Source of the DNA: Tractidigestivibacter scatoligenes
GTDB lineage: Bacteria; Actinomycetota; Coriobacteriia; Coriobacteriales; Atopobiaceae
Assembly (NCBI RefSeq): GCF_001494635.1
Contig: NZ_LOJF01000009.1
Span: 186,001 to 250,000, forward strand
DNA length: 64,000 nt
Direction: 5' to 3'
Numbering within the stretch: the stretch's first letter is position 1; each line of letters starts with the position of its first letter. The notes beneath the pieces are model-generated. The model saw only the letters and a list, made by a program, of their open reading frames with translations. It was not told the origin of the DNA and ran no database searches. Made by a program: the position numbers and the translations under genes. This document shows, one piece after another, positions 1-64,000 of the stretch.

Positions 1-1200
1 GAGCTGCTCGGGGGCAACGCGCATGACGGCGGTCTCCCTGGAGATGCGACCCTCCTCGTACATCTGGATGGCAACCTTGAGCGCAGAGAGAGCGGTACGC
101 TTGCCCACGCGGGTCTGGAGCATCCAGAGCTTGCCCTCCTGGATGGTGAACTCGAGGTCCATCATGTCAGCGTAGTGATCCTCGAGAATCTCGAAGACGT
201 GGTAGAGCTCCTTGCCAGCCTCCTCGAGGCCAGGGGTCTTGGGAAGGTCGGAGATGGGCTCGGTGTTGCGGATGCCGGCCACGACGTCCTCGCCCTGAGC
301 GTTGACCAGGAAGTCGCCGTAGCGCTCATTGGTGCCGTCGGCGGGGTTGCGCGTGAACGCGACGCCAGTGGCCGAGGTGTCACCCATGTTGCCGAAGACC
401 ATGCACTGGACGTTGACAGCGGTGCCCAGGTCATCGGGGATCTTGTTCTGCTTGCGATACAGGATGGCACGCGGGGTGTTCCAGGATCCGAAGACCGCCT
501 GCTCGGCAAGGCGCAGCTGGAGGTACGGGTCGTGCGGGAACACAGGCTTGCCGTCGACGACGACCTCGGGGTACTTCTCGGGGTCGACGTTGTCGGAGAA
601 GATCTGCTTGAAGGTAACGACGAGGTCCTTGAGGTCGTCAGCGTTGAGCTCGGTGTCGAGCTTCACGCCGCGCTCGGCCTTCTTAGCGTTGATGGCATCC
701 TCGAAGAGCTGGCCATCGACGCCCATGACGACGTCCGAGAACATCTGGACGAAGCGGCGGTAGGAGTCGTAGCCAAAGCGGGGGTTGCCGGTCTTCTTGA
801 TGAGGCCCTGGACGGAGTCGTCGTTGAGACCGAGGTTCAGGACCGTGTCCATCATGCCGGGCATGGAGAAGGGGGCACCGGAGCGGACGGAGACGAGCAG
901 CGGATCGTCCTTGTCGCCGAGCTTCTTGCCCATGCGCTTCTCGAGGTCCTTGCGGTAGACGTCGATCTCGTCGAGGACGCCGTCGGGCCAGACGTTACCA
1001 GCGGACGAGTAAGCGACGCAGGTCTGGCAGGTGATGGAGAATCCCGGAGGAACGGGAAGGCCGATGTTGGCCATCTCCGCCAGGTTGGCGCCCTTGCCGC
1101 CGGTGATCCACTTCGCCTCGTCGACGGTAGCGCCGGCAACTTCGGTCACGTTGTTGCCGTTCTCGTCCTTTCCGAAGCGGTACACGTGCTTCTCAGACAT
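1..1200 (-). CDS. ppdK: Pyruvate, phosphate dikinase, N-terminal 400 residues (cut by window edge)
   Basis: PPDK interconverts pyruvate, ATP and phosphate with PEP, AMP and pyrophosphate in the cytoplasm. The visible part starts MSEKHVYRFGKDENG and contains the nucleotide-binding region typical of the family: GGKGANLAEMANIGLPVPPG near residues 35-55, SVRSGAPFSMPGMMDTVLNL near 100-120 and ATGVAFTRNPADG near 280-295. The ATG at 1198-1200 follows a GGGGAG-type ribosome binding site. The phosphohistidine swivel domain and the pyruvate domain lie beyond position 1, so catalytic completeness cannot be judged. A terminator upstream separates it from the PSRP-like gene, so it probably has its own promoter in 1201-1361. 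The family assignment is certain. Confidence 0.96.
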   Translation of the reverse strand, partial: MSEKHVYRFGKDENGNNVTEVAGATVDEAKWITGGKGANLAEMANIGLPVPPGFSITCQTCVAYSSAGNVWPDGVLDEIDVYRKDLEKRMGKKLGDKDDPLLVSVRSGAPFSMPGMMDTVLNLGLNDDSVQGLIKKTGNPRFGYDSYRRFVQMFSDVVMGVDGQLFEDAINAKKAERGVKLDTELNADDLKDLVVTFKQIFSDNVDPEKYPEVVVDGKPVFPHDPYLQLRLAEQAVFGSWNTPRAILYRKQNKIPDDLGTAVNVQCMVFGNMGDTSATGVAFTRNPADGTNERYGDFLVNAQGEDVVAGIRNTEPISDLPKTPGLEEAGKELYHVFEILEDHYADMMDLEFTIQEGKLWMLQTRVGKRTALSALKVAIQMYEEGRISRETAVMRVAPEQL

Positions 1201-1361
1201 TTCACTCCCCTGTTCGAACAACCTGACACGCCTTTCAGCGCGCACTCACATCGCGGCGCCAGGTTCAGGGCACCGCAACGCCCAATTCTAGACAGACCCA
1301 ATTATGGAAGATGCCAAAATCAAGCACCAACCGGTAGACGGAAAAATACGCCGGCGAACGT

Positions 1362-1394
1362 AACAAAATTGGGGCCAGACGTGAGTCTGGCCCC
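1362..1394 (-). terminator. Rho-independent terminator after the PSRP-like gene
   Basis: GGGGCCAGAC and GTCTGGCCCC form a perfect 10-bp stem (1371-1394) around a GTGA loop. Read on the minus strand it is followed by a T-rich stretch (complement of 1362-1370). It lies 30 nt beyond the stop of the PSRP-like gene and ends the long rpsP-to-glyS transcript before ppdK. The rest of 1201-1361 shows no gene. Confidence 0.85.
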
Positions 1395-1423
1395 CTGAAC
1401 GGACTAAAAATTGAACCTATGAG

Positions 1424-1828
1424 CTACTCGTTGCCAGCCGGATGCTCGGAGTAGGTAGCGCCAATGGCGTGGCTCGGCTCCTCACCGGTGAGCGTGGAGA
1501 TGACCGTGACGGCAGGCCCAAGCAGGTCGATGGAGGGAATGCCCCTCCTGTCAAGCTCGCGGCGAATCTCGCGGCGAAGCTGGCCGTTGGCAAACGTGTG
1601 GAAAACGGCGCTCGGCCTGTCCGGGTCAAAGTTCTTGTCGAAGTAGTCTCGGACCTGCTCGACGCTCTCGACACCAGACACGCGAATGATCTCGACTGAT
1701 CCGTCACCGAACTGTGCGGCGGCAGCCTCCACAACGGCCTTGGCAGTCTCGCCGCGTGCGTCGGAGAGCACGTAGATGGCAGGGACAACATGGCCGAAGA
1801 CGTCGTCGTCCAGATCAAGTTTCCTCAT
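1424..1828 (-). CDS. Half-length PSRP (DUF299)-like protein, putative PPDK regulator, 134 aa
   Basis: The protein matches the N-terminal half of the PPDK/PEP-synthase regulatory proteins, bifunctional kinase/pyrophosphorylases that act on PPDK. Near residues 16-30 it has YVLSDARGETAKAVVEAA (family: SD-S/G-TGETA), and near 95-110 it has RGIPSIDLLGPAV (family: VDLLGPL). Family members are about 270 residues; this one stops at 134, before the segment that carries the P-loop GVSRTSKTP. The stop is followed within 30 nt by a terminator and then ppdK, so the second half is not hidden in another frame. The ATG at 1828 is chosen because GGAGG precedes it; an in-frame ATG 24 nt upstream lacks this. 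Position next to ppdK supports a link to PPDK, but without the P-loop it should not be an active kinase. Confidence 0.72.
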   Translation of the reverse strand: MRKLDLDDDVFGHVVPAIYVLSDARGETAKAVVEAAAAQFGDGSVEIIRVSGVESVEQVRDYFDKNFDPDRPSAVFHTFANGQLRREIRRELDRRGIPSIDLLGPAVTVISTLTGEEPSHAIGATYSEHPAGNE

Positions 1829-1891
1829 AGTCAATCCTCCCAAGTGACGCAATCGTGCGGGGACGTTGCTGCAAGTGTAACCGCTCTTGCC

Positions 1892-3988
1892 CTACTTTCG
1901 CTTCGAAAGTACACCAATATCGGCGACGTCACCAAAGACGCCAGCGAAACGGTTGAGAAGTCGCAACCTATTGTCCCTCACCGAGGCGTCTGGATCCATG
2001 ACGAGAACATCGGTGAAGAAGCGGTCGATTGGCCCACGAAGGCCAGCGAGAGCCTCGCAAGCGGCATCAAAGTCACCGGAGGCAAGAGCAGCGGAGACGG
2101 CCTTCTCGCCTTCCTGGCAAGCAGCGAGAAGCGCCTTCTCCGCGTCTCCCAGCATGCTTGCGTCGACGTCCGTACCAAGCGAGGCGTCGGCAAGGTGAGC
2201 GGCGCGCGCGTAGGCGGTCGCAAGGTCCTCGAAAAGCTCAGGGCTCTCGGAGCGAGCGCGGTCAAGGGCGGAAGCACGGCGGACGAACTCATCGGGGTCG
2301 ATGACGCCCACGGAGCCCACGGCCTCGATGGCGTCGGGAGCGATTCCCTCGTCCTTGGCGATGGCCGCAAGGCGACCCTGGAAGAAGGAGGCAACCGAGG
2401 AGGCAACGCCCTTGGCATCAAACTCGATGCCCTGCTCGGCGTAGGACGCAAGAGCAAGGTCAATGAGCGGGCGCAGATGGACGGAGGGAAGCGTACGCAG
2501 CATGGCGATCACACCGATTGCCGCACGGCGAACGGCAAACGGGTCGGAGGAGCCAGTGGGCGGCTCGTCAATGGCGAAGATGCCACACACAGTGTCGAGC
2601 TTGTCGGCAATGGCCACGCACTTGCCAACCAATCCGGACGGAAGCTCGTCGCCGGCAAAGCGCGGACGGTAGTGCTCGCGGATGGCGTCGCAGACCTCTT
2701 GGGGCTCGCCCGCCGCCTTGGCGTAGTAGCCGCCCATGACGCCCTGCTGGTTGGTGAATTCGACCACGGCCTGGCTCACGAGGTCTGCCTTCGCAAGGTG
2801 AGCCGCACGCCTGGCAAGTTCGCACGTGCGCTCGTCTGCACCGGCCGCCTTGGCCACGGCCTCGGCGAGCGCCTCCATGCGCGTGACCTTCTGACGCACA
2901 GTGCCAAGCTTCTCCTGGAAGACGACGGTACCCAGACGCTCAACGAACTCGTCCATGGGAACCTTGAGGTCCTCCTCGTAGAAGAACTTAGCGTCGTCGA
3001 GACGGGCGCGCACGACGCGCTCGTTGCCGTCGACCACGGTTGCAGAGACCTTTGGGTCCGCGTTTGAGACAACGACGAACTCACGTGTAAGGTTGCCCTC
3101 GGCGTCGTAGACGGGGAAATAGCGCTGGTTGGAGAGCATGGACTCGCAGATGATCTCATGCGGGACCTTGAGGAACTCCTCGTCGAAGGTGCCGACCAGG
3201 ACCGTGGGCCACTCGCAGAGGTTCACGACCTCGTCGAGGGTGCGCTTGGGTGTGTCAACGCGGCAGCCGGGGCGCTCTGCCTCGACCTTGCTCACACCAT
3301 CGAGAATGGCGGCGCGCCGCTCGTCCTCGAGCAGTACGCCGTTCTGGCGCAGCACGTCGGCATAGGCAGCGGGGCTCTCAACCTTGTGGTCGCCAGGGCC
3401 AAGCACGCGATGCCCGCGCGTGGTGCCAGCACTCTTGACGTCGGCATATCTCACGGGCACAACGTCAGAGCCGAGAAGAGCGCAAATCCAGCGGATGGGG
3501 CGCACGAAGGTCTGGTGCTCCGAGCCCCAGCGCTGGCTCCTGTAGTTGGGCCACTCGATGGAGCCGATTACCTGCTCGGAAAGAGCCGAGAGGATTGGCG
3601 TTGCTGGACGAGCGTCAACGTGCTTCTCGGCAAAGACATATTCGCGGCCGTCCGAGTCCACGCGGCGCGCAAGCTGGGAGGCATCGACGCCAAACTTGCG
3701 GGCAAAGCCCTGGGCCGCCTTGGTGGGGGCGCCGTTGGCGTCAAAGGCGATGCTGGCCGCGGGCCCGCGCTTTACCTCGTTGAGCTCCTCGGTAGCAAGT
3801 GCCACGTCATGGACGTAGGCAACGAGCCTCCTCGGAGTCTGGTGGGTCTCAACCTTGCCGTGCGCAAGGCCGGCCTCGTCCAGCCCCTTGCGCACCAGCT
3901 CGCCAAGCTGAACCACGGCGTGGTTGAGCGGGGCAGACGGCATCTCCTCGCAGCCAATCTCAAGCAGGAAGTCCCTCGTCTCGGCCAT
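1892..3988 (-). CDS. glyS: Glycyl-tRNA synthetase beta subunit
   Basis: This is the 698-residue beta chain of the bacterial alpha2-beta2 glycyl-tRNA synthetase, needed for tRNA-Gly recognition. The N-terminus MAETRDFLLEIGCEEMP is the family signature. Further family blocks are VKRGPAASIAFDANGAPTKA near residue 75, ALLGSDVVPVRYADV near 170 and the HD-like stretch RRAAHLAKADLVSQAVVEF near 390. The length is normal. Its ATG directly abuts the TAG stop of glyQ (3989-3991), so the two chains are translationally coupled and probably made in equal amounts. Confidence 0.97.
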   Translation of the reverse strand: MAETRDFLLEIGCEEMPSAPLNHAVVQLGELVRKGLDEAGLAHGKVETHQTPRRLVAYVHDVALATEELNEVKRGPAASIAFDANGAPTKAAQGFARKFGVDASQLARRVDSDGREYVFAEKHVDARPATPILSALSEQVIGSIEWPNYRSQRWGSEHQTFVRPIRWICALLGSDVVPVRYADVKSAGTTRGHRVLGPGDHKVESPAAYADVLRQNGVLLEDERRAAILDGVSKVEAERPGCRVDTPKRTLDEVVNLCEWPTVLVGTFDEEFLKVPHEIICESMLSNQRYFPVYDAEGNLTREFVVVSNADPKVSATVVDGNERVVRARLDDAKFFYEEDLKVPMDEFVERLGTVVFQEKLGTVRQKVTRMEALAEAVAKAAGADERTCELARRAAHLAKADLVSQAVVEFTNQQGVMGGYYAKAAGEPQEVCDAIREHYRPRFAGDELPSGLVGKCVAIADKLDTVCGIFAIDEPPTGSSDPFAVRRAAIGVIAMLRTLPSVHLRPLIDLALASYAEQGIEFDAKGVASSVASFFQGRLAAIAKDEGIAPDAIEAVGSVGVIDPDEFVRRASALDRARSESPELFEDLATAYARAAHLADASLGTDVDASMLGDAEKALLAACQEGEKAVSAALASGDFDAACEALAGLRGPIDRFFTDVLVMDPDASVRDNRLRLLNRFAGVFGDVADIGVLSKRK

Positions 3989-4900
3989 CTAGGCCACCTC
4001 CCCCTTCGTGGTTGCAGCATCCTTCTTGCCAGCCACCTCAGCGAGGTAGGCCTCGCAGCAGTCCTTGGCAACGGTACGGACGCGCAGGATGTAGTTGGCA
4101 CGCTCCGTGGCGGAGATTGCTCCGCGGGAGTCGAGCAGGTTAAACGCGTGGCTGCACTTCATCACGCAGTCATAGGCAGGAAGCGGCAGGTGGGCATCGA
4201 GGCAGGAGTGGCACTCGGCCTCGTACTCGTCGAACTTCTCGCGCATGAGGTCGACGTTGGCAACCTCGAAGTTATAGGCAGAGAACTCGCGCTCGTTCTC
4301 GAGGAAGACGTCACCGTAGGTCATGGGGGTGCCGTCAGGCAGGTAGCTCCAGACGATGTCATATACCGAGTTCACGCCCTGCGCGTACATGGCAATGCGC
4401 TCGAGGCCGTAGGTGATCTCGACGGGCACCGGGTCGACCTCGATGCCACCAACCTGCTGGAAGTAGGTGAACTGCGTTACCTCCATGCCGTCCATCCACA
4501 CTTCCCAGCCAAGGCCCCAGGCGCCGAGCGTTGGGCTCTCCCAGTCGTCCTCGACAAAGCGGACGTCGTGCTCGGCGGGGTCAAGGCCAATGGCGGCAAG
4601 AGAGCCAAGGTAGAGGTCCTGGGAGTCCACAGGCGAGGGCTTGAGGAGCACCTGGAACTGGTAGTAGTGCTGCAGGCGGTTGGGGTTCTCGCCATAACGG
4701 CCGTCAGCCGGTCGACGGCACGGCTGCGGGTAGCAGGTGCGCCAGGCAGCGGGTCCAAGCGAGCGCAGGAGCGTAGCCGTGTGGAAGGTACCTGCGCCCA
4801 CCTCAGAGTCATACGGCTGCATCACGGTGCAGCCCTTGTCAGCCCAATAGTGCTCGAGGGCGAGGATCATGTCTTGGAACGTAAGCGGGCTTTCGCTCAT
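3989..4900 (-). CDS. glyQ: Glycyl-tRNA synthetase alpha subunit
   Basis: This 303-residue class II catalytic chain partners GlyS to charge tRNA-Gly. It starts [24 protein letters not shown] and contains the family block [21 protein letters not shown] near residues 30-50 and the [22 protein letters not shown] block near 65-85. The ATG at 4900 has GGAGGAAGG upstream; a longer in-frame opening to 4969 overlaps lepB and lacks homology. It lies 38 nt downstream of lepB and abuts glyS, so it probably belongs to the rpsP operon. No T-box consensus is visible upstream. Confidence 0.97.
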
Positions 4901-4938
4901 ATCCGTCCTTCCTCCAGGCAAAGACGCCGACGCGGGTG

Positions 4939-5499
4939 CTACAGGCCCTTTACGTCGGAAATCGGCCAATAGATGCAGAGTATCTTCGACGTCACCGAAC
5001 TCACCCTCACCGCGCCAAAGTAGCGCGAATCAAGCGAGTTGGTGCGGTTGTCCCCCATGACCCAGATGCAGCCATCGGGAACGGTGTAGGGGTAGGTTAT
5101 GCCGGCCGAACCAGCCTGGTCGGACAGCGAGTAGCTGGGCTTGCCCAAGGTATAGGAGGACTCGTCCAGCTGGACGCCGTCAACATACACATTTCCGTCT
5201 CGCAGGTCGACGGTCTGGCCGCCCGCAGCGATGACGCGCTTCACAAGGGTGGTGCCAGGCTCGCGTGGGCTGTCAAACGTCACGATGTCGCCAGCCTTGG
5301 GTGACTCCCAGTTAAGCGAAACCTTCTCGCCAAGGAGCAGATCGCCTTCCTGTATGGTCTCGAGCATGGATCCAGAGGGAACCTCATAGACCCCAACCAC
5401 AAAGGTGCGGAGGAGAAACGCCACGCCAAGCGCAACGAGGATGGTCACGATAACGTCGAGAAAACCGTTTCCCTTCTCCTTTGTCGTGCTTTTGGCCAC
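4939..5499 (-). CDS. lepB: Signal peptidase I
   Basis: This 186-residue membrane peptidase removes signal peptides from exported proteins. It has a short cytoplasmic N-terminus, one membrane segment (about residues 13-33), the catalytic serine in VPSGSML (Ser44), the catalytic lysine in [11 protein letters not shown] (Lys87) and the box [17 protein letters not shown]. The start is set as GTG at 5499: GGAGG lies 8 nt upstream and the codon sits one base after the trmD stop. An ATG at 5550 would overlap trmD by 50 nt. In many actinobacteria rplS lies between trmD and lepB; here it is absent. Confidence 0.94.
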
Positions 5500-5500
5500 G

Positions 5501-6280
5501 CTACTCGCCTCCTGTTGCAGAATCGTCGTTGCCATCCGCCCCTGTGACATGGTCCTGCTCCATTATCTGCCGCGCGAGCTCCCATTCGTCCGGGGAGAGA
5601 CCGGCTCCAGCAAGCAGATCCGGACGCCAGCGTGCCGTGCGCTCGATGGCGCTCTTCCTTCGCCATGCGTCCACGGCACCGTGGTCGCCGGAGAGAAGGA
5701 CCTCAGGCACGCACAGCCCATCATAGTCTGCCGGCCTCGTGTACTGAGCGTACTCGAGAAGTCCATCCGAGAAGGACTCGTCGAGGGCGCTCATCTCGTC
5801 CCCAAGCGCCCCAGGCAGAAGCCTCACAACGGCATCGATAACGACGAGGGCTGGAAGCTCCCCGCCGGTAAGCACATAGTCGCCAAGCGAGAGCACATCG
5901 TCCGCAAGGCGATAGGCGCGCTCATCCATACCCTCGTACCGACCACAGACAAAGAGCAGGCGCTCCTCGTGGGAGAGGCGCTCGGCCACCTCCTCGTCAA
6001 AGCGGCGTCCGCAGGGGGAGAAGAACACTACATGGGGAACGTGCTCTCCGCGCGACGAGATGTCGCGAACCGCCTCGAAGATGGGTGCGGGCTTCATGAG
6101 CATGCCCTGACCCCCGCCAAACGGCGCATCGTCAACCGTACGATGCCGGTCATGGGTCCAGTCGCGCAGGTCATATGCCTCGAACGAAAAGATGCCCTTG
6201 GCCTGTGCGCGCCCCATGATAGAAGCGTCAAGATAGGGTGCAAAGACGCCGGGAAAGACAGAGAGGGTCTCGATGATCAC
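5501..6280 (-). CDS. trmD: tRNA (guanine-N1)-methyltransferase
   Basis: TrmD makes m1G37 in tRNAs reading CNN codons and so prevents +1 frameshifting. The 259-residue protein begins MIIETLSVFPGVFAPYLDAS and carries the trefoil-knot SAM site: FFSPCGRRFDEEVAERLS near residue 90, LLFVCGRYEGMDERA near 110 and LGDYVLTGGELPALVVIDAV near 135. The start is a GTG that overlaps the rimM stop as GTGA, so it is translationally coupled to rimM. Confidence 0.97.
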   Translation of the reverse strand: MIIETLSVFPGVFAPYLDASIMGRAQAKGIFSFEAYDLRDWTHDRHRTVDDAPFGGGQGMLMKPAPIFEAVRDISSRGEHVPHVVFFSPCGRRFDEEVAERLSHEERLLFVCGRYEGMDERAYRLADDVLSLGDYVLTGGELPALVVIDAVVRLLPGALGDEMSALDESFSDGLLEYAQYTRPADYDGLCVPEVLLSGDHGAVDAWRRKSAIERTARWRPDLLAGAGLSPDEWELARQIMEQDHVTGADGNDDSATGGE

Positions 6281-6801
6281 TGGACGTCACCGCCATCGAC
6301 AAGGCCGGAAGGCACACAGACCCGAATGGCGCCTGTATCCGGAACCTCCAGGACAACGTCTTCCACGACGGGCACAAGCACCTCGCCAAACGGCCCCTCG
6401 ATAACCCAGACATCATTGGCGGGTCCCACCATGACCTCCTCGATGGTGCCGAGAAAGCCAAGGCACTCGTCGGTGACCTCGCGGCCAAAGAGCGCCTCTG
6501 CATCATGAAGCGCGACGTCATCCGGCAAATCTTTCTCGCGTGCGAGGAAGTAGCGACCGCGAAGGCCGTCAGCCTCGTTGATGCCTGTCACGCCCGAAAG
6601 CGAGACAAGCTGCCCACGTGCCCCTTCGGAGACGTGCGTCACGACGTAGGACCTGGGCCCCTTAAGACGAGGAGGCACCACAAAGACCTCGAGGCCCTCG
6701 CGAACAAGAGGGGGAAGGCCGTGAACGGCAACCGTCACGACCTCCCCCGTTCTTCCGTGTGACTTCTCGACACGGGCTATGACTCTGTAGCGATCCCGCA
6801 A
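6277..6801 (-). CDS. rimM: 16S rRNA processing protein RimM
   Basis: RimM binds ribosomal protein S19 and helps mature the 3' domain of 16S rRNA. The 174 residues match the family: ARVEKSHGRTGEVVTVAV near the N-terminus (family: G-I-x-x-x-H-G-x-x-G-E), GINEADGLRGRYFLA near 75-90 (end of the RimM domain) and a C-terminal PRC-barrel half with VEDVVLEVPDTGAIRVCVP. The start appears to be TTG at 6801, seven nt after the khpA stop; no ATG or GTG lies nearby in frame. The gene overlaps trmD by 4 nt. Confidence 0.93.
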   Translation of the reverse strand: MRDRYRVIARVEKSHGRTGEVVTVAVHGLPPLVREGLEVFVVPPRLKGPRSYVVTHVSEGARGQLVSLSGVTGINEADGLRGRYFLAREKDLPDDVALHDAEALFGREVTDECLGFLGTIEEVMVGPANDVWVIEGPFGEVLVPVVEDVVLEVPDTGAIRVCVPSGLVDGGDVQ

Positions 6802-6807
6802 GGTTGC

Positions 6808-7095
6808 CTAGCCTACGACCTCGACCTCGACAGAGGTCCCCACGCGCTGCCCAAGGGCGCGCGCGAGAGTGCGAATGGCCTTAATGGTGCGGCCCTTACG
6901 GCCAATCACGCGGCCGGCATCGGCCTCGGCGCAGGTGACCTCAATGAGCGAGCCCTCGTCGCTATCGGTAACGTCAAGCGATACGGCACCCTCATCGTCG
7001 ACAAGACCACAGACGATGTACTCGACAAGGTCTGCCACCTTGTCGGAGGGCATCTCCTGCTCCTCGTCGACCTCGTCGTTAATGGTGTCTTCCAT
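6808..7095 (-). CDS. khpA: KH-domain RNA-binding protein KhpA
   Basis: This small 95-residue protein has a type II KH domain with the RNA-binding GxxG loop in GRVIGRKGRTIKAIRTLARA (about residues 62-81). KhpA proteins bind RNA, often with the Jag/KhpB partner, and influence cell division and elongation. An acidic N-terminus (EDTINDEVDEEQE) of about 15 residues precedes the domain. Its place between rpsP and rimM is the usual one in Gram-positive bacteria. ATG at 7095. Confidence 0.94.
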   Translation of the reverse strand: MEDTINDEVDEEQEMPSDKVADLVEYIVCGLVDDEGAVSLDVTDSDEGSLIEVTCAEADAGRVIGRKGRTIKAIRTLARALGQRVGTSVEVEVVG

Positions 7096-7106
7096 GAAAG
7101 GCGCCC

Positions 7107-7442
7107 CTACTCGGCAGCGGCCTCAGCAGCCTCCTCGGCCGCCTTGGCAGCCTTGGCAGCGGCCTTCTTGGAGATCTTAGCCTTCTTCTCAACGACGGGC
7201 TGACCATTGCGGACAACGTCGATGAGGTGAGAGACGGTGTTGGTGGGCTGGGCGCCCTTGGAAATCCAGGTGTCAACCTTCTCGAGGTCAATCTCGATGG
7301 TCTTGGGGTTGGTCAGGGGGTTGTAGCGGCCCACCTGCTCGATGTAACGGCCATCGCGAGGCATGCGGCTGTCGGCGACGACGATGCGATAGTACGGACG
7401 CTTCTTGGCACCGTGACGGGCCAGACGAATCTTAACTGCCAA
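7107..7442 (-). CDS. rpsP: 30S ribosomal protein S16
   Basis: S16 is a primary assembly protein of the 30S subunit. The 111-residue protein reads [19 protein letters not shown], then a conserved core with [13 protein letters not shown], and ends in an Ala/Lys/Glu-rich tail ([18 protein letters not shown]) typical of actinobacterial S16. The start is TTG at 7442, preceded by GGAGGAG with a 6-nt spacer; the upstream in-frame codons are not conserved. It is the first gene of the probable rpsP-khpA-rimM-trmD-lepB-glyQ-glyS operon. Confidence 0.95.
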
Positions 7443-7516
7443 TGAAAACTCCTCCATACGAGCGGTGCCCTGGTGTAGTGTCATGGCTGCACCGCATAGC
7501 CACATAGCAATTAGAC

Positions 7517-7544
7517 ATTCTACGCCCACCCAGCATGTGCGCAA
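7517..7544 (-). promoter_or_regulatory. rpsP: Candidate sigma-70 promoter of the rpsP operon
   Basis: On the minus strand TTGCGC (7539-7544) and TAGAAT (7517-7522) are spaced 16 bp apart, about 75 nt upstream of the rpsP TTG. The -10 matches consensus at 5 of 6 positions. The same -35 word occurs upstream of the ferredoxin gene. Confidence 0.5.
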
Positions 7545-7592
7545 GTTGCAGATTTTGTGAACCATGCGCTTACGGGCTGCATCGAGTTTGCG

Positions 7593-7609
7593 TTTAAGTG
7601 GGATTTAAG
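7593..7609 (+). promoter_or_regulatory. Direct repeat TTTAAG-N5-TTTAAG, candidate response-regulator site
   Basis: TTTAAG occurs at 7593-7598 and again at 7604-7609, exactly 11 bp apart, 50 nt upstream of the response-regulator ATG. OmpR/PhoB-type regulators bind direct repeats with an 11-bp period, so this may be an autoregulatory site. No binding evidence exists beyond spacing and position. Confidence 0.35.
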
Positions 7610-7658
7610 ACTCACAACGTACGATTATGCAGGCAAGACGGAAATGAAGGAGGAACCC

Positions 7659-8336
7659 ATGAACGTTCTCGTTGTCGAAGACGAGCGAAACCTCGCCGAC
7701 GCCATTGTCCGCATCCTCTCTGACGCTGGTTACAACGCCGAGGCCGTCTATGACGGCACGTCTGGTCTCACGAGTGCGAAAAGCGGTCTCTACGATGCCG
7801 TCATCCTTGACGTGATGCTGCCCGGCATGAATGGCTATGACGTCGTGCACGAGATGCGTCGTGCCGACATCTCGACGCCCGTGCTCATGCTCACGGCACT
7901 CAACTCCACGGAGGACAAGGTCGAGGGCCTTGACTCCGGTGCCGACGACTACATGACAAAGCCCTTCGACGCGCCGGAGCTTCTTGCTCGCCTGCGTGCC
8001 GTCACCCGTCGCAAGGGCGAGGTGATGATCGACGAGATCAAGTTTGCGGACCTCACGCTTGACCTCACCACGCATGACCTCTCCTGCGGAGACAAGAAGA
8101 TTCACCTCTCCGGCAAGGAGTTCGAGCTCATGCGAATGCTCATGAGCGCCTCTTCTCGCGTCATCTCAAAGCAGGACCTCCTCACGAGGGTCTGGGGTGC
8201 CGACGCAGAGGCCTCCGAGAACTCGGTGGAAGCGTACATCTCGTTCCTGCGCAAGAAGCTCGCACATGTTGGGTCCAAGGTACAAATCACCACGCTCAGG
8301 ATGCTCGGCTATAGGCTGGAGCTCTTCGAGGACTAG
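7659..8336 (+). CDS. OmpR/PhoB-family DNA-binding response regulator
   Basis: This 225-residue two-component regulator has a receiver domain (about 1-120) with acidic pocket Asp8/Glu9, phospho-acceptor Asp51 (AVILDVMLPGMNG), Thr79 and Lys101 (MTKPFD). A C-terminal winged-helix DNA-binding domain (about 130-223) includes LSGKEFELMRMLM and the end LRMLGYRLE. The ATG at 7659 has AAGGAGG 5 nt upstream. The histidine kinase starts 39 nt downstream, so the two form a cognate pair. The signal is unknown. Confidence 0.95.
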   Translation: MNVLVVEDERNLADAIVRILSDAGYNAEAVYDGTSGLTSAKSGLYDAVILDVMLPGMNGYDVVHEMRRADISTPVLMLTALNSTEDKVEGLDSGADDYMTKPFDAPELLARLRAVTRRKGEVMIDEIKFADLTLDLTTHDLSCGDKKIHLSGKEFELMRMLMSASSRVISKQDLLTRVWGADAEASENSVEAYISFLRKKLAHVGSKVQITTLRMLGYRLELFED

Positions 8337-8375
8337 CGGGCACCCGCTGGATCTTGTTGGGGGGAGGTGCCCCGG

Positions 8376-9605
8376 ATGCTGCAGAAGCTTCGCAGAGAGT
8401 TCGTCGTCATCACCATGGCTCTTGTTGGACTGGTGCTTGTAGTTGCTCTTGGATCTACGCTGGTGAGCAGCTACATGAACCAGTCCAGTATCGTGTATTC
8501 GGCCTTGACCCATGGGCTCAAGGAGGACATCGACTTCACGCCGCGCTTTGGTGACCAGGGCGATGGGGATGAGCCCCATGGGCCAAACTGGCTCACGCTC
8601 TCTGCGGACGTCTCAACAGACGGAACCATAATTGCAAAAAGCTCCTACTACATCGATCCTGACGTCCTCACGCAGATAATCGCCGAGGTGCTCTCATCGA
8701 GCGAAGACTCGGGCCACGATGCGAACTTGCACCTCTCTTGGATGCGAGCCCAAAACGAGACCGGCTGGCGCATCTCGATCGTTGACACGCAATCAGTTGA
8801 CTCCTCGCTTGCCCGACAGACCATGACGGACGTCGTGATTGTTCTGGTGGCCATGGCCGTACTGTTTGCAATTGTCTGGGTGATATCCGCCTGGATCATG
8901 AAGCCCATACAGAAGTCTTGGGACTCACAGCGCCGCTTTGTCTCTGATGCATCTCACGAGCTCAAGACGCCCTTGGCGGTTATCCTTGCAAACACCCAGA
9001 TACTCCTCGAAGACCCAAACGTCCCCCCAGACACTCGTACGTGGGTCGAAAGCACCAACGACGAGGCAAGCCACATGAAGGCGCTTGTCGAGGACCTGCT
9101 CACGCTTGCGCGAACAGACGAGGCGCAGGCAGACGGAGCCAAGCGGGTTCTTGCCCTCGAGGACATCGACTTCTCGGAGCTTGTTGACGAATGCGCCATC
9201 GAGTTTGATGGCGTGGCTTTTGAGCGAGGGTGCTCGATTGAGAGCAAAATCGAACCCAACATTCGCCTGCAGGCAGACCGCACACAGATGGCGCGGGCGG
9301 TACGCACCCTTATCGATAACGCAACCAAATACGCAACCAAGGGCACTGCCGTTGACGTGCGCCTCAAGAAGACCGACAAGCACGTGGTGCTTACGGTGCA
9401 TAATGCCAGCGCTCCCATGGACCCCGAGGACCTCGAGCACATCTTCGACCGCTTCTACCGCTCTGACAAGGCACGCAGCCGCGAGGAGACCGGCGGGTTT
9501 GGGCTAGGGCTTGCCATCTGCAAGGGAATCATAGACGCCCACGGTGGCACCATTGCGGCCACAAGCACCGCCGAGGAGGGCACCACCTTCACCGTCACCC
9601 TATAA
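8376..9605 (+). CDS. Membrane sensor histidine kinase
   Basis: The 409-residue kinase has a first membrane segment at about 9-31, an extracytoplasmic sensor region of about 120 residues, a second membrane segment at about 152-173 and, with no clear HAMP domain between, the dimerisation box FVSDASHELKTPLAV with His194. The ATPase domain shows the N box (LIDNATKYAT), the F box (FDRFYRSDKA) and the G box (GGFGLGLAICKGIIDAHGG). ATG at 8376 follows GGGGGGAGG by 8 nt; a GTG at 8367 lies inside that ribosome binding site. It probably phosphorylates the regulator upstream. The sensor region has no motif I recognise. Confidence 0.93.
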   Translation: MLQKLRREFVVITMALVGLVLVVALGSTLVSSYMNQSSIVYSALTHGLKEDIDFTPRFGDQGDGDEPHGPNWLTLSADVSTDGTIIAKSSYYIDPDVLTQIIAEVLSSSEDSGHDANLHLSWMRAQNETGWRISIVDTQSVDSSLARQTMTDVVIVLVAMAVLFAIVWVISAWIMKPIQKSWDSQRRFVSDASHELKTPLAVILANTQILLEDPNVPPDTRTWVESTNDEASHMKALVEDLLTLARTDEAQADGAKRVLALEDIDFSELVDECAIEFDGVAFERGCSIESKIEPNIRLQADRTQMARAVRTLIDNATKYATKGTAVDVRLKKTDKHVVLTVHNASAPMDPEDLEHIFDRFYRSDKARSREETGGFGLGLAICKGIIDAHGGTIAATSTAEEGTTFTVTL

Positions 9606-9612
9606 TCGGGCC

Positions 9613-10875
9613 ATGGCAAAGAGCACACATGACATCCTCGAGTGGGACGGGCCGGCTATTGGCCTGCTTGACCTTGATGCCTTCTTCGCATCGGTCGAGC
9701 AGCTCGATCATCCCGAATGGCGCGGAAAGCCCGTGATTGTAGGCGGCTCTGCCGACCATCGCGGCGTTGTCTCCACCGCATCGTATGAGGCAAGGCGCTA
9801 TGGCGTGCACTCTGCTATGCCTTCGGCTCAAGCAAGGAGGCTCTGCCCCAACGCCATTTGGACCCACGGCAACTTCACCCGCTACCGCGAGGTAAGCGCC
9901 GAAGTCATGGACATTCTCTCCGCCGAGACGCCGCTTGTGGAGCAGGTCTCCATCGACGAGGCCTTCTTCGACGTGACTCCTGGGCGCTTCTCGCGGGAGA
10001 ACCCCATCGAAATATGCCGACGCGTGCAGGCGCGCGTTGCCACCCTTGGGGTGAGCTGCTCCATAGGCTTGGGCGTGAACAAGACCGTTGCCAAGATTGC
10101 CTCCGAGAGGGACAAGCCACGCGGGCTCACCGTTGTATTTCCAGGAACAGAGGGAACGTTTCTGGCTCCCCTACCCACTGGCGCTATGAGTGGCGTGGGC
10201 CCCGCAACCGAGAGGCGCCTTGCCGCAATGGGGATTCACACGCTTGGAGACCTGGCGCGGGCGGACGCCCAAGAGCTGCGTACGGCCCTTGGAGTGATGG
10301 GCCCCCGGCTGGTGGAGCGCGCAGCTGGCCTCGAGAGGAGCCGCGTGGCCGAGCGCGCCGTACCCGAGGAGGTCAAGTCCGTCTCGAACGAGCGGACCTT
10401 CGACCACGACCTTACAACCAGTGACGAGGTTCGCGCGGCGGTGCTTCACATAGCCGCAATGACGGGGAGAAGGCTACGCCGCAAGGGCCTAGCCGGCAGC
10501 ACCGTCACCCTTAAGCTCCGCTACGCAGACCTCCACGTGCGAACGGCTCAGCGGCAGCTTCCCGCGCCCACAAACGACGAGCATGTATTTGGTCCCGTCG
10601 CCGTAGACCTCCTAGGGGGACTCTGGCGCGAGGGTACCCCGGTACGCCTCGTGGGCGTGGGAATCTCCGATTTCTCGGACGGCCAAGGCCAGCAGTTGGG
10701 CCTCTTCGACGAGACGCCCTACGAGGAAGGCGCCCACCGTGACCAGGCAGCCCTCTCAAAGCTCACCGACGCCCTGCGTGACCGCTTTGGCGACGGCGCC
10801 GTGAGCTATGGCCGAGACCTGCGCTTCCGCGACCACACCACGGGCACCGCGCCCATGGGAAAGGACAAAGGATGA
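9613..10875 (+). CDS. dinB: DNA polymerase IV (Y family)
   Basis: This error-prone translesion polymerase has 420 residues. The catalytic acidic residues are visible in LLDLDAFFASVEQ (Asp20, Asp22) and SIDEAFFDV (Asp115, Glu116). The steric region GVHSAMPSAQARRLCP, the fingers block SIGLGVNKTVAKIASERDKP and a little-finger domain near the C-terminus are present. The last residues include the stretch GQQLGLFDE, which resembles a beta-clamp binding peptide. It begins only 7 nt after the histidine kinase stop, so it may be co-transcribed with the two-component genes. Its TGA stop is the first part of a large palindrome. Confidence 0.95.
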   Translation: MAKSTHDILEWDGPAIGLLDLDAFFASVEQLDHPEWRGKPVIVGGSADHRGVVSTASYEARRYGVHSAMPSAQARRLCPNAIWTHGNFTRYREVSAEVMDILSAETPLVEQVSIDEAFFDVTPGRFSRENPIEICRRVQARVATLGVSCSIGLGVNKTVAKIASERDKPRGLTVVFPGTEGTFLAPLPTGAMSGVGPATERRLAAMGIHTLGDLARADAQELRTALGVMGPRLVERAAGLERSRVAERAVPEEVKSVSNERTFDHDLTTSDEVRAAVLHIAAMTGRRLRRKGLAGSTVTLKLRYADLHVRTAQRQLPAPTNDEHVFGPVAVDLLGGLWREGTPVRLVGVGISDFSDGQGQQLGLFDETPYEEGAHRDQAALSKLTDALRDRFGDGAVSYGRDLRFRDHTTGTAPMGKDKG

Positions 10876-10904
10876 GACAAAGGGACAGTCCCTTTGTCTC
10901 ATCC
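10870..10904. repeat. Palindromic repeat copy A (ATGAGACAAAGGGA family), overlapping the dinB stop
   Basis: Two perfect 16-nt arms (10870-10885 and 10889-10904) flank a CAG centre. A 14-bp core, ATGAGACAAAGGGA and its complement, is shared with copy B at 59629-59665; the outer pairs differ but remain complementary. It lies between the convergent dinB and the ABC permease gene. It could act as a two-way terminator, but neither side carries a clear T-run. Confidence 0.85.
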
Positions 10905-10909
10905 AAGCG

Positions 10910-11905
10910 CTACCGATCTTCTCGGAAATACGGCAAGCCGAGGCTTTCCGGAGGTTGGTTCTCGCGTTTGTTACGCATGCTCGTGATGACGAGCACAACT
11001 ATGGTAACCACATAGGGAAGCATCTTATAGAGCTCCTTTACGGCAAGGTCTGTACCCGTGGGGATGAAGAGGTACAGGATGTACAGGCCACCGAAGAGAA
11101 TCGAAGCGAAGATGCTCACATTGGGGCGCCAAATCGTGAAGATGACCAACGCGATGGCAAGCCAGCCACGATCGCCGAAGGCGTCGTTTGACCATACGCC
11201 GTTTGCGTAGTCCATCACGTAGTAAAGGCCGCCAAGTCCCGCGATCATGCACCCGATGCAGGTGGCCATGAACTTGTAGCGTGTGATGTCAATTCCTGCG
11301 GCGTCGGCGGTGGCGGGATCCTCGCCTACCGCGCGCAGCTGGAGGCCAATGCGAGTCATCGTGAGCACGTGTGACGAGACAAGTGCAATTACTATCGCCA
11401 CGTAGGCAAGAAAGCCAAACGAGAGGAACATGCTCCCAAAGTCGCCCAAGGACCCTGCAAAGGAAAGCGTAGTCCTAAACAGGCCAGACGTGGTCGACAA
11501 CGAGATGGAGGGGACGTCCGAACCTGCAAGCTTGATGAGCGAGCCACCAAAGAAGTTGCCAAAGCCAACACCAAATGTTGTCATGGCAAGGCCGGTGACA
11601 TTCTGGTTGGCACGAAGCGTGACCGTGAGGAAGCTGTACAGAAGCCCCATCAGAAGAGACCCAAGCAGGCAGCAGAGCAGGGGAATCAGAATGCCTAGGG
11701 CGGCATTCATCTGCGTGGGGTCATCAAAGCTCTGCTCATAGAGGAAGGACCCAATGACGCCGCAGATTCCTCCAACGTACATAACGCCAGGAATGCCAAG
11801 GTTGAGGTTTCCCGACTTCTCGGTGATGATTTCGCCCGTACTGCCGTAGAGAAGCGGAATGCTCTGGGCTATGGCTCGAGGAATGAACGAGACCAGATCA
11901 AACAT
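10910..11905 (-). CDS. Nucleoside/BMP-type ABC transporter permease (second permease)
   Basis: This 331-residue integral membrane protein starts MFDLVSFIPRAIAQSIPLLYGSTGEII and has the branched-chain/simple-sugar permease fold with about 8-9 hydrophobic segments. The family block EKSGNLNLGIPGVMYVGG lies near residues 28-45 and AVGEDPATADAAGIDI near 200. It is the counterpart of Bacillus YufQ/NupC-type permeases. Its ATG overlaps the end of the previous permease gene by 8 nt. With the next two genes and the lipoprotein it forms a nucleoside importer; the exact substrate cannot be read from sequence. Confidence 0.9.
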   Translation of the reverse strand: MFDLVSFIPRAIAQSIPLLYGSTGEIITEKSGNLNLGIPGVMYVGGICGVIGSFLYEQSFDDPTQMNAALGILIPLLCCLLGSLLMGLLYSFLTVTLRANQNVTGLAMTTFGVGFGNFFGGSLIKLAGSDVPSISLSTTSGLFRTTLSFAGSLGDFGSMFLSFGFLAYVAIVIALVSSHVLTMTRIGLQLRAVGEDPATADAAGIDITRYKFMATCIGCMIAGLGGLYYVMDYANGVWSNDAFGDRGWLAIALVIFTIWRPNVSIFASILFGGLYILYLFIPTGTDLAVKELYKMLPYVVTIVVLVITSMRNKRENQPPESLGLPYFREDR

Positions 11906-12986
11906 TTGCCTTCTCGACCTCCTCCGTCTTCTTGGTGAATTTGATCTTGTAGGTAATGAAGAACTCGCTACCAATGATGAAGAACAGGATGATGCCGGTG
12001 AGGATGTCGGCAAAGCTCTGGTTTAGTCCGTAGGCGGTGGAGATCTCGCTGGCGCCACGCTCCATGAAGACCAGCAGGAACGAGCTGCCGATCATCGAGA
12101 ACGGGTTAAACTTGGCGAGCCATGCCACCATGACGCCCGTGAAGCCTCGGCCGTTGGCAATGGTGGTGGTAAGGGTGTGGTCGGTGCCTCCCACCAGGAG
12201 AAGCCCTGCAAACCCGCAGATTGCACCCGAGAGCAAGAGCGTGCGGACGATGACTTTGGGGACGTTGATACCAACGTAACGAGCTGTGTTGGTTGACTCC
12301 CCCACAACTGAGATCTCATATCCGTGCTTGGTGTACTTGAGGTAGACGTACATCAAAACGGTAATGACAGCCACCAGGATGATGTTGAGCAGATACTTGT
12401 AATCGCCAATCTGCGGCAGCCAACCGGCCTCGGTAGACTGGTTGATGATGCCAATTTTGCCCGAACCCTTGGGGACCTCCCACACAATGATGAAGTAGGC
12501 AACAAGCTGCGTTGCCACATAGTTCATCATGAGCGTGAACAGAGTCTCGTTTGTGTTCCACTTGGCCTTGAAGAGCGCGGGGATAAGCGCCCAAACCGCG
12601 CCAGCGGCTATCGAAGACACAACCATGCACGCTATAAGCAGAGGATTGGGGATCTTGTCTCCAAGAAGAATCATGCAGGCGGCCGTGGCAAGGCCACCCA
12701 CCAGCACCTGGCCCTCGCCGCCCAGGTTCCAGAACTTCATCTTGAACGCCGGCGTAAGGGCAAGCGAGATGCACAGCAGGATGGCAATCTCCTGCAGAAG
12801 AATCCAAATCTTGCGCGCAGAGCCAAAGGCACCGTTGAAGAAGGTCACGTAGACGTCGATGGGGTTGAGACCGGTAAGAATTGTCGTGATGATGCCGCAC
12901 ACGACCAATGAGAGCACGATCGAGAGACCCCGAATGGCCATCGACTGCGATAGAGGCATCTCCTTGCGCTTGGTGATGCGAATCAC
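11898..12986 (-). CDS. Nucleoside/BMP-type ABC transporter permease (first permease)
   Basis: This 362-residue multi-pass permease resembles YufP/NupB. Visible are a hydrophobic first segment (LSIVLSLVVCGIITTIL), the block FKMKFWNLGGEGQVLVGGLA near residue 80, and SVVGESTNTARYVGI near 215, the region thought to contact the ATPase. The C-terminus is charged (KFTKKTEEVEKANV). The start is GTG at 12986, overlapping the ATPase stop as GTGA, so it is translationally coupled. Confidence 0.9.
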   Translation of the reverse strand: MIRITKRKEMPLSQSMAIRGLSIVLSLVVCGIITTILTGLNPIDVYVTFFNGAFGSARKIWILLQEIAILLCISLALTPAFKMKFWNLGGEGQVLVGGLATAACMILLGDKIPNPLLIACMVVSSIAAGAVWALIPALFKAKWNTNETLFTLMMNYVATQLVAYFIIVWEVPKGSGKIGIINQSTEAGWLPQIGDYKYLLNIILVAVITVLMYVYLKYTKHGYEISVVGESTNTARYVGINVPKVIVRTLLLSGAICGFAGLLLVGGTDHTLTTTIANGRGFTGVMVAWLAKFNPFSMIGSSFLLVFMERGASEISTAYGLNQSFADILTGIILFFIIGSEFFITYKIKFTKKTEEVEKANV

Positions 12987-14530
12987 GCCGCCTCACCCCC
13001 CTTGAGTCTCGTCATCATGAGACCAACCTCGTTCTTTGAGGTGGAGCGCGTGTCGACGATGCCGCTTACCTTGCCGTCACACAAGACCAGGATCTTGTCG
13101 CATAGCTCGAGAAGGACGTCGAGGTCCTCGCCTACGTACACCACGGCAACGCCGGACTGCTTCTGCCTGTTGATGAGATCATATATGAGGTGGGAGGAGT
13201 TCACGTCAAGCCCGCGCACGGCATAGGCGCAGAGAAGCACGCTTGGTGACGAGGAAATCTCGCGTCCCACCAGGACCTTCTGGACGTTTCCTCCCGAAAG
13301 GCGCCGCACGGGGGTGTCAACGCCCGGGGTATCTACCTCAAGCTCGTCGACAACCTTCTCGGCAAGTTCTCTCGGGGCCTTCCTGTCGACAAAGATGGAC
13401 TTCCCATCGCGAAACGACCGCAGCAGCATGTTGTCGGTAATGCTCATGCTGCCTACGAGCCCCATGCCCAGGCGGTCCTCTGGCACAAACGAGAGCGCCA
13501 CGCCCATGGAGGCAATCTGATAGGGATCCTTGCCCGTAAGCTCTTGGACCTGTCCGTCATCGCCAACGTACCTTATGGTGCCAGACTCGACGCCTTGAAG
13601 GCCTGCGATAGCCTCAAGCAGCTCCTTCTGGCCGCTGTTCGAGACGCCCGCAATACCCAGCACCTCTCCGCCAAATGCCGAGAAGGACACGTCGTCGAGC
13701 TTGAGCACCCCCTCGTCGTCCCTCACCGTGAGGCCCTTGACGCAGATGCGCTCGGTGGGATTGACGGGCTTGGGGCGCTCGATGTTGAGCGTCACCTGGT
13801 GACCGACCATCATGTTGGTCATCTGCTGCGTGGTGGACTGGGCGGTGACCATCTCGCCCACGTTCTCACCCTTGCGCAGTACCACCACGCGATCGCTAAT
13901 CTCCTCCACCTCGTGAAGCTTGTGCGTGATGATGACAATTGCCTTGCCGTCATTACGCATGTTGCGAAGAACGGCAAAGAGCTTCTCAGTCTCCTGGGGG
14001 GTAAGCACGGCAGTAGGTTCATCAAGAATGAGAATATCGGCGCCACGGTAGATGAGCTTGACGATCTCGACGGTCTGCTTCTGAGACACGCTCATCTCGT
14101 AAATCTTCTGGTCTGGATCAACGTCGAAACCATAGGCATCGCAGATGCCTTTGATCTTCTCGGCAGCCCCCTTAAGGTCAAGCCCGGCGCCTTCGTCGAG
14201 CCCCAGCACGATGTTCTCGGTAGCCGAGAACACATTCACGAGCCTAAAGTGCTGATGGACCATGCCTATGCCATGCTCGAAGGCATCCTTGGGCGAGGCG
14301 ATCGTTACGGGGCTACCCTGTATCTCAATCTGGCCCTCATCTGGAAAGTAGATGCCAGAAAGCATGTTCATGAGCGTTGTCTTACCGCTGCCATTCTCGC
14401 CAAGCAGAGCTAGGATCTCTCCGCCATAGATGTCAAGGTCAACATCGCTGTTGGCCTTGACCTGCCCGAACGACTTGCTGATGTGTCTCATCCGCACGGC
14501 TGGTTGTCTATCTGCCACGAGACTTCCCAT
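12983..14530 (-). CDS. ABC transporter ATP-binding protein with two nucleotide-binding domains (YufO/NupA type)
   Basis: The 515-residue ATPase drives the importer. The N-terminal domain has Walker A GENGSGKTTLMNML near residue 45 and Walker B ILILDEPTAVLTPQE near 165. The C-terminal domain has a degenerate Walker A (GVSNSGQKELLEA near 290) and signature RLSGGNVQKVLVGRE near 410, then the degenerate Walker B LLCAYAVRGLDV; this asymmetry is normal for BMP/sugar ATPases. The start is uncertain: ATG at 14530 is preferred over the GTG at 14533, but no strong ribosome binding site is visible. It is separated from the lipoprotein gene by a terminator hairpin. Confidence 0.92.
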   Translation of the reverse strand: MGSLVADRQPAVRMRHISKSFGQVKANSDVDLDIYGGEILALLGENGSGKTTLMNMLSGIYFPDEGQIEIQGSPVTIASPKDAFEHGIGMVHQHFRLVNVFSATENIVLGLDEGAGLDLKGAAEKIKGICDAYGFDVDPDQKIYEMSVSQKQTVEIVKLIYRGADILILDEPTAVLTPQETEKLFAVLRNMRNDGKAIVIITHKLHEVEEISDRVVVLRKGENVGEMVTAQSTTQQMTNMMVGHQVTLNIERPKPVNPTERICVKGLTVRDDEGVLKLDDVSFSAFGGEVLGIAGVSNSGQKELLEAIAGLQGVESGTIRYVGDDGQVQELTGKDPYQIASMGVALSFVPEDRLGMGLVGSMSITDNMLLRSFRDGKSIFVDRKAPRELAEKVVDELEVDTPGVDTPVRRLSGGNVQKVLVGREISSSPSVLLCAYAVRGLDVNSSHLIYDLINRQKQSGVAVVYVGEDLDVLLELCDKILVLCDGKVSGIVDTRSTSKNEVGLMMTRLKGGEAA

Positions 14531-14550
14531 CACTCGAAGGAATTGCCTGA

Positions 14551-14587
14551 CTAATGAAAGACGGCCTCCGCACTACCGGAGGCCGTC
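14551..14587 (-). terminator. Terminator or attenuator between the BMP lipoprotein and its ABC genes
   Basis: GACGGCCTCCG (14560-14570) pairs perfectly with CGGAGGCCGTC (14577-14587) around a 6-nt loop. On the minus strand it is followed by TTTCATTAG. It lies 20 nt past the lipoprotein stop and would let most transcripts end there, giving more binding protein than membrane complex. Confidence 0.75.
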
Positions 14588-14606
14588 CACTCATGGCCGC
14601 GCCAGC

Positions 14607-15881
14607 TTAGAAGGCGGTGTCGAGAAGCTCGATGCCGTCAATCTGCACGTCGAAGTACGGCGCCGAGCGGTACTCGGACTCGTGGAAGTAGCCGTCCGAG
14701 ACGACCTCGGTATCGGGCGTGTAATTGGCATCGGTGTCGACGTCTGCCTTGTATGAGTCGAGCTTCGCGCCCTTGACCGTGAAGGTGGAGGTGTCAAAGA
14801 CGTGGAGGCTGCCATCCTCGAGCTTGCCCTTGACCTCATTGAGCTTGTCCTGGGTGCCCTCAGCGGCAACGGAGGTGTTGAGGTCCGTAAGCTCAACGGA
14901 GCCAGTGGAAAGGGTGCCTGTCCAGTCGGTGTCGATGGCAGAGCCGTCCATCACGGCCTGGATTGCATACTTGTAGTACGGGACCCAGTTGATGCGAGAC
15001 GAGATGATGTAGGTGTTGGGGCATGCATCCTGAGTGCTGCCGTTGTAGGAGACATCGGGCACGCCCGCATTCTCGCAGGCAGTGGGGGCACCCATGGAGT
15101 CTGCGTGCTGGGAGATAAGAACGCAGCCATCGTTGATGAGCTTGGTTGCGCCCTCCTTCTCGGCAGTCTCGTCGTACCAGGAGCCCGTGAAGGTTACTTC
15201 CATGGTGACGGAGGGGCAGACGGACTTGGCACCAAGGTAGAACGAGGTGTAGCCAGAGATGACCTCAGCGTACGTGTAGGCGCCGACGTATCCCATCTTT
15301 GCCTGGTCGGCAGTGATCTTGCCAGAGTCGATCATCTCGTTAAGTTTCATGCCGGCAGCGACGCCCGCAAGGTAGCGGCCCTCGTAGATGGACGCGAACG
15401 CGTTGTGGTAGTTGTCGAGGCCTTCGGTATGCGCCTTGGTTCCGGTGGAGTGGCAGAACTGGATGTCGGGAAACTCCTTGGCAGCCTGGATCATGTAGTC
15501 CTCATGGCCAAAGGAGTCGGCAAAGATGATGTTGCAACCGGCGTCGGCAAGCTCTGCTGCGGCGTTATAGCACTCCTGACCCTCGGGGACATTGGTCTTG
15601 AGCATGTAGGTATCCTCGCTGATGCCTAGCTCCTTACATGCCTCCTTGGCGGCATTGATGAAGTTAAGGTCATACGTGGAGTTCTCATCATGCAGCGTAA
15701 TGAAGCCCGGCTTGATTGAAGCGGAATCAGAAGAAGAGCCAGCGTCTGTGCTTGCACTGGCGCCGGAGCTGGCATTGCTTCCGCTGCTTGCGCAGCCGGA
15801 GAGGGCCAACGCAATGGCGCTGCCGCCCCCAAGCTTGACAAACTGACGACGGCTGAAGGTGTGCTCGGTAATGCTCTTCAT
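14607..15881 (-). CDS. BMP-family substrate-binding lipoprotein
   Basis: This 424-residue exported protein binds the ligand (probably a nucleoside) for the ABC importer downstream. The N-terminus carries a twin-arginine-like motif SRRQFVK (Arg11, Arg12), a hydrophobic stretch and a lipobox LALSGC with Cys30 as the lipidated residue. A Ser/Ala linker follows. The mature part shows the BMP blocks IIFADSFGHEDYM near 130, YEGRYLAGVAAG near 175 and QHADSMGAP near 260. ATG at 15881 is preferred over one at 15890, which would lie directly on the ribosome binding site. No purine riboswitch is seen in the 130-nt leader. Confidence 0.92.
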   Translation of the reverse strand: MKSITEHTFSRRQFVKLGGGSAIALALSGCASSGSNASSGASASTDAGSSSDSASIKPGFITLHDENSTYDLNFINAAKEACKELGISEDTYMLKTNVPEGQECYNAAAELADAGCNIIFADSFGHEDYMIQAAKEFPDIQFCHSTGTKAHTEGLDNYHNAFASIYEGRYLAGVAAGMKLNEMIDSGKITADQAKMGYVGAYTYAEVISGYTSFYLGAKSVCPSVTMEVTFTGSWYDETAEKEGATKLINDGCVLISQHADSMGAPTACENAGVPDVSYNGSTQDACPNTYIISSRINWVPYYKYAIQAVMDGSAIDTDWTGTLSTGSVELTDLNTSVAAEGTQDKLNEVKGKLEDGSLHVFDTSTFTVKGAKLDSYKADVDTDANYTPDTEVVSDGYFHESEYRSAPYFDVQIDGIELLDTAF

Positions 15882-16010
15882 GATACCCATCCCTTCAAGT
15901 TAGAACCGTGCTCCGTGCCAATCACCGCACCTGCGGTTTCTCGGAAAATAGCACAGTCGTTCAAACGAGAAGGGATGACGCCGGCATCGAACACACAGCG
16001 GACCCAAGCG

Positions 16011-16020
16011 TTAACGTTAA
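16011..16020. promoter_or_regulatory. Palindrome TTAACGTTAA between rsfS and the lipoprotein gene
   Basis: A perfect 10-bp palindrome lies 12 nt past the rsfS stop and about 130 nt upstream of the BMP lipoprotein. It could be an operator, but it is short and no second copy was found nearby. Confidence 0.25.
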
Positions 16021-16032
16021 GGAAATGATGAG

Positions 16033-16401
16033 CTAGGCAGGGTTATCCTCAAGGCCCATGTCGACTTCCGGGGCATCACCCCAGAGCTTCTCAAGGCGGT
16101 AGAAATCGCGCGTCTCGGGCTTGAAGACGTGCACCACAACGCTGCCAAAGTCGATGAGCACCCAGTTCCTGCCCTCGCGTCCCTCGGTCGAGAGAGCGGT
16201 GACGCCGCAGTTGGTGCGAACCTTCTCGCGCACCTCATCAACGATGGCGTCGGTCTGAGGGTTGCTGGTTGCCGAGCAAATAACGAAGTAGTCGCAGACG
16301 TCAGTCTTGGCCGTGAGGTCGAGAACGACGATGTCCTGGGCCTTCTTGGAGTCTGCCGCCATACTGGCTACTCGAGCGATCTCATACGGTGTGATTGCCA
16401 T
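16033..16401 (-). CDS. rsfS: Ribosome silencing factor RsfS
   Basis: RsfS binds L14 on the 50S subunit and blocks subunit joining under starvation. The 122-residue protein has the family core DIVVLDLTAKTDVCDYFVICSA cut around residues 24-45, then TEGREGRNWVLIDFGSVVVHVF near 72-93 and RDFYRLEKLWGDAP near 97-110. It follows yqeK by 8 nt, the standard nadD-yqeK-rsfS order. ATG at 16401 with GGGGAGA upstream. Confidence 0.96.
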   Translation of the reverse strand: MAITPYEIARVASMAADSKKAQDIVVLDLTAKTDVCDYFVICSATSNPQTDAIVDEVREKVRTNCGVTALSTEGREGRNWVLIDFGSVVVHVFKPETRDFYRLEKLWGDAPEVDMGLEDNPA

Positions 16402-16409
16402 GTTCTCCC

Positions 16410-17063
16410 CTATCGTGCTGCGGAGTCTTTGCGCGCCGCAGCCAGCTTATTGTATGTATCGATGGTACCCGGCCAGAGGTACCTGGAGCCTTTGAGCACG
16501 TAGATAATGCCGTCAACAAAAGATTCCCAGAACAGGTCGGGAAGCGTGGCCTCCCCCACAAGCGAGCGCGACTCCTCGATGCCAGGCGTCTTAGGTCGCA
16601 GCGGCTCTATGCCATCGGCCACAAAGAGCACCATGTCGAGCGGGCTCATCTGGGAAGCGGCCGTGGTGTGAACCTCAACGGCATGCCACACCTCAGGGGG
16701 GACCTCGGGGTAGCGCGACGGGAGCTCGCGCGCGGCCACGATTCCGTGGAGCAAGGGTGCGACTAGCTCGAGGTCAACGCCCATGTCAATCTCAAGCTCG
16801 CGTGCACGCGCAATGATCTTCTCGCCGCTGAGGGCTTTCTCCCAGTCGTGAAGGATTCCCGCCAAGCGCGCCTCAAACGGGTCCACCCCGTAGAGGAGGG
16901 CAAGTCCCTCTGCACAGGACGCTACCGAGAGCGAGTGAGCGAGCCGGTGCTGCTTCTGGGCAAGCTGCATCCGGAGGTCCGACTCCAGCCGCGCGATGAG
17001 CGCACGCTGCTCGACGCTGTAGTCCGGCTCATCGTGGCAAATGACGCCCTTGTAACCCGTCAC
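16410..17063 (-). CDS. yqeK: HD-domain hydrolase, YqeK-type
   Basis: YqeK-family HD proteins hydrolyse diadenosine tetraphosphate and similar dinucleotides. In the 217-residue protein the metal ligands are visible in RLAHSLSVA (His42), AGILHDWEKA (His-Asp) and later Asp in MVLFVADGIEP. The N-terminal 30 residues are variable. The GTG start overlaps the nadD stop as GTGA, so the pair is coupled. The C-terminal ~60 residues (from VDGIIYVLKGSRYLWPG) extend the usual domain modestly. Confidence 0.9.
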   Translation of the reverse strand: MTGYKGVICHDEPDYSVEQRALIARLESDLRMQLAQKQHRLAHSLSVASCAEGLALLYGVDPFEARLAGILHDWEKALSGEKIIARARELEIDMGVDLELVAPLLHGIVAARELPSRYPEVPPEVWHAVEVHTTAASQMSPLDMVLFVADGIEPLRPKTPGIEESRSLVGEATLPDLFWESFVDGIIYVLKGSRYLWPGTIDTYNKLAAARKDSAAR

Positions 17064-17767
17064 GCGACCACCTCGGAGGTGTGTCCATATCGGTTGGTCG
17101 AGGTGCCGTAGAGGCCGTGCTTGTGGAGGTATCCCGTAACCGGGTCGGGCGTGAGATAGCGCAGGCTTTGTCCCGCCTTTATGCGCTCCCTGAGGTGGCT
17201 CGATGAGATGGCCAGCGCTGGCACCGAGAGATACGTGACGTCAAAGGCGAGCCCGGAAGCATCAATGGCATCCCATGCGCGGTCCAAGTCGTAGCCCGGT
17301 CGCGTCGCCGCAACCAAATGAGCAAGGCGCGCGATGTCTTGGGCGTCGCGCCACTTGACAATCTCGGTTATGGCATCGGCCCCCGTGATGAAGTAGAACT
17401 CGACGTTTTCCGGATACAGCTCCCTCAGAAGGCGGAGGGTGTCAGCCGTATAGGTAACGCCTTCCCTGTCAACCTCGAAGCGAGAGGCAACAAAATGCGG
17501 GTTGTCTGCCGTGGCCAAAAGCGTCATGGCATAGCGGTCTTCGCCAGAGCTTACATTGCGGTCCTGCTTAAAGGCAGGTCGCCCCGCAGGCATGAAAACC
17601 ACGAGGTCTAGGTCAAGGTCATCGAAGGCCTGCTCGGCGGCAACAAGGTGACCGTTGTGGATTGGGTCGAAGGTACCGCCCATGATGCCCAAACGGTAGG
17701 TCCGGCTGTCATCGGTGCCAAGCACCGGCAGGTCGCGCTCCCTGAGGGCGCCCACATCCACGCTCAT
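17060..17767 (-). CDS. nadD: Nicotinate-nucleotide adenylyltransferase
   Basis: NadD joins nicotinate mononucleotide with ATP to form deamido-NAD in NAD synthesis. The 235-residue protein has the nucleotidyltransferase motif GIMGGTFDPIHNGHLVAAEQ (about residues 28-47), the family sites TGADAITEIVKW and ISSSHLRERI (about 195-205). An N-terminal leader of about 25 residues precedes the core. ATG at 17767 overlaps the proA stop as ATGA. Confidence 0.95.
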   Translation of the reverse strand: MSVDVGALRERDLPVLGTDDSRTYRLGIMGGTFDPIHNGHLVAAEQAFDDLDLDLVVFMPAGRPAFKQDRNVSSGEDRYAMTLLATADNPHFVASRFEVDREGVTYTADTLRLLRELYPENVEFYFITGADAITEIVKWRDAQDIARLAHLVAATRPGYDLDRAWDAIDASGLAFDVTYLSVPALAISSSHLRERIKAGQSLRYLTPDPVTGYLHKHGLYGTSTNRYGHTSEVVA

Positions 17768-19023
17768 CGTACCTGACCATCCCCCCGCACAACATACTTG
17801 GTGGTGGTGAGGGCGGAGGCGCCCATGGGACCACGCGCATGCAGCTTCTGGGTGGAGATGCCAATCTCGCCGCCCAGGCCAAAGACACCGCCATCAGTGA
17901 AGCGGGTCGACGCGTTGGCGTAGACCACAGCAGCGTCAACACCGGCGAGAAATGCCTCGCACGCCGCGTAAGAGTCGCTCACAATAGCCTCAGAATGGCC
18001 AGTGCCATAACGGTTGACGTGCTCGATTGCCTGAACCACGTCCTCGACGCACTTCACGCTCATCTTGAGGTCCAAATACTCCCTGCCCCAGTCGTCCTCG
18101 GTTGCTGCCCCCATGGGTACCTGCACTCCGGCGGCAACCTTGCGGGCAAGCTCGTCCCCCACAAGCTCCACGCCATGCGCGTGAAGGGCTACAAGCACGG
18201 GCGGAAGGAGCTTCTCGGCAGCGCAAGAATCAACGAGAAGCGACTCTGCGGCGTTACAGACGCCGGGCCTCGAGCACTTGGCGTTGACAACAATGTTCAC
18301 GGCCTTCTCGGCGTTGGCATCGCGGTGCAGGTAGATGTGGCAGTTGCCAGTACCGGTCTCGATAACGGGAACCGTAGCGTTCTCAACGCAGTAGCGGATG
18401 AGGGAGGCACCGCCGCGCGGGATGAGCACATCAATGAGGCCGGTCGCGTGCACAAGCTCAGAGGTCTGGGTATGCTCGGCATCATCGTCCACATACTGAA
18501 CGGCATCCGCAGGAAGGTCAGTCTCGACAAGTGCGTCCCTGCAGCAGGCGGCAAGTGCCATGCAGGACTCACGTGCCGCTGAGCCTCCCTTGAGAACGCA
18601 GGCATTGCCCGACCGTACGCAGAGGCCAAAAGCATCGGCCGTGACATTGGGCCTTGCCTCGTAGATCATCGCAACAACGCCCATGGGTACCGAGATGCGC
18701 TCAACACGTACGCCGGAGTCAAGGGTGCGGCCCCAGCTCACACGGCCAAGGGGATCTTCCTGACGAGAGATCTCCTCAAGCGAGGACGCAATGCCATCCA
18801 GCCGCTTGGCGTCGAGCATGAGCCTGTCGAGAAGGGGGCCAGGCATGCCGGCCTTGCGCGAACGCTCCATGTCGCGGCCGTTGGCAGCCACGATGGCGTC
18901 AGTCCGCTCGCGGATGAGCCGCGCGGCGGCCCGTATAGCAGCAGACCTCTTGGCTGCCGCGGCCTGCCCTAGCGCATGCGATGCCGCACGAGCGAGCCCC
19001 GCCTTGGTACGTGCCTCAGACAT
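17764..19023 (-). CDS. proA: Glutamate-5-semialdehyde dehydrogenase (gamma-glutamyl phosphate reductase)
   Basis: ProA reduces gamma-glutamyl phosphate in proline synthesis. The 419-residue protein has the aldehyde-dehydrogenase fold with the catalytic cysteine in CSRPGVCNAAESLLV (about residue 250-260), the NADPH region ALKGGSAARESC near 140 and the C-terminal FGLGGEIGISTQKLHARGPMG cut near 385-405. ATG at 19023 follows AAGGGGG. It lies 77 nt downstream of proB. Confidence 0.96.
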   Translation of the reverse strand: MSEARTKAGLARAASHALGQAAAAKRSAAIRAAARLIRERTDAIVAANGRDMERSRKAGMPGPLLDRLMLDAKRLDGIASSLEEISRQEDPLGRVSWGRTLDSGVRVERISVPMGVVAMIYEARPNVTADAFGLCVRSGNACVLKGGSAARESCMALAACCRDALVETDLPADAVQYVDDDAEHTQTSELVHATGLIDVLIPRGGASLIRYCVENATVPVIETGTGNCHIYLHRDANAEKAVNIVVNAKCSRPGVCNAAESLLVDSCAAEKLLPPVLVALHAHGVELVGDELARKVAAGVQVPMGAATEDDWGREYLDLKMSVKCVEDVVQAIEHVNRYGTGHSEAIVSDSYAACEAFLAGVDAAVVYANASTRFTDGGVFGLGGEIGISTQKLHARGPMGASALTTTKYVVRGDGQVR

Positions 19024-19100
19024 TGGAAGCCCCCTTCGAAGACCAGTCAAGTACGCCTATCCTAGCAGCCCACGGTTAGTTTGTGACAACCCGTAACCAG

Positions 19101-20218
19101 CTAGAAGACCAACAACTCATCACGGTGTATGGCGGGCTGTGCCGCATCCTCGCCCAGGAAGCGGGCGATTACGTCCAGCTTAAGACCACGCACACGTGAC
19201 ATGTCCTCCGAGGAGTAGCGAACTGCTCCCCTTCCCAAGAGCGTTCCGGAAAGGTCACGGACGTCCACCACGTCTCCAGCGACGTAGGTGCCGCGGGTCT
19301 CCACAACGCCAACGGGAAGCACCGAAGCGCCACGTTCGGTGACGGCACGCGCCGCACCGTCATCTACAACGAGCGTTCCGCGAACAACTTCAGCAAGGCC
19401 AATCCAGAGCTTGCGACCCAGCTCGTGCGGGGTCTCCTTTGCGCTTGCCTCGAAACGCGTGCCAACCTTCACGCCATGGGCAACGTCCACGAGCGCACGC
19501 TCGCGCCTGCCGCGACAGATGACCGTGGGAATGCCTGCGGCGAGCATGGCGCGGGCAGCCCGCACCTTCGATGCCATGCCGCCCGTACCGTAGCTGGTAC
19601 CCGCTCCTCCCGCCATGGAAGAGACCCTTCCGTCTATCTCGCTCACGCGATCGATGAGCTTGGCGGTGGGGTCTGTCTGCGGGTTTGCCGTGTAGAGCCC
19701 ATCCACGTCCGAGAGAATCACATAGAGGTCTGCTGAGACGAGCCCCGCCACAATGGCGCCGAGCATATCGTTGTCGCCAAAGGCGAACTCCGCAACCGAG
19801 ACGGTGTCGTTCTCGTTAACCACCGGCATGGCCCCAAGCTCGAGGAGGCGCATCAGGGTGTTACGCGCGTTGAGGTACGCCTCGCGGTCGACGACATCGC
19901 GGCGCGTGAGCAGGACCTGCCCGCAGGGGATGCCGCGCTCGGCAAGGACATCGGCGTACGCCTCGGTGAGCTTTGCCTGGCCCGCGGCTGCACACGCCTG
20001 GAGCGTCATGATGTCCGATGGGCGCTCGGAAAGCCCCAGCTCGTCGCACCCAGCGGCGGCGGCACCAGACGAGACGAGAACAACGTGCGTGCCCTCGTGC
20101 GCAAGCTCGACCACCTGGTCGCAGAGCGAGCGAATGAAGGCGCGATCGAGCGCGCCATGCTCGTCCACGAGGGTGGACGAGCCAACCTTGGCAACGATAA
20201 GCGAAGGGGCCTTGGCCA

Positions 20219-20219
<1 letters not shown>
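19101..20219 (-). CDS. proB: Glutamate 5-kinase with PUA domain
   Basis: ProB phosphorylates glutamate, the first and usually proline-inhibited step of proline synthesis. Residues 1-260 form the amino-acid-kinase domain: VAKVGSSTLVDEHG near the start, VLVSSGAAAAGCDELG near 45-60, VNENDTVSVAEFAFGDNDML near 135-155 and GTGGMASKVRAARAML near 215. Residues 280-365 form a PUA domain (GTLVVDDGAARAV, then VVDVRDLSGTLLGRGAVRYSS). Its ATG overlaps the obgE stop by one base (TAATG). Confidence 0.96.
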
Positions 20220-21646
<1,427 letters not shown>

Positions 21647-21673
21647 TCACAGGGGACGTGCGCATGGCGCGAT

Positions 21674-21702
21674 ATGAAACGGGCCCTGCCGAAGCAGGGC
21701 CC
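21674..21702 (-). terminator. Terminator between rpmA and obgE
   Basis: GGGCCCTGC (21681-21689) and GCAGGGCCC (21694-21702) form a perfect 9-bp stem; read on the minus strand the loop is the stable TTCG tetraloop, followed by GTTTCAT. It lies 25 nt after the rpmA stop and would lower expression of obgE, proB and proA relative to the ribosomal proteins. Confidence 0.78.
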
Positions 21703-21726
21703 ACCTAAAACGTATGACGTACGTCG

Positions 21727-21975
21727 TTACTCAGTAACGACGTTGACGACGTGCTTCGTGCCCTTCTTGAACTGCACGACGCCGTCAGCGAGTGCGAACA
21801 GGGTGTCATCCTTGCCGCGGCCAACGTTCTCGCCGGGGGTGATGTGGGTGCCACGCTGACGAACGATGATCTGGCCGGTCTTGATGGCCTGACCGCCGTA
21901 AATCTTCACGCCAAGACGCTGCGCGTGGGAGTCGCGGCCGTTGCGAGACGAGCCGAGGCCTTTCTTGTGTGCCAT
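21727..21975 (-). CDS. rpmA: 50S ribosomal protein L27
   Basis: The 82-residue protein starts [20 protein letters not shown] and shows the complete L27 core. Its N-terminus reaches the peptidyl-transferase centre. There is no Firmicutes-type cleavable N-terminal extension, which agrees with the absence of a prp protease gene between rplU and rpmA. ATG at 21975. Confidence 0.97.
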
Positions 21976-22015
21976 AGTGCTACCTGCCTATCTGAAGTGG
22001 ACGGAGTGAGTGAGG

Positions 22016-22327
22016 CTACGCGGTGGGGAGCTCAGAAATCCTCAGCTTGGTGAGGTTCTGGCGGTGACCCTTGGTGCGGTGGTAGCGCTTACGCTTCTTG
22101 AACTTGAAGACGAGGACCTTCTCGCCCTTGTGCTGGTCGACGACCTCGGCGGTGACCTTCTTGTCCTCGAGGGCGGCAGGGTCAACGATGGTCTTCTCGC
22201 CGTCGTTCAGGAGGAGAACGTCGAGCTGGACCGAATCGCCAGGCTGCGCGTCGAGCTTCTCGACGTCGAGGACGTCGCCCTTGGCAACCTTATACTGCTT
22301 GCCACCAGTTGCTACGATTGCGTACAT
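22016..22327 (-). CDS. rplU: 50S ribosomal protein L21
   Basis: The 103-residue protein begins MYAIVATGGKQYKVAKGD and ends with the RNA-binding block KRKRYHRTKGHRQNLTKLRI, both diagnostic of L21. It is 40 nt upstream of rpmA in the standard order and follows a clear promoter. Confidence 0.97.
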   Translation of the reverse strand: MYAIVATGGKQYKVAKGDVLDVEKLDAQPGDSVQLDVLLLNDGEKTIVDPAALEDKKVTAEVVDQHKGEKVLVFKFKKRKRYHRTKGHRQNLTKLRISELPTA

Positions 22328-22369
22328 GTGTGTAACCCTTCATTGCTGGCGTGAGTGCAACAGTAAGTA

Positions 22370-22398
22370 ATCTTACTAGCCACACGGAAAACCGTCAA
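22370..22398 (-). promoter_or_regulatory. rplU: Strong sigma-70-type promoter of rplU-rpmA
   Basis: On the minus strand TTGACG (22393-22398) and TAAGAT (22370-22375) are separated by exactly 17 bp, 43 nt upstream of the rplU ATG. Both boxes are close to consensus. This is the best promoter I can see in the window. Confidence 0.7.
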
Positions 22399-22516
22399 CG
22401 AAAAATCGTCTTGACCTGCGGTGCCGCAAGGGAAACTGAATCGGGTGACCGAGGCCTGACGCTTTTCCGCACAACCTTGATAAGTCTAGCCTGCTAGGAG
22501 CCTAAGGTGAGACCCG

Positions 22517-23224
22517 CTACATTGGCTCCACAAGACTCCCATCTTCATCCTCGTGCCACTGGGCGACCCTGCACACAGAAAGTGCCGGCATGGCAAGTCC
22601 CTCCTCCCGAGCGGCAGCGGCGATGAGAACTGTCGGCCTGAGGGAGCCCTCCTCGGTGGAGCAGCAGTCGAGAAGAAAGCCGTTGCCACTGGGACGCATC
22701 TCGCAAGAGACAAGCGTGCGCCCAAGGTCCACGTGCTTTTCCTTCTCGCCGCGCAGGTACGTAAGGCTTCCCTGTGCGCGCACGGCATCGATGCCCCGAG
22801 CAAGCGTCTCCACGCTAGTTTCGTCGATCACGTTTACGCTCCACGTGGAGCGCGTGAGCCACGCTTCGAGGGCGGGCAGGCCGTAGGGCACATAGCCAGC
22901 TGCCATTGGTGCCAAAAGCGTTGGACTCGACGTAGCAAGCCGGTCGAGCGCAGCTTTGGGGTCCATCTCCTCGGTAAGGAAGAGATCGAAATACTCCCCC
23001 AACGACGCTGCCCCCACGGGAAGTGCCTGCGAGAACTGCAGGCGCATGCGACGCGCAAAGCCGTTGCCAACCGCAAAGGGAAGCTGCGAGCGACGAACAC
23101 TGCGGTTGATGGTGTTGATGACCTCGAGGTGCCCCAGGTGCGCGAGCCTACCGTCCTTGCAGTAGCGCACGCGAAGCCGGTACTGGTTGAGCTTGCTGTT
23201 GGTGATGGCGGCGGTGTTAATCAT
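22517..23224 (-). CDS. DUF2344/TIGR03936 radical-SAM-linked protein
   Basis: This 235-residue protein of unknown function matches the family always found beside a TIGR03960-type radical SAM gene. The N-terminal block YRLRVRYCKDGRLAHLGHLE and the stretch LPFAVGNGFARRMRLQFSQALPVG cut near residues 48-70 are characteristic. The gene overlaps the radical SAM gene upstream by 4 nt (ATGA), so the two are produced together and probably act on one substrate, suspected to be tRNA or a ribosomal component in related bacteria. It lacks the RNase G partner that often follows. Confidence 0.85.
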   Translation of the reverse strand: MINTAAITNSKLNQYRLRVRYCKDGRLAHLGHLEVINTINRSVRRSQLPFAVGNGFARRMRLQFSQALPVGAASLGEYFDLFLTEEMDPKAALDRLATSSPTLLAPMAAGYVPYGLPALEAWLTRSTWSVNVIDETSVETLARGIDAVRAQGSLTYLRGEKEKHVDLGRTLVSCEMRPSGNGFLLDCCSTEEGSLRPTVLIAAAAREEGLAMPALSVCRVAQWHEDEDGSLVEPM

Positions 23225-25098
23225 GCACGCTCACCCCAAACCACGTTGTCAACGCCCAGCGTGGGACACACGCCACAGCCCACACAGGAGTCGCGTGTGC
23301 AATCCGGTGTGGTGACGCCCTGGGCGGCACGTCGCCACTCTCGCTGGAGGAAGCCCTTGGAGACGCCAGGAGAGGTGTGGTCCCACGGGAGCCTCGTGTC
23401 AAGCGGAAAGCCCTCGGATGCAATGGATGGCAGGTCGTAGCCAAGCTCTTGCGCGGCAGCCTCCCAGGCGTCGTAGTTGAACTCGCTCGTCCACGCGTCA
23501 AAGCGGCATCCACGGCGCCAGGCGGCAAGCACCAGGTCAAAGCCCGCGCGTCCCATCTTGGAGAGAGCTCCCTCCACGAGCGAGGTCCTGGGGTCATGAT
23601 AGGAGATCTTCACGTCACGGTCGGTGTTGGCGCCCAGTAGCAGTCTGGCGCGGCGCTCCACCTCCCCCACTTCGAGCTGCCCCGCCCACTGGAAGGGGGT
23701 GTACGCCTTGGGCACAAAGACGGCAACAGAGGCAGAGACTTGCACCTTGCTCTTCTTGCCACGCCCCACGACCTCGCGGCCTATCTCGAGGACACGATGC
23801 GTAGCGGCGGGTATTGCCAGGATGTCATCGTCGGTCTCGGTGGGAAGGCCCATCATGAAGTAGAGCTTGACGCGGCGCCAGCCGTGCTCGAAGGCGTTTC
23901 TCGCAGCGCGCTCGAGGTCCTCCTCGGTCACGTTCTTGTTGATGACATCGCGCAGGCGCTGGGTGCCCGCCTCGGGGGCAAAGGTGAGGCCGCCGCGCTT
24001 GGAGCCAGAGGCCGCGTTCGCCATGTCAACGCCAAACGAGTCGAGGCGCTGAGAGGGAATCGAGACGCGGATGCCACGGCCTGAGAGACGCGCGTCGAGC
24101 TCGTTCAACATGGGAGCGCACTGGGAGTGGTCTGTGGTCGAGAGTGACGTGAGGGATAGCTCGTCATAGCCCGTCTCGGCAAGGCCTCGCTCGCTTGCCT
24201 CCACCACCTGGTCCATGGGACGCTCTCGCACGGGACGATAGGTCATACCCGCCTGGCAGAAGCGGCACCCGCGCGCACAGCCCCGCAGTACCTCGATGGC
24301 AAGGCGGTCCTGGACGATGCTCATGTAGGGCACAATGTGCTCTGCGCAGGCCGGAGTGGACGCAAAGTCTGCAACGCAGCGCTTGAGCACAACCTCCGGC
24401 GCGCCGGTACCGGCCTTGGGCACGGCATAGCCCCAGCGCGTCGAGGTGTCATCAACAACCACATCGTAGAGCGAGGGCACGTAGACCCCCTGGATGCGCG
24501 AAAGCGCAAGGAGGATGTTCTCGCGCGATGCCCCGGCAGATCTGGCATCGCGAACGCAAGCGGCAATCTCAACGATGGCGTCCTCGCCATCGCCCAGCAG
24601 AATCGCATCGAACATGGGGGCAAGCGGCTCCGCGTTCCACACGGAGGGACCGCCGGCGATGACAATCGCATCGTCTTCGGCACGCTCTGCCGCACGAACG
24701 GGGATGCCGGCAAGGTCAAGCGTCTCAACGATGTTCGTAGCCACAAGCTCATGGGCAAGGGTAAAGCCCACAAGGTCGAAGGAGGCAACGGGAGCGGCGG
24801 ACTCAAGCGCAAGGAGCGGCACATGGCGCTCGCGCATGAGGTCTGCCATGTCATGCCACGGAAGGTAGCAGCGCTCGCACGAGATGCCTTCGGCGGCGTT
24901 AAGGGCATCGTAGAGAATCGAAATGCCAAGGTTAGGCTGGCCAACCTCATACGCATCTGGATAGATGAGGCAGGCGTGGAACGGACCGGGCTGGTCTTCG
25001 ACGGCACCCCACTCGTGGTCAAGGTAGCGCGAGGGCTTCTCGACAAGCGGAAGCAGCGGCTCGATGAGCCTAAAGAGGTCCTCTCGGGCTAGTCGCAC
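23221..25098 (-). CDS. TIGR03960-family radical SAM protein with B12-binding-like N-domain
   Basis: The 625-residue protein has an N-terminal Rossmann/B12-binding-like part (IYPDAYEVGQPNLGISILYD near 45-65; GLTLAHE-type FTLAHELVATNIVETL near 110), a radical SAM core with the three cysteines in VLRGCARGCRFCQAG (about 255-270), and a C-terminal end with CTRDSCVGCGVCPTLG, a possible extra iron-sulfur ligand set. The reaction is not established. The start is GTG at 25098, two nt after the DUF697 gene stop. Confidence 0.88.
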   Translation of the reverse strand: MRLAREDLFRLIEPLLPLVEKPSRYLDHEWGAVEDQPGPFHACLIYPDAYEVGQPNLGISILYDALNAAEGISCERCYLPWHDMADLMRERHVPLLALESAAPVASFDLVGFTLAHELVATNIVETLDLAGIPVRAAERAEDDAIVIAGGPSVWNAEPLAPMFDAILLGDGEDAIVEIAACVRDARSAGASRENILLALSRIQGVYVPSLYDVVVDDTSTRWGYAVPKAGTGAPEVVLKRCVADFASTPACAEHIVPYMSIVQDRLAIEVLRGCARGCRFCQAGMTYRPVRERPMDQVVEASERGLAETGYDELSLTSLSTTDHSQCAPMLNELDARLSGRGIRVSIPSQRLDSFGVDMANAASGSKRGGLTFAPEAGTQRLRDVINKNVTEEDLERAARNAFEHGWRRVKLYFMMGLPTETDDDILAIPAATHRVLEIGREVVGRGKKSKVQVSASVAVFVPKAYTPFQWAGQLEVGEVERRARLLLGANTDRDVKISYHDPRTSLVEGALSKMGRAGFDLVLAAWRRGCRFDAWTSEFNYDAWEAAAQELGYDLPSIASEGFPLDTRLPWDHTSPGVSKGFLQREWRRAAQGVTTPDCTRDSCVGCGVCPTLGVDNVVWGERA

Positions 25099-25100
25099 TG

Positions 25101-26105
25101 CTACTCACCCCTACCCACGGAGCCGTCGGGGCAAAGAACCACATACGAGGGGGCGGCTGTGCGAGGTGGACGCACGCGGTGAGAATCCCCCTTCTTACCA
25201 GCGTGGTCGCCAACCTTTTTGGGGAGCTCGAGGTGACGGGCCGGGGCCTGGCGAGAGATCTCCTCGCCGTGGGGGCGAAGCGAGCCGTCCTCGAAGTCAA
25301 AGCGAACCTGGAGAGCACGGGCCGTCGCAACGGTTCCGGCATAGCCCATGGCACCTTTGAAGGCCCATCCAAGCCCGGGGACAAGTCGAGAGACAGCACG
25401 GGCGAGCGCTCGGTAGCCAAAGCCGGCGCCCACCACGCCTGCAAGCTCGAGGGCACGCGAGGGGTCAAGACCTCGCCCGTAGGCAACAGCGATGTCGAGG
25501 GCGAGCTTTGCCTGGTTTGCCGTCATGACGGCCATGTCAGAGCCAGGAATGAGCGTAACGGCACCAACGGCGGCGTTCTCCATTGCACAACGCCTCACCA
25601 GGGCATCGACCTCGGCCGGCCGGCAGAAGGGGAAGTTTGCGGCAAGGGCCAGGCCCTTGTCGGTTGCATCCACAAGCCAGGTGCCAAGTCGAGGAACAAG
25701 GGTGAGCGCATCGGCGCAGGCCAGAACTTCAAGAAACGGCGCCGCCTCCTCCGGGAGCTCAACGTCGGGAACCTCAACCGCCGACTCGGCGACAAGGGCT
25801 ACCGGCACGCCACGGCGGGCGGCATCGCGGGCAAGCGCGGCCTCAACGTCAACCTGGCCACCGCAGACTACGATGACGGCGTCAGGTGCAACATCATCCG
25901 GCGCCGGCGCGTCAACGGGCCTAACGTCTACGAATCCGGAAGCCTCACGGGCGACAAGCGCCTCCTTGACGGCAAGGACAAGTCCGCGAGGTGCATCGGA
26001 AGAGATGCGCACCCAGAGGCGCACCATTTGAGAGCCGCCCTCGCGGGCGTCCTTGCCCGCTCCAGCAACCTCGAGGATCTTTCCCCATGGAATCTTGCGC
26101 GACAT
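25101..26105 (-). CDS. DUF697 (YcjF-like) putative membrane-associated protein
   Basis: The 334-residue protein has an N-terminal basic segment, an alpha/beta region (about 45-130), and a DUF697-type segment with AVMTANQAKLALDIAVAYG near 195-215 followed by glycine/alanine-rich hydrophobic stretches (ALELAGVVGAGFGYRALARAV, GLGWAFKGAMGYAG region). The C-terminal 60 residues are charged and probably disordered. DUF697 also occurs in YcjF and GTPase-linked proteins, but no GTPase motif is seen here. AAGGAGG precedes the ATG. It lies between rodA and the radical SAM pair, so it may be tied to the elongation machinery. Function unknown. Confidence 0.65.
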   Translation of the reverse strand: MSRKIPWGKILEVAGAGKDAREGGSQMVRLWVRISSDAPRGLVLAVKEALVAREASGFVDVRPVDAPAPDDVAPDAVIVVCGGQVDVEAALARDAARRGVPVALVAESAVEVPDVELPEEAAPFLEVLACADALTLVPRLGTWLVDATDKGLALAANFPFCRPAEVDALVRRCAMENAAVGAVTLIPGSDMAVMTANQAKLALDIAVAYGRGLDPSRALELAGVVGAGFGYRALARAVSRLVPGLGWAFKGAMGYAGTVATARALQVRFDFEDGSLRPHGEEISRQAPARHLELPKKVGDHAGKKGDSHRVRPPRTAAPSYVVLCPDGSVGRGE

Positions 26106-26129
26106 AATCCTCCTTACGACAGGCCGCCG

Positions 26130-27347
26130 CTAGGCGGACTTCTGCCGGTGTCTCCATACAGACTGTACCATCCCCACAGCCATGAGCTGCGCAATCATCG
26201 ACGTGGCACCATAGCTAATGAAGGGCAGCGGAATGCCCGTGATGGGCATGATGCCCATGCACATGCCAACTTCCTCAAGCACCTGGAACGTCCACATGGC
26301 CGCGCACCCCACGCACACAAGCTTGCCAAACATAGACTCGCAACGCATGGAAAGCAATATGGTCGAGAGGATCATCCACGCAAAGAGCCCCAGCAGGACG
26401 ACGCCACCCACAAACCCAAACTCCTCGGCGAGAAGCGCAAAGACGAAGTCGGTCTGCGCCTCGGGGAGAAAGCCGTTGCCCGCCTGCGTGGCACCGCCAA
26501 TCCCCTTGCCAAGAAGCCCGCCAGAGCCCACGGCGATCTTTGCCTGTTGGAGGTTGTACCCGTTGTTTGTTGGGTCAACAGATGGATCTACAAAGACGAT
26601 GAGGCGGTTAAGCTGATATGTCTTCAAAAGGTGCGGGAAGCCATCGAGCATTGACGTCACAATGATTGCCGTGGCGCTGGCAACAATGAGCGCAATGGTC
26701 ACAAGCACCCAGCTCCGCTTGGCTCCTGCACAGATAATGATGGTTGCGCCAAAGACAAGAAGTACAAGACCGGTGCCAAGGTCCGGCTGAAGAAGAATAA
26801 GGCCGAATGGAATGAGTAGGATGGCACACAGGCGCACGTAGTCGCGAAGCGACTCGATCTTTCCGTTGTACTGAGCACCAAGCGCGGCCATGAGGTAGAT
26901 GACCACGAGCTTGGCAAGCTCAGATGGCTGGAACGTGATGCCTATTCCAGGAATCTTGACCCAGCCCGTGATGCCCTTCGCCGAGTAGCTAAGCCCAGGA
27001 ATCTTAGGTGCGATCATGAGGATGCACGCGATGATGAGGAGCGTCCGTGTCATCCCCTGAAGGTTGCGGTAGTCGTAGCGCCAAACAAGGACAGCGCCCA
27101 CAAGTCCCATGGCAATGCCTAAAAGATGCCGGGGAAAGTTTGCCTCGGGTATGGTGAGCGATGCAGACCAGATGACGACCACGCCATAGACAACGAGCAG
27201 GAGCGCGGGTATGAGCTGGGACAAGTACAGGCCGCCCAAGCTCTTGCCAAGGCGCCCCGACCGAGAGGAAGAGGCCCTTGACGAGCCCTTGTTGAGGTGG
27301 TTGCTCGCAGAGTTGAGAAGCCCCTGTCGCCTTGCCATGTTGGCCAT
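26130..27347 (-). CDS. rodA: Rod-shape peptidoglycan glycosyltransferase RodA (SEDS family)
   Basis: RodA polymerises lipid II during sidewall growth with PBP2. The 405-residue protein has a Ser/Arg-rich cytoplasmic start of about 40 residues, about ten membrane segments and SEDS motifs: GIGITFQPSELAKLVVIYLMA (cut) near 135-155, LQPDLGTGLVLL near 185, and the C-terminal PITGIPLPFISYGATSM near 365-385. AGGAGGAAGG precedes ATG 27347. It lies 15 nt after mrdA. Confidence 0.95.
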   Translation of the reverse strand: MANMARRQGLLNSASNHLNKGSSRASSSRSGRLGKSLGGLYLSQLIPALLLVVYGVVVIWSASLTIPEANFPRHLLGIAMGLVGAVLVWRYDYRNLQGMTRTLLIIACILMIAPKIPGLSYSAKGITGWVKIPGIGITFQPSELAKLVVIYLMAALGAQYNGKIESLRDYVRLCAILLIPFGLILLQPDLGTGLVLLVFGATIIICAGAKRSWVLVTIALIVASATAIIVTSMLDGFPHLLKTYQLNRLIVFVDPSVDPTNNGYNLQQAKIAVGSGGLLGKGIGGATQAGNGFLPEAQTDFVFALLAEEFGFVGGVVLLGLFAWMILSTILLSMRCESMFGKLVCVGCAAMWTFQVLEEVGMCMGIMPITGIPLPFISYGATSMIAQLMAVGMVQSVWRHRQKSA

Positions 27348-27362
27348 GAGCCTTCCTCCTCC

Positions 27363-29396
27363 CTATCGGTCGACGTTCGACGAATCGAGCGATTGGTCAT
27401 CTGGCTGCCCATAGATGGCGCCGATGATGTCGCGAACCACATACATAGCCGAAGTGGCTCCGGAAAGGACGCTGTCAACGTTGGCGCCAACAACATACTG
27501 TGGGTTTTCTGCTGGTACAAAGGCCATGAACCAACCTACCGGCTCGCCAACCGACGTCTGCTCCGCCGTGCCCGTCTTGCCGCAGACGGCCACGTCCAGG
27601 TTTGTCCAGTGGGTAGCCTGCGTTGCTGACTCCTTGTAGATGACACCAGAAAGGCCCTGGTCCACGATATCCAAGTTAGCCGAGTCCTCATCCGCGTTGA
27701 TGATGACCTCGGGGCTGTAGTCAATTACCGATCCAGTACCAGTTGCGCTCTTGACGCTCTTAAGCACATGCGGCTTATAGATAGGCCCGCGGTTAGCGAT
27801 GCCCGCATAGGCGTCGACCATCTGCATGCAGGTGACAAGCAGGTCTCCCTGGCCAATGGCAAGGTTGCAGTTGTCGCCACCTTGCCAGGTGCGCTGCTCG
27901 TCGGTGGCACTAGACCAATAGTTCCACTTCCAGTCTGCGTCGGGAACGCGCCCCTCAACCTCGCTGGGGAGGTCGATGCCGGTGATCGAGCCAAGCCCAA
28001 ACTTCTTGAAAGTCTCCTGCATACCATCGGGGTTGTTCTGGTCGTAGAAAAAGCCCTTGCCAATCTCGTAGAAGACAACGTCGCAGGAGTAGGTGATGCC
28101 CGTGACAAGGTTCATCTCCCCGTGACCTGAGGTCCACCAGCACTTCATGCCGTAGGCCTCGCCAAAGCCCGTCCACCAACCTGTGCAATACCAGGAGGAA
28201 CTGGCCGTGGCTATGCCGTAGCTCAGCGCGGCGAGCGTGGTGAGCGCCTTGATGATGGAACCCGAGGGGTACTGGCCGGCAATGGCGCGGTTCATGAGCG
28301 GATAGTGGGCATTCTCGGACGAAAGCGATTCCCAGTCGCTCGTAGAGATGCCGCCGACAAAGATGCTCGGATTGTACGTGGGGTAGCTCGCCATGGCGAT
28401 TACCTCGCCGTTTGTACAGTCGATGGCAACGGCGCAGGCACCGGTCGCAGAATAGCCAATCTGCTGTTGGTACTCAACGACTTTGACGATAGACTCCTCC
28501 GCCGCCTTCTGAACGTTAATGTCAAGCGTGAGTACAACGTCAGAGCCGCTCCTGGGCTCGACATAGGTGGAGTAGTCAAGGACGTTGCCGTCGGCATCAA
28601 CGTAGACGGTCTGCTCGCCTGCAACTCCCTGGAGGACGCTCTCGTACTGGAGCTCGACGCCGGACTGGCCCACCGTATCACCCGAGCTGTAGTGAACGGC
28701 TCCCTCATCAGAGGAATCGGTTGAGTTGAGCTGGTCGGAGGTTACCGTTCCCGTATAGCCAACAACATGTGCCGCAAGCGAGCCATACGGATAAGAGCGC
28801 TGCGTGCGCTGCGCGACAGAGACGCCAGAGAAAACCGTGGGATGCTCCCCCAGAAAGGCCACCACGCGACGGGACACGTCAACGGCAACAGAGCGCAGGT
28901 TCTGGGCACCGGCAGAGGAGTCCTCAACCTTGCGCTTTACGGCCAACGCCGGCATGCCGATGAGGTTTCCTATGAGCGTGACCTCGATGTCATCGTTGGC
29001 AACGTCTGCCTCGGCAAGCACCGTGAGGCTCGAACGGTTAGTGACTATCTCGTTGCCGTTGCGGTCCAGAATTCTGCCGCGAGGCGCTGGCACCGCGACG
29101 GTACGTGTGCGGTTGGACTCCGCCTGCTGCGTGTACTCGTCGGACGAGAGAAGCTGCATCGACCAGAGCTTGGCGAGAAGAACCGCAAAGATTCCGCCCG
29201 AGACGGCTGCCTGCCCCACAAGACGACCCTGCATGGTTGTCTCGGCAGACGTATCCGAGCCGCCCGATGCCTTCGGGCCGTTCCCGCCGATATCAAACTT
29301 GAAGTTTGTCTCCGACCGCCCAAAGACGAGAAAAACGGCAACGAGTGCCGCCGCAACTGCGACGCAGACGATGATGATTATGACCGTAAAGCTCAT
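27363..29396 (-). CDS. mrdA: Penicillin-binding protein 2 (rod-shape transpeptidase)
   Basis: This 677-residue class B PBP crosslinks peptidoglycan in the elongasome. It has an N-terminal membrane segment (about 4-25), a second hydrophobic stretch near 60-80, a PBP dimerisation region starting at RTVAVPAPRGRILDRNGNEI, and the transpeptidase domain with YPSGSIIKALTT (SxxK), TYSCDVVFYEIG (SxD) and CGKTGTAEQ (KTG). A linker of about 30 Gly/Ser/Asn residues sits between the two hydrophobic stretches, which is unusual; either could be the true anchor. It is next to rodA, its usual partner. Confidence 0.95.
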   Translation of the reverse strand: MSFTVIIIIVCVAVAAALVAVFLVFGRSETNFKFDIGGNGPKASGGSDTSAETTMQGRLVGQAAVSGGIFAVLLAKLWSMQLLSSDEYTQQAESNRTRTVAVPAPRGRILDRNGNEIVTNRSSLTVLAEADVANDDIEVTLIGNLIGMPALAVKRKVEDSSAGAQNLRSVAVDVSRRVVAFLGEHPTVFSGVSVAQRTQRSYPYGSLAAHVVGYTGTVTSDQLNSTDSSDEGAVHYSSGDTVGQSGVELQYESVLQGVAGEQTVYVDADGNVLDYSTYVEPRSGSDVVLTLDINVQKAAEESIVKVVEYQQQIGYSATGACAVAIDCTNGEVIAMASYPTYNPSIFVGGISTSDWESLSSENAHYPLMNRAIAGQYPSGSIIKALTTLAALSYGIATASSSWYCTGWWTGFGEAYGMKCWWTSGHGEMNLVTGITYSCDVVFYEIGKGFFYDQNNPDGMQETFKKFGLGSITGIDLPSEVEGRVPDADWKWNYWSSATDEQRTWQGGDNCNLAIGQGDLLVTCMQMVDAYAGIANRGPIYKPHVLKSVKSATGTGSVIDYSPEVIINADEDSANLDIVDQGLSGVIYKESATQATHWTNLDVAVCGKTGTAEQTSVGEPVGWFMAFVPAENPQYVVGANVDSVLSGATSAMYVVRDIIGAIYGQPDDQSLDSSNVDR

Positions 29397-29405
29397 GGCG
29401 CGTCC

Positions 29406-29969
29406 CTAAAGACCCCTGGTGCTGAGGTGGGAGCCGCCACCACGGTGCCTTCCGCCCATGGAAAGGCTCGGCCCGCCTCCAGTGGAGCGCGAGTAGAACC
29501 AGGCAAACGGCAGGAAGGCAATGATGGTGAGAAGCGCCGTGGGAAGCGTGCGCAAGACAAGTACGTCGAGCAAGGAAGAGGACTGCCCAACCACAAGCAT
29601 GGCAAAGTGGTAGATGAGCGACACCACAAGCGTGGCAACAGAGAACTCTGCAACGGTGGCGCCAAACTCACCCGCCATGCGGTTTCTGCCCTCCTGGCCC
29701 ATGAGGTAGGCTGCAGCGGCACAGCAGCCGGCCATGAGGCCAACAGGCCCCGTGGTTGAAAGGTCAAAGAAGAGGCCAGCAAAGAAGCCCGCAAGGACTC
29801 CCCTTTTGCCGCCAACGTTAAAGGCAACGCAGGCGGTGAAGATAAGGGCGAAGTTCGCGCGCCCGTTGCCAATGCCTATGTTGGGGGCAAGCGCAAGCTG
29901 GCAGACAGCGCACACAATGGCAAGGATGAGGGTGCCCCGACGGTCTCTGTTTTTGTCAGCAACCTGCAT
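29406..29969 (-). CDS. mreD: Rod-shape-determining protein MreD
   Basis: MreD is a small polytopic membrane protein of the elongasome. The 187 residues give about five hydrophobic segments (for example LILAIVCAVCQLALAPNIGI and VLRTLPTALLTIIAFLPFAW) with the family block GVLAGFFAGLFFDLSTTGPVG cut near 55-75. The ATG at 29969 has AGGAGGG upstream and lies 10 nt past the mreC stop; longer in-frame extensions run into mreC. The C-terminus is Gly/His/Arg-rich. Confidence 0.9.
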   Translation of the reverse strand: MQVADKNRDRRGTLILAIVCAVCQLALAPNIGIGNGRANFALIFTACVAFNVGGKRGVLAGFFAGLFFDLSTTGPVGLMAGCCAAAAYLMGQEGRNRMAGEFGATVAEFSVATLVVSLIYHFAMLVVGQSSSLLDVLVLRTLPTALLTIIAFLPFAWFYSRSTGGGPSLSMGGRHRGGGSHLSTRGL

Positions 29970-29979
29970 GGCGACCCTC

Positions 29980-31035
29980 CTAGTTTCCTGTAGTGGCGGT
30001 TGACGATGTGGTGGATGTCGAGGTAGATGACGTGCCTGAGGTAGTCGTACTCGAACTTGAGCTCGACCCGCTCGAGTCCGAGTTGCTGGTGCTCGAGGTG
30101 TCCGAAGTGCTCGTGGTGCTCGAGGACGTCTCCTGCGCGTCCGCAGCCGCAACGTCCTCTGAGGTTGCAACCTGGGAATCGGTGAGCGAGGTGATGACGA
30201 GAACCTCCTCGGCGTTCTCCGTGTGAGCGTACGGCTCGACCACAATGGTGTAGTACATCGAGCCTGGGTTCTTCTCGACGCTTGTCACCTTGCCAAGCGG
30301 GAGGCCCTTGGGGAAAACTCCGCCAAGGCCGCTTGTGACCACGATGTCGCCCACCTCGACGGTCTGGTCGGTGCGAATCATGTCGAGACGAACCTCACCA
30401 GCCGTAGAGCCATTGAGCATACCCTGCGCCCTGCTCGACTGGACCATAGCGGAGATGCTCGAGGACTCGTCGGTCACAAGAAGAACAGTGGATGACGTTG
30501 CACCACACTCGACAATCTGCCCAATTACGCCAGAAGAGGAGGTCACCGCCATGCCCACGGAGAGCCCTGATGTTGTGCCCTTGTCAATGGTGACCGTCGA
30601 TGACCAAGAGTCGCTCGACCCGGAGATGATGTGGGCAGCCGTTGACTGAAGGTCATAGGTATTCTGGAGGTCGAGAAGCCCCTGTAGGCGCGTAGCCGTC
30701 TGCTCCGCCTCTTCGAGCTCGGCGTTCCTGCTGCGAAGCTGGTCGTTCTCGGCCTCAAGCTCGGAGAGCGTAGCCTGGTCAGCGGTAAGGTTGGAGAAGA
30801 TGTTGCCCAGGCCTTGGAAGGGCAGCGAGATGGCAGACCCAACGAGCCTCACGGGCGTGGTTATGGTCTGGAAGGCGCCACGAACAGCCCCCAGAGGACC
30901 AGAGTCACCCGTGCGGACCCCTACCGTGAAGAGCACGATCGAAATGATGAGGCACACGACAAGCTCGCGCCCGCCCGTGCCCTGGTTGTTGTTCCCAAGC
31001 CCCGAGGACGGGGCCCTGCTGCTTCCGAGCGGCAC
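29980..31035 (-). CDS. mreC: Rod-shape-determining protein MreC with Ser/Thr-rich tail
   Basis: MreC links MreB, MreD and PBP2. The 351-residue protein has a membrane segment (about 25-42), a coiled coil with ADQATLSELEAENDQLRSRN near 84-104 and the beta-domain fold (about 130-280; TIDKGTTSGLSVGMAV, TSGLGGVFPKGLPLGKV). The last ~55 residues are almost only Ser, Thr, Asp and Gly, a low-complexity extracytoplasmic tail not found in typical MreC. GTG start at 31035, two nt after the mreB stop. Confidence 0.94.
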   Translation of the reverse strand: MPLGSSRAPSSGLGNNNQGTGGRELVVCLIISIVLFTVGVRTGDSGPLGAVRGAFQTITTPVRLVGSAISLPFQGLGNIFSNLTADQATLSELEAENDQLRSRNAELEEAEQTATRLQGLLDLQNTYDLQSTAAHIISGSSDSWSSTVTIDKGTTSGLSVGMAVTSSSGVIGQIVECGATSSTVLLVTDESSSISAMVQSSRAQGMLNGSTAGEVRLDMIRTDQTVEVGDIVVTSGLGGVFPKGLPLGKVTSVEKNPGSMYYTIVVEPYAHTENAEEVLVITSLTDSQVATSEDVAAADAQETSSSTTSTSDTSSTSNSDSSGSSSSSSTTTSGTSSTSTSTTSSTATTGN

Positions 31036-31037
31036 GC

Positions 31038-32081
31038 CTACTGTCCCGTACTCTGGACAAAGCCACCGGAGAGCGCGTTGGCCTCAAGGACCTTGGCGCA
31101 GCCGGTCACGACGTTTTCGAGAGCCGTGGGGCTCACGTTCACGGGAACGCCAGTCTCCTCGCGAAGACGCTGGTCAAGACCGCGGAGAAGGCCACCGCCG
31201 CCAGTGAGAAGAATGCCATAGAACATGAGGTCCGAGGCAAGATCGGGCGGCGTCACGTCAAGCGCATCCTTGACGGCCTTGGTGACCTCGTCGAGCGGGC
31301 GATCCAGGGCGCGGCGGATCTCTTCGCTCTCAATGCGGACCGTCTTGGGAAGGCCGCTCATGACGTCTCTACCGTTGACCTCAACGTCAAGCTCCTCCGC
31401 AAGCGGGGCCGCCGAGCCAACCTTGATCTTGATGTCTTCGGCAGTGCGCTCGCCGATAGAGAGGTTGTATGCGTCACGCACGTGCTCGAGGATGGTTTGG
31501 TCAAACTCGTCACCCGCAGTGCGGATGGACTGAGAGACAACTATGCCTCCCATTGAGATGACGGCGACCTCGGTGGTGCCGCCACCAATGTCGACAACCA
31601 TCGAGCCGGTTGGGTCCTCGATGGGCAGGTCTGCGCCAATGGCGGCAGCCATGGGCTCCTCGATGAGGTATGCCTGGCGTGCGCCAGCCTGGATTGTCGC
31701 CTCAAAAACCGCGCGCTTCTCGACGGAGGTAACGCCTGACGGGACGCACACAACCACCCGAGGACGCGGAGACCACGGGTAGCGACGCTCACGGGCCTTC
31801 TCGATGAAGTACCGAAGCATGACTTCGGTAACGTCGAAGTCGGCAATGACGCCGTCCTTGAGAGGCCTCTCGGCGATGATGGACCCAGGCGTACGACCAA
31901 TCATGCGCTTGGCGTCGGCGCCAACGGCAAGGACGCGACTCTCGCTCTTGTCGATGGCGACGACCGAGGGCTCGTTAATGACGATGCCCTGGCCACGCAC
32001 AGCCACGAGCGTATTGGCAGTGCCCAGGTCGATAGCCAGGTCGCCGCCATATTCGCCGAACAGTGAGTCGAAGATCGACAT
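31038..32081 (-). CDS. mreB: Rod-shape-determining actin homologue MreB
   Basis: MreB filaments position the cell-elongation complex under the membrane. The 347 residues show the actin-fold motifs: phosphate 1 GGDLAIDLGTANTLV (about 10-24), phosphate 2 MVVDIGGGTTEVAVIS near 160-175 and the adenosine motif LTGGGGLLRGLD near 290. ATG at 32081 follows AAGGAAG; an upstream in-frame ATG gives a basic extension with no homology. It follows the TPR gene by 57 nt. Confidence 0.97.
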   Translation of the reverse strand: MSIFDSLFGEYGGDLAIDLGTANTLVAVRGQGIVINEPSVVAIDKSESRVLAVGADAKRMIGRTPGSIIAERPLKDGVIADFDVTEVMLRYFIEKARERRYPWSPRPRVVVCVPSGVTSVEKRAVFEATIQAGARQAYLIEEPMAAAIGADLPIEDPTGSMVVDIGGGTTEVAVISMGGIVVSQSIRTAGDEFDQTILEHVRDAYNLSIGERTAEDIKIKVGSAAPLAEELDVEVNGRDVMSGLPKTVRIESEEIRRALDRPLDEVTKAVKDALDVTPPDLASDLMFYGILLTGGGGLLRGLDQRLREETGVPVNVSPTALENVVTGCAKVLEANALSGGFVQSTGQ

Positions 32082-32138
32082 AGCTTCCTTATCCCGTCTG
32101 CGCACCCGAGAGGCGCGCACGTTGCATGGTGCGAATTA

Positions 32139-33521
32139 CTAGCCCTGCGAAGCAGTCCCCGTGGTGGTAGTGGTCGTGGTTGCCGCAGAGGTCGATGTGG
32201 TGCCGGTCGAGGTGGAGGACGCGGTGCCGTCCGTCGATGATGTGGTAGCCGCGTCGCTCGTCACGTTGGTCACCTTCCAGGATATGCCATCGCGCACGAG
32301 AGCGATGGAGTAGGTCTGGGTGTCACCAGTGGGAAGCGCAGCCGTAACCGTCACCGTTGACTCGGTCATGCTCCGCTCAACCTGGGTTGACTTGATGGAG
32401 GCGCCAGAGGGAACGGTGGCCTCGATGGTCTCGGCCTCGGAGGCGGGCACAGAGGCGGACAGGAAGCTGCCCAGATCTTGCCCAGAGGTCTTGGCGTCGA
32501 AGAGCTGCTCCACCACGGTCTCCTGCGTAGGCCAACCATACCCACGGTAGTAGGCATAGCCAGCAGCGCAAAGCGCCACCACAAGGATAATGAGGATGGT
32601 GATGAAGACCTTGAGGCCGCGATGGTTGTGCTTGCGGCGAATCTTACGCTCCTTCTTGTCCTGCTCGACAAGGTCCTCCTCGGACACGGAGAAGAAGCCC
32701 GTGTCGTCCGCCGAGGGCATGAGCTCGCCAGATGCGCCGGTGGGATCGAGCGGATCGTAGCCACCGCCATAGCCGGCCGCTGCAAGGAGCGCATCGGTGT
32801 CGGAGGGGCGCTGCTTGCCGGCAATGGCAGCCATCGCTTTGCGGGCGGCATCGTAGGACGCCTGTGCCTCGGGCGAGAGCACCAGCGTGCCGTCCGCAGT
32901 AGCGTGATCGAATGCGTCAACTGCCTCGGACATGCGGTTGGCGGCCACATAGGCCAGGCCGAGGTCGCAGTAGACCTGGTTCTGGCTCTGAAGAGGTGCC
33001 GAGAAGTCAAGGGCGGTGCGGTAGGCCTCGACTGCGTCAACCGGACGCCCAAGCTGCATGAAGCAGCCGCCAAGATCGCACAGGGCAGAGGACGGGTTGG
33101 GGTTGGACTCGTCGATTGCTGCATTCCTGTACGCAATGCCCGCGTTGCGAGGGTCACCAAGGCGCTCGTAGGCGGTGCCTAGCGCCATGTGGGCCTTGTA
33201 CGGAGTTGCGTAGGAAGTGTCAGCAAGGGCCTGCGTGAGAGCGGTAACCGCCTCTGCGGGATGGCCAGCGGCGAGAAGGGCGCGCCCACGGTTGCAAGAG
33301 AGCGGCCCCACCTTGCCATAGGAGGTGTCACGCAGGGCGCTCTCGTATGCAGCAGCGGCAGCTTCATACTGGCCGAGCTTCATGTAGGAGTTCCCCACAA
33401 GGTGGTCGACGGGACCAGAGACCTCGCCAGGATTCTTAGCCTGGGAGAGCCTGTCAACCGCAGTGAGCCAGTCCCCCTGCTGATAGGCGGCTTTGCCCGC
33501 CTCGTATGCCTGTTGATTCAC
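32139..33521 (-). CDS. Single-pass membrane TPR protein with Thr/Ser-rich tail
   Basis: The 460-residue protein has about five tetratricopeptide repeats (residues 1-230, for example VGNSYMKLGQYEAAAAAYES and LGGCFMQLGRPVDAVEAYR), a glycine-rich acidic linker, a basic juxtamembrane patch (KKERKIRRKHNHR), a membrane segment (about 305-325) and an extracytoplasmic part of about 130 residues ending in a nearly pure Thr/Ser/Ala/Gly tail. Topology by charge is TPR domain inside. The GTG start at 33521 follows GAGGGGG. It directly precedes mreB, so it may serve as an elongasome scaffold. Function unknown. Confidence 0.75.
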   Translation of the reverse strand: MNQQAYEAGKAAYQQGDWLTAVDRLSQAKNPGEVSGPVDHLVGNSYMKLGQYEAAAAAYESALRDTSYGKVGPLSCNRGRALLAAGHPAEAVTALTQALADTSYATPYKAHMALGTAYERLGDPRNAGIAYRNAAIDESNPNPSSALCDLGGCFMQLGRPVDAVEAYRTALDFSAPLQSQNQVYCDLGLAYVAANRMSEAVDAFDHATADGTLVLSPEAQASYDAARKAMAAIAGKQRPSDTDALLAAAGYGGGYDPLDPTGASGELMPSADDTGFFSVSEEDLVEQDKKERKIRRKHNHRGLKVFITILIILVVALCAAGYAYYRGYGWPTQETVVEQLFDAKTSGQDLGSFLSASVPASEAETIEATVPSGASIKSTQVERSMTESTVTVTAALPTGDTQTYSIALVRDGISWKVTNVTSDAATTSSTDGTASSTSTGTTSTSAATTTTTTTGTASQG

Positions 33522-33554
33522 GTGAGACCCCCTCGCTTAGGCACCGACGAAACG

Positions 33555-34049
33555 CTACGCGCGGTGCTCGATCGTAATCGAGTTGATGACGTCACCCTTG
33601 CGCAGGGCGGCGATGGTGTCGAGGCCCTCGATGGTCTGCCCGAACACGGTGTAGCCCTTGTCCAGGAAGTGCTGCGGGCCAAGGCAGAAGTAGAACTGGG
33701 ACCCCGCGGAGTTGGGGTCGGAGGCACGTGCCATGGCAAGCGCTCCATCCTCATGGCTATTGTGCGGGTTGGTGGTGTACTCCTCGTGAATGCAGTACCC
33801 GGGACCACCCGTGCCGTTGCCAGCAGGGTCTCCTCCCTGGATCACAAAGCCGGGCTCGTAGCGGTGGAACGTGAGTCCATTGTAGAAGCCCTTTTCGGCA
33901 AGCTCGCAGAAGTTGGCAACGTGGATGGGCGCGCCCTCACCGTCAAGCCGCACCACGATGGTGCCCTTGCTGGTGTCGAACACAGCGACCTCATCGCCCT
34001 GTACCTTATACGAGGGAGTGTAGAGCGGTTTAGAACCAAAGAGACCCAT
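33555..34049 (-). CDS. Cyclophilin-type peptidyl-prolyl isomerase
   Basis: This 164-residue cytoplasmic PPIase has no signal peptide. Family blocks are visible: FYNGLTFHRYEPGFVIQGGDP near 55-75, GALAMARASDPNSAGSQFYFCL near 105-125 and GYTVFGQTIEGLDTIAAL near 135-150. The active-site Arg (FHR) and Phe (QFYFC) are kept. ATG at 34049 with GGAGGGG upstream. Confidence 0.93.
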   Translation of the reverse strand: MGLFGSKPLYTPSYKVQGDEVAVFDTSKGTIVVRLDGEGAPIHVANFCELAEKGFYNGLTFHRYEPGFVIQGGDPAGNGTGGPGYCIHEEYTTNPHNSHEDGALAMARASDPNSAGSQFYFCLGPQHFLDKGYTVFGQTIEGLDTIAALRKGDVINSITIEHRA

Positions 34050-34131
34050 GTCCCCTCCAAAGTGCCAAGCGCACGACGCCCCTGCGATGCTGGCAGAGTC
34101 GTGGCAATCATCTATCCATACGATAGTACCA

Positions 34132-34173
34132 GCAAGCGGCCGCCTGCACGCAATCGTCAGACTGGCCGCTTGC
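34132..34173 (-). terminator. Possible terminator hairpin after the zinc-ribbon gene
   Basis: GCAAGCGGCC (34132-34141) pairs perfectly with GGCCGCTTGC (34164-34173), 8 nt past the stop of the zinc-ribbon gene on the minus strand. The loop is long (22 nt) and no T-run follows, so termination is uncertain. Confidence 0.45.
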
Positions 34174-34180
34174 CCCTTGC

Positions 34181-35215
34181 CTACTGTTCGACGGGCTTCC
34201 ATGCGTCGTAGTTCTCCTCGAAGAGCGTCTTGTAGTTGTCGGTTCCCGAGGAGTAGCCAATCTTCTTGAGTGGTGCCAGAATCTTCTCCTCTGTTGCCAT
34301 CGTAACCGAGGAGTCCCACGCCTCGCAGATTGCGTCGGAACGGTTGCGCAGCCAGTTCCCCAAGGTTGTCAGGTTGGCAATATCGTTGGCATACGTGCCG
34401 TCGCCATCGTTGAGCGAGGCAATGTCATCGATGAGGTTTGAGATGTCGATGGCGGTCTGCTCTGCCGTGGACTGACCGTCCTGGCGCTCGGCAGCGGTAC
34501 CGCTGACGCCTGTTGACGTCAGATCTGACACGCTCTGGTCAAGCTGGTCCGCATAGGTGCCCAGCTTGTTGTAATCGTCGAGAATTGCCTGGTAAGCGGT
34601 GGAGCTACTCGAGTCTGAGCCATCCGTCGAGGAGTCGCTCGAGGTATCTGTTGCAGAAGATGACCCGTCCTGGCCGGTAAGTGCCGAAAGATAGCCTGGG
34701 TAGCCTGCCATCGACGTATCCGCGTCGGTCTGCGAGTGGGTGATGTAGAGGTTGGGATCCCACGGATGCGTGATCCAGAGGGCCATGCCACCTGCAAGGG
34801 CAATGGCGGCCGCCGCAGCTACCATGAGCACACGCGTGCGTGGCATGCGATCGTGGCGCACCGTGGCAGACTCCGGACCAGGCTCCGAGGGTATGGCGCT
34901 CTCGATGCGCGGCATGGCTCGCGTGGCATCCGCACCGCCCTCGTCGGCATCTGCGCCCTCCGCGTCTCCGGGTCCCTCGATGGTTGGGATGGCAAGATCT
35001 CTCACGGCGTGGCCGCTCCTCGAGCGAGCCGGCGCGCCGACAGGAGCGCCGCACTTAGGACACGAGTGAGCGTCTGGTGGAACTAGGGCTCCACAAGAAG
35101 GACACCACGCCACCTTGGTGACAGGAATCCGCTGCGTAAGGCCAAGATCATAGTGACAGGCGGGGCAGGCAGCGGTGCCAGCAGGCACCTCCGCACCACA
35201 ATTTGGACATCTCAT
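34181..35215 (-). CDS. Membrane protein with two double zinc ribbons and Ser-rich outer region
   Basis: The 344-residue protein begins with four CxxC pairs (Cys3/6, 17/20, 38/41, 52/55), enough for two zinc ribbons, then a disordered acidic linker, one membrane segment (about 128-148) and a Ser/Asp-rich stretch followed by an all-helical outer domain (about 215-344). Cytoplasmic zinc ribbon plus outer domain resembles many actinobacterial proteins of unknown function. GGGAGGG precedes the ATG. No enzymatic motif is seen. Confidence 0.7.
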   Translation of the reverse strand: MRCPNCGAEVPAGTAACPACHYDLGLTQRIPVTKVAWCPSCGALVPPDAHSCPKCGAPVGAPARSRSGHAVRDLAIPTIEGPGDAEGADADEGGADATRAMPRIESAIPSEPGPESATVRHDRMPRTRVLMVAAAAAIALAGGMALWITHPWDPNLYITHSQTDADTSMAGYPGYLSALTGQDGSSSATDTSSDSSTDGSDSSSSTAYQAILDDYNKLGTYADQLDQSVSDLTSTGVSGTAAERQDGQSTAEQTAIDISNLIDDIASLNDGDGTYANDIANLTTLGNWLRNRSDAICEAWDSSVTMATEEKILAPLKKIGYSSGTDNYKTLFEENYDAWKPVEQ

Positions 35216-35320
35216 GCAAATCCCTCCCGTCTGACTCTTACCCAGCCGAGCAAACCCAGGCGCACATTCTCGCCGTTCCGTCGTTCGCGCACAATACCGT
35301 CAAGCAAGCTCTCACAAGGC

Positions 35321-38017
<2,697 letters not shown>

Positions 38018-40575
38018 GGGTCTCCTCCAGTCTGTCCGCAAGGCGGGCGATGCCCCCGCCGGCATTGGCAAGGGCTATCGAGCGGTTGAAGAGCGTGTCG
38101 AAGAGGACGCACGAGAGCGTCCCCGCAACGACGACCAAGACACACATACTAGGCGTGAGAGGCGCAACCTTGAAGAAGGCACCAAAGACCGTACACCCGA
38201 CGGCAACAATCGCGCCAACCGTAACGAGCAGCGCAGTGCGCAATGGCGTAAGTGGCTGCGAGATGCGCCAGATGAGTCGAATTCCCACGATTGCGACAAG
38301 CAGCATGCAGACGGTTGACGTCTGAGCAAAGGTCATGGGCATGATGCGCTCGGCGGCAAGCGCCACCACAAGCGCCACCGTGATGCCAGCCGACGCGGGG
38401 AGCGAACGCGCCAGCACATGTCCAAGGAAGCCGCCGCTCACGCGGTCGTGGTTTGGTTCAAGCGCAAGGACGAACGACGGAATGCCGATGATGGCAGCCG
38501 AGATAAGCGACATCTGTATGGGAATGAAGGGGTACGGCGGGAAGATGATGCACACTAGCGCGAGAACTGCCGTGTAGACGGTCTTGACGAGGAAGAGCGA
38601 TGCTGAACGCTGCAGGTTGTTGATAGAACGACGCCCCTCGGCAACGACCTCGGGCATGTGGGAGAAGTCATTGTCGGCAAGGACGATCTCCGAGACGTTG
38701 CGAGCCGCGGCAGAGCCGGAGGCCACCGAGATTGAGCAGTCCGCCTCGCGCAGCGCGAGCACGTCGTTCACGCCGTCGCCAGTCATGGCAACCACGTGGC
38801 CGTCCGCGCGGAGGGCACGCACGAGCGAGCGCTTCTGCTCGGGTGTCACCCGACCAAAGACGTGGTAGCGGCGTGCGGCGGCAGCGAGGTCCTCATCGGT
38901 CTTAAGCGTCGTGGCGTCAACGGCTTGCTCCGCGTGGGGCACGCCCGCCCTTGCCGCGATGGCCGAGACGGTCGTAGGGTCGTCGCCAGAGATGACGCGC
39001 AGGTCAACGCCCTGCTCGATGAAGTAGCGCATGGTTTGTGGGGCCGTAGCGCGAAGCTCGTCCTGTATGCCGACCACGCCGAGAAGCGACGCCTTGCCAA
39101 GGGGAGCCCCCTCGGCGTCGAAGCCCGTGACCTCGCAGACAACAAGCACGCGCTCGCAGGGGTCAAAGCCGGCCGCAAGGTCTGTCGCCTGAGCCACGCC
39201 CGTCTCGTCCAGCACAAAGCGCGCGGCTCCAAGAACAAGGGCCTGGCCCTCTGACGTCACGCAGCCAGAGCACTTGCGCCGCGAGTTGAAGGGGACCACG
39301 CGCAGCGGAGCCCCTCCCCTCTCGACGCCAGCCTTGTTTGCGTAGGCGAGAAGCGCCTGCGCCGTGTCGTTTGCGTCACCCTCGGACGCGCGGACGACCT
39401 CTGCCAGTGCCTTGTCGACCTCTGACAGCGTGTGGCAAGGCGCTGGCTCGACGCGCGAGACCTCCATGCGGCCTGTGGTGATGGTCCCCGTCTTGTCGAG
39501 GCACAGAGTGTCGACGCGCGCAAGCGTCTCCACGCAATAGGTCTGCTGCACGAGGACCTTGCGCGATGCCAGCCGCGTAGTGGCAATGGCAAGGATGCTC
39601 GAGGTGAGCAGCACGAGCCCCTGCGGGATCATGCCCACCACGGCAGCGACGGCGGAGAGAATGGCGTCGTTGAGCGTCGCGCTGTCCATGAAGAGCGTGC
39701 GCAGGAAAAGACCGATGCCCAGCGGAAAGAGCGCGTAGGTGCCCAGCCGGATGATTACCCTCAGTGAGTCGAGGATCTGCGAGTGCACGGGCTTCACATA
39801 CTTTGCCTCGGCGTTGATGCGCGCGGCGTAGCCCTCCTGCCCCACCTTGGTCACGCGGGCGAGAAGGTCGCCGGAGTCAATGAAGCTGCCACTCAAGAGT
39901 GTGTCGCCGGGACCCTTGGGAACGGGGCGGCTCTCGCCCGTGAGCAGGGACTCGTCCATCTGGACCTGGCCCCTGAGCACCACGGAGTCCGCAGGGACCT
40001 GCTCGCCGTGTGCCAGGAGGATGCAGTCGTCGAGCACCAGCTCGGAAGGGAGCAGCTCCACTACCTGGCCGTCACGCTTCACGCGGACGCGCTTCTCGGT
40101 AAGGATGGAGAGCTTGTCGACCATGCGCTTGGCCCGGATCTCCTGAAAGATGCCGATGACCAGGTTGCAGATGACCACGCCCATGAAAAGCAGGTTTCGC
40201 CACTGGCCCGTTATGGCAACGAGGATTGCCATGCCAACGTTGACACCGTTGAAGAGCGTGAACGTGTGCTCGGCCAGGATCTGGCGCACGGTCTTGGTCT
40301 TGACGTCGGTGTTGGCGTTGGTCTTCCCGGCAGCGATGCGCTCCTCGACCTCGGCGGAAGAGAGGCCCTCGACGTTTGTCGTGGGCGTTTCGTTGGTGGC
40401 AGATGTGGTATCGCGCGCCATGGTCTCCCCTCGATTGCGCTGCCGGCATGGCAGCAGGTGCCAAGCGCCTATTGTATGCGAGCCGCCCAAACGGGCGGCG
40501 GGTCGACTTAGGTGTTGTGGGCGAGTCGTGACGATGGCAATCTACGCTGACGGTAGCCAAGTTGAGATGTTTGCC

Positions 40576-40581
40576 TATAAT
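40576..40581 (+). promoter_or_regulatory. Perfect -10 box of the tRNA-Arg gene
   Basis: TATAAT lies 11 nt upstream of the mature tRNA 5' end. No good -35 hexamer is seen at 16-18 bp, so the promoter may depend on other elements. Confidence 0.5.
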
Positions 40582-40592
40582 CAAAGGCCGTT

Positions 40593-40669
40593 GGCCCCGT
40601 AGCTCAGTGGATTAGAGCGTTCGCCTCCGGAGCGAAAGGTCGTGGGTTCGAACCCCACCGGGGTCACCA
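40593..40669 (+). tRNA. tRNA-Arg (anticodon CCG)
   Basis: The 77-nt sequence folds as a standard cloverleaf: acceptor GGCCCCG with CGGGGTC (one G-T pair), anticodon stem TTCGC/GCGAA with loop CTCCGGA and anticodon CCG at 40627-40629, T-loop GGTTCGAACCCC region, discriminator A and encoded CCA. It reads CGG codons. A terminator follows. Confidence 0.97.
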
Positions 40670-40681
40670 GGTGTTTGCGCA

Positions 40682-40712
40682 GCCCAGGGTGCTTATCGTC
40701 CTGGGCTTTTTT
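40682..40712 (+). terminator. Terminator of the tRNA-Arg gene
   Basis: GCCCAGG (40682-40688) pairs with CCTGGGC (40700-40706), followed by six T residues (40707-40712). It starts 12 nt after the tRNA. Confidence 0.9.
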
Positions 40713-40753
40713 GTAGCGCAACGAGGTCCTTCTCGGCTGTCTCTCTTCACTGT

Positions 40754-40837
40754 CCCTCTCGCCAGCCTCGCTGCGGTCTCTCTCGTCAGCCTCGCTGTTG
40801 TCACTCTCGGCGGCCCGTCACCGTCCCTCTCGGCGGA
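40754..40837. repeat. Imperfect tandem repeat of about 24 bp
   Basis: Three full units and one partial unit (starting at 40754, 40778, 40802 and 40825) share CTCTCG followed by a CAGCCTCGCTG- or GCGG-type end. The first two units are most alike. The pyrimidine-rich strand bias is strong. No protein-coding frame is convincing here. It abuts hairpin element 1. Confidence 0.6.
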
Positions 40838-40916
40838 GTTTAGCTCCTTTTCTTAAAAACGTCATGAGTTACCTGGGCAAACGTCAATTCGTTTTAAGAA
40901 AAGGAGCTAATCTCCG
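40834..40916. repeat. Hairpin element, copy 1
   Basis: Arms 40834-40861 and 40890-40916 are inverted repeats of GAGATTAGCTCCTTTTC and the following TTAAAACG, differing by one substitution and one extra A. The centre contains CTGGGCAAACGTC. Copy 2 at 41023-41102 carries the same arms and the same centre in the opposite orientation. Each arm itself has a GGAG/CTCC mini-stem followed by a T-run. Confidence 0.8.
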
Positions 40917-41022
40917 TAGTGGGAGCTCCAAAAACCACCTTGGAGTACGAGTCGCGGTTGCATACGCATGTGTACAGACCAAAACGCGCACGAGAACAAC
41001 CGCCGCAGCGATGTTTACCGCA
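40917..41022. other. Non-coding stretch between the two hairpin elements
   Basis: The 106 bp between the two hairpin copies show no convincing start, ribosome binding site or RNA structure. Short open frames that cross it all end inside the repeat arms and differ in frame, so I regard it as non-coding. Confidence 0.5.
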
Positions 41023-41102
41023 GAGATTAGCTCCATTTCTTAAACGACCCCGACGTTTGCCCAGTTGACACGAAGACGTTTTAAGAATAGGAGCTAATCT
41101 CC
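41023..41102. repeat. Hairpin element, copy 2 (inverted relative to copy 1)
   Basis: Arms 41023-41046 and 41077-41102 are inverted repeats of the same GAGATTAGCTCC-type sequence as copy 1. The centre reads GACGTTTGCCCAG, the complement of the copy 1 centre, so the whole element lies in reverse orientation. Confidence 0.8.
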
Positions 41103-41309
41103 GAGAAGAGAGCGAGGAGCGGCCGAGAAACGCCTCGAGCGCGGGCAAGCAAGCCCCTTAGAAAGCCCCGGTAAGCGACACGGTAATAGTTCACCTTTGT
41201 TAACGCCGCAGGCACAAGCCCTGCAAAGGGACTCCTCCGTGGTAGCATTCCAATCCCTATGCGACAAGACGGCCGCTGCCCACACGCGGCCTCGGAAAGG
41301 CATGCCACC

Positions 41310-42338
41310 ATGATTGCAGTAGTTAAAGAGACGGCCACCCAAGACCAGCTTGACCACTTCGTCAAGTGGATCGAAGGGCGCGGCTTCAAGACCAACGTGT
41401 CCCAGGGCGACAACGAAACCATCGTCGGCATCATTGGCGATACCACCCAGATTGACCCCTTCCTCCTCGAGTCGATGGACATCATCGAGCGCGTCCAGCG
41501 CGTCTCGGAGCCCTTCAAGAAGGCCAACCGCAAGTTCCACCCCGAGGATACGGTGGTTGACTGCGGCCACGGCGTGAGGATCGGCGGCGGCAACTTCCAG
41601 GTCATCGCCGGCCCCTGCTCCGTGGAAGGCAAGAACCTCTTCGAAATAGCGCGTGCCGTCAAGGCCTCCGGGGCAACCATGCTCCGCGGCGGCGCCTACA
41701 AGCCCCGTACCAGCCCGTACTCCTACCAGGGCATGGGCGAGAGGGGCCTCGACCTTCTCGTCGAGGCGTCCGCCGAGCTTGACATGCCCATCGTGACCGA
41801 GGTCATGGACCCGCGCGACGTCCAGCTCTTCCTCGACAAGGGCATCGACGTCATGCAGATTGGCGCCCGCAACGCCCAGAACTTCTCCCTGCTGCGTGAG
41901 GTTGGCAAGACCCAGGTGCCAGTGCTTCTCAAGCGCGGCCTCTCCGAGACCATCGACGAGCTCCTCATGGGCGCCGAGTACATCATGAGCGAGGGGAACC
42001 CCAACGTGATTCTCTGCGAGCGCGGCATCCGCACCTTTGAGACGCGGACGAGAAACACCTTCGACGTAAACGCGATTCCCGTGCTTCACCACCTCTCCCA
42101 CCTGCCGGTTGTTGGCGATCCCAGCCACGCCACGGGCTACACGCGATACGTCCGTCCTGCAGCCTATGCGGCAACGGCGGCGGGTGCCGACGGCCTCGAG
42201 ATCGAGGTTCACAACAACCCCAGCGAGGCGTGGTCCGATGGCGCGCAGGCGCTCACGCCCGCACAGTTCGACGATGCCATGCGCCGCATCCGCCTTATCC
42301 GCGAGGCAGTGACGGCACCCGTCGAGGAGGAGAAGTAA
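41310..42338 (+). CDS. aroF: 3-deoxy-7-phosphoheptulonate (DAHP) synthase, type I-beta
   Basis: The enzyme condenses PEP and erythrose 4-phosphate, the first step of the shikimate pathway. Residues 1-70 form a ferredoxin-like regulatory domain (MIAVVKETATQDQLDHFVKW; GIIGDTTQIDP), as in Thermotoga-type enzymes where it mediates feedback inhibition. The barrel carries IAGPCSVEG near 98, LRGGAYKPRTSPYSYQG near 125-142, GARNAQNFSLL near 190 and LPVVGDPSHATG near 260. ATG 41310 has GGAAAGG upstream. It opens the aromatic gene cluster. Confidence 0.95.
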   Translation: MIAVVKETATQDQLDHFVKWIEGRGFKTNVSQGDNETIVGIIGDTTQIDPFLLESMDIIERVQRVSEPFKKANRKFHPEDTVVDCGHGVRIGGGNFQVIAGPCSVEGKNLFEIARAVKASGATMLRGGAYKPRTSPYSYQGMGERGLDLLVEASAELDMPIVTEVMDPRDVQLFLDKGIDVMQIGARNAQNFSLLREVGKTQVPVLLKRGLSETIDELLMGAEYIMSEGNPNVILCERGIRTFETRTRNTFDVNAIPVLHHLSHLPVVGDPSHATGYTRYVRPAAYAATAAGADGLEIEVHNNPSEAWSDGAQALTPAQFDDAMRRIRLIREAVTAPVEEEK

Positions 42339-43223
42339 ATGGCCGAGAAAGACCAGGCCGCCCTCTCCCCCACCTTTGTCCCAGACCGCGTGGGCGTTGT
42401 GGGCCTGGGCCTCATGGGCGGCTCGTTTGCCAAGGCGCTCGCGGCTGCGGGGCGCGAGGTGTACGGATGGAACCGCACGCACTCCGTCACCGAGATGGCA
42501 GAGATAGAGACCATTGCCGGCGAGCTCACCGACAAGACGATCCCCACCTGCGAGCTCATCATCCTCGCGGGCTACCCCCAGGTGAGCATAGACTGGCTGG
42601 GAGAGATGGCCAACCTCATCTCGCCGGGTGCCATCGTCATCGACACCGTAGGCGTCAAGCGCATCATCTGCGAGCGCTGCGGCAAGATCTCCGAGGGCCA
42701 GCCCTGGACCTTCGTGGGCTGCCACCCCATGGCAGGCACCCAGTACTCCGGATTTGCGCACGCCCGCGCGAACATGTTCCACAACGCGCCCATGGTCGTG
42801 GTGCCACCTCAGATGGACGACTTCGAGCGCGTGGCCATCCTGGAGCGCCTGAAGCACCTGCTCGAGCCGTGCGGCTTTGGCTCGTTCACGCTCTCGACCG
42901 CCGAGAACCACGACCGCATGATTGCCTACACCTCGCAGCTCGCACACGTGGTTTCCAATGCCTACGTCAAGAGCCCCACGGCACAGGAGCATAAGGGCTT
43001 CTCGGCCGGCTCGTACAAGGACCTCACGCGTGTGGCGCGCCTCAACGCCCCCATGTGGACCGAACTCTTCCTTGACAACGCCGATAACCTCTCGCGCGAG
43101 GTAGGTACCATCATCGAGAATCTCCAGGCCTACAAGGACGCCATCGACGCCCGCGATGCCGAGAAACTCCAGACGCTACTCGCGGAGGGCGACCGCCTCA
43201 AGAGGGAGGCCGAGGCCCGATGA
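42339..43223 (+). CDS. tyrA: Prephenate dehydrogenase
   Basis: TyrA oxidatively decarboxylates prephenate to 4-hydroxyphenylpyruvate for tyrosine. The 294-residue protein has the dinucleotide fold VGVVGLGLMGGSFAKAL near 17-33, the block FVGCHPMAGTQYSGFAHA near 125-143 with the catalytic His, and a helical C-terminal domain (AENHDRMIAYTSQLAHVVS). No ACT or chorismate mutase domain is attached. Its ATG follows the aroF stop without a gap. Confidence 0.94.
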   Translation: MAEKDQAALSPTFVPDRVGVVGLGLMGGSFAKALAAAGREVYGWNRTHSVTEMAEIETIAGELTDKTIPTCELIILAGYPQVSIDWLGEMANLISPGAIVIDTVGVKRIICERCGKISEGQPWTFVGCHPMAGTQYSGFAHARANMFHNAPMVVVPPQMDDFERVAILERLKHLLEPCGFGSFTLSTAENHDRMIAYTSQLAHVVSNAYVKSPTAQEHKGFSAGSYKDLTRVARLNAPMWTELFLDNADNLSREVGTIIENLQAYKDAIDARDAEKLQTLLAEGDRLKREAEAR

Positions 43224-44311
43224 GCGAGACCCACGTCATCCCCGTACACACGCCCTCCCGCTCGTACGAGGTCCACGTTGGCCGCGGGCTTCTCGGTTCA
43301 GCGGGCTCTCTTGTCGCCAAGGCATGCCCCAAGGTCACGCATGTTGCCCTCGTCTCGGACTCAAACGTGGCGCCGCTCTACGCGAAGCCAGTCGAGGAGT
43401 CACTTGGGGCAGCGGGCATTGCGGTCTCGACCATCATCTTCCCCGCGGGCGAGGAGCACAAGCGCCTCTCGACTTTGGGGGACATCCTCGAGCGCATGGC
43501 GCAGGCGGGCCTCACGCGCTCAGATGCCGTCGTTGCCGTTGGCGGAGGCGTTACCGGTGACATGGCCGGCCTTGCCGCAGCCCTGTACCAGCGTGGCATT
43601 CAGGTAGTTCAGGTACCCACGTCGCTCCTCGCGATGGTCGACTCGTCCGTGGGCGGCAAGACCGCCGTAGACCTAGAGGCCGGCAAGAACCTTGCCGGCG
43701 CCTTCCTGCAGCCGTCGCTGGTTGTGGCCGACATCGACTGCCTGGCCACCGTCTCGCCCGAGTTGCTGCGCGACTCGTGCGGCGAGATGATCAAGCACGG
43801 CGTGCTTGCAGATGAGAAGCTCTTTGACCAGCTGCGTGAGGACCCCGTGTGCGCGCCTGGCTTTGACCCAGACAAGCTCGTGGACATCGTTGCCAGAAAC
43901 GTCCAGATCAAGCGCGACGTGGTCGACGCGGACGAGCAGGAGCACGGGCGTCGCCAAACGCTCAACCTTGGTCACACCATCGGTCACGCCATCGAGGCGG
44001 CAAGCAACTTCAGGCTAGGCCACGGGAGCTGCGTCGCTGCAGGCCTCTGCTGCGTTGCCCGCGCCTCCGCACGCCTTGGCTGGTGTGAGCAGAACGTCGC
44101 AGACCGCATCGTGGCCTGCGTCGAGGCCTACGGGCTTCCCACCAACACGGACATCGACCACGAAACGCTCCTCGAGTACGCGGCACGCGACAAGAAGCGC
44201 CGCTCGGACGGCGTGACCCTCGTGGTGCCCACGCGCATTGGCGCAGTCGAGCTGCGCAAGGTCTCGCTTGAGGAGCTTCGCCACGTGATCGACCTCGGCT
44301 GCGGGGAGTAG
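43220..44311 (+). CDS. aroB: 3-dehydroquinate synthase
   Basis: AroB cyclises DAHP to 3-dehydroquinate using NAD and zinc. The 363-residue protein shows the NAD site VGGGVTGDMAGLAAALYQRG near 110-130, QVPTSLLAMVDSSVGGKTAV near 133-152 and the zinc ligands in GEMIKHGVL (Glu) and LNLGHTIGHAIE and GHGSCVAAG (His). ATG overlaps the tyrA stop as ATGA. Confidence 0.96.
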   Translation: MSETHVIPVHTPSRSYEVHVGRGLLGSAGSLVAKACPKVTHVALVSDSNVAPLYAKPVEESLGAAGIAVSTIIFPAGEEHKRLSTLGDILERMAQAGLTRSDAVVAVGGGVTGDMAGLAAALYQRGIQVVQVPTSLLAMVDSSVGGKTAVDLEAGKNLAGAFLQPSLVVADIDCLATVSPELLRDSCGEMIKHGVLADEKLFDQLREDPVCAPGFDPDKLVDIVARNVQIKRDVVDADEQEHGRRQTLNLGHTIGHAIEAASNFRLGHGSCVAAGLCCVARASARLGWCEQNVADRIVACVEAYGLPTNTDIDHETLLEYAARDKKRRSDGVTLVVPTRIGAVELRKVSLEELRHVIDLGCGE

Positions 44312-44314
44312 CGC

Positions 44315-45625
44315 ATGGACGTGACCATCCACCCTGCACCGCTTCACGGCACCATTCCTGCCATCGCCTCGAAGTCGATGGCCCACAGGCTGCTCATCAT
44401 GGCAGCGCTCTGCCCTGGGACCACAGACATCAACTGCAACGCGACCTCCAAGGACATCCAGGCCACCGTCAGTTGCCTGGAGGCGCTCGGCGCACGCATC
44501 GCGAGCACGCGCCTGGGCTTTAGGGTGAACCCGCTTCCGGGCACAAGCGCCACAGACAACATCCGTCAAGCCATACCTGGAGCACACCTCGACTGCGGCG
44601 AGTCCGGCTCGACGCTTCGGTTCATGCTGCCCATCGTCGCCGCGCTCGGCCGAGGTGGCAGCCTCGACGGCCACGGTCGCCTTGCCGACCGCCCGCTCTC
44701 GCCCCTCTACGAGGAGCTCGTCTGCCACGGTGTCACGCTCTCTACGCGCGGAAAGCTCCCACTCGAGGTTTCGGGCACGCTCCTGCCGGGCCGCTTCTCC
44801 ATTCCCGGCAACGTCTCGTCCCAATTCGTGAGCGGCCTGCTCATGGCCGCCCCGCTCCTCTCGGCGCCAAGCGAGATTGTGGTCACCGAGCCCGTGGAGT
44901 CGCGCTCCTACATCCGCCTCACCATTCGAGCGCTTGCCGAGTTTGGCATCGACGTGGGCGTAACGCACGAGACCGTTGACGGCAACCGTGCCACGGTCCT
45001 CTCGGTTTCCCCTGCGCGCAGCGCCGTGTCGCCGGGCACCGTTACGGTCGAGGGCGACTGGTCGAACGCCGCCTTCTGGCTTGCGGCGGGGGCCATCGCG
45101 GGGGGCGTCTCCGTGAGCGGGCTCGACCTCGCGAGCGCCCAGGGGGACCGCACCATCTTGGCCTGCGCTGCCGCGTTTGGCGCCCGCGTGAGCCGCTCAG
45201 GAAACGTTGCCTCCACAACGCCAGACACGCTGCGCGGCCGCACCATCGACGTGCGAGACACACCGGACCTCGTGCCTCCGCTGGCCGCTATCGCCGCCAA
45301 TGCCTCGGGCACCACGGTCATCGCCAACGCCGGGCGCCTTCGCCTCAAGGAGTCTGACCGCCTGAGCACCGTGAACAAGGCCCTCACGGCCATGGGGGCC
45401 AGCATCGAGGAAGAGCCTGACGCCCTTGTCATCCACGGCAACGGCTCGCTTTCCGGCGGTACCGTCGACGCGGCGAACGACCATCGCATAGCCATGATGG
45501 CCGCCATCGCCGGTGCCAATGCCATCGGCCCCACAACCATCCGCGGCGCCGAGTGCGTCGCAAAGTCATACCCACGCTTCTTCGAGGACTTCCGAACCCT
45601 CGGAGGGATTGCAGAGGAAGGCTAG
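44315..45625 (+). CDS. aroA: 3-phosphoshikimate 1-carboxyvinyltransferase (EPSP synthase)
   Basis: AroA transfers the enolpyruvyl group of PEP to shikimate 3-phosphate. The 436 residues show SKSMAHRLLIMAALCPG near 19-35, GESGSTLRFMLPIVAALG near 92-110, a QFVSGLLMAAPLL block near 168, and RLKESDRL with NDHRIAMMAAI near 345-395. It starts 3 nt after the aroB stop. Confidence 0.96.
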   Translation: MDVTIHPAPLHGTIPAIASKSMAHRLLIMAALCPGTTDINCNATSKDIQATVSCLEALGARIASTRLGFRVNPLPGTSATDNIRQAIPGAHLDCGESGSTLRFMLPIVAALGRGGSLDGHGRLADRPLSPLYEELVCHGVTLSTRGKLPLEVSGTLLPGRFSIPGNVSSQFVSGLLMAAPLLSAPSEIVVTEPVESRSYIRLTIRALAEFGIDVGVTHETVDGNRATVLSVSPARSAVSPGTVTVEGDWSNAAFWLAAGAIAGGVSVSGLDLASAQGDRTILACAAAFGARVSRSGNVASTTPDTLRGRTIDVRDTPDLVPPLAAIAANASGTTVIANAGRLRLKESDRLSTVNKALTAMGASIEEEPDALVIHGNGSLSGGTVDAANDHRIAMMAAIAGANAIGPTTIRGAECVAKSYPRFFEDFRTLGGIAEEG

Positions 45626-45627
45626 AG

Positions 45628-46743
45628 ATGCCCTCAAGCTTTGGACAGACGCTCCGCGTCACGTTGTTCGGCCAGTCTCACTCCCCCGCCATCGGGTGCG
45701 TGGTCGAGGGCCTGCCCTCGGGGCTCGTCGTTGACCAGGATGCCCTTGCCGCCTTCATGGCTCGACGCGCCCCTGGCCAGGGAAGCTGGACCACGCCCCG
45801 CCGCGAGGAGGACCGCCCACGCATCGTGAGCGGCCTCAACGTTCATGGCGCCACCTGTGGAGCGCCGCTCGCCGCCGTCATCGAGAACACCAACACGCGC
45901 TCGGGCGACTACGACAACCTCCTCAAGGTACCCCGCCCCGGCCACGCCGACCTCACCGCATGGGAGAAGTGGCACGGCAACCAGGACGTTCCCGGAGGCG
46001 GGCACTTCTCCGGGCGGCTCACCGCACCCCTGTGCGTCGCTGGCGGCATTGCCCTCCAGGCGCTCGCGGCACGCGGGGTGCGCATTGGCGCCCACCTGCT
46101 CTCCGTTGCCAACGTGGAAGACGAGCGCTTCGACGCCCTCGACAACTCCCCCGCGTCGCAGGCACACCTTGCCGAGCAGCTCGACATCCTCGCTTCCGGC
46201 CCGCGCTTCCCCACGATAGACGCCGAGGCCGGCACGCGCATGCTCGCCGCGATCGACGATGCCCGCCGAAGCCTCGACTCCGTCGGCGGCGTCATCGAGT
46301 GCGTTGCCTGCGGCATGCCCGCAGGCGCCGGCTCGCCCATGTTCGACGGCATCGAGAACATGCTGGCTCGCGCTGCGTTTGGCATCCCAGCCGTCAAGGG
46401 CATCGAGTTTGGCCGCGGCTTCGAGGTGGCACGCCTCCATGGCAGCGAGAACAACGACCCTTACGAGATGCGCGAGGGCGTGCCCACCCCCAAGACCAAC
46501 AATGCCGGTGGCATCCTCGGCGGCATTACCACCGGGGCTCCCGTTCTCTTTAGGATTGCGATGAAGCCCACCTCGTCCATCGCGCGCGAGCAGGACTCCG
46601 TCGACCTCGAGAGCGGCGCAAACGCCAAGCTCAGCGTACACGGCCGGCACGACCCGTGCGTGGCGACGCGCGCCGTCCCCGTGGCCGAGGCAATATGTGC
46701 CCTCGTGCTTCTCGACGCCTTGCTCAGCTATCCGGCCGAGTAG
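45628..46743 (+). CDS. aroC: Chorismate synthase
   Basis: AroC removes phosphate from EPSP to form chorismate, with reduced flavin. The 371 residues carry the family signatures GQSHSPAIGCVVEGLPSG near 11-28, RRAPGQGSWTTPRREEDRP near 46-64, PGHADLTAWEKWHGNQDVPGG cut near 105-125 and, in the C-terminal half, NNAGGILGGITTGAPV. Length is normal. It follows aroA by 2 nt. Confidence 0.96.
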   Translation: MPSSFGQTLRVTLFGQSHSPAIGCVVEGLPSGLVVDQDALAAFMARRAPGQGSWTTPRREEDRPRIVSGLNVHGATCGAPLAAVIENTNTRSGDYDNLLKVPRPGHADLTAWEKWHGNQDVPGGGHFSGRLTAPLCVAGGIALQALAARGVRIGAHLLSVANVEDERFDALDNSPASQAHLAEQLDILASGPRFPTIDAEAGTRMLAAIDDARRSLDSVGGVIECVACGMPAGAGSPMFDGIENMLARAAFGIPAVKGIEFGRGFEVARLHGSENNDPYEMREGVPTPKTNNAGGILGGITTGAPVLFRIAMKPTSSIAREQDSVDLESGANAKLSVHGRHDPCVATRAVPVAEAICALVLLDALLSYPAE

Positions 46744-46784
46744 CCTGCCGCCAAGCGCCTTAGACATACCAGAAAGAACCGGAG

Positions 46785-47942
46785 ATGCACCCCATGGAAG
46801 ACCTCTCGGACATCCGTCATGAGATCGACGACATAGACAACGCCATCCTCGACCTGTTCCAGCAGCGCATGGACTGCGCGGAGCGCGTGGCCGCCTACAA
46901 GCGCGCCAACAACCTCCCCGTACTCGACCGCTCCCGCGAGCGCGAGCACATGGCCGCCCTTGCGGGAAAGGCCCCAGAGGACCTGCGAACCTACACCGAG
47001 GTCCTCTTCCAGCTCCTCATGGAGGCCTCGCGCGCGCGGCAGGGGCAGCGACTGGCGCAAGAGCACGCGCCCCAGACGCTTGCGGCAATCGACCGCGCTT
47101 GCGAGACGACCCCGGGGCTCTTCCCGCGCGAGGCCTACGTTGCCTGCCAGGGCGTCGAGGGCGCCTACTCGCAGTTTGCGGCAGACCGCATCTTCAAGCA
47201 CCCGCTCATCTCGTACTTCGAGTCCTTCGAGGGGGTCTTCCGGGCAGTCGAGACGGACTTCTCGCGCTATGGCGTACTTCCCATTGAGAACTCCACCGCC
47301 GGCTCCGTGAACAAGGTCTACGACCTCATGATGCAGCACGACTTCCACATCGTGCGCACCACACGCGTCAAGATCGACCACAACCTCCTGGCCAAGCCGG
47401 GCACCGCGATCGAGCAGATCCATGACGTATATAGCCATGAGCAGGCCATCAACCAGTGCGCCGGCTTCATCGAGCGCATGGGGCTCACGCCGCACGTAGT
47501 CGAGAACACGGCCATGGCTGCCAAAAGCGTGGCAGACAGCGACCGCACGGACGTGGCGGCCCTCTCGAGCCGCGCGTGCGCCCAGCTCTACGGCCTCGAC
47601 GTGCTCATGCGCGACGTCCAGGATCGAGACGACAACTACACGCGCTTTGCCTGCATCTCTAAGTCCCTCGAGGTCTACCCGGGCGCGGACCGCACATCCC
47701 TCATGATCGTGGTGGACCACCGCCCGGGCACGCTCTTCAAGGTGCTCGCGAAGTTCTACGCCCTCGACATCAACATCATCAAGCTTGAGAGCCGCCCGAT
47801 CCCTGGACGCGACTTCGAGTTCATGTTCTACTTCGATGTGGAGTGCCCGGTCACGGCACCGGAGTTCCGCACGCTCATGGCGACCATTGGGGACGCCTGC
47901 GAGGAGTGCCGCTACCTTGGCAGCTACTCGGAGGTGCTGTAG
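46785..47942 (+). CDS. pheA: Bifunctional chorismate mutase / prephenate dehydratase
   Basis: This 385-residue P-protein commits chorismate to phenylalanine. Residues 1-90 form an AroQ-fold chorismate mutase (IRHEIDDIDNAILDLFQQRM; VAAYKRANNLPVLD), residues 115-285 the prephenate dehydratase domain (ACQGVEGAYSQFAADRIF; GVLPIENSTAGSV; DNYTRFACIS) and residues 300-380 an ACT regulatory domain (RTSLMIVVDHRPGTLFKVL), so feedback inhibition by Phe is likely. GTG/ATG context: ATG at 46785 or at 46794. Confidence 0.94.
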   Translation: MHPMEDLSDIRHEIDDIDNAILDLFQQRMDCAERVAAYKRANNLPVLDRSREREHMAALAGKAPEDLRTYTEVLFQLLMEASRARQGQRLAQEHAPQTLAAIDRACETTPGLFPREAYVACQGVEGAYSQFAADRIFKHPLISYFESFEGVFRAVETDFSRYGVLPIENSTAGSVNKVYDLMMQHDFHIVRTTRVKIDHNLLAKPGTAIEQIHDVYSHEQAINQCAGFIERMGLTPHVVENTAMAAKSVADSDRTDVAALSSRACAQLYGLDVLMRDVQDRDDNYTRFACISKSLEVYPGADRTSLMIVVDHRPGTLFKVLAKFYALDINIIKLESRPIPGRDFEFMFYFDVECPVTAPEFRTLMATIGDACEECRYLGSYSEVL

Positions 47943-49241
47943 ATGACCAGCACACCTGCCCGGCAGCCGCAAGCCACTACGGCGCCCTTCGGCCTTCTCG
48001 GCCGAAAGCTCGGCCACAGCTGGTCGCCGCGCATCCACACCACCCTGGGAAGCGTCCCCTACGAGCTCTTTGAGCGCGAGCCCGAGGAGGTGGAGCCGTT
48101 CGTCCGCGAAGGCTCGTGGCGCGGCATCAACGTGACCATCCCCTACAAGCGAGACGCTGCGCGCCTGGCAGACGAGCGCTCGCCCCGCGTTGAGCGCCTG
48201 GGCGCGGCCAACACCCTGGTCCGCCGCCCCAATGGCAGCATCTACGCCGAGAACACCGACGTACTGGGCTTCTCGCTCATGCTCCAGCGTTTCTGCGAGC
48301 GCAGGCTGGGCACAACTGCACAGGCGCTGCTCTCCGGCAAGCCCGCACTCGTACTGGGAAGCGGCGGTGCCAGCGCCGCCGTCCAGGCGGCTCTCGAGGA
48401 CGCGGGGGCGCAGGTCTCCGTCATCTCGCGCTCCGGCGAGGACACGTACCAGACGCTGACCGAGCGCCATGCGGACGCGGTTCTCGTAGTCAACGCAACG
48501 CCCGTGGGGATGTATCCCAACTGCCCCGCGACTCCCGTGCCCGAGAAGGACCTCGCGCGGCTCAAGAGCCTCGCCGGCGTGCTCGACGTGATCTACAACC
48601 CCACGCGCACGGGCATCGTGCTTGCGGCAGAGTGCCTGGGCATTCCCGCCGAGACGGGCCTTTCCATGCTGGTAGCACAGGCACTGCGGTCGAGCGAGCT
48701 CTTCCAGGGCCGCCAGCTGGACGTCTCCCTCGTAGACCAGATCGAGGCCCAGATCCTCTCAGAGACGGGCAACGTCGTTCTCATCGGCATGCCGGGCTGC
48801 GGCAAGACCACCACGGGCAAGCGCCTGGCGCGCATGCTTGGAAGGCCTTTCGTCGACATCGACGACGCCATCGAGGCAGGTACGGGAGAGAGCGCCGCAC
48901 ACATCATAAGCACCAGGGGCGAGCAGGAGTTCAGGCGTGTCGAGTCCAAGGTCACGGGCGAGTACGGCGCGCGTTCGGGGCTGGTGATTGCCTGCGGCGG
49001 TGGCGTGGTCACGGTGCCTGCCAACTACGACCTCCTCCACCAGAACGGCACTATCGTTTTCATCGACCGCCCCATAGCGGAACTCGAGACTGCAGGACGT
49101 CCCGTCTCTGCCACCAAAGGCGTTGAGAAGCTCGCCCGTGAGCGCATGGATATCTATCGTGCCTGGTCAGACATCACAATCTCCTCGATGGGGTCTCCTG
49201 CCGGAAACGCCCACGCGATAAGGAACCAGCTTGGCCTCTAG
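47943..49241 (+). CDS. aroE: Fused shikimate dehydrogenase and shikimate kinase
   Basis: One 432-residue protein carries two consecutive pathway enzymes. Residues 15-270 are AroE: GLLGRKLGHSWSPRIH (shikimate-binding Ser motif), INVTIPYKRDA with the catalytic Lys, NTD in YAENTDVLG, and NADP site LVLGSGGASAAVQAAL. Residues 275-430 are AroK: P-loop IGMPGCGKTTTGKRLARMLG near 281-300, DIDDAIE, and CGGGVVT near 350. The kinase part lacks a clear lid arginine of the usual RPLL motif but has RPVSATKGVEKLARERMDIY. ATG follows the pheA stop directly. Confidence 0.94.
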   Translation: MTSTPARQPQATTAPFGLLGRKLGHSWSPRIHTTLGSVPYELFEREPEEVEPFVREGSWRGINVTIPYKRDAARLADERSPRVERLGAANTLVRRPNGSIYAENTDVLGFSLMLQRFCERRLGTTAQALLSGKPALVLGSGGASAAVQAALEDAGAQVSVISRSGEDTYQTLTERHADAVLVVNATPVGMYPNCPATPVPEKDLARLKSLAGVLDVIYNPTRTGIVLAAECLGIPAETGLSMLVAQALRSSELFQGRQLDVSLVDQIEAQILSETGNVVLIGMPGCGKTTTGKRLARMLGRPFVDIDDAIEAGTGESAAHIISTRGEQEFRRVESKVTGEYGARSGLVIACGGGVVTVPANYDLLHQNGTIVFIDRPIAELETAGRPVSATKGVEKLARERMDIYRAWSDITISSMGSPAGNAHAIRNQLGL

Positions 49242-49324
49242 CGCAACTCGCAACGCCAACCGAAAATGGGCAACGTCTACGGAGTCATGACCAACCAAAC
49301 ACCGTGACGTGCCTGCGATAGCCC

Positions 49325-49330
49325 TATACT
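49325..49330 (+). promoter_or_regulatory. Candidate -10 box upstream of the EIIB-AroQ gene
   Basis: TATACT lies 98 nt upstream of the ATG; GTGACG 15 bp further up is a weak -35 candidate. With the 186-nt gap after aroE::aroK, it suggests the fusion gene may be transcribed on its own. Confidence 0.35.
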
Positions 49331-49427
49331 CTGCTCAACACATTTAAACAAGTGGGGCAGCGATGGAAGACCTTGGGGAGAAGGCCTTTTTGAGCAGTGC
49401 GCCGCAAGAAGAAAGGGTTTGGCGCAA

Positions 49428-50363
49428 ATGGCAAAGACGGATGTCGCCGAGCAGGTCCTCGACGCCCTTGGTGGCAAGGACAACGTGAAGGCGAACGACA
49501 TCTGCATGACAAGGCTCAGGATTCTCACCGAGGAACCGGACCTTATCGACCTTAACAGGCTCCGCTCCATCAGGGGTGTCCTTGGCACCGTGCGTCGCGG
49601 CTCAAACGGTGTCGAGATTGTCTTTGGCCCCGGCTCCATTAACGAGGTCAGCAATGACATTGTGCGCCTTACCGGCATCGAACCCAGCTACTCCGCCTTC
49701 CGCGACTCTTCCTCTGCCCCAGAGGACTCCATTAGCGTGCAGATCAACGGCCACGCGCCCATCCCAAAGGCGGTCCGTGCGGCGGTTGCCGCAAAGAAAA
49801 CGCTGGCCTCAGCACACGTTGATGCCCCCGCAGCCGATGATGACGACTCGGATGACATGGAGGAGCTCGCCTCGCTCCTCGAGGCAACGGATGCAGCTAG
49901 TGCAAACCGCCTCCTGGTGGTCAACGGTCCCAACATCAACATGCTCGGCGTGCGCGAGCCCAAGATCTACGGCCGCAAGACATATGCCGACCTCGTGCGC
50001 CTTTGCCGTAAGGCCGCTCGTGAGGCGGGCTTCTCGGAGTGCCGCTGCTTCCAGTCCAACCACGAGGGGGACCTCGTCGACGTGATTCAGGCCGCCTACG
50101 GCGAGTTCGACGGCATTGTCATCAACCCCGCCGCCTACACGCACACTTCGGTGGCGCTGCTCGACGCGCTCAAGTCCGTGGCGCTCCCCACAATCGAGGT
50201 CCACATCTCGAAGGTCGACGAGCGTGAGGACTTCCGCCAGGTCTCCTACGTGCGTGCGGCGTGCTTCGAGACCATCGTTGGCATGGGACTCGACGGCTAT
50301 CGCAAGGCAATCAAGGATATGGCGGCCTACCTCCGCGAGCACAAGGGTGCCGAGAAAAACTAG
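49428..50363 (+). CDS. aroQ: PTS EIIB-like domain fused to type II 3-dehydroquinate dehydratase
   Basis: The 311-residue protein has three parts. Residues 1-85 match the glucose-family PTS EIIB domain: AEQVLDALGGKDNVKANDIC then MTRLRI, with Cys26 at the phosphorylated position (family: CxTRLR), and a G-V-x-x-V block at SIRGVLGTVRRGSNGVEIVFG. Residues 86-160 are a linker rich in Ala and acidic residues (ADDDDSDDMEE). Residues 161-305 are a dodecameric-type dehydroquinase: LLVVNGPNINMLGVREPKIYG, FQSNHEGDLVDVIQAA, NPAAYTHTSVALLDAL (catalytic His) and EVHISKVDEREDFRQVSY. Two usual residues differ (Ser-Asn to Ser-Lys, Ile-His to Ile-Gln). The gene completes the pathway. ATG 49428 is preferred to TTG 49419 on ribosome-binding-site spacing. 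Confidence 0.88.
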   Translation: MAKTDVAEQVLDALGGKDNVKANDICMTRLRILTEEPDLIDLNRLRSIRGVLGTVRRGSNGVEIVFGPGSINEVSNDIVRLTGIEPSYSAFRDSSSAPEDSISVQINGHAPIPKAVRAAVAAKKTLASAHVDAPAADDDDSDDMEELASLLEATDAASANRLLVVNGPNINMLGVREPKIYGRKTYADLVRLCRKAAREAGFSECRCFQSNHEGDLVDVIQAAYGEFDGIVINPAAYTHTSVALLDALKSVALPTIEVHISKVDEREDFRQVSYVRAACFETIVGMGLDGYRKAIKDMAAYLREHKGAEKN

Positions 50364-50388
50364 CTAGGCGCACACAAAAGCGCAGCTG

Positions 50389-50994
50389 CTATCGCACCAT
50401 GGGGTTGCAGCACCACGTCCCGGACTCGCTTACCAGCCAGTCCACGGGCACGTCATGCTCGTCTCTTGGCAGTGGGTTCCCCGAGAGCTGCCGCGAGCGT
50501 ACCAGCGCGACCTTCTCGCCAGGGTAGAACGCAAGGAACCTGTCGTAGTAGCCGCCACCGTAGCCAATGCGGTAGCCATCGGCGTCAAACACAAGGCCAG
50601 GAACAATGCACAGCGAGCCCACCATCTGCGGTGGCGTGAGGGGACGTCCGCAGTCCGGCGAAGGCTCCATGAGCCCGCGAAGACCTGGCTCGAGGTCATC
50701 CTCAGAGGAGATCACGTAGAAGTCAAGCGAATGGAAGCGGCGACAGCGCGGGACGGCAACCTGTTTGCCAGCTGCCCAGGCGGCCTGCATGAGCGCGTGG
50801 GTGTCTACCTCGCTCCCAAACGAGACATAGGTGAGGATAAGACGCGCATTCTTCCAAGCAGAAAGTTCCTCAAGCCCAAGCAGAATGCGTGCGTCTGTGG
50901 CAGCACGAACTGAAGCGCCCATACGGGTGCGGATGCGCACGTACTCCGCACGGAGAGCGGTCTTGCCAGCGTCTGATCCTTGGGAACTCGCCAC
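50389..50994 (-). CDS. 5-formyltetrahydrofolate cyclo-ligase
   Basis: The enzyme converts 5-formyl-THF to methenyl-THF with ATP. The 201-residue protein has basic N-terminal helix GKTALRAEYVRIRTRM, LILTYVSFGSEVDTH near 55-68, LCIVPGLVFDADGYRIGYGG and GGYYDRFLAFYPG near 130-160. The start is GTG at 50994 with AAGGAGG 5 nt upstream; an ATG nearby is out of frame. It stands alone and converges with the aromatic cluster. Confidence 0.93.
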   Translation of the reverse strand: MASSQGSDAGKTALRAEYVRIRTRMGASVRAATDARILLGLEELSAWKNARLILTYVSFGSEVDTHALMQAAWAAGKQVAVPRCRRFHSLDFYVISSEDDLEPGLRGLMEPSPDCGRPLTPPQMVGSLCIVPGLVFDADGYRIGYGGGYYDRFLAFYPGEKVALVRSRQLSGNPLPRDEHDVPVDWLVSESGTWCCNPMVR

Positions 50995-51119
50995 CGCATC
51001 CTCCTTCTCCCGTAGGCACCACTTTACCTCATTATGCTTCTCACCTTGGCATCATTGCCAATCTCGCAACCATGCAGCAAGCGAGTGGTCTTAAATGCCA
51101 GCTGTACAGGTACTTATAT

Positions 51120-51175
51120 TTCGCAAACCCCGCAAGGAGAAAGCGGCGGGTTGCCGTAAGATTGACATTTGCGAA
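51120..51175 (+). promoter_or_regulatory. trpS: Possible structured leader of trpS
   Basis: TTCGCAAA (51120-51127) can pair with TTTGCGAA (51168-51175), enclosing an inner CCCCGC/GCGGCGGG stem. It ends 50 nt before the trpS ATG. The T-box motif is not visible. Weak candidate for post-transcriptional control. Confidence 0.3.
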
Positions 51176-51225
51176 CATACGCGCCGCCCGGCGGCACTAA
51201 CACGCGAAGGACCAGGAGAGACATC

Positions 51226-52275
51226 ATGCCCAACGAGGGAAGCTACGAAGCCGCACTCAAGCGCAGCGACCAGATTCAGGCCGACCTGCCCCAGCACCCG
51301 GAGAACTACACCATGCTCACGGGTGACAGGCCCACTGGCCGCCTGCACCTAGGCCACTACTTTGGCACCATCAAGGAGCGTGTGCGCCTCCAGGACCTGG
51401 GCGTCAACACCAACATCATCATTGCGGACTACCAGGTGATCACGGACCGCGACACCACCGAGCACATCCGCGACAACGTGTACAACATGGTCATCGACTA
51501 CCTTGCCTGTGGCATCGACCCAGAGAAGACCATGATATTCACCCACTCCGCCGTCCCGGAGGAGAACCAGCTCATGCTGCCGTTCCTCTCGCTGGTGACC
51601 GAGGCCGAGATGGAGCGCAATCCCACTGTGAAGGCAGAGCAGGCGGCCTCCGGCCACGCGCTCACGGGGCTACTTCTCACCTACCCCGTGCACCAGGCGT
51701 GCGACATCCTCTTCTGCAAGGGCAACATCGTGCCCGTGGGGCGTGACCAACTCCCCCACATCGAGATTACCTCGAAGATCGCCCGTCGCTTCAACGAGCG
51801 CTACGGCAAGGTCTTTCCCGAGGTCGCAGGGCTTCTCACCTCGACGCCGCTCCTGCCCGGCCTTGACGGCCGCAAGATGAGCAAGTCCTACGGCAACGCC
51901 ATCTCGCTCTCGATGACCGCTGAGGAGACCGCCAAGCTCATAAAGAAGTCGAAGACCGACTCCGAGCGCAATATCACTTTCGACCCCGAGGGGCGCCCCG
52001 GAGTCTCGGCGCTGCTCACCACGGCCGGCATCTGCAGCGGCCGCGACCCCAAGGAGATCGCAGACGAGATTGGCATGGGCGGCGCAGGCCAGCTCAAGCG
52101 CTACACCACCGAGGTGGTAAACGAGTACTTTGCTCCCATCCGCGAGCGCCGCGAGAAGCTCGCCGGGGACCTCGACTACGTGAAGGATGTTCTCCACGAC
52201 GGCAACCGCCGTGCGAACGAGATAGCGCACGAGACCCTGAACGAGGTCCGCGAGGCCATGGGCATGGTGTACTAG
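51226..52275 (+). CDS. trpS: Tryptophanyl-tRNA synthetase
   Basis: The 349-residue class I synthetase charges tRNA-Trp. The ATP motifs are DRPTGRLHLGHYFGTIKERV (HIGH type, about 35-54) and GLDGRKMSKSYGNAISLS (KMSKS, about 216-233). The region VITDRDTTEHIRDNVYNMV matches the bacterial family. ATG 51226 has AGGAGAG upstream. It lies near the aromatic cluster but is probably transcribed separately. Confidence 0.96.
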   Translation: MPNEGSYEAALKRSDQIQADLPQHPENYTMLTGDRPTGRLHLGHYFGTIKERVRLQDLGVNTNIIIADYQVITDRDTTEHIRDNVYNMVIDYLACGIDPEKTMIFTHSAVPEENQLMLPFLSLVTEAEMERNPTVKAEQAASGHALTGLLLTYPVHQACDILFCKGNIVPVGRDQLPHIEITSKIARRFNERYGKVFPEVAGLLTSTPLLPGLDGRKMSKSYGNAISLSMTAEETAKLIKKSKTDSERNITFDPEGRPGVSALLTTAGICSGRDPKEIADEIGMGGAGQLKRYTTEVVNEYFAPIRERREKLAGDLDYVKDVLHDGNRRANEIAHETLNEVREAMGMVY

Positions 52276-52303
52276 GATCCAGCACAAAGAATTCTGGCAA
52301 GGC

Positions 52304-52335
52304 AAGCTACCTCGGAGTTAGCTCCGGGGTAGCTT
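52304..52335. terminator. Hairpin between convergent trpS and the SprT-like gene
   Basis: A 14-bp stem with one G-T pair (52304-52317 with 52322-52335) surrounds a TTAG loop. It includes the last codons of the SprT-like gene. No long T-run follows on either side, so it may end both transcripts only partly. Confidence 0.5.
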
Positions 52336-52855
52336 TCATATGCGAAAGCACATAGGCAGGTGCGCACACGTAGATGCGTCCCCGTTCGTCCATGAGGTTG
52401 CAGCAGCGCTTGGGCCTCCCGTTCATGCCGACGAACCGGTAGCGGCGGCAGCGCACCACAAGCTCGGAACCCACGAGGGGCTCCACCTCGGAGCGCGGGA
52501 CCTCGGGCACCCTGCTGGCCGGCTCGCGCCGCGTGGCGCGAACGTCCGTGCCGTACGCCTCGTTGACCCTGGCGGCAGCCTCGCGGAAGCGTTCCCCGTG
52601 GTCGAAGCAGCCTGGGAGCGTGTGGATGAGCTCGTGGTAGAGGACGTCTCGCACCTGAGCGTCGGTCTTGCACGCATCGACGGAGCACGAGATCTGGAAG
52701 AGCGGCCTGCACCCGCCGCGCAGCTTCTTGCAGCTGCCAATACGCGAGCGGTTGTGCGTGAGCCTCACGGAAGGAAGGTACTCGCGCGGAGAGAGACCAA
52801 TGCGCCGCAGGCAGATGGCACAATCCGCAAGAAGGGTGTCGAACCTCTCCTGCAT
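52307..52855 (-). CDS. SprT-like zinc metallopeptidase-fold protein
   Basis: The 182-residue protein has the zinc motif YHELIHTLPGC (His74, Glu75, His78) and a third candidate ligand in FDHGERF. Cysteine-rich surroundings (SCKKLRGGCRPLFQISCSVDACK; later CRRYRF and RCCNLMD, VCAPA) suggest a further metal site, as in the zinc-ribbon of SprT proteins. SprT-like proteins act in protein or DNA-protein-crosslink turnover in eukaryotes; the bacterial role is unclear. The start is uncertain: ATG 52855, or GTG at 52870 with GGGGG upstream. It follows arcB on the same strand after a large hairpin. Confidence 0.7.
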   Translation of the reverse strand: MQERFDTLLADCAICLRRIGLSPREYLPSVRLTHNRSRIGSCKKLRGGCRPLFQISCSVDACKTDAQVRDVLYHELIHTLPGCFDHGERFREAAARVNEAYGTDVRATRREPASRVPEVPRSEVEPLVGSELVVRCRRYRFVGMNGRPKRCCNLMDERGRIYVCAPAYVLSHMKATPELTPR

Positions 52856-52953
52856 TCCAGCATCAACCACAGGTTGCCCCCACGAATGTATGTGCTCTTC
52901 CCAGGCGCCGCCGCTGCATGCCACTACGCTCAAACGGCCAACGATAACGGAAT

Positions 52954-53027
52954 GCGGGGGTTGGGCTTTCTCTCGGAGGGCGTGTCCTTGATGTCCTTCG
53001 CCCTCAGAGGGAAAGCCCAACCCCCGC
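52954..53027. repeat. Large hairpin after arcB (29-nt arms)
   Basis: Arms 52954-52982 and 52999-53027 match at 27 of 29 positions; the first 16 pairs, GCGGGGGTTGGGCTTT and its complement, are perfect. The 16-nt loop holds two copies of TGTCCTT. It starts 18 nt beyond the arcB stop and probably ends that transcript, but it is far longer than a normal terminator and lacks a T-run. Confidence 0.8.
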
Positions 53028-53044
53028 CCCACAGCTACGTTTGC

Positions 53045-54040
53045 CTACTTGAGCGTCGCGTACATCACGGCCTTAATCGTGTGCATGCGGTTCTCGGCCT
53101 CATCGAAGACGCGAGAGCGAGGCCCCTCGAAGACCTCGTTTGTGACCTCCATCTCGGCAAGGCCGAACTTCTCGTAGATGTCCTCGCCAATGGTGGTGTG
53201 GCGGTCGTGGAAGCTGGGGAGGCAGTGCATGAAGATGGCATCGGGGGCGGCCTTTGCCATCACGTCAGCGGTGACCTGGTAGGGCTTGAGGAGCTTGATG
53301 CGCTCGGCCCACAGGCTGTCAGGCTCGCCCATCGAGACCCAGATGTCGGTGTAGATGACGGAAGCGTTGCGCGCGCCCTCGTCCACGTCTTCAGTGAGGG
53401 TGATGGTGGAGCCGTTCTCGGCGGCAATGGCGCGGCACTGCTCGACAAGCTCGGGCGCGGGCATCTGCTTCTCGGGCCCGCAGGCGCAGAAGTCGATGCC
53501 AAGCTTCGCGCACACCACCATGAGGGAGTTGCCCACGTTGTTACCGGCATCGCCCATGAAGGTGAGCTTGCGGCCGGAGAGGTCGTTACCAAACTCCTCG
53601 CGCATGGTGAGGACGTCGGCGAGCATCTGCGTGGGGTGGAACTCGGTGGTAAGGCCGTTCCACACGGGAACGCCTGCGTAGTCTGCGAGCGTCTGTACGA
53701 TGGACTGCGCGTAGCCGCGGTACTCGATGCCGTCGAACATGCGGCCAAGCACGCGGGCGGTGTCCTCGATGGACTCCTTCTTGCCCATCTGGCTAGAACC
53801 GGGGTCGAGGTAGGTCACGCCCATGCCAAGGTCACGGCCGGCGACCTCGAAGCTGCAGCGCGTGCGGGTGGAGGTCTTCTCGAAGAGCAGGACGATGTTC
53901 TTGCCCTCGAGGTAGCGGTGCGGCTCGTGCGCGTGCTTCTTGGCCTTGAGGTCTGCAGAGAGGTCGAGGAGGTAGCGAATCTCCTCAGGCGTGAAGTCCA
54001 GCAGCTTAAGGAAGTTGCGTCCAGAGAGGTTAACGGCCAT
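53045..54040 (-). CDS. arcB: Ornithine carbamoyltransferase
   Basis: The 331-residue enzyme interconverts citrulline and ornithine with carbamoyl phosphate. The motifs are [20 protein letters not shown] (STRTR, about 53-72), [17 protein letters not shown] near 134-150, and [10 protein letters not shown] near 268-277 (HCLP). It follows arcA, so it most likely works catabolically in the arginine deiminase route. AAAGGA precedes the ATG at 54040; an upstream in-frame ATG at 54106 gives a leader without homology. Confidence 0.94.
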
Positions 54041-54145
54041 GGATGGTCCTTTCTTCCCGCACGCGGGATGAGATTGTGGTGCCCGTTGCGCAAGGCAGCA
54101 AGACAAAGTCTAAACCCTCATTTGGACGAGAAGACAGCCGCCCGC

Positions 54146-55396
54146 CTACTTCACGGCATCCCTCCAGAACGCCATGCTCATGCAGTGCGGGCCGCCACGA
54201 CCGCGCGAAAGCTCCGCCGAAGGAATCTCCAGGAGGTTCACGCCTGCGTGATAGAGGATGTCGTTGGTGACGGCGTTGCGCTGGTAGACCATCACCGTGC
54301 CGGGACGCACCGCAAGGGTGTTTGAGCCGTCGTTCCACTGCTCGCGGGCGGCGGCAATGGGGTCGTCTCCGCCGCACTTGATAAGGCGAACGGCAGAAAG
54401 CCCCAGCGCGCTGGCCAGCACCTGGTCCAGCGTCCCCTCCATCTGGGAGATGCGGGTCTCGCCCTCATGTGCCCCACGCGTGATGGAGAAGACCTTGAGC
54501 GTTCCCAGAATACCGGGGTGAACCGTGAAGGTGTCGACGTCAACCTGCGTGAAGACGGTGTCGAGGTGCATGAAGGAGCGCTTATGCGGAATCGAGAAGG
54601 CATAGACGGCGCGCACCTGGGACTTCTCGCTCCACAGCAGGTGTTTGGCAAGCCGGTCGATTGCCGCCGGCTGCGTGCGCTCGGAGATGCCCACGCCAAT
54701 CACGCTGGCACTCAGCACCAGGATGTCACCGCCCTCGATGTGGTAGGGACTCGCCGGGTCGTACCAGATGGGTACATGCGAGTACTCGGGGTGATACGTA
54801 AAGAGGTAGCGGCCAAAGAGGGACTCACGGCGCCTCGTCGCCGAGCGCATGCGGTTGAGGCTCACGCCAGAACCAATGACCGAGAAGGTGTCGCGCGTGA
54901 AGTAGACGTTGGGGATAGGATCCACAAGGATGGGGTTCTCGTCTCCTCCGCCCGCCTCCATCACGTCTGCAAGCGAGGCGTCCTTAACCGAGGCCAGGTC
55001 GACCTCATCGGCACGCACGCCGGTGATGGCCTTCTCGACAAGCTCGAGGGGGTCGTCGATGTCCTCCAGGCGCTGGCGCACGGCCTCGCGCACGCCGGGC
55101 CCGTCTATGCCGCACTCGGCCACATAGTCGCGAACGAACGACTCGCGCGCCATGGGGTTTGCAGCCAGCGCCTCCGCCACGAGCTGATCGAGGTAGAGCA
55201 CCTCGACACCTTCGTCACGAAGCATCTGAGCAAAGCGGTCGTGCTCTGCCTGGGCGGTCTCCAGAAACGGGATGTCATCAAAGAGGAGGCGGCCGATGTT
55301 GTCAGGCGAAAGGTTGAGAAGCTCGTCACCCGGGCGGTGGAGCATGACCTTGCGAAGCTCGCCTATCTCGGAGCAAATGTTGAGGCCCGTTGTCAT
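54146..55396 (-). CDS. arcA: Arginine deiminase
   Basis: ArcA hydrolyses arginine to citrulline and ammonia, giving ATP and acid tolerance with ArcB and carbamate kinase. The 416-residue protein begins with LNICSEIGELRKVMLHRPGDE, has FTRDTFSVIGSGVSLNRM near 165-182, IEGGDILVLS near 220-229 and the catalytic cysteine in GRGGPHCMSMAFWRD at the end. GGAGGATGCG precedes ATG 55396, and an inverted repeat TGCTT-N4-AAGCA (55411-55424) lies in its leader. arcC and the arginine antiporter are not in the window. Confidence 0.96.
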   Translation of the reverse strand: MTTGLNICSEIGELRKVMLHRPGDELLNLSPDNIGRLLFDDIPFLETAQAEHDRFAQMLRDEGVEVLYLDQLVAEALAANPMARESFVRDYVAECGIDGPGVREAVRQRLEDIDDPLELVEKAITGVRADEVDLASVKDASLADVMEAGGGDENPILVDPIPNVYFTRDTFSVIGSGVSLNRMRSATRRRESLFGRYLFTYHPEYSHVPIWYDPASPYHIEGGDILVLSASVIGVGISERTQPAAIDRLAKHLLWSEKSQVRAVYAFSIPHKRSFMHLDTVFTQVDVDTFTVHPGILGTLKVFSITRGAHEGETRISQMEGTLDQVLASALGLSAVRLIKCGGDDPIAAAREQWNDGSNTLAVRPGTVMVYQRNAVTNDILYHAGVNLLEIPSAELSRGRGGPHCMSMAFWRDAVK

Positions 55397-55543
55397 CGCA
55401 TCCTCCGTAATGCTTTCGTAAGCATCTTCTCGCCTCCTAAACGATACCCCATGAGAGCCGGATAAGTCATTTTGAGCCCTGCTAGAATCAGGACCAGAAC
55501 AATCAATCCATTCGCGCGGAGCCGCGCACGGGGAGGAATGGCC

Positions 55544-58297
55544 ATGTCGGAGCAGCAGAAGGCGCCGTCGGAGAATGCGGAGTCCAAGAAGGTCAAGGCA
55601 CGCGACAACGCCCTCGAGAAGGCGGCCGCGGCGTTTGCCGATGACGCCACCGAGAAGGACGAGACGGGCGCCCGCCGCAAGCGCGACTTCTCCTACACAC
55701 AGAACCGCGAGCTCAGCTGGCTGCGCTTCGACTGCCGCGTGCTCGACGAGGCGTTTGACGAGACGGTCCCCCTCTTCGAGCGCCTCAAGTTCTGCGCCAT
55801 CTTTGGCTCAAACCTCGACGAGTGGTTCATGATCCGCATCGGCGGACTCTCCGACCTCGCCTCGCTCAAGAACCAGCCGCGCGACAACAAGTCAAACAGG
55901 ACACCAGCCGAGCAGCTCGACGACGTCTTTGCCGCCCTGCCGGCAGACGTCGCGCGTCAGCAGGAGGCGCTCTCCCTGGTGGAGGGCGAGCTTGCCTCCC
56001 ACGGCCTTCAGCGCGTGACGCCCGACGCGTACACGCCGGAGGACCGCGACGCCCTCTCGAAGTACTTCGACTCTAGGCTTGCCCCCATCATCTCCCCCAT
56101 GGTCGTTGACCCCCGCCACCCCTTCCCCAACCTGAGGAACGGCCGCCTGTTTGTGGCATGCACGTTGAACGGCCCCGACGAGACGGGCGTCCTGGGCATC
56201 ATTGAGGTGCCCGCCTCAGAGTCGCGTGTGGTGGAGCTGCCCTCCGGTGCCAGGACCTTCCGCTACACCCTCATCGAGGACGTCATGCGCACCTTCCTCG
56301 ACCGCAGCTTTGGCGACTACGTTCCCAAGAAGTCAGCGGTGCTGCGCGTCACGCGCAACGCCGACATCGACCCCGATGGCGAGGGAGTCGAGGAGGAAGA
56401 GGACTACCGTCAGCATATGAAGAAGATCCTCAAGCTGCGCCAGCGCCTGCAGCCGGTGCGGCTCGAGGTCTCCGGCGAGCTTGGCCGCAAGTGGGAGGCG
56501 CTTGTCACGCAGGAGCTTGGCCTAGAGGAACGCCGCGTCTTCCACGTGGGCATGCCGCTTGACCTAGGCTACGTCTATGGCCTCGAGGCAAAGATCCCCG
56601 ACTGGGCCCACGCCGACGTTGTCTTCCCGCCCTTCGAGCCCCAGCCCTCCCCCATGGTCGACCCAAAGCTCCCCATGCGCGGCCAGGTGGAGGACCACGA
56701 CGTCCTTCTCACCTACCCGTACGAGAGCATGTCTCCGCTGCTCCGCCTTGTGCGCGAGGCCTCCTCGGACGACCAGTGCATCTCGATCAAGATCACGCTC
56801 TATCGTGTGGCAAAGAGCAGCCACCTGTGCGAGAGCCTCATCGCCGCCGCCGAGGCAGGCAAGGACGTCACCGTCCTCATGGAGCTGCGCGCTCGCTTTG
56901 ACGAGGAGAACAACATTGCCTGGGCCGAGCGACTGGAGGACGCCGGCTGCACCGTGATCTACGGCTCCGAGGGCTTCAAGTGCCACTCGAAGATCTGCCA
57001 GATCACCTACCACGACAACGCTGGCATCAGCCGCATCACCTGCCTCGGCACGGGCAACTTCAACGAGAAGACCGCCAAGCTCTACTCGGACTTCATGCTC
57101 ATGACGGCCAACCCCACCATTGGCGCGGACGGCAACACGTTCTTCCGCAACCTCTCGCTGGGCAACCTCCGCGGCTCCTACCAGCTGCTGGGAGTGGCTC
57201 CGGCAAGCCTCAAGCCGCTCGTGATGCGCGGCCTTGACCGCGAGATCGAGCGCGCACGTGCCAACCAGCCCGCGCAGGTCTTCCTCAAGATGAACTCCCT
57301 CACCGACCGCGACGTGATCGACAAGATCGCCGAGGCGTGCGAGGCCGGCGTGCGCGTGCTCATGATTGTGCGCGGCATCTGCTGCATCCGCGCCAACGTC
57401 CCCGGCAAGACCGACGGCCTTGTCGTGCGCCAGATCGTGGGACGATTCCTCGAGCACGCCCGCGTTTACGCCTTTGGCGCCGAGTCCGACACGATCTATC
57501 TCTCCAGCGCCGACATGATGACGAGAAACACCGAGCGTCGCGTTGAGATCGCCTATCCCGTGCTCGACCCCACCTGCCGTGCGCTGGTCACGACCTTCGT
57601 GAACCTCCAGCTTGCCGACAACGTGAAGGCGCGCCAGCTCACCGCCGATGGCACCTGGGAGAAGGTCCCTCGCGAGAAGGACGAGCCCCCTATCAACAGC
57701 CAGGAGGTCCTGCTCGCGCTTGCCCGCGTTCGCGCGCATACCAAGCGCTCCGAAGCCGCCGCCCTCACGCCCTTCTCACGCATCGAGAAGATCCCGCACG
57801 GCCTTGCGCAGGCACTCTCGTCGCTGCCGGCAACGGGCGGCTACAACCACCCGCATGTTGCCGAGAAGCTCGTTGCCTCGATTGACCCTACGTCCGAAGC
57901 CACCGCGCGCATCACCGAGCGCGAAGCGAAACGCGAGGAGGAGAAGCAGCGCGAGGAGCAGCACGCTGCGCAGGTAGCCGAGCGCGTGCTCACCGCTGCC
58001 GAGGACGCCGAAGTGGAAGAGGAGAGCCGTCCGAACGAGGAGACCGCTGGGGCCGAAGCTCCCGAGCCGCAGGAGGATTTGGAGCCGGAGGCAGCAGCCA
58101 AGGCCAAGACAGAAACAGAGGCGGAGCCCGCCACCGAATTGAAGGCGGACCCCGAACCCGCACCGGCACCCGCGCCCAAGCCTACCGCTACGTCCCCAGC
58201 GCCTGCACGGAAGAAGCACAGCCGTCTTGCCACAGCTTTCTCACTCATTGGTCGCGGATTTGGCGTACTCTTTGGCGGACCGATGAACGAGGACTAA
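55544..58297 (+). CDS. ppk1: Polyphosphate kinase 1 with long C-terminal extension
   Basis: Ppk1 builds polyphosphate from ATP. The 917-residue protein has the N domain (NRELSWLRFDCRVLDEAFDE near 60-80), head domain, and two C domains with the phosphohistidine in FKCHSKICQ (His481), LGTGNFNEKTAKLYSDFMLM near 505-525, and SSADMMTRNTERRVEI near 650. Residues from about 720 to 917 have no place in the usual ~700-residue enzyme: they form a Glu/Ala/Pro-rich, probably disordered region ending in RLATAFSLIGRGFGVLFGG, an amphipathic segment. ATG 55544 is chosen because GGGGAGG lies 7-8 nt upstream. Confidence 0.93.
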   Translation: MSEQQKAPSENAESKKVKARDNALEKAAAAFADDATEKDETGARRKRDFSYTQNRELSWLRFDCRVLDEAFDETVPLFERLKFCAIFGSNLDEWFMIRIGGLSDLASLKNQPRDNKSNRTPAEQLDDVFAALPADVARQQEALSLVEGELASHGLQRVTPDAYTPEDRDALSKYFDSRLAPIISPMVVDPRHPFPNLRNGRLFVACTLNGPDETGVLGIIEVPASESRVVELPSGARTFRYTLIEDVMRTFLDRSFGDYVPKKSAVLRVTRNADIDPDGEGVEEEEDYRQHMKKILKLRQRLQPVRLEVSGELGRKWEALVTQELGLEERRVFHVGMPLDLGYVYGLEAKIPDWAHADVVFPPFEPQPSPMVDPKLPMRGQVEDHDVLLTYPYESMSPLLRLVREASSDDQCISIKITLYRVAKSSHLCESLIAAAEAGKDVTVLMELRARFDEENNIAWAERLEDAGCTVIYGSEGFKCHSKICQITYHDNAGISRITCLGTGNFNEKTAKLYSDFMLMTANPTIGADGNTFFRNLSLGNLRGSYQLLGVAPASLKPLVMRGLDREIERARANQPAQVFLKMNSLTDRDVIDKIAEACEAGVRVLMIVRGICCIRANVPGKTDGLVVRQIVGRFLEHARVYAFGAESDTIYLSSADMMTRNTERRVEIAYPVLDPTCRALVTTFVNLQLADNVKARQLTADGTWEKVPREKDEPPINSQEVLLALARVRAHTKRSEAAALTPFSRIEKIPHGLAQALSSLPATGGYNHPHVAEKLVASIDPTSEATARITEREAKREEEKQREEQHAAQVAERVLTAAEDAEVEEESRPNEETAGAEAPEPQEDLEPEAAAKAKTETEAEPATELKADPEPAPAPAPKPTATSPAPARKKHSRLATAFSLIGRGFGVLFGGPMNED

Positions 58298-58312
58298 CGC
58301 AAGGACGAACGC

Positions 58313-59635
58313 ATGACAACAAAGAGGCTTGAGATCGAGCGCATGGGCTACGGCCCAGAGGCGATTGCGCACGACGCTGACGGCAAGACCGTGTTCGTGA
58401 CCGGAGGCGTGCCGGGTGACACCGTGGAGGCCGAGACAGACGCCGATGAGGCGCGCTTCTCTCGTGCGCATGTGACCAAGGTGCTCGAGGCCTCGCCAGA
58501 CCGCGTGACACCGCCCTGCCCCTTTGTTGACGTCTGCGGCGGCTGCCCCTGGGCGCATCTCTCCTACGAGGCGCAGCTTGCTGCCAAGCGCTCCGGCGTT
58601 GTCGATGCGCTCACGCGCCTTGGGGGCTTCTCGGCAGAGGATGCCGATGCACTCGTGGCGCCGATCGTGGCTCCCGGCGAGCCCTGGGGCTACCGCAACA
58701 AAGTCGAGCTTGCCGTGGTGACCCAGCGGGGGCGTGCCGTGGTGGGCATGCATGCGGCGGGCTCCGCGGGCGTAGTGAAGGTCCCCTCCTGCCCGCTTCT
58801 TGACTCCAAGTTCAAGGGTGTCGTGAAGGCCGTGCAGGGGGCCATGAACTTCCTTGCCGGCTCTCGCGACCTGGGCTTGGAGCGCGTGGGCATACGCGCT
58901 TCTCGGCGTACGAAGGAGCTTGAGGTAGCCCTCTGGGGCGCACCAGGCCCCTTCCCGCGCCCCCAGGTGGCCAAGGTGCTGGGGGACGCCACCAAGGTGA
59001 CTTCCGTGGTCCGCGTCATGCAGAAGGGGCCGGCTAAGGCGCGCCGCATCGCCGGCGTCGAGCGCCTCTCAGGCAAGGGCTCCTGGGGCGAGCTTGTGGG
59101 AAGCGAGTCCATGCGCGTCTCGGCACCCTCGTTCTTCCAGGTGAACACTAGAGGCGCTGATAAGCTCGTATCGCTGGTCATGGAGGGGCTCTCCCCTGCC
59201 GAGGACGAGGAGGCCATGGACCTCTACTGCGGGGCGGGCACCTTTACGCTGCCGCTGGCGCGCAAATCCGGCTTTGTCTCGGCTGTCGAGTCCTACGGCC
59301 CAGCCGTGCGAGACCTGCGTCACAACCTTGACGCGGCAAGCCTCACCAACGTCGACCCCATTGGCGGGGACGCGGGCATCGAGTTCCCCGACGTTGATGC
59401 GGACGTCATCGTGGTCGACCCGCCACGCGCGGGCCTTGCTGCCGACGTGGTGGCGCAGCTCTCCGACCAGCCAGCGCGCGCCATCGCCTACGTCTCCTGC
59501 GACCCCGCGACGCTTGCCCGCGACCTCGCGCGCTTCCGTGACGAGGGCGTGTTCGAGCCCGTGAGCGTGACGCCCGTGGACCTCTTCCCGCAGACCTTCC
59601 ACGTGGAGAACGTGACCATCCTCCACAGGCAATGA
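58313..59635 (+). CDS. rlmD: 23S rRNA (uracil-C5)-methyltransferase, RlmD/TrmA type
   Basis: This 440-residue SAM-dependent enzyme methylates a uracil in rRNA or tRNA. Residues 1-60 form a TRAM domain; iron-sulfur ligands are Cys69, Cys75, Cys78 (CPFVDVCGGCPW) and a fourth in KVPSCPLLD. The methyltransferase domain has MDLYCGAGTFTLPLA near 300-315 and the catalytic cysteine in AYVSCDPATLARDLA near 395-408. Which nucleotide is modified cannot be told. It follows ppk1 by 15 nt. Its TGA stop lies inside palindrome copy B. Confidence 0.9.
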   Translation: MTTKRLEIERMGYGPEAIAHDADGKTVFVTGGVPGDTVEAETDADEARFSRAHVTKVLEASPDRVTPPCPFVDVCGGCPWAHLSYEAQLAAKRSGVVDALTRLGGFSAEDADALVAPIVAPGEPWGYRNKVELAVVTQRGRAVVGMHAAGSAGVVKVPSCPLLDSKFKGVVKAVQGAMNFLAGSRDLGLERVGIRASRRTKELEVALWGAPGPFPRPQVAKVLGDATKVTSVVRVMQKGPAKARRIAGVERLSGKGSWGELVGSESMRVSAPSFFQVNTRGADKLVSLVMEGLSPAEDEEAMDLYCGAGTFTLPLARKSGFVSAVESYGPAVRDLRHNLDAASLTNVDPIGGDAGIEFPDVDADVIVVDPPRAGLAADVVAQLSDQPARAIAYVSCDPATLARDLARFRDEGVFEPVSVTPVDLFPQTFHVENVTILHRQ

Positions 59636-59665
59636 GACAAAGGGAGTTTCCCTTTGTCTCATTGC
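59629..59665. repeat. Palindromic repeat copy B (ATGAGACAAAGGGA family), overlapping the rlmD stop
   Basis: Two perfect 17-nt arms (59629-59645 and 59649-59665) flank GTT. The inner 14 bp equal copy A at 10870-10904. The outermost pairs (GCA/TGC here, GG/CC in copy A) differ but stay complementary. As in copy A, the stop codon of the upstream gene is part of the left arm. Confidence 0.85.
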
Positions 59666-59711
59666 AAGAGCACGCAGGTCGCGCAATAGGACCTTGGCAG
59701 GAGGATCTGTT

Positions 59712-60128
59712 TTGGAGATTCGCGCGTATCGCTCGCTTCCACGGGAGGCGGTTCTCGTCCGCACGAAGGTTTTTGTGGAAGAGCAGGGCTTCCAGAACGA
59801 GTTTGACGATATCGACGGCTCCGCGCTGCACCTTGTTGCTTTCGAGGATGGCGCGCCAATAGGGACCTGCCGTCTGTTCTCCTCGGATGAGCGCGGGTGC
59901 CTTGTGCTTGGAAGGCTTGCGGTGCTCAAGGCCGGCAGGGGTAAGGGCGTAGGCCAGGCGCTTGTGCGCGCGTGCGAGCAGCGCGCGCTGGAGCAGGGCA
60001 AGCACCGCATCGAGCTGCTGGCGCAGGTGAGGGCGCAGGGCTTCTACGAGAAGCTTGGCTTTCGGGCGCTCGACGAGAGGTGCGACGACGAGGGTTGCCC
60101 CCACGTCTGGATGAGAAAAGGCTTTTAG
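59712..60128 (+). CDS. GNAT-family N-acetyltransferase
   Basis: The 138-residue protein has the acetyl-CoA loop VLKAGRGKGVGQALVRACEQ (about 75-95; family R/Q-x-x-G-x-G/A) and the C-terminal AQGFYEKLGFRALDE. It resembles ElaA/YjcF-type GNAT proteins of unknown substrate. The start is TTG at 59712: AGGAGG lies 7-8 nt upstream and no ATG is in frame. It is 76 nt after rlmD, beyond the palindrome. Confidence 0.85.
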   Translation: MEIRAYRSLPREAVLVRTKVFVEEQGFQNEFDDIDGSALHLVAFEDGAPIGTCRLFSSDERGCLVLGRLAVLKAGRGKGVGQALVRACEQRALEQGKHRIELLAQVRAQGFYEKLGFRALDERCDDEGCPHVWMRKGF

Positions 60129-60130
60129 GG

Positions 60131-60203
60131 GCGCTGTTGCTGGGGAGCTGTCGCTGGGACGCTGCTGCTTGGGGCGCTGTTGCTGGGACGCTGCGGCTGC
60201 CAG
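60131..60203. repeat. Tandem repeat of a 14-15-bp GCTG-rich unit
   Basis: Units starting at 60133, 60147, 60161, 60176 and 60190 follow GCTGTTGCTGGGAC with small changes. Strong G/T strand bias. It begins directly after the GNAT stop. Translating it gives only biased sequence, so it is taken as non-coding. Confidence 0.65.
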
Positions 60204-60212
60204 AACGTGCCA

Positions 60213-60440
60213 TCCGGTGACGATTGTCGCCGGAAGGCCTCTTTTGGTGCGATTTGCATCACTGGGCGCCCTCCGGAGACAATTTGTCTCCGGAGGAGCG
60301 ATTTTGATGCGGATTGCAACAAGACGCGCCCTGCGGAGACACCCCAATCGCCGGAGGGCTCGTTGTCACAGCAATCACGTACCGTTCCCGTGGCAATCAC
60401 GTACAAAGATGCCGCTCCGGCGCCAGATCGTCGCCGGAGC
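60213..60440. repeat. Array of four CCGG-GAC hairpins in about 60-85-bp units
   Basis: Hairpins at 60213-60234, 60270-60296, 60329-60358 and 60414-60440 share the pattern CCGGnGAC-n-GTCnCCGG. The second is a perfect 13-bp-arm palindrome. Between them recur the words GCGATTTGCATCA / GCGGATTGCAACA and GCGCCCTCCGGAGACA / GCGCCCTGCGGAGACA, so the units are duplicates that have diverged. A 12-bp direct repeat GCAATCACGTAC occurs at 60371 and 60393 in the last unit. No gene is convincing in 60129-60675. Confidence 0.75.
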
Positions 60441-60588
60441 GGGGGTTTCGTTCTTCTCGGCGTCCGAGCCCCTCTCGGCAAGGCCGGCTCCCTTATGCCA
60501 AATCCCCCTTCACAGCTAGGAATAAACCGCAGCTCAACGGCCCAATTCTGTGCCTCGCAGCTCTTTTTAGACCGTAGGCAGAATTACG

Positions 60589-60617
60589 TTGCGCACCGCT
60601 CCGGAAACGTGTAAAAA
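60589..60617 (+). promoter_or_regulatory. Candidate promoter of the ferredoxin gene
   Basis: TTGCGC (60589-60594) and TAAAAA (60612-60617) are 17 bp apart, 58 nt upstream of the ferredoxin ATG. The -35 word is the same as that of the proposed rpsP promoter. Confidence 0.42.
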
Positions 60618-60675
60618 GATTAGGACCTTGGGTAAGGGGCCCAGGGACGAGAAGTTCAAGTGAGAGGAACGCAAC

Positions 60676-60861
60676 ATGAAGGCTTCTGTCAACGAGGATT
60701 GCATCGGCTGCGGTCTTTGCGAGGGCACCTGCCCCGACGTCTTCAGCATCGGTGACGACGGCGTCGCGCACGCCATCGAGGGCGACGTGCCCGAGGATGC
60801 CGAGGATAGCGCCCAGGAGGCGGCTGACAACTGCCCCGTCTCCGCCATCACCGTCGAGTAG
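60676..60861 (+). CDS. Single-cluster 4Fe-4S ferredoxin
   Basis: The 61-residue acidic protein carries DCIGCGLCEGTCPDVFSI (Cys9, 12, 15, 19) and a distant Cys53 in NCPVSAITVE. This matches short ferredoxins with one cluster (C-x2-C-x2-C plus distant C-P). It donates electrons to unknown anaerobic enzymes. ATG 60676 follows GAGAGGAA. A good terminator follows, so it is a single-gene unit. Confidence 0.94.
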   Translation: MKASVNEDCIGCGLCEGTCPDVFSIGDDGVAHAIEGDVPEDAEDSAQEAADNCPVSAITVE

Positions 60862-60891
60862 CCCAGCACGGCTCATACGGCTCTGGCACAG

Positions 60892-60924
60892 GCGAGGGGG
60901 TCGCGCAAGCGGCCCCCTCGCTTT
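60892..60924 (+). terminator. Terminator of the ferredoxin gene
   Basis: GCGAGGGGG (60892-60900) pairs with CCCCCTCGC (60913-60921), followed by TTTGTCT. It begins 30 nt after the ferredoxin stop. Confidence 0.85.
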
Positions 60925-61002
60925 GTCTCTGCCTGGCATTGGCATCAGCGCGCTCAAGAACGACTATGCTACCAACGAGCAAACCCTAGTGATTGGAAGC
61001 AC

Positions 61003-61626
61003 ATGTACCTGGCATCGCAATCCCCCAGACGGCGTCAGCTCCTCGAGGCAGCGGGCTTCTCGCTCACCATTGTGCCCGCAGACATAGACGAGACACGCCA
61101 AGCGGGCGAGACGCCCACGCATCTGGTGAAGCGACTTGCCTGTCAGAAGGCAGAGGCTACGCGCGCGTCGCTGGGAGGCAGGACTACCGAGAACGTGCTT
61201 CTCGCCGCCGACACTATTGTCTGGACCGAGGACGGCGACGTTCTGGGCAAGCCCGCAGACGAGAAGGCCGCCCGCGCTATGCTGCGAGAGCTCTCGGGTC
61301 GAGCGCATCACGTATCCACGGGCGTCTGCCTCATGCACCTTGACCCCACAGCAAAGGCGCTTGCAACCCGTTCCTTTGTCGAGACCACGCGCGTCTCGTT
61401 CTTTGACCTCACAGACGAGGAGATCTGTGCCTACGTTGCCTCTGGCGAGCCCATGGACAAGGCCGGCGCCTACGGCATCCAGGGTCGCGGCAGGCTGCTT
61501 GTGAGTGGCATTGAAGGCGACTGGGCAAACGTTGTAGGGCTGCCGGTTGCCCGCGTGGTGAGAGAACTTGAGGCGCTTCTCGGCAGGCAGGACCTCGTTG
61601 CCCACTGCCTGGGCGCGCAGGACTAG
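61003..61626 (+). CDS. maf: Maf-family nucleoside triphosphate pyrophosphatase
   Basis: Maf proteins hydrolyse non-canonical or pyrimidine NTPs and have been linked to division arrest. The 207-residue protein starts MYLASQSPRRRQLLEAAGF, has LLAADTIVWTEDGDVLGKPAD near 67-87 (catalytic Asp) and DKAGAYGIQGRGRLLVSGIEG near 150-170. All family motifs are in place. It is followed after 18 nt by the P1 peptidase gene. Confidence 0.95.
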   Translation: MYLASQSPRRRQLLEAAGFSLTIVPADIDETRQAGETPTHLVKRLACQKAEATRASLGGRTTENVLLAADTIVWTEDGDVLGKPADEKAARAMLRELSGRAHHVSTGVCLMHLDPTAKALATRSFVETTRVSFFDLTDEEICAYVASGEPMDKAGAYGIQGRGRLLVSGIEGDWANVVGLPVARVVRELEALLGRQDLVAHCLGAQD

Positions 61627-61644
61627 CTGACGAGAGGAACAACC

Positions 61645-62619
61645 ATGGCAAGCATCGAGAGCATCACCCAAATCCCTGGAATCTTTGCCGCGCATGCAAC
61701 CAACGCCGAGGCCGGAACGGGGTGCACGGTCATTGTGTGCCCCAAGGGCGCCACGGGTGGCGTCGACGTTCGTGGTGGGGCCCCGGCAACGCGCGAGACT
61801 GACCTTCTCCGCCCTGAGGAGACCGTCCAGACCATCAATGCCGTGGTTCTCTCGGGTGGGTCCGCATACGGCCTTGCAGCGTCCTGTGGCGTCGCAGAGG
61901 AGCTCGAGCGCCACGGCATTGGTCTGGACGTGGGAGTTGGCGTAGTGCCCATTGTCTCGGGCGCGTGCGTGTTCGACTTGGCATGTGGAGACCCGCACGT
62001 GCGACCCACGGCAGAGGACGGGGCCCAGGCCACGCGCCTGGCACTTGCTGGGAACGGAGAGCCGCTTGCTCGCGGCAACGTGGGTGCAGGAACGGGCTGC
62101 ACCGTTGGCAAGGTTGGAGGTCCCACGCGCGCCATGAAGAGCGGCCTTGGCGAGGACGTGGAGGGCGTGGGAGCCTTGGTCTGCGGCGCCGTGACCGCCG
62201 TGAACGCCTGCGGAGACGTAGTCGACCCCGCAACCGGCGCGGCAATTGCAGGTCTTCGCACCAAGGACGGTGAGGCCCTTGCAAGCACGGAGGACGAGAT
62301 CCTCTCGCTGGCAGCCCAGATGCCGCTCGAGCGTCGCACCAACACAACCATCTCGTGCGTGGTCACCAACGCGCGCCTCACCAAGCCGCAGGCCACGAAG
62401 GTGGCGCAGATGGCGGCAGACGCCTACGCCCACGCCATCAGGCCCACCCACACGACCAACGACGGCGACACCGTCTTTGTGATGGCCACGGGCGAGGTCG
62501 AGGCACAGGTGGATGTGGTTGGGGTTCTCGCCACACGCGCCCTCGAGCGGGCGATAGCAGACGGGGCGAGAGGCGCCACCGCAGCGTATGGCCTTCCTGC
62601 TGCTCGAGACCTGGCGTAA
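61645..62619 (+). CDS. P1 (DmpA/S58-like) family peptidase
   Basis: This 324-residue protein belongs to the self-cleaving P1/DmpA group, which includes D- or beta-aminopeptidases. Family blocks are VQTINAVVLSGGSAYGLAAS near 60-80, GNVGAGTGCTVGKVGG near 148-163 and MPLERRTNTTISCVVTNARL near 230-250, where a Thr of the NTT triplet is expected to become the nucleophile after cleavage. Substrate unknown. AGAGGAAC precedes the ATG. Confidence 0.88.
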   Translation: MASIESITQIPGIFAAHATNAEAGTGCTVIVCPKGATGGVDVRGGAPATRETDLLRPEETVQTINAVVLSGGSAYGLAASCGVAEELERHGIGLDVGVGVVPIVSGACVFDLACGDPHVRPTAEDGAQATRLALAGNGEPLARGNVGAGTGCTVGKVGGPTRAMKSGLGEDVEGVGALVCGAVTAVNACGDVVDPATGAAIAGLRTKDGEALASTEDEILSLAAQMPLERRTNTTISCVVTNARLTKPQATKVAQMAADAYAHAIRPTHTTNDGDTVFVMATGEVEAQVDVVGVLATRALERAIADGARGATAAYGLPAARDLA

Positions 62620-62718
62620 CTCCTGCGGCGACTGGCAAGCGCCGGGCAAGGCCCCTCAATGTGTGGAGTTCCCAGAAGTGGGGCAGCGCCTTGTCCCGAG
62701 CATGAAAGGACCGCCGCC

Positions 62719-62808
62719 GTGAGCATCCTGTCCGTTCCCTGCCATCAGTGCGATGCACCAAAGCTCGAGGAAAAGCTTGCAGAGATTCTGCCAGCACCGG
62801 AGAGCTAG
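62719..62808 (+). CDS. Possible 29-residue CxxC microprotein
   Basis: A GTG-started frame with AAAGGA 8 nt upstream encodes MSILSVPCHQCDAPKLEEK and ten further residues ending in APES, then TAG and a strong terminator within 10 nt. The ribosome binding site, the CxxC and the terminator favour a real small gene; its size and lack of known relatives speak against it. It could also be the remnant of a longer gene. Confidence 0.3.
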   Translation: MSILSVPCHQCDAPKLEEKLAEILPAPES

Positions 62809-62814
62809 CGCAAA

Positions 62815-62856
62815 GAGCGGGGCTGCCCAGCTGGACAGTCCCGCTCACCATTTTTT
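62815..62856 (+). terminator. Terminator before the amidase gene
   Basis: GAGCGGG-type arms (62815-62829 and 62832-62846, with one mismatch and one wobble) form a long stem, followed by six T residues at 62851-62856. It faces plus-strand transcription coming from the P1 peptidase or the small frame. Confidence 0.8.
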
Positions 62857-62877
62857 CCTCTGCGCTATTCCTTCGTG

Positions 62878-63903
62878 CTATTCCTCGTGGGGAATGCCGG
62901 GAATCGGTGCCCACTTGACGCCCGGAAGCGTCCTGGTCATGCCCTCGACCTCTTTCTGGGTGCCTTCGGGGTCCTCGACCCACTTGCGGTAGAACTCGAA
63001 CTGGCACTTCGACTCGCCGAAGCGCTCTTCGCCCGAATTGATTGTGCCCGTATAGCCGCGGTGCAAGAGCTTGTAGAGATGGTTCTGAGACTGCCAGTTA
63101 GCACGGGCATCGCGAATGGCAGACACCGAGAGCTGTGCATACTGGTAGCTGTAGTCCTCTGCACCGGTCATGCCAAGGATGTGCCCATCAAAGCCGCAGA
63201 TCGAGCTGTGGCCGAAGTAGGAATAGACCCCATCGAAGCCCGATGCATTGGCAACTGCCGCATAGACATTGTTGCACCATGCCATGACGGGGACGACATT
63301 GACCTCTTCCTGATTCGCCGGATACATGTAGCCCTGGCAGCGGATAACAAGCTCGGCCCCGCACATCGCGCAGTCTCGCCAAATCTCAGGATAGTTGCCG
63401 TCATCACAGATGATGAGGGAAATCTTGAGGCCCTTGGGGCCCTCGCTCACATAGGTGGAGTCTCCCGGATACCAGCCCTCGATTGGCGTCCAGGGAATCA
63501 TCTTGCGGTACTTCTGGACAATCTCCCCCTTGTCATTGATCAGAATCAAGGTGTTGTAGGGGACCTTCTTCGGATGCTCTTCGTGGCGCTCGCCTGTCAG
63601 GGAGAAGACGCCCCAGACATGGTTCTCTATGCAGGCCTTCTTGAAGATCGCGACCTCAGGACCATCCACTGTGGTCGCATTCGCCATCATCTCGTCGAAA
63701 TCGTACATGATCCCATGCGTGGAGTACTCGGGAAAGACCACGAGGTCGAGTCCGGGAAGCCCGGTCTTGAGCCCCTTGATATAAGAAGCGATATGCTCGC
63801 AGTTCTCGAGGATACCCGCCTGGTCATGAAGACGCGGCATCTTCCAGTTCACAACCGCAACGCCTACACAGTCCGCGCTTGAAGAGATGTCCCCGTGGTT
63901 CAT
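62878..63903 (-). CDS. amiE: Aliphatic amidase
   Basis: AmiE hydrolyses short aliphatic amides to ammonia and a carboxylic acid. The 341-residue nitrilase-fold protein has the catalytic triad Glu59 (VVFPEYS), Lys134 (KYRKMIPW) and Cys166 ([17 protein letters not shown]) at exactly the AmiE positions, and begins [20 protein letters not shown], the AmiE signature. It distinguishes itself from formamidase by this N-terminus. AAAGGGG precedes ATG 63903. Its promoter lies in 63904-64000 or beyond the window. Confidence 0.93.
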
Positions 63904-64000
63904 AGCATGCCCCTTTCACATCAGCTTCCAGCTCATCCCTCAACTGGCTGAGCTCATTCTCGGAAGACGCAGTTATAGACAGGAGACACGGTCAATCATG

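Follow-up and report, generated by a model that had tools for sequence, protein, structure and literature searches.

The N-terminal domain of a bifunctional PPDK regulator as a stand-alone protein, without its catalytic domain, encoded beside ppdK in Atopobiaceae

The bifunctional regulators of pyruvate, phosphate dikinase (PPDK), known as PSRP/PDRP (DUF299, PF03618) and including maize PDRP1, E. coli PpsR and Listeria PDRP, are proteins of about 270–300 residues. In maize PDRP the N-terminal and C-terminal domains (NTD and CTD) have the same fold and a P-loop each, but there is a single active site, in the CTD; the NTD is not an active site, and an allosteric or regulatory role has been proposed for it (PMC9138534). 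A comparison of NTD with CTD profiles gave no sequence-homology signal, so the shared fold is taken here from the published structure only. Work by Jiang in 2016 is said to have identified Lys-274, Asp-277 and Lys-299 as the catalytic residues of the maize protein, and the AMP in the 5d0n structure is reportedly bound at the N-terminal P-loop. No description of NTD-only forms of PSRP/PDRP was found in the literature searched.

The window, the whole stretch of 64,000 nucleotides from Tractidigestivibacter scatoligenes that was analysed, contains a half-length PPDK regulator gene adjoining ppdK (Table 1). The 134-residue product passed the threshold for PF03618 (E = 1.7e-18, 67.7 bits against a cut-off of 23.5), although the Pfam match covered only profile positions 1–107 of 256; NCBIfam PRK05339 aligned only at 7–114 of 270, far from the full-length cut-off (63.5 vs 225 bits), and the best sequence match in the PDB was to maize PDRP (5d0n), N-terminal part only. 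Homology to PSRP/PDRP thus spans the whole NTD, whereas the entire CTD is lacking: the sequence stops before the points at which full-length relatives have their catalytic P-loop (GVSRTSKTP) and HDDG motif. Alignment was consistent with a position of Lys-274, Asp-277 and Lys-299 within the CTD segments IKQDDG and GVSRTGKT, and the known kinase and pyrophosphorylase residues are all missing from the half protein. It is clear that this is the NTD of a bifunctional PPDK regulator, now an independent protein, and an initial annotation made from the sequence alone, which described a half-length regulator beside ppdK that ends before GVSRTSKTP and may have lost catalysis, is supported on these points. 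The same annotation had remarked on a good ribosome binding site, which is GGGAGG, shortly 5′ of the ATG, and on a terminator leaving no space for the missing half. The latter also stands, as the terminator (RNA fold −22.6 kcal/mol, z = −5.0) follows the stop codon closely and the ppdK start codon lies only 223 nt from that stop.

Table 1. Features of the half-gene locus (positions in the window), with the examined loci of a second group of half-length proteins
Feature	Positions	Strand	Remarks
ppdK (pyruvate, phosphate dikinase, 918 aa)	1–1200	−	3′ end beyond window
Intrinsic terminator, half gene/ppdK interval	1371–1394	−	10-bp stem, 30 nt 3′ of half-gene stop
Half-length PPDK regulator gene	1424–1828	−	ATG start, 134 aa, PF03618 positions 1–107
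P-loop-like motif SDARGETA, residues 22–29	1742–1765	−	Counterpart of maize PDRP NTD SDGTGWTA
glyS	1892–3988	−	Upstream neighbour of half gene, 63 nt gap
glyQ	3989–4900	−	First gene of conserved glyQ-glyS-half-ppdK order; start codon not fixed
Group B loci			L072, L075, L076, L079, L081, L084, L087, L095, L104, L107, L109, L110, L115

A product half as long as characterised members might denote a pseudogene, arisen by local frameshift or deletion, or an error of assembly. The same half-length gene, and the half only, was however present in 8/8 genomes of the genus, with no full-length gene at the locus in these close relatives. Across the family, PF03618 was matched in 132/140 Atopobiaceae genomes, 15 carrying a full-length regulator, all in other genera, and about 117 the N-terminal half only (a count that includes two weak matches, G079 and G090). 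Named relatives were Olsenella and uncultured Atopobiaceae; among the genomes outside Atopobiaceae listed in searches of the order, class and phylum, the best matches were full-length. Moreover, dN/dS of the half gene between genus members was 0.03–0.06, similar to or below that of glyS and glyQ, indicating strong purifying selection (other half-only pairs gave 0.03–0.28). With one length kept in more than 100 independent genomes, and a ribosome binding site and terminator in place, a pseudogene is extremely improbable, and local frameshift, deletion or assembly error was rejected on the evidence of the relatives. That the half-length protein is functional is well supported.

Half and full-length genes occupy one slot. 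In the order glyQ-glyS-X-ppdK, X is either the half gene or, in sister genera, a full-length gene, from which it follows that the half gene is orthologous to the full-length regulator gene and has lost the part for the C-terminal domain. In a tree built from GlyQ, GlyS and PPDK, one half-gene genus (g9) was nested among full-length genera (g11, g14 and g16) with 100/100 support, apart from the main half clade, implying at least two independent truncations. The tree shows four changes if the incomplete assemblies G012 and G016, which have full-length genes inside the half clade, are counted; these genes may represent retention, re-gain or binning error. Both truncations stop at the domain boundary, immediately after a conserved P....G.

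Certain full-length regulators had altered catalytic motifs: GLSGSAKTP in G066/G067 (L120, L145), GMHRTSKTP in G016 (L147) and HDEG in G014 (L146). The ppdK of G066 lies elsewhere in the genome, not beside the full-length regulator. Judged by their motifs, such proteins are possible intermediates, in which catalysis would have been fading before the domain was lost.

As the known active site of full-length proteins is in the CTD, catalysis by the half protein would need a partner, and one suggestion of the initial annotation was half of a split enzyme, that is, a kinase/pyrophosphorylase with its C-terminal half encoded elsewhere. In the T. scatoligenes genome (2.47 Mb, 99.9% complete), neither a full-length PSRP nor a separate C-terminal half was found: there was no other PF03618 match at E ≤ 10, no second N-terminal half, and no catalytic domain with the GVSRTSKTP P-loop and HDDG Asp, either in the 134-residue frame or elsewhere in the genome. 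A CTD profile, searched at E ≤ 0.01, matched all 15 full-length genomes and none of the 125 family genomes that lack a full-length gene. The split enzyme was therefore rejected at the level of recognisable sequence, and must be considered very improbable.

The half protein was modelled with AlphaFold2 from 13 sequences as a four-stranded alpha/beta domain, at moderate confidence (mean pLDDT 68, residues 50–100 about 83–91). In a Foldseek search of the PDB the top match, and the only one below 0.001, was AMP-bound maize PDRP (5d0n, E = 1.5e-4), on which the model superposed with a Z of 10.1 and 2.3 Å over 90 residues, at maize residues 136–231, within the N-terminal domain (27% identity). In maize PDRP1 this domain is joined to the catalytic one, whereas the half protein consists of nothing else. 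Both share the SDxxGxT loop, of which S22, D23, G26 and T28 were conserved in 42/42 main-locus half proteins; 13/13 proteins of a paralogous group (group B, below) have the D, G and T. The description 'without its P-loop half' therefore holds for the catalytic P-loop and Asp but not for the N-terminal loop, which is kept; a regulator working without ATP/ADP, another suggestion of the initial annotation, is not supported, this motif being invariant or nearly so in the half proteins. Such conservation, together with the presence of P-loops in both domains of maize PDRP, indicates that nucleotide binding may well persist. On this view the loss is of the known catalysis, and nucleotide sensing may have been retained.

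The presumptive target is encoded next door: the adjoining ppdK product keeps the regulatory Thr and catalytic His in GGKTSHAA (a motif outside the window). GGKTSHAA was identical in the PPDK of half- and full-regulator genomes, and was rejected as a discriminator between the two. Retention of the Thr could be read, together with the shared fold and paired P-loops of the maize domains (PMC9138534), as a sign that half proteins form homodimers in which the NTD P-loop is a cryptic catalytic site still phosphorylating PPDK. However, the Thr adjoins the catalytic His, so its retention is no proof of phosphorylation; SDxxGxT has no equivalent of either the P-loop Lys of the CTD or the catalytic Asp, and the active site is reported to lie outside the NTD (PMC9138534), making the homodimer improbable.

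In characterised PPDKs a Met stands before the regulatory Thr; PPDK of the Coriobacteriia examined (L061, L129–L137) reads ILTSHGGKTSHAA, with Lys preceding that Thr. At L108 (G133; about 4923–7746) ppdK was found in two overlapping frames, with an unreadable residue just past the TSH motif, probably through sequencing or assembly error.

Almost every family genome encodes PPDK (99/101 of the good ones). Pyruvate kinase was present in 101/101 good family genomes, so the step from PEP to pyruvate does not depend on PPDK alone, and the suggestion that PPDK must for this reason be always on was rejected. Among 30 chosen genomes of the order, ppdK occurred in 12/12 with PF03618 compared with 3/18 without (Fisher p = 1e-5, relatedness uncorrected), a co-occurrence that supports a continuing link of the family to PPDK. 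In G276, G290 and G293, of the same order, ppdK was present and no PF03618 regulator detectable, and G037 has ppdK and no PF03618 match, an absence that is uncertain because its ppdK begins 346 bases from the contig start.

The main rival to a regulator of PPDK is an NTD recruited to another partner in central carbon metabolism, with the proximity of ppdK being historical. In G024, G031 and G033 ppdK is located elsewhere and the half gene is still behind glyS, so adjacency is not obligatory, and the evolutionary rate of the half gene followed that of glyS (partial r 0.45) more than that of ppdK (0.25), in what is a weak test. A second kind of half-length, NTD-only PF03618 protein, group B, was found at 13 examined loci away from ppdK and formed a separate clade (support 100/97); one genome (G026) has both a full-length regulator and a group B copy. 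Of these loci, 4/13 adjoin a PFL-like glycyl-radical enzyme and a transaldolase/F6P aldolase, with a glycyl-radical activase called directly beside the half gene in three of the four, and other loci have a transaldolase-family gene or GntR/UTRA regulators as neighbours. Group B indicates that an NTD can be maintained alone and apart from PPDK, and its neighbourhoods suit a new job. Against such recruitment at the main locus, ppdK synteny was kept in nearly all main-group half loci examined, PF03618 and ppdK were mostly missing together in the order, and conserved NTD residues are common to half and full-length proteins. Recruitment to another partner is a serious possibility, though one we would expect to fail rather than hold.

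We favour a non-catalytic, stand-alone NTD that binds PPDK, senses adenylate and modulates the enzyme non-covalently, a mechanism to which we give an even chance of being correct. The catalytic CTD would have been lost and the NTD kept as a free protein, which would still bind PPDK, in keeping with the regulatory role proposed for the maize NTD. Adenylate would be sensed via the retained SDxxGxT loop, AMP being a candidate signal since it is a product/substrate of PPDK, and non-covalent modulation by the half protein would take the place of the reversible Thr phosphorylation switch. If so, the protein would resemble pseudokinase-type regulators, catalytically dead relatives kept as regulators; this is an analogy only, as pseudokinases have the protein-kinase fold and the half protein is not one of them. 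More tentatively, and somewhat unlikely as a whole, Atopobiaceae may have undergone a family-wide switch from covalent phospho-Thr control to non-covalent, adenylate-gated control of PPDK, reached at least twice by loss of the CTD, with additional NTD-only paralogs turned towards different enzymes of carbon metabolism, for example glycyl-radical enzymes.

An allosteric role of the NTD in DUF299 regulators has so far only been proposed. In Atopobiaceae the domain exists as a complete, conserved protein of its own, which makes it possible to test its function in isolation. Either PPDK in Atopobiaceae, which are common inhabitants of gut and rumen, is controlled without the usual phosphorylation, or the half protein has another job. 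A regulator homolog in these genomes does not imply control by phosphorylation, and if the half protein indeed regulates PPDK without it, the textbook account of how this PEP-pyruvate enzyme is controlled would not apply to Atopobiaceae.
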